A stretch of DNA of 64,000 nucleotides. It comes from Syntrophotalea acetylenivorans. Lineage in GTDB: Bacteria > Desulfobacterota > Desulfuromonadia > Desulfuromonadales > Syntrophotaleaceae. The position numbers were made by a program, and so were the translations under genes. The stretch is from NCBI RefSeq assembly GCF_001887775.1, contig NZ_CP015519.1:1054001-1118000 (forward strand). The letters run 5' to 3'. A model generated the notes under the pieces. That model did not search any database. It was not told the DNA's origin and saw only the letters and a list, made by a program, of their open reading frames with translations. Below, one piece after another: positions 1-64,000 of the stretch; position 1 is the stretch's first letter, and each line of letters opens with the position of its first letter.

Positions 1-551
1 AGAGTTTTACTTTCATTTTTCGACAGATATTTTGCTGGTTTGAGAAATAAAATCCCCTTTTTCTCGAAAGGTTATAGATTTTACCGAGTGAGGAGTTTTG
101 CTTTCCCGAGCACCTAGTCGCTGTTTAAAAAAGTAAAGAGGTAATTCCCTCGCAAAATCAAGAGAACAGTACGTTCGTCTAAAACCGAGCAAGGTCCTTT
201 TACACAGTCGTTGTGAATAAAAGACCTGCGCAAGACCCCTGTATTCTAACGCCCTTAAGGTCCCAATTCCTTAACCGACCTGTAACGAGCACAGGTTGTG
301 ATTGAAGAACAAGAAATCATTTAATTAAGCGCGGAATCCGCTGAAAAGTATTTTCACGAAATCGAGAATTCAGCGCCGCCGAACAATATATTGTTGGCCG
401 CTTTCCGGGGCCACAGGGAACGCCTGTAAAGCTACCATTCATCAAATGTAAGTGACTAAAAAACCCGGTTGTAAGATTCAGTAATTCAGACTTGACTAGG
501 TGTCTAATTTGAAAATCAGAGCTGGGGTGAATAGCTTTCGGCTTTCTATCC
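1..551. other. Hairpin-rich non-coding region, 3' of the element operon
   Basis: No plausible gene was found on either strand. The stretch holds a run of short inverted repeats: 193-226 (bulged stem GGTC/GACC, TTTTA/TAAAA, CACA/TGTG), 276-298 (ACCTGT/ACAGGT), 331-341 (GCGG/CCGC), 339-375 (CGCTGAA/TTCAGCG), 382-395 (a 14-bp palindrome), 396-412 (GGCC/GGCC) and 413-427 (ACAGG/CCTGT). It could be a structured RNA, recombinase-binding DNA near an element end, or simply a spacer with a terminator for the operon. None of these can be settled here. Confidence 0.4.
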
Positions 552-1916
552 CTAACTCGAAGACGGCTTTAACTTATCTAATTCCCTGTGCAGTCGTGCA
601 TTTTCCAACTGCTTCTGCGAAACCTCCGTTTGCAACTCTGCAACTTGCTCGCGCAACCTGCTTTCCTCGGTCCTCTTGTACATATCTTCTTTACCATGCG
701 TATATGACGTGTGACTGGCTGCGGCAGAATGGCCTAGCTTTGGCATCAAATCTAAGACAACTGATTTTGGATCATCAGAAAAGCCCCGTTTTTGCCTGGT
801 CTGGAGAATTTCAGTGGCGGTCTCCTTTCCAAACTTTCTTCTAATACTGTGCCCCCCAGAGCCTTTTCTTAGCCCGATCGCCTTAAATCCGTCTGCAATA
901 ATCCGCGAAATACGTTTATTTCCCAAGGGTTTGCCAGTAGTAAAGCTAATAAAAAGATGTCCTTGCGCTTTTTCCTCTCCGACGCCAAGCCGTTCCAGGA
1001 TTGGTTTGCGAACATCCTTAATAAAGCTTGCGACCCTTATAGCCAACTTAATTTTCACATCATAAGCATTCTGATAGCCAAATTTCTGTTCAGGAGGCGT
1101 AACCTCAATCTCGCGCAAACCTTGTGCTAGCGCCGAGTCAATGACTTCTTTCGAAAAGTGTTCCACCAAGAGGCTACGCACGCTTCCGCCTCGCCAGCCT
1201 ACATGCTCAATAATATCTACAATCAGGATGTTCCTCTCGGCCGACAGCGGGGCACAAAATTCCCTGAAATATCTTCGCAGCCGATTCAACTCATCGTCGG
1301 TTGCAAAATGTTGTCGTTTGTGTATCGACCTCGCTCCGGTTCTTCTAAAACAAAGCGGATAAATCGTCTTCTTAACTTCACCTTTCTTGTTAAATGCCTC
1401 AGGATCTTTCATATAATCAGGCAATTTGCTTCGAATAGGTGCTGTAGGCCACCCTATCCAACCTTCCATCAAGGCTTGGATTTCTTGTGCCCACCAATAA
1501 AATTGATAAATGACCCTTAGTTTTCTGTTAACGGTTTCCTGTGCAGTCTTTTCGGTTCGACTGCTATTTTTAGTCTTTACATTCGCCAGTTCCCAATCTT
1601 TATACTCCTCTAGGTCGCAGTCCTCTATCTCTTTCCAGAACTTCGATTTCACACGCAGGTATTCGCAAAAAGACTTTAGGGAATAAGCCACCATTTGGAT
1701 ATCTGAGAGATATGCCTGTTCGTTATCTTCAGTATTATTATGGCTCGCTAAATGCTGTTTTGCCATATAAAGCGCATACTGCGAGAACTCCTCCATGAGC
1801 TTAATTTTCTCATCGAAAAAAAGTGGCACATCACGATTTGGCACATAAGGCGCCCACACTATTTTGATCGGATATATCCGCCTTAGATCAAGCGCCTTAA
1901 TTCCTTTTTCCCCCAT
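552..1916 (-). CDS. Tyrosine recombinase (site-specific integrase), last gene of the element operon
   Basis: The 454-aa protein carries a complete tyrosine-recombinase catalytic set: Arg in GWRGG (R242), HSIR (356-359), LGH (394-396) and the presumed nucleophile Tyr405 in HTSYTH. The N-terminal 200 residues would form the core-binding part. Residues 413-450 are Glu/Lys/Gln-rich and look like a coiled coil. The start ATG follows GGGGAT and lies 11 bp after the RecJ-like gene, so it is translated from the same mRNA. It is the most canonical recombinase of the element and probably takes part in its integration or excision. Its position at the far end of the operon, away from the two other recombinases, is unusual for three-recombinase modules. 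The family is certain; its target and partners are inferred. Confidence 0.85.
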   Translation of the reverse strand: MGEKGIKALDLRRIYPIKIVWAPYVPNRDVPLFFDEKIKLMEEFSQYALYMAKQHLASHNNTEDNEQAYLSDIQMVAYSLKSFCEYLRVKSKFWKEIEDCDLEEYKDWELANVKTKNSSRTEKTAQETVNRKLRVIYQFYWWAQEIQALMEGWIGWPTAPIRSKLPDYMKDPEAFNKKGEVKKTIYPLCFRRTGARSIHKRQHFATDDELNRLRRYFREFCAPLSAERNILIVDIIEHVGWRGGSVRSLLVEHFSKEVIDSALAQGLREIEVTPPEQKFGYQNAYDVKIKLAIRVASFIKDVRKPILERLGVGEEKAQGHLFISFTTGKPLGNKRISRIIADGFKAIGLRKGSGGHSIRRKFGKETATEILQTRQKRGFSDDPKSVVLDLMPKLGHSAAASHTSYTHGKEDMYKRTEESRLREQVAELQTEVSQKQLENARLHRELDKLKPSSS

Positions 1917-1927
1917 TAAATCATCCC

Positions 1928-3715
1928 CTATTCGGCGATACCAAGAACCTTTAGTTGAAGTGTCCTATTACCCCTAAACACATTTTCAGAAAGCATATAG
2001 ACAAAAGTGTTGTCGTCCCCGACCTTCACGGGCATCTCCATGCTGTCCTCATCTACAGCGAAAAACCAAATGGCCTTATACATTTTGCCATCCATTCTAA
2101 GTTTCAATTGAAGATGGGAACCATCTCCGACCCTCTTCACATCAAGCACCGTAAATTGCCCTCTAAAGGACGGATACGGGAAGTCCTTACCCCAAGGTTC
2201 TAACGTCATTAACTTATCTACTGTTTCCAATATCAGATTACTAGCATCTAGATCACCGTCTACCCACAGGATTGGCCTGAGGAACCTGTCGCCGACCTGA
2301 AGGCTGATCGCTTCCTCATACGCGACGCTAAACTGCTCAATATCGTCTATTGAAAGAGTAGCACCTGCCGCACCCGCGTGTCCTCCAAACCCTACCAACA
2401 ACCCTTTATGATTATCTGCCACATGCTGCAATGCTTCTCTGACATGGATTCCGTCAATGCCCCTAAATGATCCACTGGCCAGGGCGCGACCATCTTTTCC
2501 AGTTACTCCATTTTGGTCTCCGTTACGTGCCCCTGCCCCTTTTGGCGAAAAGATAGCTGCAGGTTTTCCATAAGCTTCAACGACCTTGCTCGCAGTAATC
2601 CCATGAACTCCGCTGTGTCCATCGTCAACGTACACAACGATTGAATTACCTTCAATCTCTCTTGCCGCTGCAAATGCTTTTCGCCGAACTCCCCTTTCTA
2701 TATCTTTCCTTAAAGAATTTTCTTCCTTAAGAAGGTTCCACTGTTTACGCGCTGACTTGATATCCTTTGCAACTAAAAAATGAAAGCCAGCATCTGCCCA
2801 ATCAAGTCTTCCCGCTGCAGCAACCGTTGGAGCCAAGTTGAATGCAATATGTTCTGAGCACACGTCGGTCCCGATTTCTTGCCGAAACACCTTCCAACAC
2901 GCTCTCTTTTCACTGTTGATCAGTGCAAGCCCACGCTTTACCATTGCACGATTGATGTAACTCTTGTCTGGTCTCAATGCGACACAATCCGATATCGTCG
3001 CCACGGCTACGTAATCGATAATATCCACCAGGCTTGGAATCGTAGGTCGATAATTTTTCTCAAGAAGCCTCGTTCGAACTTTAGCCATTGTAAGAAAGGC
3101 CACTCCCGCCCCACAAACAAAAGGGTCATACTTTGAGTCGAATCTTGCGGGATTAACTACCGCGAAAGCAGAGGCTGGCGGCCCTTCTACCGGAACCGCA
3201 TGATGGTCTGTAACGACAACATCTTTCCCCGCTTCTGCTATCTTTTTAATCCTCTCCTGGTCACTACTTCCCTTATCTGCCGAAATAACTAACGTGGCAT
3301 CGGTTTCCAATATCCGTTCAACCACAGGCTCCGTAATTCCATATCCCTCAGTGAGCCGATGGCTAGTGACTACAGAGAGATTATTAGGATCTACTCCGAA
3401 GTGATCTACAAGCGCCGACCACAAAACAGATGCCGCTGAGATACCATCGAGGTCGTGGTCAACCGCAAGAATGCAACGCTCTCCCTCTTCGATTGCTTCG
3501 ACAATTCGATCAACGGCTTTATCCATGTCTGGGATACAGATTGGGTCATCGATATTCGCAACAGATGGCTGGAACAAGGCTTCTACACTAACGCTCTTTT
3601 CAACTCGTTTTGCAACCAGGTCCGCCAGCCAAGGCTCGACTCCTTCTCTAACCAAATCCTCAAAAACATGATCTAACCGCTGACGCTCACGCACCTCTGG
3701 AACTGGTCGTACCAC
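1928..3715 (-). CDS. RecJ-like single-strand DNA exonuclease (DHH/DHHA1/OB), element-borne
   Basis: The 595-aa protein has the RecJ motif series: DHDLDG (86-91), DKG (147-149), TDHH (169-172), ISDC with Asp243, and the DHHA1 motif GGHAGAAG (444-451). A C-terminal part from about 505 resembles the RecJ OB-fold region (motif around SHLQLKLR). RecJ enzymes degrade single-stranded DNA 5' to 3' from 5'-phosphorylated ends in mismatch repair, base-excision repair and RecF-type recombination. Length matches bacterial RecJ (about 570-600 aa), and all metal-binding positions I can place are present, so it is probably active. It diverges clearly from the host recJ stub (DHDLDG against GDYDVDG). Start GTG follows GGGAGG. 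It sits between the RecD-like fusion gene and an integrase. Because the element destroys host recJ, this gene may replace the lost function (inference). Confidence 0.85.
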   Translation of the reverse strand: MVRPVPEVRERQRLDHVFEDLVREGVEPWLADLVAKRVEKSVSVEALFQPSVANIDDPICIPDMDKAVDRIVEAIEEGERCILAVDHDLDGISAASVLWSALVDHFGVDPNNLSVVTSHRLTEGYGITEPVVERILETDATLVISADKGSSDQERIKKIAEAGKDVVVTDHHAVPVEGPPASAFAVVNPARFDSKYDPFVCGAGVAFLTMAKVRTRLLEKNYRPTIPSLVDIIDYVAVATISDCVALRPDKSYINRAMVKRGLALINSEKRACWKVFRQEIGTDVCSEHIAFNLAPTVAAAGRLDWADAGFHFLVAKDIKSARKQWNLLKEENSLRKDIERGVRRKAFAAAREIEGNSIVVYVDDGHSGVHGITASKVVEAYGKPAAIFSPKGAGARNGDQNGVTGKDGRALASGSFRGIDGIHVREALQHVADNHKGLLVGFGGHAGAAGATLSIDDIEQFSVAYEEAISLQVGDRFLRPILWVDGDLDASNLILETVDKLMTLEPWGKDFPYPSFRGQFTVLDVKRVGDGSHLQLKLRMDGKMYKAIWFFAVDEDSMEMPVKVGDDNTFVYMLSENVFRGNRTLQLKVLGIAE

Positions 3716-3745
3716 TTTGCCTCCCGTTCTTTATTAAATTAGTCT

Positions 3746-6313
3746 TTAGTTAAATTTCAAACCAACAATGCGATCAAAAGCACGGGGTGGGGTTGTCACT
3801 TCCCTTGCAAATACTCCCTTGTCTCCAACCAGTACTACTTGTTTTTGCGCACTGGTAACCGCTGTATACAACCAAGAATTATCAATGACTCTGTTGTCAC
3901 CCGTTTCTGCTACAGCTACTATTACACGTTCAAATTGTGAGTCCTGTATCTCATTACAGGTAATCGCATAGCCAAGGGAAATATTAGCGAGGTCGCTTTC
4001 GTGCACATTAACTAGCCTCCCTTCAAAATCAATCTTGGCAACGTACCGAACCTCAAGTCCGTCGTCTGTTATATCCCAAATATGACGTTCAAATATTTCT
4101 GTCACGATCCCGAGCATTCCGTCGAAGAGATCACGAGAATGATCACTCATCGAATGCCATAAAACTGGATCACCAACTGTGACCTCTTCACTACCGGTCA
4201 AGGCATTACAATTTTGCAAATTTAAAACTGGCGTTTCAAGACTTTGATATTCCCGTAATTCACGATGCTCCTTATGGAGTGCCTGGTTGAGGTGTTCACA
4301 AATACCGTTCGTCGCAGCTACAATTTGTACATCACCGTACTCTTTGCTCTCCCGGTAGACCCTCAAGATATTTTGAACGGTCGTTTCAACGCATGTACTT
4401 TCAAGAAAGCTGACCCCCACCTTCCGTTTTCTAAGCCCAACAAAGTTTTCGATTTCAGGAAATGTCAGAGATCGAATTGCATTGGCTACTTGGGGAATGC
4501 CTGTTTCTAACTCTGGTGGATGCATCGTTACTAATTCCACCTGAGGAATATGCATTACGCCTTCCATGGCATGAAATACTAGGCCAGGCCCCTTTGGAAA
4601 AAACCGATAACTATCTCCGATGAAGCATATGCGGACAGTTCTTGGAAGCTTTTTCAGAACTCGATAGGCAACTGCCACATCCAACGCGTTCGCTTCGTCA
4701 ATAAACAACCACGCGTTTTGTGCAATTCCACCTTCATCAAGTTTTTTTAGAAACTTGCCAATACTGATTGGTTCAATTCCTGTAAGTTCTTGCCTTCTTT
4801 TCGTTGCGAGCCCAGTCAAAGCTAGAAAATAAATAGTTGCTCTATCCCCAATTTGGTCAAAGATCGCTTTTAAGATATGGGATTTGCAAACACCGAGCCC
4901 ACCGAAAATACAACTTACGGGATTTTCAAGTACTGTCCGTACTGCCTTAAGTTGCTCGGAGTTTAACGGATAGCCAACGGTCTCTACAAATTTATTAAGA
5001 CGATTTTCATCGAACTCTACTGTTAGGAGAGCCTGCCCCTTCTCTAACATTTTTGCTCGCTCAAGAATTTCTTTTTGGACGTGCTGTTCGACTACAAACG
5101 CCCACTCTAGTTGCACTAAGTCACGATCCTTCCATTCAACAATCCGATCCTGACAAGTCGTTAGTGCATCCTCAATCTGAACTGGCACTCCCAGAAGTTG
5201 TTCAATATCATTTTCTAGTGCATCCAACTGTACTGCTGTATGCCCATTGTCGTAATAGAAATAGCAAACCGTTTCCACCGCAGCAGCAATTCTACGCTTG
5301 TCATTTCCTAGTATCCCAATGGCATTGGCTAGCTGATCGACCTCTTTCCAGCTTTTAAAAGCAAGCAAACGGTATGGATCATCGGAAATTTTTTCAATAG
5401 CTTTCTTGCCCCAAAATCCAACAATCTTTTTTGCTAGTATTGGATTCGCATTGCAGCTTCTTAGCCATTCCATCACCCGAAACTCAAAGCAATATTCCTG
5501 CCACCCTTCAACCAACATCTCTACTATTGGGGCAGAAAGTAACCTGCCACCTTTGTAACTAATTGCTTCAACATTTCCCTGTTCAAGCACCTCTCCAAGC
5601 TGGTCTCCAAAAGCAAAATAAAGACTATCTGCGATTCTCGAGTTAATCCCTGGAAAGCGGTTATTAAGCGCGAGGAATAAAATGAGATTTCGCCCCATAG
5701 GCATTAGTCGATCACAATCATCAGCGACAAAAACTTCGTCAAAATAAGGATCTGGTATCAAACATCCCTTAATATCCCATACTTCACCAACTGCGGGCAG
5801 CACCGGCACCAGGTCACGTGTTGCTTTCACATAATATTTCAGGGCATCACTACCCGTGGATTTAACGCAAAAAACAACTTCTGATGGATTGTAACGTGGG
5901 ATACTAACCACATACCCTTCTATATCATTTTGTTCTGAATACCCTTGTTCAAAACGTGCGTCGTACTCATCCGCCTTCTTTTTGGAAACTCCGTGTATGC
6001 TGCCATAGTCCCCCTTGGCACGTACCACATTGATATGGGCACCATACTTTGTCGCCAACTGATGATACGGGCGCAGCTCCCTTCGTATCACAAATGTATT
6101 GGCAACAACGACATCTTCTCCCTTAGCAAGCAACCGTTCGGTTTCCTGATGGCACCAGCGATGGGCTTCCCCTAGTTTAGATCCATCAAAGCGATATTCT
6201 CCATCCGGGCCGACGAAGTACTGGTCAGCTTCAACCAGTGTCCCCGGATACATTTTCGCCAAGGTGGTTTTCCCACTCCCAGGCTTCCCTCGTATCAAAG
6301 TCAGAGTTGCCAT
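3746..6313 (-). CDS. Polynucleotide-kinase-like domain fused to a degenerate RecD2-like helicase
   Basis: 855 aa. Residues 1-125 form a P-loop kinase of the AAA_33/N4BP2 type: an intact Walker A GKPGSGKTT (9-17), EADQYF, an AH.WC motif and a SIHGV motif, typical of 5'-OH polynucleotide kinase-like folds. From about 290 it follows RecD2: a helix-hairpin-helix region (DDPYRLLAF, GHTA near 357), then SF1 helicase motifs. These motifs are altered: Walker A reads GGLGVCKS (471-478, Cys476 for the usual Gly), the usual KSQG is EIQD near 788-791, and YTAxTRA reads YTAVTSA (836-842, Ser841 for the Arg). Walker B FIDEA (537-541) is kept. The helicase half may be weak or a structural pseudo-helicase, while the kinase half looks intact. 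It lies 4 bp after the 133-aa gene. A DNA-end-processing role with the RecJ-like protein is inferred from context. Confidence 0.75.
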   Translation of the reverse strand: MATLTLIRGKPGSGKTTLAKMYPGTLVEADQYFVGPDGEYRFDGSKLGEAHRWCHQETERLLAKGEDVVVANTFVIRRELRPYHQLATKYGAHINVVRAKGDYGSIHGVSKKKADEYDARFEQGYSEQNDIEGYVVSIPRYNPSEVVFCVKSTGSDALKYYVKATRDLVPVLPAVGEVWDIKGCLIPDPYFDEVFVADDCDRLMPMGRNLILFLALNNRFPGINSRIADSLYFAFGDQLGEVLEQGNVEAISYKGGRLLSAPIVEMLVEGWQEYCFEFRVMEWLRSCNANPILAKKIVGFWGKKAIEKISDDPYRLLAFKSWKEVDQLANAIGILGNDKRRIAAAVETVCYFYYDNGHTAVQLDALENDIEQLLGVPVQIEDALTTCQDRIVEWKDRDLVQLEWAFVVEQHVQKEILERAKMLEKGQALLTVEFDENRLNKFVETVGYPLNSEQLKAVRTVLENPVSCIFGGLGVCKSHILKAIFDQIGDRATIYFLALTGLATKRRQELTGIEPISIGKFLKKLDEGGIAQNAWLFIDEANALDVAVAYRVLKKLPRTVRICFIGDSYRFFPKGPGLVFHAMEGVMHIPQVELVTMHPPELETGIPQVANAIRSLTFPEIENFVGLRKRKVGVSFLESTCVETTVQNILRVYRESKEYGDVQIVAATNGICEHLNQALHKEHRELREYQSLETPVLNLQNCNALTGSEEVTVGDPVLWHSMSDHSRDLFDGMLGIVTEIFERHIWDITDDGLEVRYVAKIDFEGRLVNVHESDLANISLGYAITCNEIQDSQFERVIVAVAETGDNRVIDNSWLYTAVTSAQKQVVLVGDKGVFAREVTTPPRAFDRIVGLKFN

Positions 6314-6317
6314 TGTT

Positions 6318-6719
6318 CTACGGCCTCAAAATTCGCCCAGCCCCAAGGAACCATTCTTCGATTTGGTATTGTTGTCTCGTTGCATTAACCTCAACTTTTA
6401 GAGCGTCAGCCTGGTTTGCGAGTTCTTGTATTTCTGGCATTAACGCCTTAGCGCCCTCCGTTTTATGATCAACACCCCTTTTTGTCCGAGAAACTTTTTC
6501 CAACCTATCATCCAGATAAGCTAGAGCCGCTTTTACTCCTTCATGATATTTTGCGTTCTTCCCAACGTTAAGAACATGGACCAGCGTTTGGTCCCGGTTT
6601 ACTTTTCCGCGATTATTGAGTTTCACTTTCTTCAAAGGTACAGTTTTGGCGTACTCCCACACTAACTGCGCTCTCAACTTACCCCACTCTTTATCGGTTA
6701 CCCCCCCTGGCCTTATCAT
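6318..6719 (-). CDS. Small element protein, function unknown (133 aa)
   Basis: I do not recognise a family. The protein is basic in its first half (KKVKLNNRGKVNRDQT) and helical in its second, with an Ala/Glu/Leu-rich stretch around 90-118. Its ATG overlaps the stop of the preceding gene (ATGA), and a GAGGGG ribosome-binding site lies just upstream, so translation is probably coupled. Small proteins of this size accompany the recombinases of Tn554-like and GInt-like elements, but assignment to such a partner is only positional. Confidence 0.6.
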   Translation of the reverse strand: MIRPGGVTDKEWGKLRAQLVWEYAKTVPLKKVKLNNRGKVNRDQTLVHVLNVGKNAKYHEGVKAALAYLDDRLEKVSRTKRGVDHKTEGAKALMPEIQELANQADALKVEVNATRQQYQIEEWFLGAGRILRP

Positions 6720-7387
6720 CCCCCCTCCTCTACAGGACGCAACCCAAATTTTTCTGCAAATTGCTTTCGTAAACTTGATATTTCCACGTCTTTAGACGCA
6801 ATTACAACAGTCATTCTCTTTACAGTCTCTTCATGTGCGGCCTTCGCCTCAGACAGCGCTCTTTCGAGATCCTTGACCTGTTTTTCCATTTTGGCCATTT
6901 TGTCCAGTGCTTCCACCACATAAGCACCCTCTTCTTGTGCAACTGCTTCCAAGTGACTTACTTCCGCCTTCAATTGCTTCAGCAAATCCTTTTGGTTTTC
7001 CTTCGCTAACTGGTCTGCCTCGGTCTTTTTGATCGCCTTAAACAGGGCTTTCGCTTTTGCATGTTCCGTCGGGCGACTCTTTAAGGAATCAGGCCCATGC
7101 GACGAAAACGCTCCGTGACGACTAATTATCTCGGATATATTGTGATCGCAGTTGCAATAGCGTTTTTCCTTGGAAGTATCAGTCGTCCACTTAGCGAACG
7201 CCAGCTCATTTTTTGGAACAAAATCGAGCTGTCGTGCTCCCGTTTCAGAGTCTCGAATCACTTCGCCATCCCGGTTACATTTCCACGGCAGGCCGTGTGC
7301 TACATACTCACGTAGCACTCGGAGTTTAAGATTAATATTTTCCGTAGCCTTAGCCTTAGATACCTCGAAAATTTTTAGCGCCGCCAT
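6716..7387 (-). CDS. Coiled-coil accessory protein of the recombinase module (TnpC-like?)
   Basis: 223 aa. The first 110 residues are basic and mixed, with a small Cys cluster (YCNCDHN) and an R-rich segment that could bind DNA. Residues 110-215 are a long charged coiled coil (KAIKKTEADQL through SSLRKQF). It starts 3 bp after the large recombinase stop, with AAGGAG as ribosome-binding site. Its position directly behind two recombinase genes and its helical make-up are like the small TnpC-type proteins of Tn554-family transposons. That resemblance is positional and compositional, not a sequence match I can demonstrate. Confidence 0.6.
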   Translation of the reverse strand: MAALKIFEVSKAKATENINLKLRVLREYVAHGLPWKCNRDGEVIRDSETGARQLDFVPKNELAFAKWTTDTSKEKRYCNCDHNISEIISRHGAFSSHGPDSLKSRPTEHAKAKALFKAIKKTEADQLAKENQKDLLKQLKAEVSHLEAVAQEEGAYVVEALDKMAKMEKQVKDLERALSEAKAAHEETVKRMTVVIASKDVEISSLRKQFAEKFGLRPVEEGG

Positions 7388-7390
7388 GAC

Positions 7391-9835
7391 TTACTCCTTA
7401 TCCAATGCAGAGGCTAACTGCGCAAAGTTGCTAGCCAATAAACGCAAAAACTCCCGATTTTGATCCGCCAACTTCTTCTCCGCTTCAATCACTCTCTCAA
7501 GTAGTTGAAGTTCGGCCTTAGCGGCATGGCGCACTACCAAAGGCGTTCCATAATCTTCGATCTGCTCTCTCAACTCCTCCACTTGCTCTTTCAGTAAGCA
7601 AATGTTTGTCTCACCACTGTCATGGTGAATACAGCTTTGGCATTGGCTCGGTGATGCATCTTCAGTATGTCGAAAACCATCTTCTTCTCGATAACATTTA
7701 GACATCCGACGCGTTCTATCGTTATCGCCGTTATTACACCCGCCATGCTCATAAGCTGTTCGTTGATAACCCCGTCTTAGTAGGCTATCCCCAACAATCT
7801 CTGCTAGTTCAGTTAGGTCCTTTTCGTTGAAGTTCACTTTTTGAGAAAGCACTCTGTAGAGACGCAGAACGATTCTGGGCCAATGACCTCCGAGCCTTTC
7901 ACCCTTAAGTATTTGAAGCACGTTTTCAAGAAAGGCTTCTCCTCGGACGTCCTCCAATTCCTCCATTTCGTTTATTGTATGTTCCTCCATTCGACTGCGA
8001 TAAATTTTTTCGATTTTATCGGCATCTTCTCGCAATACTGGATCAGTGACATAAACCACCGTCATTCCAGGATCGAATTGCCGCAATTGGTGTTGAAGCG
8101 CCAAAAGTTTCGGATTGTCATACCGGTAAAAATATAGTAGTGCAAAAAATCTACGAAACGGGTGGGATCGATGGTCGAAGCGTAAATCCTTTACGCCAGC
8201 TCGCCGCAGGAAACCTTCTGAATTTGCATTATAACTATAACTTACCGGGTCTTTAGTAAAGGATGCTGGAGTAAGGACCCTGAACACAAACAGCTTGTCC
8301 TTTCTTGCTGTTTTAATATCAGATTCATAAGTCTTTTTATTTGCATACAGAGGCCTAAATATTTGGCTCAATTCTTCCATGACGCATACTGAATCTTTAA
8401 CAAGATTATTAATATAGAAGATGCACCAATCTTTAACCGTTTTTTCGACGTAAATATCGCACAATCTTAGCTCAGGGTTTTCTTCATCATTCTTTATACA
8501 ACCAAAATAAAAACCATACGGCAAAGTCCCTTGACCTATAACCTCATTGAGACGGCGTCCATGATTGGTCGCTATCATAATGAAACACGCGGTCATTGTA
8601 TGGCGTATGAGTTCATCCACACATGGCGTGTCTTTTTCATTGTAAGCCTGAGACCTACGATCTAAAACTACCCCTTTAAATGGCAACCCATATTGTAAGC
8701 ACAGTTCGCTAACACGCTCCTTCAGTGTTAGATCATTCGATAATTTTTCCCTTAACCATTTATCGCTGCATTCTTCGAGTTCACAAGTCAACTCCTCCAA
8801 TCGTTGACGGTAAGCCTGAAGTATTGCCTGCACTCCCGGCCAATAATCGTAAATCCAAGCAAGCGACTCCTTAAAAAGTTTTATCGCATCATCCAACGTC
8901 AGATTCAGAGTTCTGCCAGAGTCAACTGTATTGCCTGCCACTTTTTTGGCAAGCTTATGAGCATTCGGGAAAGGCTTCACAACAGCTTGGTCAATCTCAG
9001 ACGGAAGTTTGTACAATCTGTTTAACGCTTTGATGACAGAATAGGCCTCCATGTAACTAAGGGAATCTTTGGCCTTACCATCCGATTGCCGATGATTATT
9101 ACTAAACTCACTACCATGAAACCTTAATAGTTCGGCACAAAACCATTCAGGGGCCTGGTTTCGATTTAGAGGAATCCCTAAAGTTTCTTCAAAAAACTTA
9201 TCTCTTATTTTTACATATTTGTTACCACTTTCCTCCCATGAAGAACATACATCTTTTATATTAATATCACCTCGGTCTAGACTTTTGATAACCACACGCA
9301 ATTCGGGTTCAATGTCAAACAATCCAGTCCAACCTTTGAAATTTTCAAAGTCAGTTAAAAAATCATCAAAATCAGAACGAGTCAAACTACTAACCCTGTA
9401 AACGCCCTTTTTCTGAAACATCCAAGAAAGAAAGCGCATCAGATGATTAAAGTTTTGCGTCATTTCAGAAGCTTTTTTGGTACTACTTCTAAAGGTATTA
9501 TCTATGTCATTGAGATAAACCTTTGCCAATAGCGTTAAATGAGGAAAATGCGTAATCGGCAACAAGCCTTCGAATATGGAAAGAGGCCCACCGCACCTCA
9601 ACATAATTTGGTCAAGATCCCAAATCTTAGTGTCTTCTTTTCGACGGTCTACTTTAACATCGATTACTACTTGATTCTCCGACCAATCACTGAGGTATCC
9701 CCTACTTTTTATACTTTCCAATAACTCCCGCTCGTCCTTTAATCCTGTTGCACATTCTACCAAGACCTCCTCTCTATATTTATCTTTCTGACTTTTATTT
9801 AAATTCCGAAAAATCTCTATATCTGGCACAGGCAT
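7391..9835 (-). CDS. Large tyrosine recombinase with Cys-rich C-terminal segment
   Basis: 814 aa. The catalytic signature is complete: Arg in NHGRRLNE (427/428), HPFR (558-561), His582 in LQHQL and the presumed nucleophile Tyr595 in VVYVTD. This places it with the large TnpB-like recombinases of multi-integrase elements. After the catalytic domain there is a candidate zinc-binding segment with Cys700, Cys714, Cys732, Cys735 and Cys746, then a coiled coil from about 748 to 810. The first 300 residues are an N-terminal arm and core-binding region. Start ATG follows AAAAAGGAG and lies 13 bp after the 615-aa gene. It is the better candidate for strand cleavage of the two recombinases adjacent to the recJ junction. 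Confidence 0.85.
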   Translation of the reverse strand: MPVPDIEIFRNLNKSQKDKYREEVLVECATGLKDERELLESIKSRGYLSDWSENQVVIDVKVDRRKEDTKIWDLDQIMLRCGGPLSIFEGLLPITHFPHLTLLAKVYLNDIDNTFRSSTKKASEMTQNFNHLMRFLSWMFQKKGVYRVSSLTRSDFDDFLTDFENFKGWTGLFDIEPELRVVIKSLDRGDINIKDVCSSWEESGNKYVKIRDKFFEETLGIPLNRNQAPEWFCAELLRFHGSEFSNNHRQSDGKAKDSLSYMEAYSVIKALNRLYKLPSEIDQAVVKPFPNAHKLAKKVAGNTVDSGRTLNLTLDDAIKLFKESLAWIYDYWPGVQAILQAYRQRLEELTCELEECSDKWLREKLSNDLTLKERVSELCLQYGLPFKGVVLDRRSQAYNEKDTPCVDELIRHTMTACFIMIATNHGRRLNEVIGQGTLPYGFYFGCIKNDEENPELRLCDIYVEKTVKDWCIFYINNLVKDSVCVMEELSQIFRPLYANKKTYESDIKTARKDKLFVFRVLTPASFTKDPVSYSYNANSEGFLRRAGVKDLRFDHRSHPFRRFFALLYFYRYDNPKLLALQHQLRQFDPGMTVVYVTDPVLREDADKIEKIYRSRMEEHTINEMEELEDVRGEAFLENVLQILKGERLGGHWPRIVLRLYRVLSQKVNFNEKDLTELAEIVGDSLLRRGYQRTAYEHGGCNNGDNDRTRRMSKCYREEDGFRHTEDASPSQCQSCIHHDSGETNICLLKEQVEELREQIEDYGTPLVVRHAAKAELQLLERVIEAEKKLADQNREFLRLLASNFAQLASALDKE

Positions 9836-9848
9836 AACAGGCTCCTTT

Positions 9849-11696
9849 TTATTGGTCCAACAGGAGGGAGTGCTTTGAGTTTTTTACACACTCTTGCATT
9901 GCGGCGCAAAAAAGCATTCGAGGCACATGATATAAAAGAAATCGCCTAGGATTGCTTGATTTCAATCTTGCCGCATGAGTTGCGTAGTATTTGGTCTGCC
10001 ACTTTAGATGTTCGATTTCAGCCTTTCCCACCTCAAAGGTATGGGTACCTGCAGAAGCAATCCAATCATCGCAGATTGAATGCTTTTGTGCTTCGTTCTC
10101 ACCTACTGGAAAAAGTAACCGGTCATCAATATCGGTAACGGTCATTCCACGACTCTCGACAGTCTCGACACCGTTTACTGCCCAGGTAATGGTGGCAGCA
10201 AGTTTATCTACGAACCGACGGATATTAGCCTCATTAATAATCCTAATAATATGTTGGTTGAGGTATCCTTTTGTCATGTCAATATCTCCATGACCCAGAG
10301 TCTCTTGAACGAGAAATGGATCATGTGTTTCTAAATATTGAATATTAGCTACCTGATCCCGCAATTGCTTTTTGCTAAAACCCTGCAAGCCATAAGATTG
10401 AATCAGATATCTTTTGTGTTGGCTATCTCCTCCTGTACTGAAAAGGTGTTTCTTTTTCCGTTTGATGCGGTGAACAAAAAGTGAAGGGTTATCTCTTTTC
10501 CACCACCGTTCGACATTTTTGTTATGATCAAGGAGGAGACTTATTACTTCGTGAAATCGGGGACTTTCCCTTTCAAACACTCGTTTAAAAAATACCTGGT
10601 TGTTTTTAGATTTAACGCTCTGAATCTCGAAACAGGCCCGGATTTCTGTAACATTTTCAGCAGTAATGGAAATAACAACATCAGGGTTCCAACCTGTATA
10701 AATCAAAAACAAAACTTCTGCTGCCTCTACTACAGGTGGGGGCATATAGTAGCTGACTAAAAACTGGTCTATAAGATCTACACCAAGCTTACTTAATTCA
10801 GGAGCAGGCGCCCGGTCAGTCTTTCCGCCCCGTCGTCCAGAGGAGAAAAGTCCATCATTATCCAACTCCCAAGCATTGAAGGCAATTGTGCTACCTTTTG
10901 AAAAAATTCGCTCATCGAAAGCTTTATATATATAAAAACCTTGTAAATGCAAAGTCGCCAATTTGTAGGTCAGCTTTTTTTCGAATGATGCACTCTCACC
11001 TGACCTACGAGCGATCTTATAATATTCATGTTTCCACAAATCCCAATCTTCTAAAGCTTCATTCCTTAACTTTTTATGCCTGCAAGCTGCTTCTTTGTAT
11101 GCCTCAATACTCTCCCAACAGGCTTCTTCAATTAGGTTTAAATCACCTTTCATCGCCCCTAACACGTTGTCATGTAAAGTTTCTTCGTCCTCGTGTTGAG
11201 TCATGACTAAGCGTTGACTATTGAGAACTCCTTGTTTTTTGCACTCGGAATTGTTGCGCGATGGAAAACGAGTTTGAAAAAAAACATCGCAAACAACTTC
11301 GCCACTACCCAGGAAAATACCGGAACGGGAAATAAGCGTTCTCCAGTGTATAGACGCAGTGCTTTTATCTTTAATCGTGTCGACAGTTTCAATATGGTCC
11401 TCAATAAGATTGTATAAACGGCGAATGTCTTTTCCGCTAAGGTCCTCTATAGGAGCTCCAAGGATCTCCCTTCCCTCAGTGTGGTTACTGAGTGAAACCA
11501 ACATCAAGCGAGTTTGATTGCTAATCGTTATGTCTAAGGGAAAAGAAGCGTCTATCAAAATTGCCTCAAAAAATCCCCCTCTCGCGATCCCCAGTTCGTC
11601 AAAGTCATATTGATGGGTATCGATTTTTTCATTACCTCTTCTTCGTTTTGTGGTCGGGACATTTGCAATATTTTTTCGCCAAGTGAGATTAGTCAT
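9849..11696 (-). CDS. Degenerate tyrosine-recombinase-like protein, first gene of element operon
   Basis: 615 aa. The fold signature of tyrosine recombinases is visible at 330-480, but two catalytic positions are changed: the first Arg is Asn (TGWNPDVV, N337) and the His of HxxR is Lys (KQLR, 443-446). LGH (467-469) and the Tyr (GYL, Y478) remain. It may be a DNA-binding partner rather than an independent cutter, or a family with altered chemistry. Its start codon is only about 80 bp from the recJ junction, behind a ribosome-binding site AGGGTG. With so little upstream room, transcription may come partly from the host sec/recJ side (inference). Confidence 0.75.
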   Translation of the reverse strand: MTNLTWRKNIANVPTTKRRRGNEKIDTHQYDFDELGIARGGFFEAILIDASFPLDITISNQTRLMLVSLSNHTEGREILGAPIEDLSGKDIRRLYNLIEDHIETVDTIKDKSTASIHWRTLISRSGIFLGSGEVVCDVFFQTRFPSRNNSECKKQGVLNSQRLVMTQHEDEETLHDNVLGAMKGDLNLIEEACWESIEAYKEAACRHKKLRNEALEDWDLWKHEYYKIARRSGESASFEKKLTYKLATLHLQGFYIYKAFDERIFSKGSTIAFNAWELDNDGLFSSGRRGGKTDRAPAPELSKLGVDLIDQFLVSYYMPPPVVEAAEVLFLIYTGWNPDVVISITAENVTEIRACFEIQSVKSKNNQVFFKRVFERESPRFHEVISLLLDHNKNVERWWKRDNPSLFVHRIKRKKKHLFSTGGDSQHKRYLIQSYGLQGFSKKQLRDQVANIQYLETHDPFLVQETLGHGDIDMTKGYLNQHIIRIINEANIRRFVDKLAATITWAVNGVETVESRGMTVTDIDDRLLFPVGENEAQKHSICDDWIASAGTHTFEVGKAEIEHLKWQTKYYATHAARLKSSNPRRFLLYHVPRMLFCAAMQECVKNSKHSLLLDQ

Positions 11697-11752
11697 TTTT
11701 TCACCCTATAAAATATTGGAAATTTTGGAGTTTTTTTGCTTATGTCAGTAAG

Positions 11753-11780
11753 TTGTTTTAGGGATTGTAGCATAAAACAT
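11753..11780. other. Probable attachment-site core at the element/recJ junction
   Basis: A perfect inverted repeat TGTTTTA (11754-11760) and TAAAACA (11773-11779) with a 12-bp spacer straddles the point where the recJ reading frame is lost. Paired 7-bp arms around a short spacer are the usual core architecture for tyrosine recombinases. The right arm overlaps the GAT GTT codons of the conserved recJ motif, so part of the site is supplied by recJ itself. The matching site at the left end is outside the window. Confidence 0.5.
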
Positions 11781-12054
11781 CGTAATCACCATGCACAGCA
11801 ATACGTTCTCCAGCCTGTACCGCTTGACTAAGGCGTGTAACCGCTACTTCCATGCCCGCCAGCAGCAAGGGGTCGGGCATGGCGGCCAAACGACAGGCCA
11901 GGTACTGACGTCCCTGATCAACATCCTCAACACCCCTCTGCTGCAGCAATGCTGCGACCAGGGGGCTGATCTGAAGTTTATCGGACAAGGTTTTGGTCAA
12001 AGAGACGTCGGCTTCACCGCGACTTTCCCAGAGATAGCGTAATATCGGAATCAT
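11758..12054 (-). pseudogene. recJ: 5' fragment of host recJ, interrupted at the catalytic motif
   Basis: The first 93 codons match the N-terminal part of RecJ (helical N-terminus, then AVHGDYDV at 86-93). Intact RecJ continues with DG and about 480 more residues; here the frame runs into element DNA, adds LCYNP and stops. Genuine recJ sequence is therefore about 11776-12054. The stub lacks almost every metal ligand and cannot be active. Start ATG has AGGATC just upstream and lies about 95 bp after secF. The rest of the gene presumably lies beyond the far end of the element. Confidence 0.9.
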
Positions 12055-12062
12055 AGAGATCC

Positions 12063-12100
12063 TATAAAAAACGGGCCGGGAATATTACATTCCGGCCCGC
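12063..12100 (-). terminator. Intrinsic terminator after secF
   Basis: A strong stem (CGGGCCGG.. pairing with ..CCGGCCCG, 12072-12083 and 12089-12099) is followed on the minus strand by TTTTTT. It separates the yajC-secD-secF unit from recJ and the element behind it. Confidence 0.75.
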
Positions 12101-12147
12101 CTGGTTAAATCATGCAGTCGACCATCTAGCCGATGGATATGGTGATA

Positions 12148-13068
12148 TCAAGCGCTAGCCTTGGCTTTGACACGGTTCCGGTAGTTTTGCCAGAAGATCA
12201 ACAGAGGGCTGGCGACAAAAATCGAGGAGAAGGTACCGATGAGCACCCCGACGAGCAAGGCAAAGGCAAAGTTATGAATAACCCCGCCGCCAAAGATAAA
12301 CAGAGCCAACACTACCATCAAAGTCGTGCCTGAAGTCAGTATTGTGCGAGACAAGGTCTCATTGATAGAGCGATTGATAAGGAATTCAAGCCCCTGCTTA
12401 GCGTGCTTACCCTGGTTTTCGCGAATCCGGTCATACACGATAATGGTATCATTGAGGGAATAACCGATGATGGCCAGAAAAGCGGCTATAATCGGCAGAT
12501 CGATCTCTTTTCCCGAAAGGGAGAAAATCCCAAGGGTAATTACCACGTCGTGAAGCAAGGCTAGAATAGCTCCGACGGCAAAACGGAATTCGAAACGCCA
12601 GGTGACGTAAATGAGAATGCCAATCATTGCGTAAAAGATAGCCATCAAGCCCTTCTTACGCAGGTCCTTGCCGACTTGCGGTCCAACCATTTCGACCCGG
12701 CGAATTTCTGCCTGGTCGGCACCGTAGACCGCATCCAGTGCGCCACCGATAGTTTGGGACAACCCCTCTAACTTGGAACTGGACTCTTGAGCGCGCAGCA
12801 GGTACTCGTTAGGCTCATCGCCAAACTGCTGCACGGTCAAACCGCGCAAATCGAGGTCCTTCAGGGCAACCTTGATGTCCTTGGCAGTAGTCGCTTCGAC
12901 AAACTTAACCTGCACCAGAGTACCGCCAGCAAAGTCGATGCCGTAGTTAGGACCGCCTTTGGCGATCAGCGACACAAGGCCGATGAGGATCAATGCTGCG
13001 GAGAAGATTACAGCCATACGCCGTTTACCGACGAAATCGAGATTGATATCCGGTTTGATTAACTCCAT
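12148..13068 (-). CDS. secF: Protein translocase subunit SecF
   Basis: 306 aa, the usual length for SecF, an inner-membrane RND-type subunit that with SecD uses the proton-motive force to help proteins leave SecYEG. One N-terminal membrane helix (about 16-36), a periplasmic domain carrying the YGIDFAGGTLVQVKF motif, then five membrane helices with the GYSLNDTIIVYDRIREN signature near 200-220. It starts 10 bp downstream of secD, so the pair is co-transcribed, and a terminator follows. Confidence 0.97.
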   Translation of the reverse strand: MELIKPDINLDFVGKRRMAVIFSAALILIGLVSLIAKGGPNYGIDFAGGTLVQVKFVEATTAKDIKVALKDLDLRGLTVQQFGDEPNEYLLRAQESSSKLEGLSQTIGGALDAVYGADQAEIRRVEMVGPQVGKDLRKKGLMAIFYAMIGILIYVTWRFEFRFAVGAILALLHDVVITLGIFSLSGKEIDLPIIAAFLAIIGYSLNDTIIVYDRIRENQGKHAKQGLEFLINRSINETLSRTILTSGTTLMVVLALFIFGGGVIHNFAFALLVGVLIGTFSSIFVASPLLIFWQNYRNRVKAKASA

Positions 13069-13078
13069 GCCGCCCTCC

Positions 13079-14677
13079 CTATATGCTCAGCCGCTTAACA
13101 TCGTAGCGGGTCAAGAAGAAATCGAATACCAGTCTGGAAACAAAAATCGCGGTAAAGAGCGAAGCCAGGATACCCACTGACAAGGTCACGGCAAAGCCCT
13201 TGACCGGACCGGTGCCAAACTGGAAGAGCACAACGGCAGCAATCAGCGTTGTAACGTTGGCGTCGATGATGGTCCAGAATGCCTTGGCATAACCGGCTTC
13301 CAAAGCGGCTCGCGCGGTCTTGCCGATGCGTAACTCCTCGCGGATTCGCTCAAAAATCAGTACGTTGGCGTCTACCGCCATACCGATGGTCAGAACAATA
13401 CCACCGATACCCGGCAGGGTCAGAGTCGCCTTGAACATACCGAGCATGGCCAGAACGAAGAATACGTTAAGGATCAGCGCCAGGTTCGCCACCACACCGG
13501 ACAGTCGGTAGTAAAGGCCCATGGCCAACAGTACCGCCAGGGCGCCGATAAGAACCGAATTTCTACCACGGTTGATAGAATCGAGACCGAGAGAAGGACC
13601 GACGGTACGATCTTCAAGGATCTCAACCGGAGCCGGCAAAGAACCGGCCCGCAGTACGATGGCCAGATCGGTAGCTTCCTGTTCGGTAAAGGAGCCGCTG
13701 ACCTGAGCACTGCCACCGGAAATTCGCTCGCGAATCACCGGTGCCGAATAGACCGTATCGTCAAGAACAATGGCCATGCGCTTACCGACATTGGCGGCGG
13801 TGATTTGGTCAAAACGCTTGGCTCCAACGGCGTTAAAGTCCATGGCTACGTAGGGATCATTAAAGCGGGGGTCGATACGCACCTGAGCGTCGGACAGCAG
13901 ATCGCCGGTCATGACCGTCTTGTCTTTAACCACCAGCGGAATTTCACTGACTGTTCCACTGCGGGAATCCACCCGTCGCTCATAGAGCAGTTTGCTGCCA
14001 GCTGGAATATTGCCCTGCACCGCCTGCTGAGGGTCGACTTTTTCGTCAACCATCATAAATTCGAGACGAGCGGTCTTGCCGAGCAAAGCGATAGCCCGCT
14101 GAGGATCCTTGATCCCTGGCAACTGAATCAGGATTCGACCGCCACTCTGTAATTGCAGGGTCGGTTCGCTGACCCCAAACTGGTCCACTCGGTTACGCAG
14201 AGTCTCCAGGGCCTGGCGCACCGCATAATCCTTGATGCGAGTGACCTCTCTATCGCTGAGCCGATAATTTTTTTCGATGTAGCCGCCCTCGGTGGAGAGA
14301 GTCATCGCTTCGAGATCGGGGAAGTTTTCAGCCATGAGGCCATCAACCTGACCCCCGGCCTGCTCATCATAAACGGTCACCGTCAGGCGCTGACCGTTAC
14401 GACGATCAACTCGCTTGAAGATCACATCCTGTTCCCGCAGCAACCCTTCGGACTGGTCGACGATCGTGTCGAGCCGGCTTTCCACCGCCTTTTCGGCATC
14501 AACCCCGAGCACCAGGTGCATGCCACCCTGCAAATCGAGACCGAGATGGATGGGATCGAAAGCATTCTGCCACCAGGATGGCAGACTTTCGTTGAAAAAA
14601 GTCGGCGCCAGAGAAATCAGCGATAGCAGGAAGCAGCCGAGGACGATCCCGCCCCGCACCTTGATGCTTTTGGACAT
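13079..14677 (-). CDS. secD: Protein translocase subunit SecD
   Basis: 532 aa. The N-terminal helix is followed by the SecD motif HLGLDLQGGMHLVLGVD, the periplasmic P1 region, and the C-terminal membrane half with GIGGIVLTIGMAVDANVLIFERIREE, the counterpart of the SecF signature. SecD and SecF form a complex that supports late stages of Sec export. It is located 29 bp after yajC in the canonical yajC-secD-secF order. No truncation or missing motif is apparent. Confidence 0.97.
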   Translation of the reverse strand: MSKSIKVRGGIVLGCFLLSLISLAPTFFNESLPSWWQNAFDPIHLGLDLQGGMHLVLGVDAEKAVESRLDTIVDQSEGLLREQDVIFKRVDRRNGQRLTVTVYDEQAGGQVDGLMAENFPDLEAMTLSTEGGYIEKNYRLSDREVTRIKDYAVRQALETLRNRVDQFGVSEPTLQLQSGGRILIQLPGIKDPQRAIALLGKTARLEFMMVDEKVDPQQAVQGNIPAGSKLLYERRVDSRSGTVSEIPLVVKDKTVMTGDLLSDAQVRIDPRFNDPYVAMDFNAVGAKRFDQITAANVGKRMAIVLDDTVYSAPVIRERISGGSAQVSGSFTEQEATDLAIVLRAGSLPAPVEILEDRTVGPSLGLDSINRGRNSVLIGALAVLLAMGLYYRLSGVVANLALILNVFFVLAMLGMFKATLTLPGIGGIVLTIGMAVDANVLIFERIREELRIGKTARAALEAGYAKAFWTIIDANVTTLIAAVVLFQFGTGPVKGFAVTLSVGILASLFTAIFVSRLVFDFFLTRYDVKRLSI

Positions 14678-14706
14678 GGCAGTACTAGCTCCTTTAGCAG
14701 ATCGAA

Positions 14707-15021
14707 TTATTGCTCTTTGGTGACCGAAGCGACGGAATTACGGGTAATCTTGATTTTAACCCCAGTAGCAATCTCAACGGTGAGGACACTTTCCTGAATA
14801 GCGGCCACTTTGGCGTAAATGCCACCAAGGGTAACAATCGAGTCACCGACCTTAAGTGCTTCGATCATTTCTTTCTGCTGTTTAGCCTTTTTTTGTTGGG
14901 GCCGAATAAGCAAAAAATAGAAAATGGCGAACATCAGCACCAGCATAATAATTCCCTGGTAAGGATTGTTGGCCTGCTGACCACCGGCTGCTCCGGCAAA
15001 AGCAAAAGCTTCTGATACCAT
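14707..15021 (-). CDS. yajC: Preprotein translocase accessory subunit YajC
   Basis: 104 aa: one membrane helix (about 21-40, ending FYFLLIRPQQKKAKQQ) and a cytoplasmic domain with GDSIVTLGGIYAKV, all typical of YajC. It associates with SecDF. Ribosome-binding site AAGGAGG lies just before the ATG. It is placed between tgt and secD, as in many proteobacteria. Confidence 0.96.
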   Translation of the reverse strand: MVSEAFAFAGAAGGQQANNPYQGIIMLVLMFAIFYFLLIRPQQKKAKQQKEMIEALKVGDSIVTLGGIYAKVAAIQESVLTVEIATGVKIKITRNSVASVTKEQ

Positions 15022-15100
15022 GAATGACCTCCTTGAAGTTTACGTAAAAAAACCTTTTGAGAGCTCTGAAAGACCCGCCTGAAGCAGCTGCATGTCGCCT

Positions 15101-16246
<1,146 letters not shown>

Positions 16247-16290
16247 TTATAAGCCATCAAGGAGGCTGTCGGTCTTGATGAAATTTACCG

Positions 16291-16414
16291 GATGGCTAAG
16301 CAAAATTTTCGGCCTACAAGGCCTGGTGTTTTTTCGGGGGCGAAGGCATACATAAGTATCGAGGTCCTGAAAAAATGCCGTAACGCCGTAGGGCGGACTT
16401 TTTGCGACGCCATT
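16291..16414 (-). repeat. Dispersed structured repeat, copy A (after queA)
   Basis: About 124 bp matching copy B (19941-20068) along its whole length. Conserved blocks are GATGGCNAAGCAAAAT, GAAGGCATAC, GAGGTCCT and GCGGACTTTTTGCGAC. It begins on the minus strand directly at the queA stop codon. An internal stem (TTTTTTC with GAAAAAA, then G/C-rich pairs) is kept in copy B with a compensating pair change (TTTTTTA with TAAAAAA), which points to a folded RNA or DNA structure. Confidence 0.75.
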
Positions 16415-17444
16415 ATAGAATTAGCATGCAGTCGCCATAGCTAAAAAAACGAAAACCCTCAGCAACTGCCCGTCGATAAGCCGCCAATACCGCTTCACGG
16501 CCGGCAAAGGCCGAAACCAGCATCAGCAGGGTCGAGCGCGGCAGATGAAAATTGGTCAGCATGGCATCGACGGTGCGAAAGCGATAGCCAGGATAAATAA
16601 ACAGATCGCAGGCGCCCGATCCAGCCTGTAACCGGCCCTGATCATCGACGGCGTATTCCAGCGTTCGGGTACTGGTGGTACCCAGGGCAAAAATCCGGCG
16701 ACCGGCAGCACGGGCCAGGTTGACCGCCTCCGCCGTGGTAGCAGGAACGGTGAAATGCTCTTCGTGCATACGGTGCTCGCGGATATTGTCAACGCGCACC
16801 GGCAGGAAAGTACCGATCCCGACATGCAGGGTCAGGGGATGAATCTCCACCCCTTTGTTCCGTAACTGTTCCAGAATCTCCGGCGTAAAGTGCAGCCCGG
16901 CAGTGGGCGCGGCAACCGCTCCGGCATTCTGGGCAAAAACAGTTTGATAGCGTTCTTTATCGAGCTGACTGTCATCCCGGCGAATGTAGGGCGGCAGCGG
17001 CATGCGTCCAATCTGCTCGATCTGTTGCAGGAAATCGCCTTCAGAGGCGAATTGAATATGTTTATACGGGTCTTCGCCGCCTTCTACGACCGTAGCGGTC
17101 AAAGACTCGCCGAGCAGCAACCGGGTTCCGACTCGAGGGCCCTTAGAGGCCTTGGTCAGACAAATCCAGGTTTCCTCTTTCCCTGCAAGGCGTCGCACCA
17201 GCAACACCTCGACCTTACCACCGGATTCCTTGCAACCAAGAAGTCGCGCAGGGATAACCCGGGTATCGTTGACCACCAGCACATCGCCGGACCTGAAGTG
17301 GTCAACAATATCGCTAAAGCCGCCAATGGTCAGGTTACCGGTGGCGCGATCAAGGACCATCAATCGAGACCCGGTCCGTTCGGCCAGAGGCTCTTGGGCT
17401 ATCAGTTCTTCAGGTAGATCAAAATCGAAATCGCTTAGGTGCAT
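16413..17444 (-). CDS. queA: S-adenosylmethionine:tRNA ribosyltransferase-isomerase
   Basis: QueA moves the ribosyl part of SAM onto preQ1-tRNA to form epoxyqueuosine. The 343-aa product starts at MHLSDFDFDLPEELIAQEP, the standard QueA N-terminus; a longer frame to 17495 adds 17 residues unlike the family. Family motifs include TGSRLMVLDR, VNDTRVIPARL, PTAGLHFTPE and NFHLPRSTLLMLVSAFAG. It forms a queuosine gene pair with tgt downstream. Confidence 0.96.
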   Translation of the reverse strand: MHLSDFDFDLPEELIAQEPLAERTGSRLMVLDRATGNLTIGGFSDIVDHFRSGDVLVVNDTRVIPARLLGCKESGGKVEVLLVRRLAGKEETWICLTKASKGPRVGTRLLLGESLTATVVEGGEDPYKHIQFASEGDFLQQIEQIGRMPLPPYIRRDDSQLDKERYQTVFAQNAGAVAAPTAGLHFTPEILEQLRNKGVEIHPLTLHVGIGTFLPVRVDNIREHRMHEEHFTVPATTAEAVNLARAAGRRIFALGTTSTRTLEYAVDDQGRLQAGSGACDLFIYPGYRFRTVDAMLTNFHLPRSTLLMLVSAFAGREAVLAAYRRAVAEGFRFFSYGDCMLIL

Positions 17445-17632
17445 GAATGCTTGTCCACAGGCCGCCAGAGGGCTGCAAAATACGGGCTTAATCAAACATA
17501 GATAATGGGCAAAGTCAATGCTTTTCCGGACCCTTGGCGCTAGCTGAAATCAGCAGCAGATCCGGTGGAAATGACTTGAAACAGCGGCTCAAAATGTACG
17601 TTACCGTACCATCATTGATAGCCGACTTTACT

Positions 17633-17818
17633 TTAAAAGTGTGCCAGATAGACCAAGAGTAATCCGAGAAACATGGCAACAAACCCGCCGAACCGCAAAA
17701 AGAAGTCATCGGCTTCGACTACACTCAACAGCAGGGCCTTGAAACGGCGGGGGGACAAAAACCAGGGAATCCCTTCAATCACCAGTAGCAGGCCGACGAC
17801 CGTTAATAAAAGTTCCAT
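17633..17818 (-). CDS. Small membrane protein, DUF2065/YjeT-like
   Basis: 61 aa with two hydrophobic helices (about 2-20 and 38-59) joined by a short basic loop SPRRFKALL. The pattern and length match DUF2065 (E. coli YjeT). Function is unknown. It lies between a radical SAM gene and queA and has AAGGGAAGGGC upstream as a ribosome-binding site. Confidence 0.8.
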   Translation of the reverse strand: MELLLTVVGLLLVIEGIPWFLSPRRFKALLLSVVEADDFFLRFGGFVAMFLGLLLVYLAHF

Positions 17819-17866
17819 GCCCTTCCCTTCTGTTCTGGCAACATCCTGCCGGTACGGCGGGCTATG

Positions 17867-19660
17867 TTATGCCTTGCCCTTACCTCTGTCAAGAGACCTG
17901 CCTCGCCGCTGACGACCGGGCCGGTGATTCGTCCCGTGCCTCCCAAGCAAAAGAGCCTCTTCGGATTCACGACCACAGCGCTTCAATGCTTCCTTTACCG
18001 CAGAGCGATTCTCCGGAAGATGGGCGAGCAACAGAGCTTTTTGCAACCGACGCTCTCGATCGGAACGGGGCACGTGAACTGGCTCGCCGCTAAAGGGATC
18101 ACAGCCGGTGTGATAAAGACAGGAGGATAAAGTCCCCGGCGTCGGTGTAAATTCTTGCACCTGCTCGACCTGCAACCCCAATCGGCGCAGCACTAAAGCC
18201 GTTTCGACCATCTGCTCCAGGGTCGAACCGGGATGGCCTGCGATCAGATAAGGCACAACGCTCTGGCGTTTTCCGCAAGCCTGGCTTTGCTCACGAAAAC
18301 GGGCCAGAAACGTCTCGAAGACCTCCGGCCCGGGTTTGCGCATAATACGGGTCAATTCAGCGCACAAGGATTCGGGTGCGACCTTCAACAGCCCACTGAC
18401 ATGATCGGCAATGAGTTGCCGCTGGTAGCGGGGCTGTTTTTCCAACAGATCGAGGCGCACTCCGGAAGCAATAAAAAGATGGCGGACCCCCTTAATCGCC
18501 CTCAAACGCTTGAGCAAATGCACTGCGGCGCTGTCATCAGCTTTCAAATGGGGACAGGGTTCGGGAAAAAGGCAACCGTCCCGTCGGCACTGGCGGCGTG
18601 CTTCGGCGTTACCGCAGCTCATACCGTACATGTTGGCGCTCGGTCCGCCGACATCGCTGACCGTCCCGCGAAAACCCTCATCGGAGACAAGTTGCTGCAC
18701 TTCCCGGCAAATCGACTGTTCGGATCGGGATTGAATAAATTTACCCTGATGCTGAGCAATAGCACAAAAAGCACAGCCGCCGAAGCAGCCGCGATGACTG
18801 GTCACCGAATGACGAATCTGCTCAAAAGCGGGTATGGTCTCTTTATAGTCTGGATGGGGCCTGCGCTGAAAAGGCAAAGCGTAGAGGCGGTCAAGTCTGG
18901 ATTGATCCAAGGGCAGCGGTGGCGGATTCACCAATAGCCAGCGAGAGCCATGACGCTGCAACAGCGGACGGGCGTTGTAGGGATTGCTCTCACCGGCAGC
19001 GAGACGAAAGGATTCGTTGAATGCGGCCGTGTCGTCCACTACCGCTTCAAAGGAAGGGATCTCAACTCCCTCAACAGGCCGTTCACTGCATAACAGCGCA
19101 CTGCCACGCAGATCACGAATGTTTTCTATCTCCTCTCCGTCAGCCAAACGGCGGGTCAATTCCAGCAGAGCCGTTTCGGCCATGCCGAAAAGCAGCAGAC
19201 CGGCCTTGCTGTCGACCAACAGGGAGCGACGTACGGAATCGGACCAATAATCGTAGTGAGCCAGACGGCGCAGACTGGCCTCAATCCCGCCGATGATTAC
19301 CGGTAGCCCCTTGAAGGCTCCCTTGAGAGCCGAGGTATAGGCGATCACCGCACGATTGGGGCGGGATCCGCTGCGTCCGCCGGGGGTGTAGGCATCGTTG
19401 CGACGCTGTTTTTTCGCAGCCGTATAATGGTTGACCATGGAGTCCATGGCCCCGGCAGAAACAGCGGCAAACAGACGGGGCCTACCCATGACCTGAAACG
19501 CCTGGGGGGTTTTCCAGTCGGGTTGGGCTAAAATACCGACTCTGTACCCCTCCGCCTCAAGCAGCCTGGCCAGAAGCGGCACACCAAACGCGGGATGGTC
19601 CACGTAAGCGTCACCGGAAACGAATAAAACGTCGAGTTGATCCCAGCCACGCTTCTCCAT
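17867..19660 (-). CDS. YgiQ-family radical SAM protein
   Basis: 597 aa. The N-terminal half ([26 protein letters not shown]) is characteristic of the UPF0313/YgiQ family. The radical SAM cluster motif CFGGCAFC lies near 294-301, and a Cys-rich insert follows ([25 protein letters not shown]). The C-terminal tail is Arg-rich ([15 protein letters not shown]). The enzyme's substrate is not established for this family. No adjacent gene suggests one. Confidence 0.9.
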
Positions 19661-19704
19661 ATCCTGCCTGCAGACAGGCAGAAATGTTTTACGGTCGATA
19701 GTTT

Positions 19705-19899
19705 TCAGCAGCCGCCATCCTTACACAGGTTTTTCAAGGAACGATCATAACTGCGCTCACCGTCAGGGGAGAAAAAACAGCCAGGCACCTCCCCTTTGCC
19801 GCGATGATAAATCACACACTCGCAGCAACGGCCCCGCTTATCGCACGCAGTGTAGGTGCAGGTACAATGATCGAAACTCTGTTCTCCGATACAACCCAT
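19705..19899 (-). CDS. Cys-rich small protein, DUF6485-like
   Basis: 64 aa with a dense cysteine pattern ([18 protein letters not shown], then PGCFF and NLCKDGGC) and the YDRSL motif. This fits the DUF6485 family of small, probably metal-binding proteins common in anaerobes. Function is unknown. It lies between the YgiQ-type gene and argC. Confidence 0.8.
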
Positions 19900-19940
19900 A
19901 ATGAACTCCCTAAAGAAGATCCATTCTCACCAATCCAAGG

Positions 19941-20068
19941 GATGGCCAAGCAAAATCATTGTCCTACCAGACGTGGTACTTTTTTAGGGGTGAAGGCATA
20001 CCTATGTAGGTAGAGGTCCTAAAAAAGCACCCTAACGCAGCAGAGCGGACTTTTTGCGACACCATCAA
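19941..20068 (-). repeat. Dispersed structured repeat, copy B (after argC)
   Basis: Partner of the copy at 16291-16414, in the same orientation and again abutting the stop codon of the upstream gene (argC stop at 20065-20067). The stem CTTTTTTAGG/CCTAAAAAAG brackets a loop containing GAAGGCATAC. It fills nearly the whole argC to DUF6485 gap. Confidence 0.75.
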
Positions 20069-21102
20069 GGAAACAGAGGCAAGTCCTGAAGACCGCACCC
20101 TTCTTCCAATCCAAGCATCAGGTTCATGTTCTGTACCGCCTGGCTGGCTGCTCCCTTAAGCAGATTATCTATAACGGAGACAACAATAACCCGACCGGTA
20201 CGAGAATCACTCACCAGACCGATGTTGCAATAGTTGCTGCCCCGCACGTAAGCAACATTGGGAAGTTCGCCTTCAGGATGAACCCGGACAAAAGGTTCAT
20301 TGCGATAGTGTTGCTGATAGAGTTCAATCAGTTCACCTGTCGCATGCTTGTCGGTCAAGGTTGCATAGCAGGTCGACAGGATACCGCGATTGACGGGTAA
20401 AAGATGCGGAGTGAAGGATATGGAAACCGGTTTACCGGAGAGCTGACCAAGGGTCTGTTCAATCTCTGGCGTGTGCCGGTGGCTGGCGACACCGTAAGCC
20501 TTAAAGCCTTCATTAACCTCACAGTAGAGGGACCCGACCTTGGCCGAGCGTCCGGCACCACTGGTACCTGACTTGCTGTCTATAATCAAGCTGGACAGGT
20601 CGATAAGACCACCCTGAACCAGCGGTGCCAGACCTAAGGCCACACTGGTAGGATAGCAACCGGGATTCGCCACCAGCCGTGCCTCCTGGATCTGCTCCCG
20701 GTAAAGTTCCGGTAGGCCGTAAGCGGCCTCAGCCAGCAAATCAACACTGGTATGGGGCTGGTACCATTGTTCGTAAACTGCGGCGTCCTTGAGACGATAG
20801 TCGGCAGACAAATCAACGACCTTGCAACCGGCCTTGAGCAGATCGGGAACAACCGCCATGGCCGCCTTGTGCGGCAAGGCGGTGAAGATCACCTTGGCCC
20901 GGGAAGCAATCAGCTCGACATCGACGGGATCAAAGACCAGATCGCTGCGACCGAGGAGCGAGGGAAAAACACTGCTGATGGGGGAACCGGCATTTTGCCG
21001 GGAGGTAACACAGGTGATTTCAACCTGGGGGTGGTTGATGAGCAGCCGCAGCAACTCGACACCGGTGTAACCGCTGGCTCCGACGATGGCAACCTGGATC
21101 AT
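20065..21102 (-). CDS. argC: N-acetyl-gamma-glutamyl-phosphate reductase
   Basis: 345 aa. It reduces N-acetylglutamyl phosphate with NADPH in arginine synthesis. [14 protein letters not shown] is the nucleotide-binding motif and NPGCYPTSV carries the catalytic Cys. The start [14 protein letters not shown] was chosen because it has TCGGAGG upstream; the longer frame to 21168 would run back almost into the rpsI terminator. No other arg gene is nearby. Confidence 0.96.
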
Positions 21103-21171
21103 GATAGCCTCCGAGATAGACAGACATGTGAAAACAGGCCGTAACAAATAAAATATATCAGCCTGCAAAGC

Positions 21172-21198
21172 AAAAAGGGAACCCGCGGGTTCCCCTTG
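21172..21198 (-). terminator. Intrinsic terminator after rpsI
   Basis: The stem GGGAACCC/GGGTTCCC (21177-21184, 21187-21194) is followed on the minus strand by CTTTTTGC, 50 bp downstream of the rpsI stop. Confidence 0.65.
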
Positions 21199-21245
21199 TG
21201 CAAAATATTCTGTAGACAGGCCGCACTGCGACCATAAGCTGCTGT

Positions 21246-21638
21246 TTAACGCTTGGAGAACTGGAAACTTGCGCGGGCAGCTTTTCTACCGTATTTCTTA
21301 CGTTCTTTGATGCGGCTGTCACGAGTGATGAAGCCGGCCTTCTTGAGGACGCCTCGCAACTCGGGATTAACCGCAAGCAGGGCCTTGGTAATGCCGTGCT
21401 TGATAGCGCCGGCCTGACCGGAAGGACCACCACCGCTGACATTGACACTGATATCAAACTTGCCGGTGTTTTCGGTAAGCTCGAGGGGCTGGCACACGAT
21501 CATTTTCGATGTGGCGCGCCCGAAATATTCGTCGAGGGGCCGGCGATTGACGACGATTTGACCGGTACCGGGCTTGACCCAGACCCGGGCCACGGAAGTC
21601 TTCTTCTTGCCGGTCGCGTAGAACCTCTGTTCTGCCAT
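21246..21638 (-). CDS. rpsI: 30S ribosomal protein S9
   Basis: 130 aa with [14 protein letters not shown] at the N-terminus, the [15 protein letters not shown] motif and the basic tail ending FSKR that reaches the P-site. It forms the usual L13-S9 pair with rplM, 28 bp upstream. Ribosome-binding site AGGAGAT. Confidence 0.98.
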
Positions 21639-21666
21639 CTTTATCTCCTGATGCGAATCTTAACTT

Positions 21667-22095
21667 TTAAATGACCAATTCTTTAGGCTGCTGAGCGGCA
21701 TGGGGATGATCAGTGCCGGCATAGACCTTGAGCTTTTTCAGCATCTCACGGCCCAGCGTATTTTTGGGCAGCATGCCCCGGACAGCCTTCTTGACCAGAT
21801 CTTCGGGCTTCTTTTCCAGCAATTTGGCGGCGTTGATGGAACGAATTCCGCCGGGATAACCGGTATGGTGATAGTACTTCTTATCATCCATTTTGTTCCC
21901 AGTCAGTTTCAGCTTGTCGGCATTCAGCACAATGACATAATCGCCGGTATCGACACTCGGCGTATAAATGGCTTTATGCTTGCCGCGCAACACACGGGCG
22001 ATCTCGGTCGCGGTACGGCCCAGGACCTTACCTTCAAGGTCAACAACAAACCAATTTCTGGTCACTTCGGCTTTCTTGGCTACTTGGGTGCTCAT
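21667..22095 (-). CDS. rplM: 50S ribosomal protein L13
   Basis: 142 aa with the L13 signatures [48 protein letters not shown] and [12 protein letters not shown]. First gene of the rplM-rpsI operon, preceded by a good promoter candidate. Confidence 0.98.
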
Positions 22096-22154
22096 CGAGT
22101 TCCTCTCTATATTTCGTAAACTGTGATTTGATAACGGGGCTCACAGAAGGCAAC

Positions 22155-22183
22155 AAGCTAGCTGAATGGATTAGAGATGTCAA
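22155..22183 (-). promoter_or_regulatory. Probable sigma-70 promoter for rplM-rpsI
   Basis: On the minus strand a perfect TTGACA (22178-22183) is followed 17 bp later by TAGCTT (22155-22160). It lies immediately after the truA stop and about 60 bp before the rplM start, where a ribosomal-protein promoter is expected. Confidence 0.6.
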
Positions 22184-22188
22184 GCATT

Positions 22189-22941
22189 TTATTGCCCTGA
22201 AGGGGCATCATACCAGACTTCCATCAGACAGAGTCCATGAGCCGGGGCGGTGTGGGCGGAACCGACTCCGTCCCGTCCGGCCAGTAAGTCGGCGATCTCT
22301 TTGGAAGACCGCTTTCCCTGCCCCACTTCGACCAAAGTTCCTACCATCATGCGCACCATGTTACGCAAAAAACCACTACCCCTGACATCGATAGTCAATA
22401 AGCGCTCACAACCTTGAAGGTCGACAGCGAAAACTTCTCGAATGGTAGTCTTAGCAGCACAACCGCTGGTGCGAAAAGCCCCAAAATCGTGACGACCGAC
22501 AAAAAGAGCCGCGGCCTCCTTCATGGCGTCGAGGTTGAGATCCGTTTTCAGCCACCAGGCAGTGCGGGCGTGCAGGGGGGACCGAACCGGAGCCTGGTAG
22601 ATATTATATCGATACCATTTACCGCGTGCGTCAAAACGTGCATGAAAACTTGGCGGCATCTCTTCTACATGCTGCACCGCAATGGTCGAGGGAAGAAAAC
22701 GATTTACCCCGTCGCGAAAAGCACGTAATGGCAAAGACTGTTGAGTCTGTAAATGCGCCACCATGCCATGGGCATGTACCCCGGCATCGGTTCGACCGGA
22801 GGAAAACAAACGCGCCGGCTGCCCAAGCAACTGAATTAGAGCCTCTTCGACAACCTGCTGAATCGACAGGCCGTTGGGTTGGCGTTGCCAGCCTACATAA
22901 TCGCTGCCATCGTATTCGATGATAAATTTGATGGTTCGCAT
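22189..22941 (-). CDS. truA: tRNA pseudouridine(38-40) synthase
   Basis: 250 aa. TruA makes pseudouridine at positions 38-40 of the anticodon arm. Motifs: IEYDGSDYVGWQRQ at the N-terminus, SSGRTDAGVHAHGMVAH with the catalytic Asp, and GSGFLRNMVRMMVGTLVEVG. The frame opens 15 codons earlier at a TTG, but MRTIKFIIEYDG is the family start. Confidence 0.96.
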   Translation of the reverse strand: MRTIKFIIEYDGSDYVGWQRQPNGLSIQQVVEEALIQLLGQPARLFSSGRTDAGVHAHGMVAHLQTQQSLPLRAFRDGVNRFLPSTIAVQHVEEMPPSFHARFDARGKWYRYNIYQAPVRSPLHARTAWWLKTDLNLDAMKEAAALFVGRHDFGAFRTSGCAAKTTIREVFAVDLQGCERLLTIDVRGSGFLRNMVRMMVGTLVEVGQGKRSSKEIADLLAGRDGVGSAHTAPAHGLCLMEVWYDAPSGQ

Positions 22942-23130
22942 ATCGACCGATTCCACCAGGAGGTTGTTGAAATTAACGGACCGCAACGAAAAAAGGGCTG
23001 TTCAAGTCCAGAATTTCAAAAATTGGAGATCGAACAGCAAGGCGATTTGGCAAAAACTATCGAAGGCCTGGACCGATCAGACGGTTTTACAGTCGGATCA
23101 TGACAAGTCCGTTATCCTTCTACTAAATAC

Positions 23131-23155
23131 AACAGGGGGCCACCGGCCCCCTGTA
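23131..23155 (-). terminator. Terminator-like hairpin after asd
   Basis: Perfect stem ACAGGGGGCC/GGCCCCCTGT with a 3-nt loop, about 40 bp downstream of the asd stop. The T-run on the minus strand is weak (TTGTATTT). The rest of the 250-bp gap to truA shows no gene. Confidence 0.55.
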
Positions 23156-23191
23156 CTATGGATCTATTTAGCCTAACTGGAAAATAAAATT

Positions 23192-24211
23192 TTACAGATA
23201 TTTTTCCAGGACGATCTCGGCAATCTGAACTGCGTTGGTCGCTGCCCCTTTGCGCAGGTTGTCGGCAACCACCCACAGGTTGAGGCCGTTGGCGATAGAC
23301 TCGTCCTCGCGGATACGGCCGACCAGGGTCAGATCCTGACCTGCAGCATCGACAGCCAAGGGGTATTCCAGGTTAGCCACATCGTCAACCACCCGCACCC
23401 CAGGAGCATTTGCGAGCAGTTCCCGTGCCTGCTCGGCACTAAGCTTTTTCTCTGTCTCGATATTAATCGACTCGCTATGACTATAGAAAACAGGCACCCG
23501 CACGGTGGTGGCTGTGACGCCGATGGAATCGTCACCGAAGATCTTGCGAGTCTCGTTGACCATCTTCATCTCTTCCTTGGTGTAACCGTTATCGAGGAAG
23601 ACATCGATATGGGGAAGACAGTTGAAAGCGATCTGATGAGGATAGACCTCGCAGTCCGCCGGACGACCGTTGAGCAACTCACCACTCTGGATACGCAGCT
23701 CATCGATGGCGTTGCGTCCGGTTCCGGATACTGCCTGGTAAGTAGAAACCACGATCCGCGTTATTTTAGCCGCGTCGTGCAGGGGCTTAAGAGCCACCAG
23801 CATCTGGATGGTGGAGCAGTTGGGATTGGCGATAATCCCCTTTTTGCCGTATTGGGCGATGTCCTGAGGATTCACCTCGGGCACCACCAGAGGCACTTCG
23901 GGGTCCATACGCCAAGCGCTGGAGTTGTCGACGCAGATCGCTCCAGCAGCGGCAGCGATGGGACAGAACTCTTCGCTACGGGCCCCGCCGGCGCTGAACA
24001 GGGCGATATCGATCCCTTCGAAGGCATCCTTGTCCAGCAACTGGACCATATGCTGCTCGCCGTTATACTCGAGAAACTTACCAACGGAACGTTCTGAGGC
24101 CAGCAGGCGCAACTCCTTGATGGGAAAGTTGCGCTCCGCCAGCACTTCCAGCATCTGCTGACCGACGGCGCCGGTGGCGCCGACAACAGCAACATTGCAT
24201 TGTTTGGCCAT
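23192..24211 (-). CDS. asd: Aspartate-semialdehyde dehydrogenase
   Basis: 339 aa. It reduces aspartyl phosphate to the semialdehyde, feeding lysine, methionine, threonine and isoleucine synthesis. VVGATGAVGQQML is the NADP-binding motif, IANPNCSTIQM holds the catalytic Cys, and STYQAVSGTGRNAIDEL follows. It is placed after leuB, an arrangement common in Desulfuromonadales. Confidence 0.97.
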   Translation of the reverse strand: MAKQCNVAVVGATGAVGQQMLEVLAERNFPIKELRLLASERSVGKFLEYNGEQHMVQLLDKDAFEGIDIALFSAGGARSEEFCPIAAAAGAICVDNSSAWRMDPEVPLVVPEVNPQDIAQYGKKGIIANPNCSTIQMLVALKPLHDAAKITRIVVSTYQAVSGTGRNAIDELRIQSGELLNGRPADCEVYPHQIAFNCLPHIDVFLDNGYTKEEMKMVNETRKIFGDDSIGVTATTVRVPVFYSHSESINIETEKKLSAEQARELLANAPGVRVVDDVANLEYPLAVDAAGQDLTLVGRIREDESIANGLNLWVVADNLRKGAATNAVQIAEIVLEKYL

Positions 24212-24232
24212 GGTTACATCCTTATCAATAAA

Positions 24233-24267
24233 CAGGTGTCCATTCGGAAACTCCGAATGGACACCTG
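24233..24267 (-). terminator. Strong hairpin between leuB and asd
   Basis: A perfect 15-bp stem (24233-24247 with 24253-24267, loop of 5) followed on the minus strand by TTTATTG. It may be a terminator after the leu genes or an mRNA-processing/stability structure before asd. Confidence 0.55.
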
Positions 24268-24331
24268 CAAGTTTCCAGTTGGAAACGAGGGATTATATCA
24301 CTCCAGGAAGTCCTGGGGATTGTGCGACCCC

Positions 24332-25396
24332 TTACTTGATCAGGGAAGCGACGAAATCGCCCACTTCGGTAGTGCTCATACCCATTTTACCTGCGGACAG
24401 GCTCTTGATCTTGCCGGAAGCCATGGCGTCGTTGACCGCCTGATCGATGGCCTTCGCCGCTGCGTCTTCACCGAGGGTTTCGAGCATCATGCCGCCGGAA
24501 CAAATAGCCGCCAGGGGATTGATGATGTTCTTGCCGGTATACTTGGGCGCGCTGCCGCCGATGGGCTCGAACATGGAAACGCCTTCGGGGTTGATGTTAC
24601 CGCCGGCGGCGATGCCCATGCCGCCCTGAATCATAGCACCGAGGTCGGTGATGATGTCGCCGAACAGGTTGGAGGTGACGATGACGTCGTAGAACTCGGG
24701 GCTCTTGACCATCCACATGGTGGCAGCATCGACATGATTGTAGTCCTGCTTGATATCCTGGAATTCGGCGTCACCGATTTCCTTGTGAGCGCGCACCCAG
24801 AGATCGCCAACGTGGGTCAGAACGTTGCACTTGTGAACCAGGGTCAAGGTCTTGTTCTTGTTCCGCTTGCGGGTATATTCGTAAGCATAGCGCAGGCAGC
24901 GCTCGACTACCGGGCGGGTATAGACCATGACCTGCGTAGCCACTTCGTTGGGAGTGCCAACCATGGCAGCGCCGCCCATGCCGGTGTAGATACCGCCGGT
25001 GTTTTCACGGATAACGGTAAAATCGATATGCTCGGGACCTTTGTCCTTGAGCGGAGTCTCGACATTGGGGTAGAGCTTGACCGGACGCAGGTTGATGTAC
25101 TGGTCAAGAGCGAAACGCAGCTTGAGCAGGATACCGAGCTCGAGGATGCCGGGCTTGACGTCAGGGTGACCGATGGCGCCGAGGAAGATGCTGTCGTGCT
25201 TCTTCAGTTCGTCAACGGCATTGTCGGGCAGACACTCACCGGTTTTCATGTAGCGCTCGCCGCCGAAATCGTAGTTTTCGTAGTTGAGCTTGAAGCCGAA
25301 CTTGGAAGCTACGGCGTCGAGGACCTTAACCCCCTCTACAAGTACTTCGGGGCCGGTACCGTCACCGGGCATCAGGGCAATATTGTAGGATTTCAT
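24332..25396 (-). CDS. leuB: 3-isopropylmalate dehydrogenase
   Basis: 354 aa of the isocitrate/isopropylmalate dehydrogenase family: PGDGTGPEV at the N-terminus, RENTGGIYTGMGG, KCNVLTHVGDLW, and NLFGDIITDLGAMIQGG with the metal-binding Asp residues. The RxxxxxRxxxxxR substrate region reads LRFALDQYINLRPVKLYP. Context in leuA-leuC-leuD-leuB decides for the leucine enzyme over homoisocitrate or tartrate relatives. It oxidatively decarboxylates 3-isopropylmalate. Confidence 0.92.
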   Translation of the reverse strand: MKSYNIALMPGDGTGPEVLVEGVKVLDAVASKFGFKLNYENYDFGGERYMKTGECLPDNAVDELKKHDSIFLGAIGHPDVKPGILELGILLKLRFALDQYINLRPVKLYPNVETPLKDKGPEHIDFTVIRENTGGIYTGMGGAAMVGTPNEVATQVMVYTRPVVERCLRYAYEYTRKRNKNKTLTLVHKCNVLTHVGDLWVRAHKEIGDAEFQDIKQDYNHVDAATMWMVKSPEFYDVIVTSNLFGDIITDLGAMIQGGMGIAAGGNINPEGVSMFEPIGGSAPKYTGKNIINPLAAICSGGMMLETLGEDAAAKAIDQAVNDAMASGKIKSLSAGKMGMSTTEVGDFVASLIK

Positions 25397-25563
25397 CTCT
25401 GACTGTTCCTTTCTTTAGGTCGAAGTCGAGTTATCTAAAAAACGTTCTGGCCGGGGCACCAAGGCCCCTCGCTGGGCGCTACTATAGAGCCCGGCCAATG
25501 GATTGTCAAATCTTTTGGCTACTCCCGCAGCGCCTGAAAACAGCGCGCTTCTTCAGCAGACGT

Positions 25564-26094
25564 CTAATAACGGGCGTCGGCGAATTCGACCCAGCCGCCG
25601 GCTTCGACCAGAGCCTTGTCGAAAGGGGTCAGAGGAAACTGAAAGTTTTCCTCTTTTTCGCCAGCCTTGGCCGTCAGCTTTTGAGCTACCAGATCGATAG
25701 AGATCTCCACCCCACCCTGCTGCTGAAGCGCAAAGAGACGATCGATGTCCGAGGCAGGCATTTCGATGGCCAGCATGCCACAATTGAACATGTTCTGGCG
25801 GAAGATACGGGCATAGCCCTCGGCAATGACCGTATAGATGCCGTTAACTTCCAAGGCCCAGGGGGCATGCTCGCGGGATGAACCGCAGCCGAAATTCTTG
25901 CGGGTAATGATTACCCCAGCCTGCTGCAAAGGCTCACCTTGAGGATCGAAACCCTCCAGAGTCAGATCTTCCAAAAGGTAGGGTTTAAGGGCATCCTTGG
26001 TTACCTCGGTGAGGTAACGAGCCGGAATGATTTCGTCGGTATTGATATCGGACCGGTCGAGGTAAATCGCCGGGCCGCCAAAGGTTCTATTCAT
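25564..26094 (-). CDS. leuD: 3-isopropylmalate dehydratase small subunit
   Basis: 176 aa. LDRSDINTDEIIPARYL and the FGCGSSREHAPWAL loop are the swivel-domain signatures of LeuD. It forms the isopropylmalate isomerase with LeuC, encoded 42 bp upstream. The 167-bp gap towards leuB has no recognisable gene. Confidence 0.96.
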   Translation of the reverse strand: MNRTFGGPAIYLDRSDINTDEIIPARYLTEVTKDALKPYLLEDLTLEGFDPQGEPLQQAGVIITRKNFGCGSSREHAPWALEVNGIYTVIAEGYARIFRQNMFNCGMLAIEMPASDIDRLFALQQQGGVEISIDLVAQKLTAKAGEKEENFQFPLTPFDKALVEAGGWVEFADARY

Positions 26095-26136
26095 CGCTTT
26101 GCTCCTTTGCGGATTTGAAATTCGCTAAATCCGGGT

Positions 26137-27417
26137 TTAAATATCGCGCGGATCGGTAACAACCCCTTTGATCCCGCTGGCCGCGGCGGTGGCGGGGCTC
26201 ATGAGATGCACCATCCCCCCCTGGCCCATACGACCCTGGAAGTTACGGTTGCTGGTAGCGGCGCAGGCTTCGCCAGGAGCCAGAACGCCGTTGCTCATCC
26301 CGAGGCAGGCACCGCAGGTCGGGTTGGTGATGCAAAAACCGGCTTCCATAAAGATGGCGAGAATGCCCTGATCCATGGCTTCGCGGAAAATCTTCGGTGA
26401 AGCAGGCGACAGAATACCGCGCACACCCGGCGCCAGCTTCCGGCCCTTAAGCACTTCGGCAGCCTGCTGCAGATCTTCAAGACGGCCGTTGGTGCAGGTA
26501 CCGATGTAGACCTGATCGATAGGCGCGTCCTTCATCTCGCGGGCGGTTTTGACACAATCAGGCTTATAGTCGTAGGTCACCTGAGGCTCCAAATCGGTGA
26601 CATCGATATCCAGTACCCGGTCGTACTCGGCGTCAGGGTCCGAATGCCACTTGCTGAAATCGGCCAGGGCCGCTTCCTTACTGGCATACTCCTCGGATAT
26701 GAAGGGCCAGAGATAGTCAACGGTTACTTGATCGGGCCAGCAGATGCCGCAAGTGCCACCGGCCTCGATGGCCATGTTGGTCAGGGTCATGCGCGCGTCC
26801 ATGCTCATGGCATCGACCACCGGACCGCGGAATTCGATAACGTGGTCCGTGGCGCCGTTGACGCCAAGCTGTTTAATGACGTTGAGAATCACATCCTTGG
26901 ATACGACCTGGTCCTGCAATTGGCCGCTGATATTGACGAGGATGCTGGCCGGCTTGCGAAAGGCGCAAACTCCCTTGAGAATCCCCACCTCCAGGTCGGT
27001 GGTGCCAACCCCGGCGGCAAAGGCGCCAAAAGCGCCGTGGGTGCAGGTGTGGCTATCACCCATGATCACCGTGTAGCCGGGGCGGATGAAGCCCTTTTCC
27101 GGAAACAGCACATGACAGACGCCGTTCTGACCCACATCAAAAAAGTCGGGAATCTCGTGGCGCCCCGCCCATTCCCGGAGAATCTTGCCTTGAATAGCGG
27201 TCTTGCTGTCTTTAGCCGGGGTCACATGATCGATGACCGCCTTGATCTTGCTCGGATCGAAGACCCGGTCCTTGCCCCGCCACTCCAGGTCTGCAATAGC
27301 CACTGGCGTAGTAATCTCGTGACAGAGCACCCGGTCGAGATCAAGCACGTAAGTTCCGTCAAAAGGCTCATCCCGCAGATGTGCGGCGAAGATTTTTTGT
27401 GCGATAGTTTGTCCCAT
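26137..27417 (-). CDS. leuC: 3-isopropylmalate dehydratase large subunit
   Basis: 426 aa, the shorter LeuC form of the aconitase superfamily. MGDSHTCTHGAFGAFAAGVGTTD, YIGTCTNGRLEDL and NPTCGACLGMSNG supply the three [4Fe-4S] cysteines. It converts 2- to 3-isopropylmalate together with LeuD. It is translated from the leuA transcript, starting about 50 bp after leuA. Confidence 0.96.
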   Translation of the reverse strand: MGQTIAQKIFAAHLRDEPFDGTYVLDLDRVLCHEITTPVAIADLEWRGKDRVFDPSKIKAVIDHVTPAKDSKTAIQGKILREWAGRHEIPDFFDVGQNGVCHVLFPEKGFIRPGYTVIMGDSHTCTHGAFGAFAAGVGTTDLEVGILKGVCAFRKPASILVNISGQLQDQVVSKDVILNVIKQLGVNGATDHVIEFRGPVVDAMSMDARMTLTNMAIEAGGTCGICWPDQVTVDYLWPFISEEYASKEAALADFSKWHSDPDAEYDRVLDIDVTDLEPQVTYDYKPDCVKTAREMKDAPIDQVYIGTCTNGRLEDLQQAAEVLKGRKLAPGVRGILSPASPKIFREAMDQGILAIFMEAGFCITNPTCGACLGMSNGVLAPGEACAATSNRNFQGRMGQGGMVHLMSPATAAASGIKGVVTDPRDI

Positions 27418-27467
27418 CTACTTACTCCTTGGATATCTGCAGCCCCGTGTCAGACGGAGCCTGTTCG

Positions 27468-29006
27468 TTAAAGACCGCCGGCAGTACGTTGCAGCACGCT
27501 GACGAGCTTGTTCAAAGCATTAATATAGGCCTTGGCACTGGCGACAATGATGTCGAGGTGAGCTCCCTGTCCGAGAACTTCACGACCTTCGAACTTAAGG
27601 CGCACGGTACATTCACCTTGAGCATCGGTGCCGCCGGTGATGGCACCAACGGTAAAGTCGATCAGTTTAGCCTGACTCTTGGTCAGCTTCTTGATGGCCT
27701 TGAAGGTTGCATCAACGGGACCGCTGCCCATGACAGCAGTCTTTTTGACCTTGCCGTCGACTTCCATGGCCACGGTAGCCGTTGGCGCGGCAAAAGAGCC
27801 GGAGGCGATGTTCATCTCCACCAGTTTGTAGCGCTCGTCGATCCGAACGATCTCATCGGCGACAATGGCGTCGAGGTCTTCGTCGTAGATATCCTTCTTT
27901 TTATCGGCCAGGGCCTTAAAGCGAACAAAAGCCTTATTGAGATCTTCCTTGTTCAACTCGTAGCCAAGCTCAGTGAGCCGCATCCCGAAGGCGTGACGCC
28001 CGGAATGCTTGCCGAGCACCAATTTGTTTTGGGTCAAGCCGATGGACTCGGGAGTCATGATTTCGTAGGTCGACTTTTCCATCAGCATGCCATGCTGATG
28101 AATACCTGCTTCGTGGGCGAAAGCGTTCGCACCCACGATCGCCTTGTTAGGCTGAACCACGATACCGGTGATAGTCGACAAAAGCTTACTGCTGGCGTAG
28201 ATATGTTCGGTGACCACATCGGTTTTAAAAGGCATGATATCCTGACGGGTCCTCAAGGCCATGACAATCTCCTCAAGAGAGCAGTTTCCGGCCCGTTCGC
28301 CTATACCGTTGATGGTGCACTCGACCTGTCCGGCACCGGCCTGCACCGCCGCCAGGGAATTGGCTACCGCCAGTCCCAGGTCATTGTGGCAATGTACCGA
28401 AAGAATGGCCTGCTCGACATTGGACACATTTTCCTTGAGGTACTGGATGATGTTGAAGTACTCAGAGGGAATCGTATAGCCAACGGTATCGGGGATATTG
28501 ACCACCTTGGCGCCGGCGGCGATAACCTCTTCTACCACCTGCGCCAAGAAGGGCAATCGCGTCCGCACCGCGTCTTCAGCGGAAAATTCAACGTTGGGCG
28601 TATAACCCGCGGCCCGTTTAACAGCGGCCACCGCAGTATCGATCACCTGTTGCTCACTCATCTTGAGCTTGTATTTCATGTGAATATCACTGGTGGCGAT
28701 AAACGTATGAATCCGGGCGCGTTCTCCAGCAGGCTTAAGAGCCTTCCAGGCACAGTCGATATCCTTGTCATTAGCACGGCTCAGACCCGCGATCTGACTA
28801 TGGTGAGTTGCCTTGGCCACCCGTTTAACAGCTTCGAAATCCCCTTCCGAGGCAATAGGAAAACCGGCTTCAATCACATCGACGTTTAGTTTTTCAAGCT
28901 GCGCAGCGATGCGCAACTTCTCGTCGATATTCATGCTGGCACCGGGAGATTGCTCGCCGTCGCGTAAGGTAGTATCGAAAATCTTGATGGTTTTAACGTT
29001 ATCCAT
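27468..29006 (-). CDS. leuA: 2-isopropylmalate synthase
   Basis: 512 aa, full length. The catalytic TIM barrel has [44 protein letters not shown] and [11 protein letters not shown]-terminal leucine-feedback (LeuA allosteric) domain spans about 390-505. It condenses 2-ketoisovalerate with acetyl-CoA as the first leucine-specific step. It heads leuA-leuC-leuD-leuB and is controlled by a leucine T-box in its leader. Citramalate synthase is less likely because of the overall match and the leu context. Confidence 0.94.
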
Positions 29007-29191
29007 GTGACCTCCAGAAAATCTGTTTATCGTCCGACTCGACGGCCGGGGCAGCCCTGTGTCGAATCACTAAGTAGAAAACCTCGTTGTCGTGGCTGAT
29101 GGCTGGGTATTCCCAGCTCACTCAGGTCCGATTCCACAAGACCACCTCCTTTCCGCGTCATGGTTTAAACAATCCTTCGGGTGCCCTTAGA

Positions 29192-29450
29192 CAAAAAAAA
29201 GCGCCCGCCCAAAAACAGGGGCGAGAGCTTCAGCTTCGCGGTACCACCCTGATTCAGCCGCCGTAGCGACTCTTCGTTGGCCCTTTACGCGGGCTGACGG
29301 CACTGGCTAACGGCATATGGTAAATATCCGCTTCACCAGCGCAGCTCCGAGGCGAGTTCAACCATCCCTGTACCGGCTTGCAGCAACCGCCGGCTCTCTT
29401 TAACAGGGGATAAGCCTACTACTCCTCATCAACGCCTTTCCAATGATCTG
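29192..29450 (-). ncRNA. Leucine T-box riboswitch in the leuA leader
   Basis: The universal T-box AGGGTGGTACCGCG is at 29237-29250, followed by a GC-rich terminator stem and a run of eight T (29193-29229). Upstream, Stem I features are visible (GATGAGGAGTAGTAG and the distal loop region), and the specifier loop reads GAACTC with CTC, a leucine codon, at 29354-29356. Uncharged tRNA-Leu binding would favour the antiterminator and switch on leuA-leuC-leuD-leuB. T-boxes in Gram-negatives are rare but known for leuA in delta-proteobacteria. Confidence 0.92.
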
Positions 29451-29456
29451 AGGCCA

Positions 29457-29486
29457 TTTAAACCAGATTGCCCCCGAACGTGTCAA
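29457..29486 (-). promoter_or_regulatory. Probable sigma-70 promoter of the leuA T-box transcript
   Basis: A perfect TTGACA (29481-29486 on the minus strand) is followed 18 bp later by TTTAAA (29457-29462). It places the transcript start at the 5' edge of the T-box, as expected. Confidence 0.6.
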
Positions 29487-29571
29487 GGTCTATTGCGTCG
29501 AACACCTTGTAATGGCGTCGATTTTAAGGCAGACAAAACAGCCTTTCGGTGAACTAAAACTTCGTCCCTCC

Positions 29572-30330
29572 TCACCGTCCCTTGTGCAGACGTCGCAGAA
29601 GCGGCAGACGGAACAAATAACTGGCTGGCCCGGATAGAGCATAACAACTCATTAGGGAAAACAGCATAATCTGCGGCTCAGCCACCACCACAATGATCAG
29701 AAAGATCAGCAGCACCAGAAAACCGAAAGGTTGGCGCTTGACCAGATCAGGATCCTTAAAGGAGTAATAGCGCACATTGCTGACCATGAGTAGCGCCAGG
29801 ACATAGATAAGGATCAGAACCGATACCTTGCGAATACTGCCCGAGCCCCCCAGATGGTAAAAAAGCAGTACACAGGTGGCTACCATGCTGGCCGCGGCAG
29901 GAATCGGCAGCCCCAAAAAGCGCTTCGACTCGACGGTGTCAACCTGAACATTAAACCGCGCCAGACGCAATGCACCGCAGACCACATAAAGGAATGCAGC
30001 AAGCCATCCCAGTTTGCCAAAGGGTTTAAGGGCCCAGGAATACATAAGCAGGCCGGGAGCAACTCCAAAAGCCACCAAATCGGCGAGTGAATCGTACTCC
30101 ACACCGAAGCGGCTGGTGGTGCCGGTCATTCGGGCTACTTTTCCATCAAGTGCATCAAAAATCGATGAAATGAGGATGAACCAGGCAGCCACGTCATAGC
30201 GACCGTTCATGGTTGCGATTATGCCGTAAAAGCCGGCAAACAAGCTACCGGTAGTAAAGAGATTAGGCAGGAGGTAGACCCCCTTGCGCAAACCCTCCCG
30301 GCGATCAAACGGGGGAGTTGGTCCACTCAT
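29572..30330 (-). CDS. pssA: CDP-diacylglycerol-serine O-phosphatidyltransferase
   Basis: 252 aa of membrane-embedded CDP-alcohol phosphatidyltransferase type. The catalytic motif is DALDGKVARMTGTTSRFG with the following EYDSLAD (DG..AR...G...D...D). It makes phosphatidylserine, which the adjacent psd decarboxylates. The two genes overlap by 4 bp. Length fits the PssA type found in Bacillus and deltaproteobacteria. Confidence 0.94.
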   Translation of the reverse strand: MSGPTPPFDRREGLRKGVYLLPNLFTTGSLFAGFYGIIATMNGRYDVAAWFILISSIFDALDGKVARMTGTTSRFGVEYDSLADLVAFGVAPGLLMYSWALKPFGKLGWLAAFLYVVCGALRLARFNVQVDTVESKRFLGLPIPAAASMVATCVLLFYHLGGSGSIRKVSVLILIYVLALLMVSNVRYYSFKDPDLVKRQPFGFLVLLIFLIIVVVAEPQIMLFSLMSCYALSGPASYLFRLPLLRRLHKGR

Positions 30331-30971
30331 TTCAGGTAACCTAGAATGGTTTCACCCGCTTTGGCCCGGTCTCCGACTTTGATCAGCACATCGGAATCGG
30401 CCGGGAAGTAAACATCCACCCGGGAGCCAAAGCGAATCAGACCGCAGCGCATACCCCGCTTGAGGAGGTCACCAACCTGCGGATAAACAACGATCCGGCG
30501 AGCAATCAATCCGGCAATCTGTACAAACAGCAATTGTTTGCCCGATGGATGTTCGAGGAGGGTACCGGCCTGCTCGTTCTGTAAACTGGCCTTATCCAGC
30601 GCGGCGTTGAAAAACTCACCTTTGTTGTAGAATTTATCGATGACTTTACCGTCGCAAGGTGCCCGATTCACATGAACATCAAAGACAGACATGAAAATGC
30701 TGACCTTGATCGCCTCGCTCTTGAAATAGCGCTCCTCGGTAACCGGGCCGACAAAGACCACTTTTCCGTCGGCCGGTGAAATTACAGCCGAGTCCTCAGC
30801 CTCCACATGTCGTTCAGGGTTGCGGAAGAAGTAGACGGTAAACAAGGTCAAGGCTAACGCCAGGACAGTCAGAAACCCCCAATTGAGCAATGCAAAGACC
30901 AGGGTAACAAAAGCAAACAAGCCAATAAAAGGGTAACCTTCCGAAGCAACAGGCTGATGCTGGTTTTTCAT
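30327..30971 (-). CDS. psd: Phosphatidylserine decarboxylase proenzyme
   Basis: 214 aa, the short Psd form. It has an N-terminal membrane segment (19-43), DVHVNRAPCDGKV, and the self-cleavage site in RFGSRVDVYFP where Ser becomes the pyruvoyl group. It produces phosphatidylethanolamine from phosphatidylserine. Its upstream neighbour should be ilvC, which here is only a remnant. Confidence 0.95.
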   Translation of the reverse strand: MKNQHQPVASEGYPFIGLFAFVTLVFALLNWGFLTVLALALTLFTVYFFRNPERHVEAEDSAVISPADGKVVFVGPVTEERYFKSEAIKVSIFMSVFDVHVNRAPCDGKVIDKFYNKGEFFNAALDKASLQNEQAGTLLEHPSGKQLLFVQIAGLIARRIVVYPQVGDLLKRGMRCGLIRFGSRVDVYFPADSDVLIKVGDRAKAGETILGYLK

Positions 30972-31053
30972 GGTTAAATATCCTCGACTGAACCGCGCCG
31001 ATGAGTCGAAAGGGGTCTCCTGACGCTCTAGCCCGGCGGGTTAATAAAAGAAA

Positions 31054-31436
31054 CTACTTTTTCGACGTATCGTCGTCAAGCCAGTTCATCATACCTCGCA
31101 GGCGGTCCCCGATCTCCTCGACAAGGTGTTCGGCACCCTGGCGTCGGCGAACGGTAATAACCGGCAGACCGGCCTGGTTTTCAAGAATGAAGTCCCTGGC
31201 AAAAGTCCCATCTTGAATCTCATGAAGGATCTCCCGCATGGATTCTTTGCATAAGTCAATGCAGGCTGACGGCTGGAGCCGGAAGGACTACCCGACCGCA
31301 ACACGACAACCACCTCAATGCCGCTGCCACGCTAGTTGCTAGCATGGCCTTGGCTGATGTAACCAATGACCGCTACCGTTCTGCCGGTAAGTATACCGAG
31401 ATCTGCATCCTTGTCATAATTAACCTCAATGGACAA
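31054..31436 (-). pseudogene. ilvC: Remnant of ilvC (ketol-acid reductoisomerase)
   Basis: Both ends of the gene are readable. From a TTG at 31436, behind GAGGAT, the frame gives SIEVNYDKDADLGILTGRT and VAVIGYISQGHAS, the KARI N-terminus. A TAG stop then interrupts it (31332-31334). Read-through continues recognisably as SGIEVVVVLRSGSPS. The sequence then jumps in another frame to the C-terminus (MREILHEIQDGTFARDF, ILENQAG, GAEHLVEEIG) ending at 31054. About two thirds of the gene, including the catalytic knotted domain, is missing: 383 bp against roughly 1 kb. The NADPH motif is also altered (GYIS for GYGS). It lies exactly where ilvC belongs, between ilvN and psd. The gene cannot be functional. 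Confidence 0.9.
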
Positions 31437-31461
31437 ATATCCTCTACGAACTGTAGAGTCC

Positions 31462-31938
31462 TTATTGCCCGCGACCCATGACCACCGGACCGGAACGCAC
31501 CAGTTCTTTGATACCCATAGGCTTGAGCAAATCGATTACCGCGTCAAGTTTGGTCGGAGCGCCAGTTATTTCCAAGGTATAGGAACGGGGCGTGACATCA
31601 ACCACGCGGGCACGGAAGATATCGGCGATGCGTAGAACTTCTGCCCGGGTATCTTCTTCAGCAGTCACCTTGACCAGGGCCATCTCCCGCTCGACATAGT
31701 CCTGACCGGTGAAATCCGTGACTTTGATGGTATCGATCAATTTATTGAGCTGCTTGTTGACCTGCTCCAGAATCCGATCGTCACCGCGAGTGACAATGGT
31801 CATTCGAGAAACACTCGGGTCCAAGGTCGGTGCCACGGACAGGCTCTCGATGTTAAAGCCTCGGCCAGAGAACAGACCGGCGACTCGGGTTAAGACACCA
31901 AATTCATTTTCCACTAAAACCGAAATGGTATGTTTCAT
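31462..31938 (-). CDS. ilvN: Acetolactate synthase small (regulatory) subunit
   Basis: 158 aa with an N-terminal ACT domain (SVLVENEFGVLTRVAGLFSGRGFNIESLSV) and a C-terminal regulatory domain (YTLEITGAPTKLDAVIDLL). It activates IlvB and gives valine feedback. Start MKHTISVLVENE was preferred over an upstream frame extension because GGAG lies ten bases before it. Also called ilvH in some genomes. Confidence 0.95.
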   Translation of the reverse strand: MKHTISVLVENEFGVLTRVAGLFSGRGFNIESLSVAPTLDPSVSRMTIVTRGDDRILEQVNKQLNKLIDTIKVTDFTGQDYVEREMALVKVTAEEDTRAEVLRIADIFRARVVDVTPRSYTLEITGAPTKLDAVIDLLKPMGIKELVRSGPVVMGRGQ

Positions 31939-31976
31939 GGTTTCAAAGCACTCCATTAATTCGCGCAGGCCACCGA

Positions 31977-33674
31977 CTAGGAAGCAAGCACCATCTCGTT
32001 GATTGCTGCACCGGCCGGCACCATGGGCAGAACATTTTCTTCCCGATCGACCTTGAATTCCATCAGCACGGGACCAGGGGTTGCCAAGGCCTTTTGAATT
32101 ACCTCGCCGACTTCTTCAGGCTTCGTAGCACGCAGCCCGGTAGCACCATAGGCTTCAGCCAGCTTGACGAAATCGATGGGCAACTCCATGGGGGTCTCGC
32201 TGTAACGGCGATCAAAGAACATCTCCTGCCACTGGCGCACCATACCCAGATAATTATTATTGAGAATGGCGATCTTCACCGGCAACTTGTATTGAACCAG
32301 AGTTGCAAGCTCCTGGGAGTTCATCTGAAAGGAGCCGTCCCCGGAGATATCTATAACCTGCCGTTCGGGGAAGGCCGCCTGGGCACCGACAGCCGCCGGC
32401 AACCCATAGCCCATGGTCCCCAACCCTCCGGAGGAAAGGAAGGTACGAGGCTGGCTAAAAGAAAAGAATTGAGCCGTCCACATCTGATGCTGACCGACTT
32501 CGGTAGTGATGATGGCATCATCGGAGGTCAACTCCCGCAGCTGTTCGATCACATACTGGGGTTTGATGACAGTATCGCTAGGCTGATAAGCCATAGGATG
32601 GCTGCTCTTCCAATCAGCAATCTCTGCTCTCCATCCGGCTGAGCTTTCAATCATGGCCGCCAACTTCTCGGACTGCTTGCTCAAAGTGGCGCTGAGATTA
32701 TTCAACACATCCTTAAGCTCGCCGACAATAGGCAGGTCGACCCGAACGTTCTTCTTGATGGAGGTAGGATCGATATCAATATGAATAATCTTGGCGTGAG
32801 GGGCAAAAGAAGCAATTTTACCGGTTACACGGTCATCGAAACGGGCTCCCACCGCAATAAGCAGATCGGAATTGGTCACTGCCATGTTGGCGTAATAGGT
32901 GCCATGCATGCCGAGCATGCCAAGGGCTTGAGGGTGACGCTGGGGAAAAGCAGCCATACCCATCAGGGTGGTGGTTACCGGTAACTGGGTCATCTCGGCA
33001 AAGGCCAGCAGGTCTTCGGAAGCATCGGCTCCGGTAGCACCGCCGCCGACATAGACCACGGGCTTACGCGCTGCCAGAATCATACTGGCCGCCTTCTCGA
33101 TTTGGCGAACATTGCCGCTGTAGGTCGGCTTGTAACCCCGCAGTTCGACTTTCTCCGGATATTCGAACTTGGCACTGGCAACCTGAATATCTTTGGGCAG
33201 GTCGATCAGCACCGGACCGGGCCGGCCGGTGCGGGCGATATAAAAGGCCTGCTTGACGATACGGGCCAAATCCTTGATGTCCTGTACCAGATAGTTGTGC
33301 TTGGTAATGGAACGGGTGATACCGACAATATCGACTTCCTGAAAGGCGTCGTTGCCAATTAGAGGCGTCGGCACCTGACCGGTGATGATGACCATCGGCA
33401 CCGAGTCCATATAAGCGGTAGCGATACCGGTTACGGTGTTGGTTGCTCCAGGCCCGCTGGTAGCGATGGCCACACCGACCTTACCGGTGGTGCGCGCATA
33501 ACCGTCGGCGGCATGCACCGCAGCCTGTTCATGGCGCGTCAGGATATGATCGATGGGATAATCCGCAATATCGTGGTAGATGTTGATAACCGTGCCGCCC
33601 GGGTAGCCGAAAACGGTATCGACCCCTTCCTGCTGCAAGCATTCCAACAAAATCTGTGATCCGGTTTTTTTCAC
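31977..33674 (-). CDS. ilvB: Acetolactate synthase large subunit
   Basis: 565 aa ThDP enzyme. The catalytic Glu lies in [16 protein letters not shown], the FAD-binding middle domain has [11 protein letters not shown], and the ThDP/Mg motif is [11 protein letters not shown] with NNNYLGMV. It makes acetolactate or acetohydroxybutyrate, the substrates of the missing IlvC. Encoded between ilvD and ilvN. Confidence 0.97.
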
Positions 33675-33729
33675 AAACAGCCTCCTACCGATTTATGCAC
33701 AGCAAAACTTAATAGAAATCCCGCTCAGT

Positions 33730-35400
33730 TCAGTCAGCCTTACAGATCGCTCCGGTATTGGCCGAAGTTACCAGAGCGGCATAACGCGACAACCAGCCCT
33801 TCTTAATTTTCGGTTCGGGGCGCTGCCAGCTGGCGCGTCGTTTTTCCATCTCCGCATCGTCTACCAACACCTCGAGAGTGCGGGAGGGAATATCGAGACG
33901 GATGACATCGCCGTCTTCAACCAGAGCAATCGGCCCGCCAACCGCAGCTTCGGGCGAGATGTGCCCGATGCAGGGACCGCGGGTACCGCCGGAGAAACGA
34001 CCGTCGGTGATCAACGCCACGCTGTCGCCGAGGCCAAGGCCCATAAGGGTCGCCGTGGGAGCCAGCATCTCACGCATACCCGGTCCACCCTTGGGACCCT
34101 CGTAGCGGATAACCACCAGGTCACCGGCCACGATCTTCCCACCCATCAGGGCTTCCATGGCCTGTTCCTCGGAGTCGAAACAGCGGGCGCGACCCTCGAA
34201 TTTCATCATCTTTTCCGAAACACCGGACTGCTTCACCACCGCACCAAGAGGAGCGAGGTTGCCGCTGAGGATGGCAATTCCTCCTTCCTGGCGCACCGGG
34301 TTGTTCATGGGCTGAATAACCGTCTCGTCGACGGAATCCACCGAGGCCACCAGTTCCTTAACGGTTGCACCGCTCAGGGTCGGATTATCTTTAACCAAAT
34401 CGCCGAGCTGATACAACACCCCGGGAACACCCCCAGCTGCATCGAGATCCTCCATGAAGTGTTTGCCGCCGGGATTCATGGACGCCAGTTGAGGCGTGGT
34501 AAGACTCAGCTCGTCGAACAGTTCAAGGGGAACATCGACTCCAGCTTCATGGGCAATGGAGAGCAGGTGCAGTACCGTATTACTCGAACCGCCGAGAGCG
34601 AGATCGACGCGTATGGCGTTCTCAAAGGCCTCCCGGGTCAAAATCTGGCGAGGGGTGATCCCTTCGCGAACCAGATCGACGATTCGCTCGCCGGAAGCAA
34701 AAGCGATACGCCGCTTCAGCGAGGAGATTGCCAGAGCGGTACCGCAAGCGGGCAGGCTCATACCGAGAGTTTCGGTAAGAATGGCCATGGTGTTGGCGGT
34801 AAACAACCCCTGGCAGGAACCGGCTCCCGGGCAGGCCTTTTCCTCGCAACTGGTCAACTCCTGTTCGTCGATGTCGCCAGCCTTGTAGCGAGCCATGGCT
34901 TCGAAGGTGTCGGTAATGAAGGAGTAGCGTCGCCCTCCCCGGCCGGCGCCGGTCTGCATCGGTCCGGCAGTGACCACGATGCTCGGAATGTCGAGACGGG
35001 CTGCCGCCATAAGCATGCCGGGAGTGATCTTGTCGCAATTGGTCAGCAGTACCAGGCCGTCGAGACGATGAGCCTCGGTAATGGACTCGACCATATCGGC
35101 GATCAGCTCGCGGGTGGAGAGCGAATAGTGCATGCCCTTATGGCCCATGGCGATGCCGTCGCAGACGCCGGGAATACCGAACAGGAAGGAATAGCCTCCT
35201 CCGGTATGCACCCCTTTTTCGATAAAACGCTCCAGGTCGCGCATGCCGATATGACCGGGAATCAGGTCGGTGAAGGAAGTGGCGATTCCGATCAGGGGCT
35301 TGCCCATTTCGGAGCGGGGAATGCCGGTACCGAGTAACAGAGCACGGTGGGGTGCGCGTTCAAAGCCTTGAGTGATTGCATCGCTACGCTTGCTTGTCAT
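33730..35400 (-). CDS. ilvD: Dihydroxy-acid dehydratase
   Basis: 556 aa Fe-S enzyme of the IlvD/Edd family: [36 protein letters not shown] with iron-sulfur cysteines, [11 protein letters not shown] and [20 protein letters not shown]. It dehydrates the product of IlvC to 2-keto acids. It is first in ilvD-ilvB-ilvN; the 276-bp leader shows no T-box that I can recognise. Confidence 0.97.
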
Positions 35401-35624
35401 ACGATCAGAGCCTTTCTATGTACAGATAAGTTTCAAAAAATCAGTGTATAAGCCATTCTTGTCCAGCACCGCGTTCAAAATTAAAGTGACGCGGCACTTG
35501 CCTTTATTGCCAAAGGGCTGCCGGCAACAGCGCCTAATCCTTCATCGCATGGTTAAGTGCGACCTGCAGCGCAAGCCAGATCAATAAACAAGAGTTTGGT
35601 CAAAGTAAAACAGGCCCCAATGTA

Positions 35625-35657
35625 GAAAGGGTTTGGGCAACCAGCCCAAACCCTTTC
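35625..35657 (-). terminator. Terminator-like hairpin after the YdcH-like gene
   Basis: Perfect 14-bp stem (35625-35638 with 35644-35657) around a short loop, 21 bp past the stop codon. The following T-rich stretch is weak (CTTTC). Confidence 0.55.
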
Positions 35658-35677
35658 ACAACCGGTATCGGGAAAAT

Positions 35678-35899
35678 CTACTGTGTCCACTCCCGCTTAA
35701 TGTGCTCCATTTCGTCCTTCCCAGCCAATTTCAATTTTTGAATTTTTTTGCGTTCAAGCTCTTCTTCAGGGGTCAAATGAGGTTTTTGGTCTAACATTGT
35801 CAGCTGTTTTTCCAAGAGCAGATGCTCTTCAAAGAGCAGACGAAAACGGGGACGTTCGTCGCACAACTGCTGGAGTGAAGCCAGATCCTGTCCTTCCAT
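35678..35899 (-). CDS. YdcH/DUF465 family small protein
   Basis: 73 aa, highly charged and helical, with HLLLEKQLTMLD and the KKIQKLKLAGKDEM motif typical of DUF465 proteins. Cellular role is unknown. Downstream of tsaB by about 70 bp, with GGAGG before the ATG. Confidence 0.85.
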   Translation of the reverse strand: MEGQDLASLQQLCDERPRFRLLFEEHLLLEKQLTMLDQKPHLTPEEELERKKIQKLKLAGKDEMEHIKREWTQ

Positions 35900-35971
35900 T
35901 CAGCACCTCCCTGCAAGGGTTGACAAAGAGCGAAAAATCCACTTTTAAAATAGCGAAACGCTCTAACCTTG

Positions 35972-36691
35972 TCAACCTTCAATCGGACTGTCTGCAGGTC
36001 GTTTGGCCAGCATGATTTCTGCCTCTGAAAGACGAATATATCGGGGTTCAAGAACCTCCAGAGGAATAGTCTCCCGGTTGCGAAAAGCCGACAGCGCCAA
36101 AGCAGCTGCAGAAGAAGCGCGAGGCTGCTGCAACGGCCAGGGCACAAAGTGAGCCCGTGAACCAAGCCGCCGGACGATCAAAGAGCGATACGCTACGGCG
36201 CCACTACCGACAAATAACATTTCCTCGGATACTTCCTCAAGCAATACCTCCGGCGGAGCAACACGCTCCTCATCGAGGGCAACAGGAAGCCCTCCCTCCC
36301 AGTGGTATCGTCCTGCATAGATCTCCTGCTTACGGGCATCGAGCCAAACACTCACCGGATAGGCAGGATAAGGCGCCTGCAGTGCCAGAGTTTGCAGAGA
36401 AGAAACTCCGACGACGGGCTTTCCAGTGGCCAGCGCGAGCCCCTTGACCGTCGCGACCCCTACCCGTAAGCCCGTAAAGGAGCCAGGACCAAGGACGACG
36501 CCAAAAGCATCGAGTTCGGCCAACGATAGCTCGGCTTCGCGAAGCAACTGCTGCATTGCGGGTAGCAAACGATCGCTGTGAGTGGAACGAAGGTTAAGCA
36601 GCACTTCGCCGACAAGTTCATCGCCGCGACTAAGGGCAACACTCCCGGCAGGCGTCGAAGTATCGATAGTCAGAAGACATTCGGCCATCAT
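35972..36691 (-). CDS. tsaB: tRNA threonylcarbamoyladenosine synthesis protein TsaB
   Basis: 239 aa of the ASKHA fold: LTIDTSTPAGSVAL, HSDRLLPAMQQLL, GPGSFTGLRVGVATVKGLA. It is the non-catalytic partner of TsaD in adding t6A at A37 of ANN-decoding tRNAs. The start overlaps the rseP stop (ATGA). Confidence 0.95.
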   Translation of the reverse strand: MMAECLLTIDTSTPAGSVALSRGDELVGEVLLNLRSTHSDRLLPAMQQLLREAELSLAELDAFGVVLGPGSFTGLRVGVATVKGLALATGKPVVGVSSLQTLALQAPYPAYPVSVWLDARKQEIYAGRYHWEGGLPVALDEERVAPPEVLLEEVSEEMLFVGSGAVAYRSLIVRRLGSRAHFVPWPLQQPRASSAAALALSAFRNRETIPLEVLEPRYIRLSEAEIMLAKRPADSPIEG

Positions 36692-38016
36692 TGTCCTCCG
36701 TTGAAAATTCTCAGGATATCGTTATAAAAGGCTAAAGCCATAAGCAAAACGATGAATAGCAAACCGACCTGTTGAGCTATTTCACGCACCCGCAAGGGCA
36801 AGGGACGGCGAAAGATCAGTTCAAAAAATCCAAACAGCAGATGACCGCCATCGAGAATCGGGATGGGGAAAAGATTCAAGATTCCGAGCTGGATACTGAG
36901 AAACGCCAGAATCGAAAAGATGCTGGCCAAATCGGTCTGAGCTGCCTGACCGGCCACTTGAACCACGGTGATCGGCCCACCGATATTGCGGCTGGAAACC
37001 TTGCCGAGAACCAACTTCTGGATAAAGACCAGGGTGAGTTCAATCAGATCGCAACTGCGAGCAGCGCCTTTCGCAAAGGCTTCTTTGAAAGCAAAGCGTT
37101 TAAATACGGTTTCAACCTGAGGTGCAATACCGACCAGATATTCGCCATCACCATCACTGCGGATTGGCGCAATCGGTATTTCCAACTGTTGGCCGCTTCG
37201 CTCAACAAGAAAATTCTGAGTACCCTCTTCGGCCTGTTGGATGATGGTCTTCAGATCGTACCATGAAGCAACATTTTCGCCATCGATAGACAGAATACGA
37301 TCCCCGACCTGCAAGCCTGACTTCTGGGCCGGCATGCCGGGAGAAAGGGCACCGACAACAGCGTCTTGGTAAGGGGCAAGCCCCAAGGCTTGCAGGCCCT
37401 CGGCACTACTGTCATCAGCGGCGACAGAAATGGCATGGTAAGCCCCATCTCGTTGCACATCAAAGACAGTCGGTTGCCCGGCCTGAGCAAGGAGGGCCTT
37501 ATCCGCGTCGATCCAGGAACTGATGGCCTGATCGCCGACGGCAACGATGCAATCTCCGCTAAGCAATCCCGCCTCTTCGGCGGGCGATTGCGGCAGCACA
37601 TAGCCGACACAAGCCGGTTGGTCGAGAAAAACCGGCAGATTTATACCGACCAGAAAAGCCAAAGGCAGTACCACAAAGGGCAAGGCCAGATTCATAAAGG
37701 GTCCGGCGGCAACGATGGCCAGGCGGCGGCTGACACTCTTTTCGGCAAAGGAACGGCTCCGTTCCTCTTCGCTCAATGGCTGGTCTTCTTCGTTTTCTTG
37801 AACCCCTTCACCCAGCATCTGCACATAGCCCCCCAAGGGAACAGCACAGATCATGTATTCTGTTTCACCCCACTGGCGGGAGACGACCCGCGGCCCGAAC
37901 CCCAGAGAGAATTTCAACACCTTGACCCCGGCCAATTTAGCCACGGCGAAGTGGCCAAGCTCATGAATAAAGACCAGGATGCCGAGCATGATAATGCCGG
38001 CGATGATGGTTACCAT
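36688..38016 (-). CDS. rseP: Site-2 intramembrane zinc protease RseP
   Basis: 442 aa. HELGHF (18-23) in the first membrane helix gives the zinc ligands, and NLFPIPILDGGHLLF near the C-terminus gives the third. Two PDZ-like regions lie between (around GYVLPQSPAEEAGL and GALSPGMPAQKSGL). The family cleaves anti-sigma factors and remnant signal peptides within the membrane. It sits between dxr and tsaB, a common order. Confidence 0.95.
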   Translation of the reverse strand: MVTIIAGIIMLGILVFIHELGHFAVAKLAGVKVLKFSLGFGPRVVSRQWGETEYMICAVPLGGYVQMLGEGVQENEEDQPLSEEERSRSFAEKSVSRRLAIVAAGPFMNLALPFVVLPLAFLVGINLPVFLDQPACVGYVLPQSPAEEAGLLSGDCIVAVGDQAISSWIDADKALLAQAGQPTVFDVQRDGAYHAISVAADDSSAEGLQALGLAPYQDAVVGALSPGMPAQKSGLQVGDRILSIDGENVASWYDLKTIIQQAEEGTQNFLVERSGQQLEIPIAPIRSDGDGEYLVGIAPQVETVFKRFAFKEAFAKGAARSCDLIELTLVFIQKLVLGKVSSRNIGGPITVVQVAGQAAQTDLASIFSILAFLSIQLGILNLFPIPILDGGHLLFGFFELIFRRPLPLRVREIAQQVGLLFIVLLMALAFYNDILRIFNGGQ

Positions 38017-38028
38017 AGATGCCTCCGG

Positions 38029-39186
38029 TCAGCTCTTTTGCGCCAGAATAAGCCGCGCTTGCTGGCGGCCCCATATATCGGCGCGCAGGGCGTCATCAAT
38101 GTGTTCGAGAGCATTAGGTACATGACTGTCAAGTACCCTGCCGATTGTATCCGCTATATCGAGAAAACCAATCTGTTCCCGCAAAAAGGCATCAACGGCT
38201 ATTTCATTGGCTGCGTTAAGTACCGCCGGCGCCGTGCCACCGGCCGCCAGAGCCTGAAAAGCCAGAGCCAAGCAGGGGAATTTATCCAAATCCGGTTCGG
38301 CAAAGGACAAGTTCTTAAGAGCGCACAGATCCAGGGCCGGAAGGTCAAGGGCCAGACGATCGGGATAAGACAGAGCATAGGCGATGGGGGTTTTCATGTC
38401 CGGTATGCCGAGTTGAGCCATAACCGCGCCATCGACATATTCAACCATGGAATGCACGATGCTTTGCGGATGAATATGCACCGCAATCTGCTCTGCGGGG
38501 AGATCGAACAGCCAGCGTGCCTCGATCACCTCCAGGCCCTTGTTCATCATGGTCGCCGAATCGATAGTAATCTTGCGGCCCATATCCCAATTGGGATGGG
38601 CCAAGGCATCGGCCAGAGTAACCTGATTAAGATCCGCCATCGGCCGGTCTCGAAAGGGGCCGCCCGAAGCGGTCAGAATCAATCGCCGCACATCGCTTTT
38701 TTGATGCCCCTCAAGGGACTGAAAGATGGCGGAATGTTCACTGTCAACGGGATAAAGGTTCACCCCTTTTCTGGCCACCGCTTCCATTACCAGGGAGCCG
38801 GCCACAACCAAGGTTTCTTTGTTGGCCAGGGCAATATCTTTGCCAGCCTCAATGGCAGCCATAGTCGGCACCAAGCCGGCCGAACCGACAACAGCCGTCA
38901 CCACCATATCAATCTGCTCATGACTGGCGCAGGCGATCAGACCCTCGACCCCTGAAGTAACCTGGGGACCATCAGGTCCAAGCTCATCCCGCAGAAGGCG
39001 CGCCGCATCGGGACAGACCACCGACACCACCTGTGGTCGAAAGCGTTGAATTTGTTCCTTAAGGCGCTTCAGATTGTTGCCGGCAGAAAGACTGACGACC
39101 TGATATTGGTCGGGATGAGCGGCGACTATCTCAAGGGTGCTGACACCGATCGACCCGGTCGAGCCTAAAACACCAAGTCTTTTCAT
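38029..39186 (-). CDS. dxr: 1-deoxy-D-xylulose 5-phosphate reductoisomerase
   Basis: 385 aa. [11 protein letters not shown] is the NADPH motif, [10 protein letters not shown] and [13 protein letters not shown] hold substrate and metal residues, and [13 protein letters not shown] follows. It commits to isoprenoids through the MEP pathway; uppS just upstream uses the products. ATG at 39186 was chosen over the TTG one codon earlier. Confidence 0.97.
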
Positions 39187-39250
39187 CAATCCAGATCACC
39201 TTTCAAGGGCACTATTTATAGGGCGAAGGACACGGCCTACAATGAGAGCG

Positions 39251-40051
39251 TTAACGACTAAAAAGAAAAAACCCGTAATAAAACGCAAGAGGGAAGGCAA
39301 AAAGCAGGCTGTCGAGTCGATCCAGGATACCACCGTGTCCGGGGATCACCGTTCCGGAATCCTTGACGCCGCAAGCTCGTTTGACCATGGACTCAAAAAG
39401 ATCTCCGAGTTGGGACATGGCCCCCAGCCCCAAGCCCAAGGCCAGACAATCAACACTATCGAGCATGGGAAAAAAGGTATAACTGGCAATAAAAGCTGCG
39501 GCCAACCCGCCAAGCAATCCTCCGATGGAACCTTCAATGCTTTTATTTGGGCTGATAGCGGGATATAGCTTGTGCCGACCGAGGGTGATGCCGCTGAAAT
39601 AGGCTCCGGTATCGGAAGCCATGACGATCAGCAACACCAGGTAGATCCACTCTCGCCCAAAGGGTAAAGCCCTAAGCAGCACCAAATGACCCAACAACAG
39701 TGGAACATAAATAAAGCCGAACAACAGCAAAGCCAACTGCTGAACGACGTGTTGCAAGTCGTTGAAACGCCACAGAAAAATCAGGCCAAAAAGAAGCATG
39801 GCAAAAACCAGCCCGGCCTGTAGAGCATAAACCTGCTGCAGTGCGCACAAGGGCACCAGGAAAGCACCATAGGCAATAGCCAGAAAGCGCTCCGGCCGCC
39901 GTTTATCGGCAAACCCCATATGATAAAATTCATACAAAGCTACCGCAGCTATGAGACTTGTAAACAGGGTAAACCAGAAGGGGCCGCTGAACTGGATAAT
40001 TACAATCAGCAGGGGCAGAGCAATAATCGCTGTCAAAATCCGTTGTTTGAT
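39251..40051 (-). CDS. cdsA: Phosphatidate cytidylyltransferase, apparent AUC start
   Basis: About 266 aa, polytopic membrane protein making CDP-diacylglycerol. The signature SDTGAYFSGITLGRHKLYPAISPNKSIEGSIGG lies in the C-terminal half. The family N-terminus (MKQRILTAIIALPLLI) is present, but the codon where Met is expected is ATC (40049-40051). AAAGGAG lies nine bases before it, and an in-frame TAA just upstream excludes an earlier start. The first conventional start is a TTG five codons in, with poor spacing to that ribosome-binding site. AUC initiation or a recent start mutation are both possible. Confidence 0.9.
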   Translation of the reverse strand: MKQRILTAIIALPLLIVIIQFSGPFWFTLFTSLIAAVALYEFYHMGFADKRRPERFLAIAYGAFLVPLCALQQVYALQAGLVFAMLLFGLIFLWRFNDLQHVVQQLALLLFGFIYVPLLLGHLVLLRALPFGREWIYLVLLIVMASDTGAYFSGITLGRHKLYPAISPNKSIEGSIGGLLGGLAAAFIASYTFFPMLDSVDCLALGLGLGAMSQLGDLFESMVKRACGVKDSGTVIPGHGGILDRLDSLLFAFPLAFYYGFFLFSR

Positions 40052-40071
40052 GGGACTTTACTCCTTTATCA

Positions 40072-40794
40072 TCAACTGTCAGATACACTCTGCGCGGCAG
40101 TCAGACCAAAGCGTCGCTGCCTTGCAGCAAAGTCATCGAAAGCCCGGCGCAATTCATCAGCAGAAAAATCGGGCCACAAAACGTCGGTAAAGTACAGTTC
40201 AGCATAAGCCAGTTGCCAGAGGAGGAAGTTGCTGATACGCATTTCGCCACTGGTGCGAATCAGCAGGTCCGGATCCGGCAAGCCGGCGGTATCGAGGGCA
40301 GCGCTGAATCGCTGTTCGTCAATGTCTGAAATAGCAAGTTCGCCCCCTTCCACTTCTGTGGCCAGGCCTTTTACGGCACGTAGAATCTCATCCCGGGCCC
40401 CGTAAGATAGAGCAAGGGTCAACACTAATCGGCTGTTTTCGGCGGTACGTTTAATCGTGTCATCCAGTACTTGTCGTACTTCTACAGGCAACAGAGAAGT
40501 GTTGCCGATAACCCGCAGACGAATATCCTCGGCCATCAGGGTCTCAAGTTCCTGAGCAAGAAACAACCCCAGCAACTCCATCAACGCGGCGACCTCGGAT
40601 GCGGGCCTTCCCCAGTTTTCAGAGCTGAACGCATACAGGGTGAGATGGGGAACACCCAGAGCCCGGCATTCCTTGACCACAGACCGTACGGTCTCGACCC
40701 CCTGTCGGTGACCAAAGATTCGCGGCATTTGTCGTTGTTCAGCCCAACGACCGTTACCGTCCATAATAATTGCAAGATGTTGAGGAATACGCAT
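40072..40794 (-). CDS. uppS: Undecaprenyl diphosphate synthase
   Basis: 240 aa. MRIPQHLAIIMDGNGRWAEQR is the family start with the catalytic Asp. YAFSSENWGRP, SYGARDEI and RTSGEMRISNFLLWQLAYAEL follow. It builds the C55 lipid carrier for peptidoglycan and O-antigen. An extended frame to 40845 is not conserved. Followed 20 bp later by cdsA. Confidence 0.97.
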   Translation of the reverse strand: MRIPQHLAIIMDGNGRWAEQRQMPRIFGHRQGVETVRSVVKECRALGVPHLTLYAFSSENWGRPASEVAALMELLGLFLAQELETLMAEDIRLRVIGNTSLLPVEVRQVLDDTIKRTAENSRLVLTLALSYGARDEILRAVKGLATEVEGGELAISDIDEQRFSAALDTAGLPDPDLLIRTSGEMRISNFLLWQLAYAELYFTDVLWPDFSADELRRAFDDFAARQRRFGLTAAQSVSDS

Positions 40795-40885
40795 GATTTT
40801 ATGATACCGCAAAGAGCTCAACCACAGATCGTTACAGATTATCACAACCTAAAAAGGCCGGCAACAAGTGAATATTCCTAAAGAA

Positions 40886-40915
40886 AGCAGGGGCGCCGAG
40901 TACGGCGCCCCTGCT
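40886..40915 (-). terminator. Terminator-like hairpin after frr
   Basis: Perfect 13-bp GC-rich stem (40886-40898 with 40903-40915), followed on the minus strand by CTTTCTTT. It lies in the 199-bp gap between frr and uppS, so the isoprenoid/lipid genes likely have separate initiation. Confidence 0.6.
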
Positions 40916-40993
40916 CTTGGTGCGTGATAGAATCAAGAAACACCCCTGCCGAAAAGATAAAAACCTTGTCAGCCCGGTGTAGCGAGGACCTTG

Positions 40994-41551
40994 TCAGATC
41001 TCCATGATTTCCTTTTCTTTTTTGTCAACCACCTCATCGGCCAGCGTCACGTATTGATCCGTAAGATCCTGAATCTCCTTTTCGCCACGCTTCTGGTCGT
41101 CTTCGGTAATTTCCTTGTCCTTCTGAAGTTTTTTCAAGGCTTCGTTGGCATCACGCCGTGCATTGCGAATAGCCACCTTGGTATCTTCAGCCATGCGACG
41201 CACCACTTTGACCATCTCTTTACGGCGCTCTTCGGTCAAAGGCGGGATATTGATTCGCACCAACTGTCCATCAGAAGCAGGATTCAGACCGAGGTCGGCC
41301 TTAAATATAGCCTTCTCTATTTCAGGGATGAGGTTTTTTTCCCACGGCTGAATAGTGATTAAACGCGCTTCGGGAACAGCCAGGGTGCCCACTTGGTTCA
41401 AGGGCGTCGGAGTTCCGTAGTAATCGACCATAACCTCATCGAGCAGCGAAACAGAGGCACGGCCGGTACGTACTCGCTGCAGCTCCTTTTTCTGAGCTTC
41501 GATGGACTTCTCCATGGCCTTTTTGGCAGCGTTCATGACAGAGCTGGACAT
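40994..41551 (-). CDS. frr: Ribosome recycling factor
   Basis: 185 aa with [42 protein letters not shown] and the C-terminal helix. It splits post-termination ribosomes with EF-G. ATG at 41551 was chosen, with GGAG 10 bases upstream. It follows pyrH by 5 bp. Confidence 0.97.
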
Positions 41552-41556
41552 AACAA

Positions 41557-42291
<735 letters not shown>

Positions 42292-42295
42292 TCAG

Positions 42296-43207
42296 TTATT
42301 TGGTCATTGCCGCTACTTCGGCAGCAAAGTCATCAGCCCGTTTTTCTACCCCTTCGCCAAGCTGGAAACGCTCATAACGGGGCAAAGTGATTTCAGTACC
42401 AAGTTCCTTGGCCAGGGCCTCGACAACCTTGCCAACCTTCAAGTCGGGGTCGATAACATAGGCCTGCTCGAGAAGGCAGATTTCACCAAAGAACTTATTG
42501 ATCTGACCGAGAATAATCTTCTCGATGATATTGTCAGGCTTGCCGCTGTCTTTGGCTTTGGCGCGCATGATCTCTTTTTCTTTTTCAACCACTTCAGCAG
42601 GTACTGAATTACGGTTGAGATATTGAGGGTTGGCGGCGGCTACATGCATAGCCAGATTGCGACCAAGCGCCGCAACCTTGTCGTCAGCACTGTCGGTCGC
42701 CAATTCAACCATAACCCCGATCTTGCCAATGCCGTGAATATAGCTGACCACCTTACCGGCGGGCACCTCGAAACGGCTAAACCGACGAACGTTGATATTC
42801 TCGCCGATGGTAGCTACCTGATGAGTCTGTTCCTCGGCAACGGTCCGACCGGTACCGGGGAACTGGCAAGCGAGCAGTGCTTCCATGTCTGCCGGTGCGT
42901 CCTTCAGCGCAGTTTCGGCGACACCTTTGGCAAAACTAACGAAACCATCGTTTTTGGCAACAAAGTCAGTTTCAGCATTGACTTCTACCAGAACACCGCT
43001 GTTACCTGCACCATCGGCAACAATCAGTCCTTCGGCGGCAGCGCGACCTGCCTTTTTAGCAGCGGCCGAAAGCCCTTTTTTGCGCAAAATATCGACAGCC
43101 TTATCAATATCGCCATCAACTTCGGTAAGAGCCTTTTTGCAATCCATCATCCCTGCGCCAGTCTTGGCGCGCAACTCAGAAACCATCGATGCAGAAATTT
43201 TCGCCAC
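42296..43207 (-). CDS. tsf: Elongation factor Ts
   Basis: 303 aa. The N-terminal SMVSELRAKTGAGMMDCKKALTEVDGD and VEVNAETDFVAKND motifs are diagnostic. It recycles EF-Tu-GDP. The start is taken as GTG (VAKISASM) because GGAGGAGG lies directly upstream; a frame extension to 43255 is not family-like. Confidence 0.97.
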   Translation of the reverse strand: MAKISASMVSELRAKTGAGMMDCKKALTEVDGDIDKAVDILRKKGLSAAAKKAGRAAAEGLIVADGAGNSGVLVEVNAETDFVAKNDGFVSFAKGVAETALKDAPADMEALLACQFPGTGRTVAEEQTHQVATIGENINVRRFSRFEVPAGKVVSYIHGIGKIGVMVELATDSADDKVAALGRNLAMHVAAANPQYLNRNSVPAEVVEKEKEIMRAKAKDSGKPDNIIEKIILGQINKFFGEICLLEQAYVIDPDLKVGKVVEALAKELGTEITLPRYERFQLGEGVEKRADDFAAEVAAMTK

Positions 43208-43297
43208 TGTAACCTCCTCCAGTATTCGTTGGCCAACCAGAATATCGAACAACATTCTGCGGGCCTATAATTAGTAAACAAACCTAATGATAGTTAG

Positions 43298-43328
43298 AAA
43301 AAAGGCGGCCAGCATCCCTGGCCGCCCA
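43298..43328 (-). terminator. Hairpin with T-run between rpsB and tsf
   Basis: Stem GGCGGCCAG/CTGGCCGCC (43304-43312 with 43318-43326), followed on the minus strand by TTTTTT. It lies in the rpsB-tsf gap and could act as a partial terminator that sets the S2 to EF-Ts ratio. Confidence 0.7.
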
Positions 43329-43349
43329 TTAACTGCCTATAAACTGTTC

Positions 43350-44144
43350 TTATGCCTTGTCGCCAGATTCCTCAACGGGAGCCTCTGGGGCCACCTCGGC
43401 AACCTCTGGTGTTTCACCAGCTGCCTCGGCCTCATCCTGGTCGGCACGGAGCGCAGCCTGACGAGCCTGCTCACCTTCCTCGCAAGCATCGGCCATGCGA
43501 GCGGCAAAAAGACGAATCGCACGGATGGCATCGTCGTTGCCGGGAATAATATAATCGATGTCGTCAGGATCGCAGTTGGTGTCGACCACGGCAACTACCG
43601 GGATACCCAACTTTCGGGCTTCTTTGACGGCAATGGTTTCTTTTTTCGGATCGATAACGAAAATAGCGCCGGGAAGCTTGGTCATGTTCTTGATGCCGCC
43701 GAGGCTTTTTTCAAGCTTGGCCCGCTCCCGTTCCAGACCGAGAACTTCTTTTTTGATCAGAAGGTCGTAGGTGCCGTCCTTGGACATGGTTTCGATCTTC
43801 TTCAGACGCTCGATGCTGCGCTTGATGGTGCTGAAGTTGGTCAGCATGCCGCCCAACCAACGGTTGTCGATATAGTACTGTCCTGCACGCTCGGTTTCTT
43901 CGCGAACGGCGTCCTGGGCTTGTTTTTTGGTGCCGACAAACAGCACTTTTTCACCGTTCTGTACGGTTTCACGCAAAAAGCTGTAAGCCTCTTTGAAATA
44001 GCGTACCGTCTTCTGCAGGTCGATAATATAAATACCGTTGCGTGCGCCGAAGATATACGGCTTCATTTTCGGGTTCCAGCGTTTGGTCTGGTGACCGAAA
44101 TGAACCCCGGCCTCGAGCAGTTGCTTCATGGTAATCTGTGCCAT
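43350..44144 (-). CDS. rpsB: 30S ribosomal protein S2
   Basis: 264 aa. [40 protein letters not shown] and [25 protein letters not shown] are S2 signatures. An Ala/Glu-rich acidic tail of about 35 residues extends beyond the usual core. Ribosome-binding site AAGGAGAG. Confidence 0.98.
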
Positions 44145-44241
44145 TACTTCTCTCCTTAATACATACGGTTAAATTCTTCCGCGTCCTTCCTTCCCGCCAG
44201 AACCCCGCACCATAGCAGGGCACCACTGAAACGGGTCCAGA

Positions 44242-44295
44242 CGCGTGCTGTTTTGAACAACACGTGTATTTAACACGGATGTCCCTTCATGGCAA
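44242..44295 (-). promoter_or_regulatory. Candidate rpsB promoter and leader hairpin
   Basis: TTGCCA (44290-44295, minus strand) is followed 16 bp later by TTAAAT (44268-44273). Just downstream an imperfect stem of ACACGTG.TGTT with AACAGCACGCGT (44242-44267) could form in the rpsB leader. It is in the divergent gap between rpsB and lptF. The match to consensus is moderate. Confidence 0.4.
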
Positions 44296-44357
44296 GGACA
44301 AAAATGGCCAGGATTCTCGTTTGCAAGGTCGTAAAAACTGTATTAATATGAGCAGCT

Positions 44358-45554
44358 ATGTCAACTATTCGAATCCATCGTTATCTACTCAAAGAAACCG
44401 CTTTTCCTATGTTGCTGGGGTTGGTGGTTTTTACCTTTGTGCTGCTGTTGGGCAGATTGCTCAACCTCGTTGAATTGGTCATCAACAAGGGCATTCCCCT
44501 GCTTGACATCGCCCGGCTTTTCCTCAGCATATTGCCAACGTTCCTGGTTCTGACCATTCCGTTGGCTTTTCTGCTTGGGGTGATGCTCGGCTTTGGCCGA
44601 TTATCTGCTGACCGTGAAATTCTGGCCCTTAAATCGAGCGGAATCAGCCTCTACCAGATGGCCAGGCCCATCCTGCTGTTGAGTCTGCCGGCCTGCCTGC
44701 TTACCGCGGCAATGACCCTCTATCTGCGGCCAGCCAGTGAAACCTTTTTTCGCCAACAACTTTTCGATATTGCCGCAAGCCACGCTTCCGTGGGCTTACA
44801 GTCCCAGGTTTTTAACGACGAGTTCGATGGTCTGGTGCTGTACGCTAATCAAATCGATGATCGCAGTGGCACCATGCGACAGGTTTTTATCTCCGATGAA
44901 CGCGACAGCTCTGCTCCCACCATCATCATGGCGGATAAGGGTCGCTTGGTCTCCGACAGCCTTAACCAGAAATTATTGTTGAGGCTTGAAGAAGGCACCA
45001 TGCACAGGCAACCACAAAACAAGGCAAACGGGACCGAAACAAGCACCTACCAGGTTCTGGGTTTCAGCAAATACGATGTCAACCTCGACCTGGAAAAGCA
45101 GTCTAGCGCTGCTAAGAAGAGGCGGCGTAAGAATAAAGAACTTAGCTTGACGGAGTTGCGTAGCTCAATTGAAACCGCATCTACAGAAAAGCGTCAGGAT
45201 CTGCTTGCCGAGCTCCATACGCGAATGGTTCTGCCTGCGGCCCCACTCCTCTTTGCCCTGCTCGGCGTCCCTCTCGGGATTCAACCCCATCGTAGCGGTC
45301 GCGGAGGGAATTTCGCTTTGGCCTTAGGGGTCTTTCTCTGTTATTACCTGCTGCTTTCCTTTGCCGACACCCTGGTAGCGGATGCCGGCTGGCCGGCAGC
45401 CACACTCTGGATACCCAACCTCTGTTTTCTTCTCTCCGGGCTTTATTTGCTATATCGAGCTGCCATTGAACGCCCTGTAACCATATTTGAACGCACGTTC
45501 GGTGCATTATTTGGGATATTCCGCGGCTTTTTTCGCAGAGGAGGCCAGCCTTGA
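44358..45554 (+). CDS. lptF: LPS export system permease LptF
   Basis: 398 aa inner-membrane protein: membrane helices near 15-35, 55-80 and 100-125, a large periplasmic jellyroll domain (about 130-290), then three more helices. N-terminal HRYLLKETAFPMLLGL and ELHTRMVLPAAPLLFALLGVPLG near 295-320 are family features. With LptG and LptB it drives lipopolysaccharide to the outer membrane, which also shows a Gram-negative envelope. First gene of the only plus-strand operon here. Confidence 0.94.
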   Translation: MSTIRIHRYLLKETAFPMLLGLVVFTFVLLLGRLLNLVELVINKGIPLLDIARLFLSILPTFLVLTIPLAFLLGVMLGFGRLSADREILALKSSGISLYQMARPILLLSLPACLLTAAMTLYLRPASETFFRQQLFDIAASHASVGLQSQVFNDEFDGLVLYANQIDDRSGTMRQVFISDERDSSAPTIIMADKGRLVSDSLNQKLLLRLEEGTMHRQPQNKANGTETSTYQVLGFSKYDVNLDLEKQSSAAKKRRRKNKELSLTELRSSIETASTEKRQDLLAELHTRMVLPAAPLLFALLGVPLGIQPHRSGRGGNFALALGVFLCYYLLLSFADTLVADAGWPAATLWIPNLCFLLSGLYLLYRAAIERPVTIFERTFGALFGIFRGFFRRGGQP

Positions 45555-46630
45555 CCCTGATCAGCCGCTATATCCTCGGAACCTTCTTTCGTATTTTCGG
45601 CCTGGCATTAGCCGCATTTGTCGGCCTTTATCTGCTGGTCGACTTTTTTGAGAGAGTCGATAATTTTATAGAACACAGTGCGGCAGCGCATCTTTATCTG
45701 AGTTACTTTGCTCTAAAAGTTCCTTTCATTGCTGTGCAAGTAGTCCCTCTGGCCTGCTTGCTGGCTGTCTTCATGACCCTGGGCGGGTTTTCCCGCACCA
45801 ATGAACTAACAGCTATGCACAGTGCCGGTATCAGCTTGCTACGCATCACCCTGCCACTCCTTATCACCGGCCTGTTGATTTCACTCTTATCATTACTGGC
45901 TTACGAATATCTTGTACCCAGGTGCGTTAAGCAAGCCAACAACATCTACACCAGCAAAGTTCAGGGACGCCCCGTTGGTGTCTTTAAACGAAGCCGTATC
46001 TGGTTGCGCGAGGGCAGCAAGATAGTCAATATTCGCTTGGCCGAAGCCGAAAAAGGGCAATTGCAGGGGGTGACCCTTTATGACTTTGATCATTCCTTTA
46101 AATTAATAGGTCGCAGCGATATCCCCAAAGCCTCTTATGTCAACGGACACTGGGAAGCCGAGTCACTGATCGAGCGACGATTCGCCAGCGGCAACCTGGT
46201 CGCCAGCCAAACAGGCAATGACCAGGCGATTGACCTGAAGCTCACGCCCGAGGACTTTCGTGTTCCCGGGAGCAAGCGCAATGAGGATCTTGGCTACCGT
46301 GAACTGCGCTCACTGGCTTCCAAACTACGGGCTGAAGGCTATAATTCAACCCGTTTTGAAGTTGATATGCATGCCCGCCTGGCAACCCCCTTTGCCAGCT
46401 TGATTATGGCCTTTCTCGGCATCCCCTTTGCCTTGCGCAAAGGACGTGACAGCGGTCTCGCCCTCGGTATTGCCATGAGCGTAATGATCGGCGTTGTCTA
46501 TTTCATTCTTCAGGCTATCTTGCTCGCCTTCGGTTATTCTTCTGCCCTGCCCCCCGCCCTGGCAGCCTGGTCGGCGAACCTGCTTTTCTTCCTCTTCGGC
46601 TGTTGGCTTTTCCTTGGCACCGACAGCTGA
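45551..46630 (+). CDS. lptG: LPS export system permease LptG
   Basis: 359 aa, same architecture as LptF: LISRYILGTFFRIFGLALAAFVGLYLLVDFFERVDNF at the start, a periplasmic domain, then EVDMHARLATPFASLIMAFLGIPFALRKGR before the last helices. The TTG start overlaps the lptF stop by 4 bp and has GGAGG seven bases upstream. Partner of LptF in the LptB2FG transporter. Confidence 0.94.
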   Translation: MTLISRYILGTFFRIFGLALAAFVGLYLLVDFFERVDNFIEHSAAAHLYLSYFALKVPFIAVQVVPLACLLAVFMTLGGFSRTNELTAMHSAGISLLRITLPLLITGLLISLLSLLAYEYLVPRCVKQANNIYTSKVQGRPVGVFKRSRIWLREGSKIVNIRLAEAEKGQLQGVTLYDFDHSFKLIGRSDIPKASYVNGHWEAESLIERRFASGNLVASQTGNDQAIDLKLTPEDFRVPGSKRNEDLGYRELRSLASKLRAEGYNSTRFEVDMHARLATPFASLIMAFLGIPFALRKGRDSGLALGIAMSVMIGVVYFILQAILLAFGYSSALPPALAAWSANLLFFLFGCWLFLGTDS

Positions 46631-46662
46631 TTGCCCTTTTTAATTTTTTGCCCCAGACGCAA

Positions 46663-46697
46663 AAACGCCGATCTTCCCAGCATGAAGATCGGCGTTT
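46663..46697. terminator. Bidirectional terminator between lptG and the TonB receptor gene
   Basis: Perfect stem AAACGCCGATCTTC/GAAGATCGGCGTTT (46663-46676 and 46684-46697) with A- and T-rich flanks, in the gap between convergent genes. Confidence 0.75.
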
Positions 46698-46859
46698 CAA
46701 TTAATCACCAGAGTTCTCGCGAGCCTTACCTCACCTTCTCACCCCTCTCTGAAACCTCAGCGCGAAGGCATTTTCGGGTCCACGGGCACGAGGCAGCAGG
46801 ACCGGCACCGGAAACTTCCCACACACGGCTCACCTCAGCAGCCAGTCCCGCCGCAATTC

Positions 46860-48896
46860 TCAGAACTGCCACTTGACCTGACCGTAGAAGCCGCGGGGCA
46901 CCGCCGTCGGGATGGTGCCCATTTCTGTCTGAAACTCCTGATGATTGGATTCGAGCAGATTCTGCCCGATCAAGGCCAGTTCCACCCCCTCGGTCGGTTG
47001 CCAGGCCAACCGCATATCCAGGCCGTAGTAATCGTCAATCTCCGTATAAGTGACGGTGATACGGTCGACATAGCGCAACCACAAATCCAGTTCCCAATTG
47101 CGTCCCAGATCGAAGGAGGAGCGCAACGACCATTGCTGCTGCGGGCTGGAATCCTCATAGACCAGATCACTGAAGTCATCGCTGCTGCCGCTTTCGGCCC
47201 CAAGGTTTACTTTGAGCAGTGTGTAGTTACCTTGCAAACGCCACCAGTCCCGCACCCGCCAGTCAACAGACATTTCCAAGCCCCAGTTTTTTGCCTCCAG
47301 TTTGTTGTCCTCCGCATAACCGGCAAGCCAATAGTCATAGAAGGGAAAAGTACCCACCGGGAACGGGTCAAGAGCTTCTCCGGAACGGTGATCCCAATAG
47401 TCGGTGTAGAACAGGGCGGTGTCGATGCTAAAACCGCCACCAGGCAGATAACGATAGCCAAGTTCGTACGAGAGACTCTTTTCCGATTCATAAGAGTCCT
47501 GTCCGTATACAACCAGCTTGGTGGGAAAGGGGTTGCCCCCCATGGGTGGAATCAACCGATAAAAAATATCGCCGCTATCCTCTAACCGTGACGGGGTACG
47601 CACGGCCCGGGAAACGGATCCCCATAAAGATTGGCGAGAATTCGGCGTCCAGATCAGGCGTGCGTTAGGCTGGTACTCGAAGCCGGTATAATCATTGTGC
47701 TCGAACTTGGATCCGACCAGCAGGCGCAACTTGTCGGGCAACAGGGTCATTTCATCTTGGAAAAAGAAGCTGAACAGTTGGTCTGATCGCGCTTCATCTT
47801 CGACCATGACAATCTCTGCCGACTCCAGATCGTCCGTGGTCAAACGATAGCCCAGCCCCCAGAACAATTCATGCCGTTTCCCCAAATCAAAACGGTGCTG
47901 AAAGTCGATATCGAAGATGTCGCGAGTTTCCTTGAGAAGTACCTCTTCATCCCGATAGCTGTGATCGAAATAGGCCTGCAGCACAAAGTCATCAGTTTCG
48001 TTCAACTGCCGTTGCCAGCGGGCCAGCAGATGACCGCCAGAGAATTTAGTATCGGAGACAGGGGTGGACTGGTAGTTGAGCAGTGGGTCCCAGACATAGA
48101 TCTGGTCCTGTTGACCTTCGGTACCGCTGTAAACCTCCCCCTGCAGGGTGAATTCGTCCCGGTGCCCCGGTGTGACATCGAGGCGAAAGCCGCCACGAAA
48201 AGCGTTCCAGTCGTCGTTGGCGCTGCCGCCACCGTAACTGTCCAGATGGTCCCGATTGAAATATTTGACAAAAGCCCGGTAATAGGACCGATCACCGGCC
48301 TTGCCGCCGTAGCGCAGAGCGGCGAAACCCTCCTCTTCGGTACCGTAACCGGCCTTGAGCAGTGTGCCCTGGGTATCCCTGGCCTTCTTGGTAATGACGT
48401 TGATCACCCCGTTGACCGCATTGGCCCCCCACAGGGTAGCGCCGGGACCGCGAATCACCTCGATACGTTCGACATCATCGAGCAAAGTATCCTGCACATC
48501 CCAATAGACACCGGAAAAGAGCTGCGAATAGACACTGCGGCCATCGATTAGTACCAGCAGTTTATTGGCGAAGCGCCCATTGAAGCCACGGCTGGAAATG
48601 GCCCACTTGCTGCCGTCGATACGCGCAACGGTAAGCCCCGGCGCCATACGCAGGGCCTCGGGGATGCTGGTCACACCCGAGCGGCGAATGTCTTGCTGAG
48701 TAATGACAAACACTGCTGCGGCCGCCTCGCTGACTTTCTGCGACTTGCGGCTAACGGAGGTGACCTCCAGGCGAGTCAGTTCCTCCAGGCTCAAAGCCAT
48801 GAGATCGGCTTCCGAGTAGGTCCATCCCGAAGCGGGTGTCGCCAGCACGCAGAGCACCAACAACAGTAGTTTCAAGAATTTTTGAGAGGTTTTCAA
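46860..48896 (-). CDS. TonB-dependent outer-membrane receptor (copy 1)
   Basis: About 678 aa. A signal peptide (KTSQKFLKLLLLVLCVLATPASG) is followed by a short conserved segment LMALSLEELTRLEVTSVSRKSQKVSEA, the plug (VFVITQQDIRRSGVTSIPEALRMAPG, RGFNGRFANKLLVLIDGRSVY, VERIEVIRGPGATLWGANAVNGVINVITKKA) and a C-terminal 22-stranded-type barrel ending in VKWQF. The TTG start at 48896 was chosen for the GGAGGGAAGGGG in front of it; an ATG at 48923 lacks such a site. Substrate unknown: siderophores, cobalamin or carbohydrates are all possible. Close paralog of 51721-53778. Confidence 0.88.
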   Translation of the reverse strand: MKTSQKFLKLLLLVLCVLATPASGWTYSEADLMALSLEELTRLEVTSVSRKSQKVSEAAAAVFVITQQDIRRSGVTSIPEALRMAPGLTVARIDGSKWAISSRGFNGRFANKLLVLIDGRSVYSQLFSGVYWDVQDTLLDDVERIEVIRGPGATLWGANAVNGVINVITKKARDTQGTLLKAGYGTEEEGFAALRYGGKAGDRSYYRAFVKYFNRDHLDSYGGGSANDDWNAFRGGFRLDVTPGHRDEFTLQGEVYSGTEGQQDQIYVWDPLLNYQSTPVSDTKFSGGHLLARWQRQLNETDDFVLQAYFDHSYRDEEVLLKETRDIFDIDFQHRFDLGKRHELFWGLGYRLTTDDLESAEIVMVEDEARSDQLFSFFFQDEMTLLPDKLRLLVGSKFEHNDYTGFEYQPNARLIWTPNSRQSLWGSVSRAVRTPSRLEDSGDIFYRLIPPMGGNPFPTKLVVYGQDSYESEKSLSYELGYRYLPGGGFSIDTALFYTDYWDHRSGEALDPFPVGTFPFYDYWLAGYAEDNKLEAKNWGLEMSVDWRVRDWWRLQGNYTLLKVNLGAESGSSDDFSDLVYEDSSPQQQWSLRSSFDLGRNWELDLWLRYVDRITVTYTEIDDYYGLDMRLAWQPTEGVELALIGQNLLESNHQEFQTEMGTIPTAVPRGFYGQVKWQF

Positions 48897-49004
48897 ACCC
48901 CTTCCCTCCCCAGATCGAACCATTATTATTAATTACAGTGATAAAGGTCAGATGTTTTATAACGACAAATCGGTATTAGAAATTATTCCGGCAGCCCCTA
49001 TCCT

Positions 49005-51113
49005 TCAAGCAGGCCCATGGACCCAGGCCGATTGGCTAACTACGTTTGCACAACTAGTCAGAGAGACTTTTTGCAGGTAATAATCCGCCAATCCTTCAGC
49101 CGGCATGGGCCGGCCGAGATGAAATCCCTGGCCCTCCGTACAGCCCTTGGCCAGCAGAAACTCCATCTGCTCAGCTTTTTCAATCCCCTCGGCAATAACA
49201 TCAAGCTTGAGGGTACGGGCCAAAGCCATGATGCCCTCAGCAATCGCACCGCGATCTTCACCATCCAAGATATCGTTGGTGAAGGAACGGTCGATCTTCA
49301 GCTTCGACAGCGGAAACCGACGCAGACAACTCAAGGACGAGTAACCGGTACCGAAATCGTCGATAGCTAGCTTGATCCCCCGTTCTCGAATCCTGAGCAT
49401 GGTATCAATGGCTTTTTCCGCATCCTGCATTATGGCGCTTTCAGTGATCTCCAGCTCTAGCAAGCCCGAATCGAAACCCGATTCCTCCAACGCCTGACCG
49501 ATTGTATCGACAAGATCAGCCTGCCAGAACTGTTTTGCTGATATATTCACTGCCATGGTCCAGGCCGGATAGCCGGCCTGCTGCCAGAGCACCGCCTGCC
49601 TACAGGCCTCCTGCAACACCCATTTGCCTATCGGCAGAATCAATCCTGTTTCCTCGGCCAGGGGGATAAATTTACCGGGCGACACCAACCCCATAACCGG
49701 ATGCTGCCAACGCAGCAGGGCTTCCATACCGATAATCGCCCCGCTTGCCATATCGACCTGCGGCTGGTAATGAAGCAGCAGTTCCTGGTTATCCAAGGCC
49801 TTACGCAGCTTGTTCTCCATCTCAAGGGATTCCTGTGCCCGTTCGGTCATGCCCGAGGTGAAGAACTGATAGTTGTTGCGCCCCAACTCCTTGGCCTGGT
49901 ACATGGCCACATCGGCGCATTGCATCAGACTCTCGACATTTTCGCCGTCTTCGGGAAACACACTGACCCCGACACTGCCGGAGACGAACAGTTCCTGACG
50001 GCCGACCTGCAGCGGCCAACTCAAGGCCTGTTGAACCTTTTGCGCCAGGGTGGTAATACCCGGATACCCCGAGGTCTGTTCGCTGACAATGACGAATTCG
50101 TCGCCCCCAAGACGGGCCAGGGTATCGTTAGCGCGGGTGATTGAGGCAAGCCGCGAAGCCACCTCTTTGAGTAAAAGGTCTCCGGTCTTATGCCCTAGGG
50201 AATCGTTAACATTTTTGAAACGATCGAGGTCGATAAAGAGTAGAGCCACCCTGCTGTTCAGTCGCCTGGCATTAGTCAGGGCATGGTGCAGCCGGTCATT
50301 GAACAGCAATCGGTTGGCCAGGCCGGTCAAAGGATCGTGGTGAGCCAGGTAATTCAGGCGATCCTGTTTCTCCTGCAGTTCTGCATCCCGCATTTGAATC
50401 TGGTTGAGCATGCCATTGAAATTTTCCACCAGGGTGCCGAGTTCGTCCCTACGTTCCATAGCAACCCGCCGGGAATAATCCTGCTCAGAGGAAACGGTGA
50501 GCATGGTGCTTGCCAGGCTTTCGATAGGCCGGGAAATCAGGCGCTGCAGCCGCAGAGCCAGCAGCCAGGCGAGTAGCACGGCGCCGGCCAGGCTAATCAT
50601 GCCAAGAGTAACGTAGCGCAGCAAAATCTTGCGGGTCCTATCCAAGCTTGCACAGATGTTCAGAGTACCGATCTGCTCGCCGTTGAAGGTGATCGGCTGC
50701 GAAACCTTCAAAAAATTGCCGGCAAAAAACGACTTGCTTTTAGCTCCGATGGGCATGTGCAGATAAAGATTTTCGGGCAGCACCAGATCGGCTCTCCGCT
50801 GGTACTTGGCGAACATTTCGCCGCCAACGGTCACAATAGAACCGAAAGCGACTTGCGACTTGCTTTGCAGGGTGGCAAGGGTTTCGCCTGCAGCCTGGCG
50901 GTCGTCAAAGACCAACGCCGGAGAGCAATTGCGCGACATGTCCTCGGCGAGAATCTGTACCTCATTTTTGAGGGCTTCACGTAGCATGCCACGCTGGGTA
51001 AACACCGAAACCACGAACAGGCTCAGCAGGACCACAAGGCTGATGCCGGTAATGATTATTGTCAGTTTGATACGGATCGACAGCTTATCGAGATTTGCCA
51101 GCAGAGTTTTCAT
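49005..51113 (-). CDS. CHASE8-like/HAMP/GGDEF/EAL cyclic-di-GMP enzyme
   Basis: 702 aa. Membrane helix at 13-37, periplasmic CHASE8-like domain (about 40-160), second helix (165-187), HAMP (190-240), GGDEF domain with an intact GGDEF (336-340) and an RxxD inhibitory site (327-330), then EAL domain with EALLRW (464-469) and DDFGTGYS (585-592). Both catalytic signatures are complete, so it may make and break c-di-GMP. The start overlaps the YfiR-like stop (ATGA), indicating a coupled periplasmic-signal pair like YfiR-YfiN. The frame can be extended 120 codons upstream, but that part is a shadow of the YfiR-like gene. Confidence 0.9.
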   Translation of the reverse strand: MKTLLANLDKLSIRIKLTIIITGISLVVLLSLFVVSVFTQRGMLREALKNEVQILAEDMSRNCSPALVFDDRQAAGETLATLQSKSQVAFGSIVTVGGEMFAKYQRRADLVLPENLYLHMPIGAKSKSFFAGNFLKVSQPITFNGEQIGTLNICASLDRTRKILLRYVTLGMISLAGAVLLAWLLALRLQRLISRPIESLASTMLTVSSEQDYSRRVAMERRDELGTLVENFNGMLNQIQMRDAELQEKQDRLNYLAHHDPLTGLANRLLFNDRLHHALTNARRLNSRVALLFIDLDRFKNVNDSLGHKTGDLLLKEVASRLASITRANDTLARLGGDEFVIVSEQTSGYPGITTLAQKVQQALSWPLQVGRQELFVSGSVGVSVFPEDGENVESLMQCADVAMYQAKELGRNNYQFFTSGMTERAQESLEMENKLRKALDNQELLLHYQPQVDMASGAIIGMEALLRWQHPVMGLVSPGKFIPLAEETGLILPIGKWVLQEACRQAVLWQQAGYPAWTMAVNISAKQFWQADLVDTIGQALEESGFDSGLLELEITESAIMQDAEKAIDTMLRIRERGIKLAIDDFGTGYSSLSCLRRFPLSKLKIDRSFTNDILDGEDRGAIAEGIMALARTLKLDVIAEGIEKAEQMEFLLAKGCTEGQGFHLGRPMPAEGLADYYLQKVSLTSCANVVSQSAWVHGPA

Positions 51114-51715
51114 CGTCCCTCCTGGGTTACGTCGTCCTTGACGATCAGCCGTGCCAGGCCGTAGAGACGGGAACTGATTTTGAGCCGACCTTTGGCGGCG
51201 GCATCGAGATTGAGATCGAAACGGATGCGGCTGTTCTGGCGCACAAAGTTCATCATGCCGCCCTGCTTGATGAACAGTTCGTCGTCGCTCACGGTGAGTA
51301 CCGGGACGCCATCGAGAACGCGAAGGACAGCCTGCAGGTCCTGATGCGCCGTGCGGCCAATGTACAGCACATGAAGGGTGTGCTTTTGAGCACTGAGATC
51401 GTGCAAAGAGTCGAGCTCCACCGTCTTGAGCGAACCGCCACGGTCGCCCTCCAACGCCAGGTCGAGCAGCCATTCCTGCAACGAGTCCCGACCTAGAATG
51501 CCCAGAACCAACTCCTGCTCCGCCGGCACAAAACTGTTCGGCCAGCGCACGAACTGTACGAAGTTGTAAAGCATCGCCGCCTTGACCGCATCCTCCGGCG
51601 CCGGTTCAAGGGCATCCGAGGGCACGACCCCCGCCGATAAAAGCAACAGGGTCAAAAGAACAAAAGCCAGCAGTCGTCTTCCCCAAGAACTATGTCGTAT
51701 CGTCATTCTCGCCAT
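51110..51715 (-). CDS. YfiR-like periplasmic protein (DUF4154)
   Basis: About 201 aa. A signal peptide (LLAFVLLTLLLLSAGVVPSDA) precedes the domain with KAAMLYNFVQFVRWP, ILGRD, VLYIGR, VLTVSDDELFIKQGGMMNFV and FDLNLDAAAKGRLKISSRLYGLARLI, all standard for YfiR/DUF4154. Such proteins bind the periplasmic part of a diguanylate cyclase and regulate it. The adjacent CHASE8/GGDEF/EAL gene is the obvious partner. Start could also be 51706. Confidence 0.88.
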   Translation of the reverse strand: MARMTIRHSSWGRRLLAFVLLTLLLLSAGVVPSDALEPAPEDAVKAAMLYNFVQFVRWPNSFVPAEQELVLGILGRDSLQEWLLDLALEGDRGGSLKTVELDSLHDLSAQKHTLHVLYIGRTAHQDLQAVLRVLDGVPVLTVSDDELFIKQGGMMNFVRQNSRIRFDLNLDAAAKGRLKISSRLYGLARLIVKDDVTQEGR

Positions 51716-51720
51716 AGCTC

Positions 51721-53778
51721 TCAAAACTCCCACTTGATCTGGCCGTAAAAGCCGCGGGGGACGTTGGTCCCTGCCCGGCCGAACTCCACCTGGAATTCGG
51801 GGTGCTCATCCTCGAGTAGATTTTGACCGATAAGGGCCAGTTCCAAGCCAGCTGCAGGACGCCATGCCAGACGCATGTCAAAAGTGAGGTAATCATCCAC
51901 ATCGGTGAAGTAGACTCTAACCTCATCGACATAGCGAAGCCACAGGTCAAGATCCCAGTGGCGGCCCAGGTCGAAAGAGGAGCGCAGCGAACACTGCTGT
52001 TGCGGGCTGGATTCCTCATAGAGCCAGCTACTGATATAGTCATTGCTGTTGCTTGCGGGACTAAGGTTCAGCTTCAGTAGACTGTAGTTGCCCTGCAAAC
52101 GCCACCAGGGGCGCACACGCCAGTCAACGGCCATCTCGAAACCCCAGGCCTCCCCTTCCAGCTTGTTTTCCTCTTCAAGGGTAAATATTAAATGGTTGAT
52201 TGGCGTAGGGGCAAAGACCGGGGGAAGAGTCTCGGCCGACCGGTGATCCCGGTAACGGGTGTAGAACAGTGCCGTGTCGAGGCTGAACCCGGCCCCTGGC
52301 ATGAAACGGTAGCCCAGTTCGTAAGAGAGGCTCTTTTCCGAGTCGAAGTCCTTGCTGCCGGCGATTACTACCTTGATGGGCAAAGGACTGGGAAAAAACA
52401 GGTTGGGCTGCAACACGGTGTACAGAACATCACCGCTATGTTCCATACGGGAGGGGGTGCGCACCGCGCGGGAGACGGCTCCCCACAGGGTATGCTGTTT
52501 GCTCGGGGTCCAGACCAGGCGGGCGTTCGGCTGGATTTCAACGCCGGTATAGTCGTTGTGCTCGAACTTGGAGCCGAGTAGCAGGCGCAGTTTGTCGGGT
52601 ACCAGCGAAATTTCATCCTGCACGAAGAAGCTAAACAGTTGATCGTTAGCGGAATTGTCGTTGAAGGTGACCAGATCGCCATCTTCAACCTCATCCCGGA
52701 TCAGGCGATAACCCAGCCCCCAGAGCAACTCCTGACGTTGGCCAAGGAAGAAACGGTGCTGAAAGTCCACATCGAATACGTCCCACTCGATTTTTCCGAG
52801 AGCCTGCTCATCGCGATAGCTGCGATCGTAGTAGGCCTGCAGAGCCAGATCGCCGCCGTCGGCCAGTTGACGCTGCCAGTGGGCCAGCACAAAGCCGCCG
52901 GCGTAGGGAGTATCGGAGACGACGCGCTGGTTGTAGGAAACGTCCGGATCCAGGGGCCAGAGCTGATCCATTTGCCCATCGGTGCCGCTGTAGATCTCAC
53001 CCTGTAGGGTAAAATCGTCCCGATTCCCCACAGCGCCATCCAGTCGGAATCCTCCGCGAAAGGCGTTCCAGTCATCGTGGGCCTCACCTGGACCCAGGAT
53101 GCCGTAATCCCTTTTATGCAGAGATCCGCGGTTGAAATACTTGACGAAGGTCCGGTAATCGGCGCGTTCACTTAGCTTGCCGCCGTATCGCAGGGCGGCA
53201 AAGCCCTCTTCCTCGGTCCCGAAACCGACCTTGACCAGGGTTCCTTGTGTATCCCTGGCTCTCTTGGTGATGATATTGATCACGCCGTTGACCGCGTTGG
53301 CCCCCCACAGGGTGCCGCCGGGACCGCGCACTACTTCGATGCGCTCGATGTCGTCGAGCAGGGTATCCTGCATGTCCCAGTGCACGTTGGAAAAGGGCGG
53401 CGAATAGACGCTGCGACCGTCGATCAGCACCTGCAACTTGTTGAGGAAGCGGCCGTTGAAGCCACGACTGGCCACGGCCCAGCTGCTGCCATCGATGCGA
53501 GCGACACTGAGCCCCGGTGCCAGGCGCAGAGCTTCGGGGATGCTGGTGACGCCTGAGCGGCGAATGTCCTCCTGGTGAATAACGTACACTGCTGCTGGCG
53601 CCTCGCTGACCTTTTGCAGCTTACGCCCAACAGAGGTAACTTCCACCTCCATCAGTTCTTCCAGACTGAGGTTCATCAGATCGCTGCCGGACAAGGCCTG
53701 AACAGTACCCGGCAGCAGAAATAAACAGCCGAGAAAAACGATCAGTATAGACAGAGGTCGAATCAAAGTGTTCTCCAT
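51721..53778 (-). CDS. TonB-dependent outer-membrane receptor (copy 2)
   Basis: 685 aa from MENTLIRPLSILIVFLGCLF with a signal peptide, then LMNLSLEELMEVEVTSVGRKLQKVSEAPAAVYVI, plug motifs (RGFNGRFLNKLQVLIDGRSVY, RIEVVRGPGGTLWGANAVNGVINIITKRARD) and a barrel ending IKWEF. It is paralogous to the receptor at 46860 throughout. The stop lies about 6 bp before the YfiR-like gene, so receptor, YfiR and c-di-GMP enzyme appear to form one operon. The frame extends 61 codons upstream of the chosen start without family features. Confidence 0.88.
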   Translation of the reverse strand: MENTLIRPLSILIVFLGCLFLLPGTVQALSGSDLMNLSLEELMEVEVTSVGRKLQKVSEAPAAVYVIHQEDIRRSGVTSIPEALRLAPGLSVARIDGSSWAVASRGFNGRFLNKLQVLIDGRSVYSPPFSNVHWDMQDTLLDDIERIEVVRGPGGTLWGANAVNGVINIITKRARDTQGTLVKVGFGTEEEGFAALRYGGKLSERADYRTFVKYFNRGSLHKRDYGILGPGEAHDDWNAFRGGFRLDGAVGNRDDFTLQGEIYSGTDGQMDQLWPLDPDVSYNQRVVSDTPYAGGFVLAHWQRQLADGGDLALQAYYDRSYRDEQALGKIEWDVFDVDFQHRFFLGQRQELLWGLGYRLIRDEVEDGDLVTFNDNSANDQLFSFFVQDEISLVPDKLRLLLGSKFEHNDYTGVEIQPNARLVWTPSKQHTLWGAVSRAVRTPSRMEHSGDVLYTVLQPNLFFPSPLPIKVVIAGSKDFDSEKSLSYELGYRFMPGAGFSLDTALFYTRYRDHRSAETLPPVFAPTPINHLIFTLEEENKLEGEAWGFEMAVDWRVRPWWRLQGNYSLLKLNLSPASNSNDYISSWLYEESSPQQQCSLRSSFDLGRHWDLDLWLRYVDEVRVYFTDVDDYLTFDMRLAWRPAAGLELALIGQNLLEDEHPEFQVEFGRAGTNVPRGFYGQIKWEF

Positions 53779-54064
53779 CCCAAACCACAAGAGGTAAAAA
53801 CCAGAGTCATGGAAATTATGCGCTTTAAGTAAATCGCAAAAACCATACCTGTTCTGGACAAAAATTGGGCACAATCCAATACGCGCCCTTCCAAAAGGGA
53901 TTGCAAAATCCACCCACGAAACCAGAAACCCTTCTATTTCTAAACAATTTGTTACAAACACGCCTTAAGACAGGTCAGAAAAAGAAGCTTATTAATGGCC
54001 CAAAAAAGGTTTTTCCTATAGAAAACCCAGGAAATTTTCCGCATCCACCACCCAAGGCCTCGTG

Positions 54065-54118
54065 GCGTGCCACAAAGGTGTGGCACCGAATCTGGGGCAT
54101 GCCACACCTTTGCCACAT
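54065..54118. promoter_or_regulatory. Palindrome cluster upstream of the TonB-receptor operon
   Basis: Overlapping perfect inverted repeats: GTGCCACA/TGTGGCAC (54067-54086, 4-bp spacer) and AAAGGTGTGGCA/TGCCACACCTTT (54074-54111, 14-bp spacer), with one more TGCCACA at 54111-54117. On the minus strand TGGCAAAGGTGTGGCA (54100-54115) has the GG-N10-GC spacing of a sigma-54 promoter. It may be an operator, a sigma-54 site or both. The rest of the 467-bp gap (53779-54245) holds a terminator and no gene. Confidence 0.45.
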
Positions 54119-54142
54119 CTTCAAGCCTGTTTGAAACATTCG

Positions 54143-54182
54143 AAAAAACAGCGGCCTGCGCAATGCGCAGGCCGCTGTTTTC
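54143..54182 (-). terminator. Strong terminator after the acyl-CoA synthetase gene
   Basis: A near-perfect long stem (AACAGCGGCCTGCGCA with its complement, 54148-54179), followed on the minus strand by TTTTTT. The A/T flanks could make it bidirectional. Confidence 0.8.
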
Positions 54183-54245
54183 CTTCTTATTCTTATCTTT
54201 GCTGGCAACATAAAAGGGGCCAGTTATCTCAAAAATATCTTTAAT

Positions 54246-55958
54246 TCAGTTTTTTGTTTCTGAGGACTCCCGCCTCAAGAGAGTCAGGGCCTCTTCTCGC
54301 ATCCGTACCTTTTGCAACTTGCCGCTGCCGGTCATGGGAAAACACTCCACCAACCGGATGTAACGAGGCACCTTGAAATGAGCCAGGCCGGTCTTGCACC
54401 AGGTTCGCAACTCATCTTCACTGCTGCTGCCTCCTTCCTTAAGCCGAACCCAGGCCATGATCTCCTCGCCATAAAATTCATCAGGCACGCCGAACACCGC
54501 CACTTCGGCAACCGCCGGATGAGCGAGCAGGCGCTGCTCGATCTGCCAGGGGGAGATATTCTCCCCGCCGCGGATGATAATCTCCTTGCGGCGACCGGTG
54601 ATACGCACATAGCCATTTTCGTCCATGGCGCCAAGGTCGCCGGAATGGAGCCACCGGTCACTATCGATGGCCTCAGCAGTGGCCTTCGGTTCACCATAAT
54701 AGCCACCCTTGGCGATATGATAACCCCGGAAACAGATTTCCCCAACCTCGCCCACCGGCTGGGTGCGACCGCTGTCCGGATCGATAATCTTGACTTCCTG
54801 GTGGGGTAGATTGCGGCCGACGGTTTCGACGCGCACCGACAGGGGGTCTTCCACAGCCGTCAGGTGAGTGATGGGCGAGGCCTCGGTCATGCCGTAGCCG
54901 ATGAGAATCTCAGGACAATGCATCTGTGCCATAACCCGCCGCACCAGCTCCGGCGGGCAGGGTGCTCCGCCCATGATACCGGTGCGCAGGCTGGTCAAAT
55001 CGAATTCGTTAAACCGGGAATGTTCCAATTCGGCAACAAACATGGTCGGCACGCCATAGATGGCAGTACAAGACTCTTCCTGCACCGTTTGCAAAGCTGC
55101 CAAAGGGTCAAAGTATTCCCCAGGCAGGACGATGCAGGCGCCCACCGAAAGACTGAGCAGGTTGGCCAGCACCATGCCGAAGCAATGGTAGAAAGGTACC
55201 GGCGTGCAAAGGCGGTCGTGCTCGCTGAAATGCATGCGTTGTGCTGAGAACCAGGCGTTATTGAGCAGATTATGATGAGAGAGGACCGCGGTCTTGGGAA
55301 AACCTCGGCTGCCTGAAGTATAGAGCAGTGCGATGGCATCGTCTCGATCAAGATCCGCAGTCGATGCTTCGAGTTGCTCTTGTGTTATCGATTCAGCCGC
55401 TTGCAGCACTTCCTGCCAAACGGTCAGACCCCTTAAGGGCCGGAAAGTGTTTTCGGCATCTATAGGGTCAAACAGCACCACCCGCCGCAAAAGGGGGAAG
55501 GCTTCGCAGGTAAGCTGTCGGCAATCACCTTCGAGCTCTGGTATTAGCTCTTGGAGCATGGCCAGATAATCACTGGAACGAAAAACAGGGATGGTAAACA
55601 GGCCGTGAAGCTCTGAACGATCCAGAGCATGAGCCAGCTCCTGCCGGCGATAGCCGGGATTGATCGCTACCAGAGCCACCCCGATACGGGCCGCGGCCAA
55701 CTGCAACAACAACCACTCGGCCTGATTAGTGGCCCAAATGCCGATCCGTTCTCCCCGCACAAATCCGAGGCCGAGCAGGCCCCGGGCCAGCCGGTCAACC
55801 GACTCCTCCAGTTGCCTATAGGTCATGCGTCTTTGCTGATGGCGTGAGACGAAGGCCTCCCGGAAAGGGAAACGCCTTGCTATAGATGCAAAATGCTGCG
55901 GAATGGTAGCCCCCAGCAAAGGCGAAGACGATCCCATATGGTAGTAGCTCTGTCCCAT
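54246..55958 (-). CDS. AMP-forming acyl-CoA synthetase
   Basis: About 570 aa ANL-family ligase. The adenylation P-loop reads YTSGSRGFPKTAVLSH (the usual TTG..KG positions are RG and KT), then YGMTEASP, HSGDLGAMDENGYVRITGRRKEIIIRGGENISP and the catalytic Lys in MTGSGKLQKVRMRE. It activates a fatty or other carboxylic acid to its acyl-CoA through acyl-AMP. Chain length cannot be told. The start is uncertain among several Met codons near the N-terminus (55973, 55958). Next to it is a leucine-dehydrogenase-like gene, in the same direction. Confidence 0.9.
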   Translation of the reverse strand: MGQSYYHMGSSSPLLGATIPQHFASIARRFPFREAFVSRHQQRRMTYRQLEESVDRLARGLLGLGFVRGERIGIWATNQAEWLLLQLAAARIGVALVAINPGYRRQELAHALDRSELHGLFTIPVFRSSDYLAMLQELIPELEGDCRQLTCEAFPLLRRVVLFDPIDAENTFRPLRGLTVWQEVLQAAESITQEQLEASTADLDRDDAIALLYTSGSRGFPKTAVLSHHNLLNNAWFSAQRMHFSEHDRLCTPVPFYHCFGMVLANLLSLSVGACIVLPGEYFDPLAALQTVQEESCTAIYGVPTMFVAELEHSRFNEFDLTSLRTGIMGGAPCPPELVRRVMAQMHCPEILIGYGMTEASPITHLTAVEDPLSVRVETVGRNLPHQEVKIIDPDSGRTQPVGEVGEICFRGYHIAKGGYYGEPKATAEAIDSDRWLHSGDLGAMDENGYVRITGRRKEIIIRGGENISPWQIEQRLLAHPAVAEVAVFGVPDEFYGEEIMAWVRLKEGGSSSEDELRTWCKTGLAHFKVPRYIRLVECFPMTGSGKLQKVRMREEALTLLRRESSETKN

Positions 55959-56089
55959 ACACTGGCCTCCCATAGGTTACGCATGCCGTTTATGACAATA
56001 CTCGCTTTATCTGCTTGGCCGTTCCTTAGAATCACCACCCAGCTAACGCCGCCCCATGATTTTAAAACCTTGCCAATTTCCCACCCGGT

Positions 56090-57202
56090 TCAGTATATCG
56101 ACCACCGCCGAGTGGCCATGGCCTTACGTAAGCGTTCCACAGCTAGATCTTCCGCCGCCTGCCGAAGAGTCTGATTCTTTCGCTCGGCCGTCTCGACAAT
56201 ATTGCGGGTATTGGCGCGAATACGCTCCTTGATCGACTGAAATGCTTGACTGCGGCCGGCCCCCTGCAACTCCATGGAGGCGCAGATCACCCCACCGGCA
56301 TTAACGATAAAATCGGGCAAACAAATTACTTTGCGGTGGTGCAGGTATTCCTCTGCTCCCAGGGTAAATGGAATATTCGCCCCTTGTGCCACCAGTCGGG
56401 TCCGTAACCGATGAACGTTGTGTTCATCAAGCACATCAGGCCGAGCCGCTGGAATCCAGATATCACTGTCGATGTCGATCACCGCATCCCGGTCAAGTTT
56501 TTGCCCGATATCACCATCACTAAGCCCCCGCCCGGATTCCTTGAGAGCGATAAGTTCGGCTACCGGCAAACCGGCCGGATCGTAGACGGCGCCTCGAGAA
56601 TCGGCAGCAGCAGCAAGCACCGCACCTCGATCTGACAGCATACGGGCAGCATGACGTCCTACTGCGCCGAAGCCCTGAACCACCACCCGGGCACCTTTGA
56701 GATCGAGTCGCATGGATTCTGCGGCAACCTCAATTGCCTGAACCAGACCATAGGCCGTAGCGCCGAACTCGTCCAACGGCAATCCGCCAAGTTCATTCGG
56801 CAGCCCGACGGCTCGACCAATCTCATCATGAATCCAAGCCATACAAGACTCATCGGTTCCCATATCAGGGCCGAAGATATAATCCCGGCAATCACGCAAG
56901 GCACATGCCATGGCCCGAATCAAACATTCCTTTTGAACGATGGCCATTTTCGGATCCCCGAACAACACCGACTTACCGCCCCCATGGGGCAAGCCGGCTG
57001 CAGCATTCTTCAGGCTCATGGCCCGGGCCAACCGGAAACACTCTTCGAGACTGACATCGGGCGCCATGCGCATGCCCCCGATGGCCGGGCCGGCAGCGAC
57101 GTTGTCGACCACCAGGATACCCTTCAAGCCTATGCTCGGTTCATAAACGTGGACGATTTTGGCCGGACCGAATTCATCCGCCAGTGCGAAGACTTCTGTC
57201 AT
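56090..57202 (-). CDS. Glu/Leu/Phe/Val dehydrogenase, leucine-dehydrogenase-like
   Basis: 370 aa. GPAIGGMRMAP, LKNAAAGLPHGGGKSVLFGDP with the catalytic Lys, FGPDMGTDE, and the NAD motif VVQGFGAVGRHAARML; NAGGVICASMELQG follows. Length and motif spacing fit leucine/valine dehydrogenases rather than the longer hexameric glutamate dehydrogenases. It interconverts branched-chain amino acids and 2-keto acids with NAD and ammonia. A link to the damaged ilv pathway is possible but not shown. Confidence 0.85.
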   Translation of the reverse strand: MTEVFALADEFGPAKIVHVYEPSIGLKGILVVDNVAAGPAIGGMRMAPDVSLEECFRLARAMSLKNAAAGLPHGGGKSVLFGDPKMAIVQKECLIRAMACALRDCRDYIFGPDMGTDESCMAWIHDEIGRAVGLPNELGGLPLDEFGATAYGLVQAIEVAAESMRLDLKGARVVVQGFGAVGRHAARMLSDRGAVLAAAADSRGAVYDPAGLPVAELIALKESGRGLSDGDIGQKLDRDAVIDIDSDIWIPAARPDVLDEHNVHRLRTRLVAQGANIPFTLGAEEYLHHRKVICLPDFIVNAGGVICASMELQGAGRSQAFQSIKERIRANTRNIVETAERKNQTLRQAAEDLAVERLRKAMATRRWSIY

Positions 57203-57373
57203 GCCACACCTCCTTTCCGAACCGAAAAACCAAAATGGTTTAGAACGAGCCTCTCCCTCAATTCTGGCCGCCGCCAGAAGAAAGTCAACTGCCGGGAGTA
57301 CGGATGTCAGATTGAAATTGGAAATAAAAGGAAAGATTATGAAAAAGGGGCTGGATGAAGCTGTAGAGGACTA

Positions 57374-58903
57374 CTACTTGGGACCTCGGGCGCGCCAAAG
57401 CCACCAACCAGATAAAACCAGCAGCACAGCGGGGAGCAAATCACCGTAGCGGGTATAAAAACTCGGGCGGGCGCCGAGACCGACCTCTCCTCTGAGAGCC
57501 AATCGCTCAAAGAGTGGTGACTGGGTAGTGATACGCCCAGAGGGGGAGATCAATGCAGAGATACCGGTATTCGCGGCCCGTGCCAGCCATACGCGGTTTT
57601 CCACGGCGCGAAAGCGGCACATGGCCAAGTGCTGATAGGGGGCCGAGGAACGGCCGAACCAGGCATCGTTAGTGATATTAACCAACAAGTCGCTACCCCG
57701 GCGCACGTATTCGCGAGCCAGCTCGGGAAAGATCCCTTCAAAACAGACCAATACGCCAAGATGGTGACCGTTCATGGGCAGAGGGCTGATGGTGCCAGGG
57801 GCGAAATCGCCGATCCCCACCACCAGCTTATCAATAAAGGGCAAAAAGCGGCCTAGTGGCACATACTCGCCAAAGGGCACAAGATGAACTTTGTCGCTGC
57901 GGCCAAGCACCCCGCCGTCAGGACCCAGGAGAAACGCACTGTTCAGGTTTCGGGGTCGGCGGTTAATCACTTCGAAGGCCGGGCTGCCGAACAACAGATA
58001 AGCGCTGCTGGCGCGAGGTACATCGGTCACCGCCGCCGACAAGGGGCCGCCCTGCTGAAAGTAGAAGGGCATGGCGCTTTCCGGCCAGATAATCAGCTCA
58101 GAATCATCGCCATCCTCTGCAGGCAAGGACAATTGGCGATAGATATCGACGGTGCGTTGCTGATAGGCCGGGTTCCATTTCACCGACTGATCGATGCAGC
58201 CCTGAGCCAGCACCGTGGTCAGGGTGTGCTCCCGCTCGTCGGGCTGGCTGGCCAGCCGGAGAGTGCCGTAGCCAAGGTTTGCCAAAAACAGCAGCGCCGT
58301 CGCTGTCACTGCAATGCGGGGAAAGTCCCTCCGAACCCCCTGGCCCCGTGCCTGCCAGAGAGCCGCGAGAGTGGCATTGCTCAAGATCAGCAAAAAACTC
58401 AAGCCATAGGGGCCGCATAAATCAGCGGATTGAATCAACAGTAAATGGGATTGCTGGGAATATCCGAGGGTCGCCCAGGGAAAACCACTGAGCAGAAACG
58501 AACGCAGAAACTCAAGGGCAACCCAGAATACAGGCAGTGTCAGGGTTGGTGCCAGACCGAGCCGTTGCCGAAAACGGCTGGCAGCCCAGGTTGCACCACC
58601 AAAAAAGAGTGCCAGATAGGCAACGAGCAGCAGATAGGCCACCACCGACAACACCGGATGCAGGCGGCCGTAGGTGGTCATGACGATATTGAGCCAATAG
58701 AGTACGAGACCGAAAAAACCAATCCCGGCCAAAAATCCGCTGCGAAAGGGACGCCGCTCCATGACCACAAACAGTGGAACCAAACCGAACCAGGCGACGC
58801 TGGCCAGGTCGGGGCGGGGGAAAGAGAAGGCCAGCAACAAGCCGGCAAACAGTGACCAACAATCGGTCTTATCGATCGGCAGGCGCCTCAAGACCCTCAA
58901 CAT
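57374..58903 (-). CDS. lnt: Apolipoprotein N-acyltransferase
   Basis: 509 aa. Six or more membrane helices in the first 220 residues, then a nitrilase-like periplasmic domain with the triad Glu in IWPESAMPF, Lys in RSDKVHLVPFGEYVP, and Cys in GVLVCFEGIFPE. It N-acylates lipoproteins in the inner membrane. Its start overlaps the corC-like stop by one base. Confidence 0.95.
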   Translation of the reverse strand: MLRVLRRLPIDKTDCWSLFAGLLLAFSFPRPDLASVAWFGLVPLFVVMERRPFRSGFLAGIGFFGLVLYWLNIVMTTYGRLHPVLSVVAYLLLVAYLALFFGGATWAASRFRQRLGLAPTLTLPVFWVALEFLRSFLLSGFPWATLGYSQQSHLLLIQSADLCGPYGLSFLLILSNATLAALWQARGQGVRRDFPRIAVTATALLFLANLGYGTLRLASQPDEREHTLTTVLAQGCIDQSVKWNPAYQQRTVDIYRQLSLPAEDGDDSELIIWPESAMPFYFQQGGPLSAAVTDVPRASSAYLLFGSPAFEVINRRPRNLNSAFLLGPDGGVLGRSDKVHLVPFGEYVPLGRFLPFIDKLVVGIGDFAPGTISPLPMNGHHLGVLVCFEGIFPELAREYVRRGSDLLVNITNDAWFGRSSAPYQHLAMCRFRAVENRVWLARAANTGISALISPSGRITTQSPLFERLALRGEVGLGARPSFYTRYGDLLPAVLLVLSGWWLWRARGPK

Positions 58904-59760
58904 CAGGATTCCATCTCTTCATTTTCCGACAGATGTCTAACGCGCACTTTGCGCAAGGTGCGCTCATCGCATTCCACAACGGTGACCGCCAAGCCGTTGG
59001 CAATCAACTGTTCATTCTGCAACGGTACCCGGCCAAGCAAATCGACCAGCCAGCCTCCCACAGTGTCAAATCGCTCTCTGGGGATCGAAACTTCAAAGTG
59101 GGCCGCAAAGTCCTCGATGTTCAACCGGCAGTCGACCAAGGCCCAGCCTTCTTCTTCCGCGGTTATCCATTCCTCTTCCAAATCGTATTCGTCCTTAATA
59201 TCCCCAACGATCTCTTCCAACAGGTCTTCAATGGTTACCAATCCGGATGTGCCGCCATATTCGTCGATGGCGATGGCCATATGCACACGGCGGGTGCGAA
59301 ACTCTTTAAGTAATTCCTCAATTTTTTTGGTTTCAGGAACAAAAAATGGAGTGCGTATCACAGATTGGACCCGCACCTCTTCATCAGTGACTCCCCAGTA
59401 TTTAAGCAAGTCCTTGGCATAGACCAACCCGACGATGCGATCGGTGGTTCCTTGATAGATAGGAATCCGAGAATGCCCCGAAGCGATGATCGCCTCAAGC
59501 AGTTCGGAAACCGTCGTTTCAGTACTGCAACAGACCATATCCGTGCGCGGGACCATGATTTCACGCACCATGGTTTCGCCGAATTCGAAGATGGAATGAA
59601 GCATTTCACCTTCGTCTTCATTAATAATGCCTTCCAATTCGGAAGCATTGATGACCTCTTGCAACTCTTCCTCGGAACGCACCCGCGGCCTGCCGAACAA
59701 AAGGCGCCTCAGGAGGTTCAATTTCGAAAACGCGATATCGCCGGAACTGTCACTGTCCAA
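58903..59760 (-). CDS. CorC/YbeX-type CBS-domain protein
   Basis: 285 aa. A CBS pair (MVREIMVPRTDMVCCSTETTVSELLEAI, SGHSRIPIYQGTTDRIVGLVYAKDLL, HMAIAIDEYGGTSGLVTIEDLLEEIVGDIKDEYD) is followed by a CorC/HlyC C-terminal domain (WALVDCRLNIEDFAAHF, TVGGWLVDLLGRVP). No membrane part is seen, matching E. coli CorC (YbeX). Implicated in Mg/Co efflux and ribosome homeostasis in relatives. Neighbour of lnt and ybeY as elsewhere. Confidence 0.9.
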   Translation of the reverse strand: MDSDSSGDIAFSKLNLLRRLLFGRPRVRSEEELQEVINASELEGIINEDEGEMLHSIFEFGETMVREIMVPRTDMVCCSTETTVSELLEAIIASGHSRIPIYQGTTDRIVGLVYAKDLLKYWGVTDEEVRVQSVIRTPFFVPETKKIEELLKEFRTRRVHMAIAIDEYGGTSGLVTIEDLLEEIVGDIKDEYDLEEEWITAEEEGWALVDCRLNIEDFAAHFEVSIPRERFDTVGGWLVDLLGRVPLQNEQLIANGLAVTVVECDERTLRKVRVRHLSENEEMES

Positions 59761-59818
59761 CTATTGTTCTCCTTTTCGTACTGAAAGAAACCCACACCTG
59801 CGGCCATTGCAAAGCGGA

Positions 59819-60517
59819 TCAGCTGAAAAACAGGTAGAGCAGAGCAGTCGTTACCACACCGATCAAAGCCCCCACCAGCACCTCTATGAAACTATGAATC
59901 TTCAGGAAAACCCGGCTCTGGCTGAGCATTACTGCCATGGCCAACACCAGTAAACTAAGCAGGTAGCCTGCTCCGGACATAATGGCCGATGTCGCAACGG
60001 AAAATGAGAAAGCGGCATGGCCGCTGGGCATGCCGCCGTGTAAAGGACTGCCCTGGGGGCTACGGGTTTTGATCAACACGACCAGAATGGTTACCACCAG
60101 CACCGAAACGACGGCCAGATTCCCGGGCGGACGGGCCAACAGGGGAACGCCCTCCCCTTCAAGGGGAAAGAAATAATTGGACAGAGCCAGGTAGCCCATA
60201 ACCGCAGCGCCTATACAGGCCATAAGAACCGCCCCGGCAGCAACATCCTTGGCCCGCCGGGCCATGGGATGGTACTCGGGAGAAATCATATCCACTACCA
60301 CCTCAATAGCGGTATTAAGAAGTTCGGCAAAGAACACCAACACCATGCCGAACACCAGCAGAATAAATTCAAGGGAGGATACACGAAATAACAGGGCGGC
60401 CACCAACACCGCCACCGCAACCAACAGGTGATAACGCAAATGGCGCTGGGTGCGGGCCGTCCAGAGAATACCTTCGATGGCACAGTTGAAACTGGCCCAA
60501 AGTCCGGTCGGCTTCAT
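59819..60517 (-). CDS. Diacylglycerol kinase-PAP2 phosphatase fusion
   Basis: 232 aa. Residues 1-115 are a DgkA-type kinase (ASFNCAIEGI, AELLNTAIEVVVDMISPEYHPMARRAKDVAAGAVL). Residues 120-232 are a PAP2-type membrane phosphatase with KTRSPQGSP, GGMPSGHAAFSFSVAT and SRVFLKIHSFIE (Glu in place of the final Asp). The two halves catalyse opposite reactions on diacylglycerol/phosphatidate or undecaprenol/undecaprenyl phosphates. ATG at 60517 was chosen with GAGG upstream, though a TTG two codons earlier is possible. Confidence 0.88.
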   Translation of the reverse strand: MKPTGLWASFNCAIEGILWTARTQRHLRYHLLVAVAVLVAALLFRVSSLEFILLVFGMVLVFFAELLNTAIEVVVDMISPEYHPMARRAKDVAAGAVLMACIGAAVMGYLALSNYFFPLEGEGVPLLARPPGNLAVVSVLVVTILVVLIKTRSPQGSPLHGGMPSGHAAFSFSVATSAIMSGAGYLLSLLVLAMAVMLSQSRVFLKIHSFIEVLVGALIGVVTTALLYLFFS

Positions 60518-60525
60518 GAGCAACC

Positions 60526-60981
60526 TCAGAGGGTAGGTAGAAATTCGGCCTGGATAGAAGCGAACAGAGTTCGCTCCTTTTCCTCCATGCAGCGAGCATC
60601 TTCTTCGCTTCCCCGTTCATGGTCATAACCGAACAAATGTAAAATTCCGTGCAAGAGCAAGAAATAGAGTTCGCTTTCAAAGGCCAAGTCGGCCTCGGCC
60701 GCATCACGAGCAGCGGTATCGGCGGAGATGACCACATCCCCCAGCAGTTCGGGATGAAATTCTCCACCCTCTCCTTCTCGCATGGCAAATGATATCACGT
60801 TGGTCGGCCAGTCGCGCTGCAGGTAGTCGCGGTTGATCTCTCTGATCTGGGGATCGTCGACGATCACCACGGAAAGCTCGCCGTCAGGACATGCCAAGTC
60901 GTTTAAGATCTTCTGTGCTACCTTTTTTAGGTTCGCTTCCTCTATCTTTTGATTCTTTTGCCGGTTCTCCAGTTGAATCAT
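60526..60981 (-). CDS. ybeY: Endoribonuclease YbeY (rRNA maturation factor)
   Basis: 151 aa. The zinc signature HGILHLFGYDHE and the INRDYLQRDWPTNVISFAM motif are complete. It acts in 16S rRNA 3'-end maturation and ribosome quality control. The start [10 protein letters not shown] has AGGAAA upstream and lies inside the 3' end of the pgpH-like gene (98-bp overlap). Confidence 0.94.
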   Translation of the reverse strand: MIQLENRQKNQKIEEANLKKVAQKILNDLACPDGELSVVIVDDPQIREINRDYLQRDWPTNVISFAMREGEGGEFHPELLGDVVISADTAARDAAEADLAFESELYFLLLHGILHLFGYDHERGSEEDARCMEEKERTLFASIQAEFLPTL

Positions 60982-63298
60982 CGCTGCTTTTCCTTTTGCC
61001 CTGTTCTTTTTTAACGGTTTCTTTTTTTGCCGGCTCTTTGTCCCGTTCTTTATGTACCGGTTCCGGATAATCAATACGGTGGTGAAAAATACCGGACAAA
61101 ATACGGTTGAAGCTCTTGGCAATATTGTGCAAGTCCTTGAGGGTCAGTTCACATTCATCGAGTTGACCGTCAATAAAGATATTGTTGATGATCTTCTGTA
61201 CCATGCCCTGTATTCGGGCCGGAGTCGGATCTGTCAACGTCCGGCTGGCGGCTTCAACGGCATCGGCCAGCATGATCAAGGCTGCCTCCCGGGTCTGGGG
61301 CTTGGGACCGGGATAACGATAATCACACTCGTCAACCTGTTGCGTTCCGGGCCCGGATTGATTCTTGGCCTTGTCATAGAAAAATTTTATCAGAGCGGTG
61401 CCATGATGTTGGTGAATAATATCAACAAGAGTCTCACCAAGCTTGCTTGCGCGAGCCGTATCGACGCCATCCTTGACATGGGACATGAGAATCAGAGCGC
61501 TCATGGATGGCGATAACTTGTCGTGCCGGTTCTCCTGGGCGCCGATATTTTCGACAAAATAAAGAGGCTTACGAATCTTGCCGATATCATGGTAGTAAGC
61601 CGCAACACGCGCCATTAGGGGGTTGGCATTGATGGTTTCAGCCGCGGCCTCGGCCAGGTTGCCGACAATAATGGAATGGTGGTAAGTGCCGGGGGCTTGA
61701 ATCATCAATTCGCGCAACGCCGGAGTATTCATATTGGCCAGTTCAAGGAGTTTGATGTCCGTAGTATACTTGAACAGAGTTTCCGCCAATGGTACCAAAC
61801 CAGTAACGAGAACCGCACAGAAAAAACCACCGGCAAGACCAAAACCGGCCTTGTAGAGCAGTTGACTATTCAGGCCGTGACCGGCCATGAGATGAATACT
61901 CAGCACCAGCAACACATTGACCAGCGACAACTGCAAACCGGCCTGATAAAGGGTGCTGCGCACCAGACAGTGGCGCACAAAATGGGCCGCGGTGAGGCTG
62001 CCGATCAAGGCGTAAATCGTAATAAAGAGGTTGTTGCCGAACATAATCCCGAGTAAGGCGGCAAAGATCAGAGAAAAAATCAATGCCACTTCGGAATTGA
62101 GCACGATACGCACGAGCATTGCCCCCACTGCGAAAGGGAAGGCATAGTAATAGCTGGTTGAGCCGATATAGGGAAAAGCCGTTTCCATGGCCGCACAGAT
62201 AAAAATGGCCAGTTTAATCAAGATAAACAGCCCGATAAAAACCATCACCAGAAAGAGCAGATCTCGGGTATTTGGCCGATACTTGCTGATATTGCGCTTG
62301 GCATAGCGATGACCGGCAAACAGCAGTAACAAAATACCAATCAGCAATCCGGTACCGTTAAGTAGTCCGTGATGGCCTCCGCTGATACCACGCAGGGCCT
62401 TCAGCTTGCGGATCTGATCTTCAGTGACCCGCTCCCCTTCCCGCACGACCATTTCACCTTTCTTTACCTGAAACAGCACCGGTTTAACCAGTTCGCGAGC
62501 ACGGCTCCGTCGTTCTTCCGTCTCGCTCTGATTAAAGGTCAAATTGGGGCGCATCAAACCCTTCATCAGGTCAAACAACAGGTCCCTCTCGGCACCGGTC
62601 CAATCGTTGTTCTGCTGCAGACGAGCGGCCAGCAGGTTGTGAGCATCACCGATACCGATCACCTGAGTAGCATCCTGCAGCGTCTTGTCCGTCTGACTGA
62701 CAAGATCGCGAACCACGATGGCGCCGCCCCAACCTGACTCAAAGACCTGCTTGTTGCCAACGGTGAGGCGAGCCATGATCGGCGCCACCAATCGCTGCAA
62801 TTGTACCTCAATGCCGGGTCGGGCGGTTAAACTCGCCATCAGCACAAGCTGATCGGCACTCAAACCGGCCAACGGCGCAAGGTCATTATCTTTGGTCGTC
62901 CCTGCTTCATCGGGGCTTTTTTCCTGCACCGAGCCAGCTTGAGCCAATAGGGCCATCAGGCGCTCAGTCAGCTCAACAGCGGTACGCGGATCAAAGTCAT
63001 AAAGGGGCAAGATAGCTTGAGCTGCCGCCTCTCGTTTCTCTTCGGTCAGAGGCACATCAGGGACCAGCAAATCTCTTGGCGCCTTAATATCCCTGGACGC
63101 AACATCTCCTGGAGAATAATAGCCAGGAACGAAGCCCCCTTTAGGGATAATTATCACCGTTAAAAGCAGGGCCAGAACAACCATTAGCAAATAGCGCTGC
63201 TGATGCTCTGAAAATATTTCTTTAATAGAAGGATGCAGGACGAAGGAACGCTTGCCCTTGCGGGAAATGCCTTCCTGTTTGCGGTCGTTATTGGTCAT
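60884..63298 (-). CDS. 7TM receptor HD-domain phosphohydrolase, PgpH-like
   Basis: 804 aa. An N-terminal membrane helix (35-52), a long extracytoplasmic 7TMR-HDED domain, a 7-helix membrane segment (about 305-515), and a cytoplasmic HD domain with [31 protein letters not shown] and [11 protein letters not shown]. PgpH proteins hydrolyse cyclic di-AMP. The last 60 residues are Lys/Glu-rich low complexity and overlap ybeY. Transcribed between phoH and ybeY. Confidence 0.88.
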
Positions 63299-64000
63299 TG
63301 GTCTTTCTAGAGTCGGAGACGCCGGATTGACGCTGCTCCGCGGCAGAAGAAGAACGCTGATAGGCCTTTACAATAGCCTGGACGATGGGATGCCGAACCA
63401 CGTCGCGATCAGTAAATTGAGTAAAACAGATCCCCTCGGTACCGCGCAGTACACGAGTAGCGTCGATCAGGCCCGAATTACGGGCAACCGGCAGATCGAT
63501 CTGGGTGATGTCTCCTGTGATAACGGCCCGGCTACCGAAGCCGAGTCGGGTCAGAAACATCTTCATCTGCTCTACAGTAGTATTCTGAGCTTCGTCAAGG
63601 ATGACAAAAGCATCGTTAAGGGTACGTCCGCGCATGAAAGCCAACGGTGCCACTTCAATGACTCCCTTATCGATCAGTTCCTGCCCCTTATCGTAATCCA
63701 TCATATCAAACAGAGCGTCATAGAGAGGCCGCAGGTAGGGATTGACCTTCTCCGCAATATCGCCGGGCAGAAAACCGAGCCGCTCGCCGGCCTCCACCGC
63801 CGGACGCACCAACACAATGCGGGCCACTTCCTTTTTAAGCAAAAAGGAGACTGCCATGGCCATCGCCAGGTAAGTCTTGCCGGTCCCTGCCGGACCGATA
63901 CCAAAAACAATATCGTTGCCGCGAATGGCATCGATATAGCTCTTTTGGGCCAGACTTTTCGGTGCAATACGCTTTTTCCGTGCGGAAACACCAATGGTGT
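63288..64000 (-). CDS. phoH: PhoH-like ATPase (5' end beyond window)
   Basis: Partial: at least 236 aa, with the N-terminus outside the window. The Walker A motif [17 protein letters not shown] lies near the edge, then [26 protein letters not shown] (Walker B), [24 protein letters not shown] and SGLIDA. A P-loop ATPase of the PhoH/YbeZ type, which works with YbeY. It overlaps the pgpH-like start by 11 bp. Confidence 0.94.

Follow-up and report, generated by a model that had tools for sequence, protein, structure and literature searches.

Genomic islands of the GInt type carry, at one end, an operon (ginABCD) that encodes three tyrosine recombinases and the small protein GinD (Bardaji et al. 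2017, PMC5385486). These islands have a variable cargo and insert site-specifically, with short imperfect direct repeats, into a protein gene, and a term search of the available text of that paper returns no mention of helicase, recD or recJ (PMC5385486). In the elements known as SE, several proteins with a recombinase fold act together with an auxiliary coiled-coil protein. As far as the accessible part of their description goes, SE have the gene order intA-tfp-intB plus srap, are reported from Gammaproteobacteria only and, by term search, are not said to include a helicase. Finally, in some known islands, sequence of the island itself rebuilds one end of the gene or tRNA that was entered and so makes good the damage caused by insertion.

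The locus described here lies in the window, that is, the whole 64,000-nucleotide stretch of DNA that was analysed, in genome G000. At the right end of an island, seven genes of the same orientation, spaced by -4 to 30 bp, form one operon. The features are given below with their coordinates in the window.

9849..11696, minus strand: IntA-like gene, first of the operon, 615 aa; Phage_integrase at E 0.0018 and 18.5 bits, under the cut-off of 27.1
7391..9835, minus strand: IntB-like gene, 814 aa, tyrosine-recombinase-like; sequence reading shows R, HxxR and Y motifs
6716..7387, minus strand: small gene, 223 aa, coiled-coil-like; no significant family match in Pfam or PHROGs
6318..6719, minus strand: small gene, 133 aa; no significant family match in Pfam or PHROGs
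3746..6313, minus strand: kinase-RecD fusion gene; ATG start, a single uninterrupted reading frame of 855 aa
5939..6313, minus strand: polynucleotide-kinase-like domain of the fusion, residues about 1-125; matches to AAA_33, phrog_2071 and phrog_505, phage likeness and matches to PDB PNK by profile
4880..4903, minus strand: altered Walker A, GGLGVCKS, residues 471-478, from the alignment
3941..3952, minus strand: EIQD replacing KxQG (motif V), residues 788-791, from the alignment
3848..3856, minus strand: TSA replacing TRA/TRG (motif VI), residues 820-822, from the alignment
1928..3715, minus strand: RecJ2, 595 aa, complete, of a divergent subfamily; DHH, DHHA1 and RecJ_OB above cut-off
552..1916, minus strand: IntC-like gene, last of the operon, 454 aa, tyrosine-recombinase-like
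11756..11776, no strand: right end of the island, matching the left end as an inverted repeat at 12 of 15 bases
11777..11781, no strand: right copy of the flanking 5-bp repeat GATGT (ACATC on the plus strand); left copy at G000:C1:957476-957480
11758..12054, minus strand: 5' part of the split host recJ, a 98-aa reading frame whose last residues are island-derived; beside secF/secD, as in relatives

Compared by description with the available text on GInt, the operon resembles ginABCD in its three recombinase-like genes, small protein, position at an island end, short repeats and protein-gene target. It differs in that a second small gene and a RecD-like gene, accompanied in G000 by RecJ2, precede the third recombinase-like gene, and in that the island carries a copy of the split gene; profile support for the recombinases is weak. 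Several recombinase-fold proteins and a coiled-coil protein also recall SE; nevertheless, the gene order differs from that given in the accessible SE description, and the congener G003, which has a related island, is recorded as Desulfuromonadaceae, which places this group outside SE as reported there. Unlike the islands that restore a gene end, this one leaves the host gene interrupted in a conserved motif and carries a complete, divergent copy at another place. The fusion protein has the HHH, AAA_19/30 and UvrD_C_2 layout of the RecD2 helicases (TIGR01448) but has lost their motor motifs and gained a kinase domain; the latter shares its P-loop and other conserved residues with T4-type, PNKP-type and small phage kinases and is here joined to a RecD2-like protein.

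The explanation that best covers these observations, and that we regard as probable, is that a RecD2-like gene belonging to a recombination operon sits in an island that split recJ and brought RecJ2 as a replacement, and that its product has become a motor-dead, kinase-fused subunit. The kinase-RecD gene would thus be this lineage's version of a RecD2-like helicase gene in the operon of a family of multi-recombinase islands, with the presumed family order IntA, IntB, two small genes, RecD-like gene, IntC.

The operon and its relatives

By profile, the recombinase identity of the window genes appears weak. The IntA match to Pfam is below cut-off, and its first Arg and HxxR motif appear degenerate. 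IntC reaches a PHROG integrase family (E 7e-7) and falls under the cut-off of the NCBIfam XerA model, with R, HxxR, H and Y motifs that can be read in its sequence. For IntB there is no such family match, and neither IntB nor IntC matches a Pfam integrase family. IntB does, however, resemble its positional counterparts in G108 (E 2e-10) and G022 (E 6e-9), and the 133-aa gene corresponds to the second of two small genes at the equivalent place in related operons.

The operons of G022 and G108 begin with two long genes and two small ones, followed by a RecD-like gene and then a recombinase. An Alteromonas plasmid has the same layout, its first and last genes being annotated as recombinases. Phage_integrase is above cut-off for the last gene of G108 and the first gene of the plasmid operon, and below it for the last gene of the latter, while the first genes of G108 and G022 and the IntB genes of G108 and Alteromonas do not match it. 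In G185, G187, G014 and Bradyrhizobium, the recombinase-like genes are instead grouped before the RecD gene. Related RecD-like genes with intact motifs thus recur beside recombinase-like genes and, from this recurring place in the operon, we infer that the RecD-like protein is a recombination subunit.

The kinase part is far more restricted. In a search of 195 genomes with the fusion gene, 51 had a match, and among the matches listed all those outside G000 start at residue 144 or later, behind the kinase part. Among 398 matches in plasmid records, none of the 15 listed starts before residue 96 of the fusion. Protein scans of genome and viral contigs with the fusion, from which near-identical records may have been omitted, returned no relative, and a scan of viral contigs with a RecD alignment kept 80 relatives with an identity of at most 36%. 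In a profile search of 395 genomes of the phylum, G000 scored 1003 bits and all others 373 or less, with 121 genomes past E 1e-90; by their scores and lengths, we take these other matches to be mostly chromosomal RecD2, and no further island was gained from them. The kinase fusion is known from one genome only, G000.

The fusion protein

The first-pass annotation of this DNA had described an intact P-loop kinase fused to a RecD-like part with three changed motifs (GGLGVCKS, EIQD and TSA), encoded in one operon with a RecJ-like gene within an island. These elements are borne out: the operon holds both genes among its seven, all on the same strand, the island can be delimited to 108,296 bp, the neighbour is a genuine RecJ-like protein with three RecJ domains above cut-off, the three motif changes stand in the alignment, and the kinase is of the polynucleotide-kinase type. 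Pfam domains of the fusion are AAA_33 at residues 4-100 (36.8 bits, cut-off 27), HHH_RecD2 at 279-359, AAA_19/AAA_30 at 450-598 and UvrD_C_2 at 781-829. A PHROGs search linked the N-terminus to phrog_2071 (an ATPase family, over residues 1-170) and to the polynucleotide kinase family phrog_505, and the C-terminus to an exonuclease V family.

Other comparisons also point to a kinase fold family with PNK relatives. When a profile of the kinase alignment was compared with the PDB, the 36 distinct P-loop sequences matched included PNK chains, at E 5e-6 to 3e-4. The 123-aa kinase segment has matches in 605 of 50,697 phage records and in 3 of 72,556 plasmid records, and the domain is 39-42% identical to four phage proteins; in an alignment of the fusion with four phage and two plasmid proteins, the P-loop and other conserved kinase residues are retained. 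An RNA ligase gene adjoins the phage relative of the kinase, or lies one gene off, in three of the four phages inspected. Judged by its sequence, the kinase is intact, and a 5'-end kinase activity may be assigned to it putatively. An AlphaFold single-sequence model of the domain had a mean pLDDT of 43.3 and was too poor for use.

The helicase part has fared differently. It scores 242.1 bits over residues 173-840 against the RecD2 equivalog TIGR01448, below the cut-off of 500. Thirteen relatives were aligned with it, namely seven genome loci beside recombinase-like genes, three plasmid loci and three RecD2 judged by their neighbours to be of the chromosomal type; all 13 are canonical, with GK(T/S) in Walker A, HKxQG in motif V, TR in motif VI, and the Gln and Arg of motifs III and IV, respectively. 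The G000 protein is altered at each of these SF1B motor motifs, since two more losses, in motif III (GDSYRFFP, with R for Q) and motif IV (HPPE, with RQ lost), add to the three in the list above. The Walker A Lys and the DE of motif II are retained.

The homologue in G003, of which residues 370-855 are present before the contig ends, is about 82.6% identical over that part. It has the motif III change, NEIQ and TSA in common with G000, and differs from it in a GVGKF Walker A, a motif IV Arg that is kept, and QGS. Canonical residues in close homologues had been named in advance as evidence against a meaningful alteration; on this point G003 cuts both ways, as it keeps some canonical residues and shares other changes. 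Because the changes are partly common to G003, they are not sequencing errors and were built up stepwise, some motor losses predating the divergence of the G000 and G003 islands and others following it.

Over the 483 codons shared by G000 and G003, omega is 0.224 for the RecD part (bootstrap 0.163-0.302), compared with 0.099 for RecJ2 and 0.160 for IntC. The RecD-like gene is under weaker but clear purifying selection. Stepwise and partly separate losses of motor residues in the two genomes, together with an omega higher than that of RecJ2, would also fit a RecD-like part that is decaying to a pseudogene and was joined to the kinase by chance. This is unlikely: the 855-aa frame is intact, omega is far under 1 after the shared losses, the P-loop and further conserved residues of the kinase are retained, and purifying selection disfavours plain decay.

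The reading of a motor-dead subunit accounts for the same data as follows. Motor activity of the helicase part has very probably been lost in the G000 lineage, and selection would have kept the part, most likely because it binds DNA or acts as a scaffold within a recombination complex that now includes a 5'-end kinase. Tyrosine recombinases leave 5'-OH ends, on which a kinase of this type naturally acts; for this reason, the kinase could mend or block stalled recombination intermediates.

The island, the split recJ and RecJ2

The island measures 108,296 bp between its repeats (G000:C1:957481-1065776) and includes positions 1-11776 of the window. The two ends are imperfect inverted repeats of each other, TTATTATACAACCCC / TTATGCTACAATCCC, in which 12 of 15 bases agree when read by eye. 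The remainder of host recJ lies beyond the left end, at G000:C1:956026-957477, as 483 codons starting with VDGITAS, so that the break falls inside catalytic motif I, between HGDYDV and DG. By contrast, recJ is uninterrupted at this site in G001, G002, G004 and G005, that is, in all four other relatives checked, with frames of 585-601 aa.

In the congener G003, whose genome is 67% complete, recJ is split at the same codon next to a similar island end, as seen at one junction on a separate contig. RecJ2 (92.6% identical), IntC (83.9%) and the RecD part are all on one contig there. Between G000 and G003, dS is 1.21 for host recJ and 0.38-0.53 for three island genes, whereas dS between the recJ of G003 and the whole recJ of G002 is 0.12. 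The difference in dS between host recJ and the island genes points to two independent insertions of related islands at one recJ site. The flanking repeats, the uninterrupted sites and the repeated use of one site strongly suggest that insertion is site-specific; the island would have entered motif I of the host gene in this way.

RecJ2, encoded in the operon, has the DHH, DHHA1 and RecJ OB domains with the catalytic Asp/His residues of RecJ. Its catalytic residues are preserved in motifs I-IV (DHDLDG, ADKG, TDHH and the Asp of motif IV), as is GGH, whereas the Arg/Asn of motif V are missing both here and in the relatives of family f6. Against the RecJ equivalog TIGR00644 it scores 355.5 bits, below the cut-off of 396.9. 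It is nevertheless the only protein in G000 that is a complete RecJ and exceeds the RecJ_OB cut-off; besides it, the search matched the split host gene and one protein under that cut-off.

RecJ2 is only 30-33% identical to host RecJ, compared with 52-56% to the sole RecJ match at E 1e-40 in each of four f6 genomes; among 277 genomes of the class, E 1e-75 is reached only by these four, G000 and G003. A RecJ tree groups RecJ2 with f6 (100/100), far from host RecJ, in a set of 18 rows in which 6 of 15 inner forks are open and the two RecJ2 rows have an unusual composition. Several Gammaproteobacteria have more distant members of the subfamily (36-39%) in neighbourhoods that look chromosomal, and such members are also present on plasmids. 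In G018, of family f6, a RecJ of this subfamily (L057 9270-11138) directly follows secD-secF and, since it occupies that locus, the usual RecJ seems to have been replaced in f6. In G000, RecJ2 most likely substitutes for the recJ that the island broke.

Split genes and carried copies in other islands

Two related islands show a comparable arrangement with other genes. In G108, the operon begins after MSKTIAILTGGGDCP, the start of a phosphofructokinase (PFK) gene, the remainder of which resumes at PGLNA about 35 kb away, with GTCCAG at both junctions. An intact 364-aa PFK, 49% identical to the split one, lies just within the island, near the ends of which there is a 66-bp inverted repeat (91%). 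A 16-kb island in G022 interrupts a paralogue of EF-P after VFM and has, directly behind the recombinase operon, an intact EF-P-like gene of 186 aa with about 80% and 77% identity to the split halves. The ends of this island share inverted repeats, with no recognisable flanking direct repeat. Pfam confirms both the PFK and the EF-P assignments. The G022 and G108 hosts may not have needed the island copy, as G022 keeps a canonical EF-P besides the split and island copies and G108 holds another PFK elsewhere. The IntC gene of G022 (L037 7511-8920) is in two frames (286 and 161 aa), and the EF-P island may thus be immobile.

All three delimited chromosomal islands with the order IntA, IntB, two small genes, RecD-like gene and IntC (G000, G108 and G022) split a gene and carry a copy of it, and G003 does likewise as far as it can be seen. 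In addition, on a contig of Methylophilaceae UBA6140 (L085 8892-11764), the last 280 aa of a RecJ, from motif V onward, abut DNA with a RecJ2-type gene that is 53% identical to RecJ2 of the window, and the end sequence is somewhat like that of the G000 island. This case is only suggestive, because no operon protein has a match on the contig.

In islands with other gene orders and on plasmids, no split gene with a copy was found in the stretches examined, most of whose far ends are unlocated. Self-comparison gave no similar pairs of reading frames in L041, L064, L066 and L067, and short or neighbouring pairs in L039, L040 with L186 and L187, L042 and L065. In G185 (80 kb), G187 (80 kb) and G014 (57 kb), it gave only weakly similar pairs of long proteins (22-35%), which were not taken as split targets. 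A rule that the carried copy always lacks the target sequence was considered and dropped: going by the bases that the copy shares with the insertion site, it fits recJ (18 of 33) and pfkA (20 of 30), and efp poorly (26 of 33). A literature search covering titles and the starts of abstracts, with few subscription journals, found no recJ, pfkA or efp island with a recognised replacement.

These islands bear on why a RecJ gene neighbours the fusion. According to the first-pass annotation, kinase, RecD-like protein and RecJ would form an end-processing pathway: the kinase would supply RecJ with 5'-phosphorylated ends, and the pathway would serve element transfer, repair after excision or defence against phage DNA. 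For the most part this finds no support and is quite improbable, even though G000 encodes the three activities next to one another, the kinase domain is of PNK type and 5'-OH ends would come from tyrosine recombinases. Kinase and RecJ are absent from the related operons of G022, G108 and the Alteromonas plasmid; the helicase motifs are lost; and the RNA ligase genes near the phage relatives of the kinase point to RNA at least as much as to DNA. Nor is there a conserved neighbourhood, as a RecJ gene was found beside a RecD-like gene only in G003 besides G000, and the search for the fusion in other islands, which had also been proposed, yielded recurring RecD-like genes and the kinase fusion in G000 alone. 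Since the islands of G108 and G022 carry instead a PFK or EF-P-like copy of their own split gene, the RecJ neighbour is better explained by the split recJ than by end processing.

That RecJ2 is ordinary cargo whose co-occurrence with a split recJ is coincidental is about as improbable: RecJ-like genes of the wider subfamily do occur on plasmids without such operons nearby, and at least one other homologue of a host gene, the Lnt-like gene, is in the island, showing that housekeeping-type cargo is not unique to the target, but target and copy agree in the recJ, pfkA and efp islands, for which three random matches would have a chance of roughly 1 in 10^5 to 10^6 (a rough estimate from gene frequencies), and a RecJ2-type gene also abuts a broken recJ in UBA6140. 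The Lnt-like gene (G000:C1:976511-978064) is 63% identical to the intact host Lnt-like gene at 57374-58903 of the window, and it is the only one of 94 listed reading frames of the island stretch that matches host frames of window positions 12100-64000.

Replacement of the split gene by the carried copy, as preferred here for recJ, may extend to a whole family of islands, a generalization that we hold to be about evenly balanced between right and wrong. Its recombinases would target a conserved motif of a conserved gene (recJ, pfkA or an EF-P paralogue), the island would carry a divergent, complete copy so that the host tolerates the insertion, and the recJ islands would add a motor-dead helicase scaffold with a kinase that acts on the 5'-OH ends of the recombinases. 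The sample consists of three delimited islands, and G003 in part. This pattern of splitting a gene and carrying a substitute is the more surprising outcome of the analysis. If true, even highly conserved protein genes would be open to such islands, as each brings a complete substitute with it; insertion would thereby be permitted and the host bound to the island. There would also be a route by which housekeeping genes such as recJ are swapped for distant versions. The RecD-like gene is, moreover, a candidate helicase component for multi-recombinase islands, which are poorly understood, and its presumed motor-dead form, fused to a kinase, opens the role of such a component to testing.

Other contents of the island read as genes for heavy-metal efflux and handling and a CBASS-like set, the latter from PADLOC and the remainder by reading. 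In the CBASS-like set, PADLOC places the oligonucleotide cyclase at one location, and the E1-E2 and JAB proteins near the left end of the island. By reading, CBASS-like genes seem to be present in the islands of G003 and G108 as well (L060 3250-4329 and L038 12890-17458). In the host part of the window, a T-box leader (29214-29441; Rfam RF00230, 116.9 bits) lies upstream of an apparent leuA-type gene and looks ordinary.
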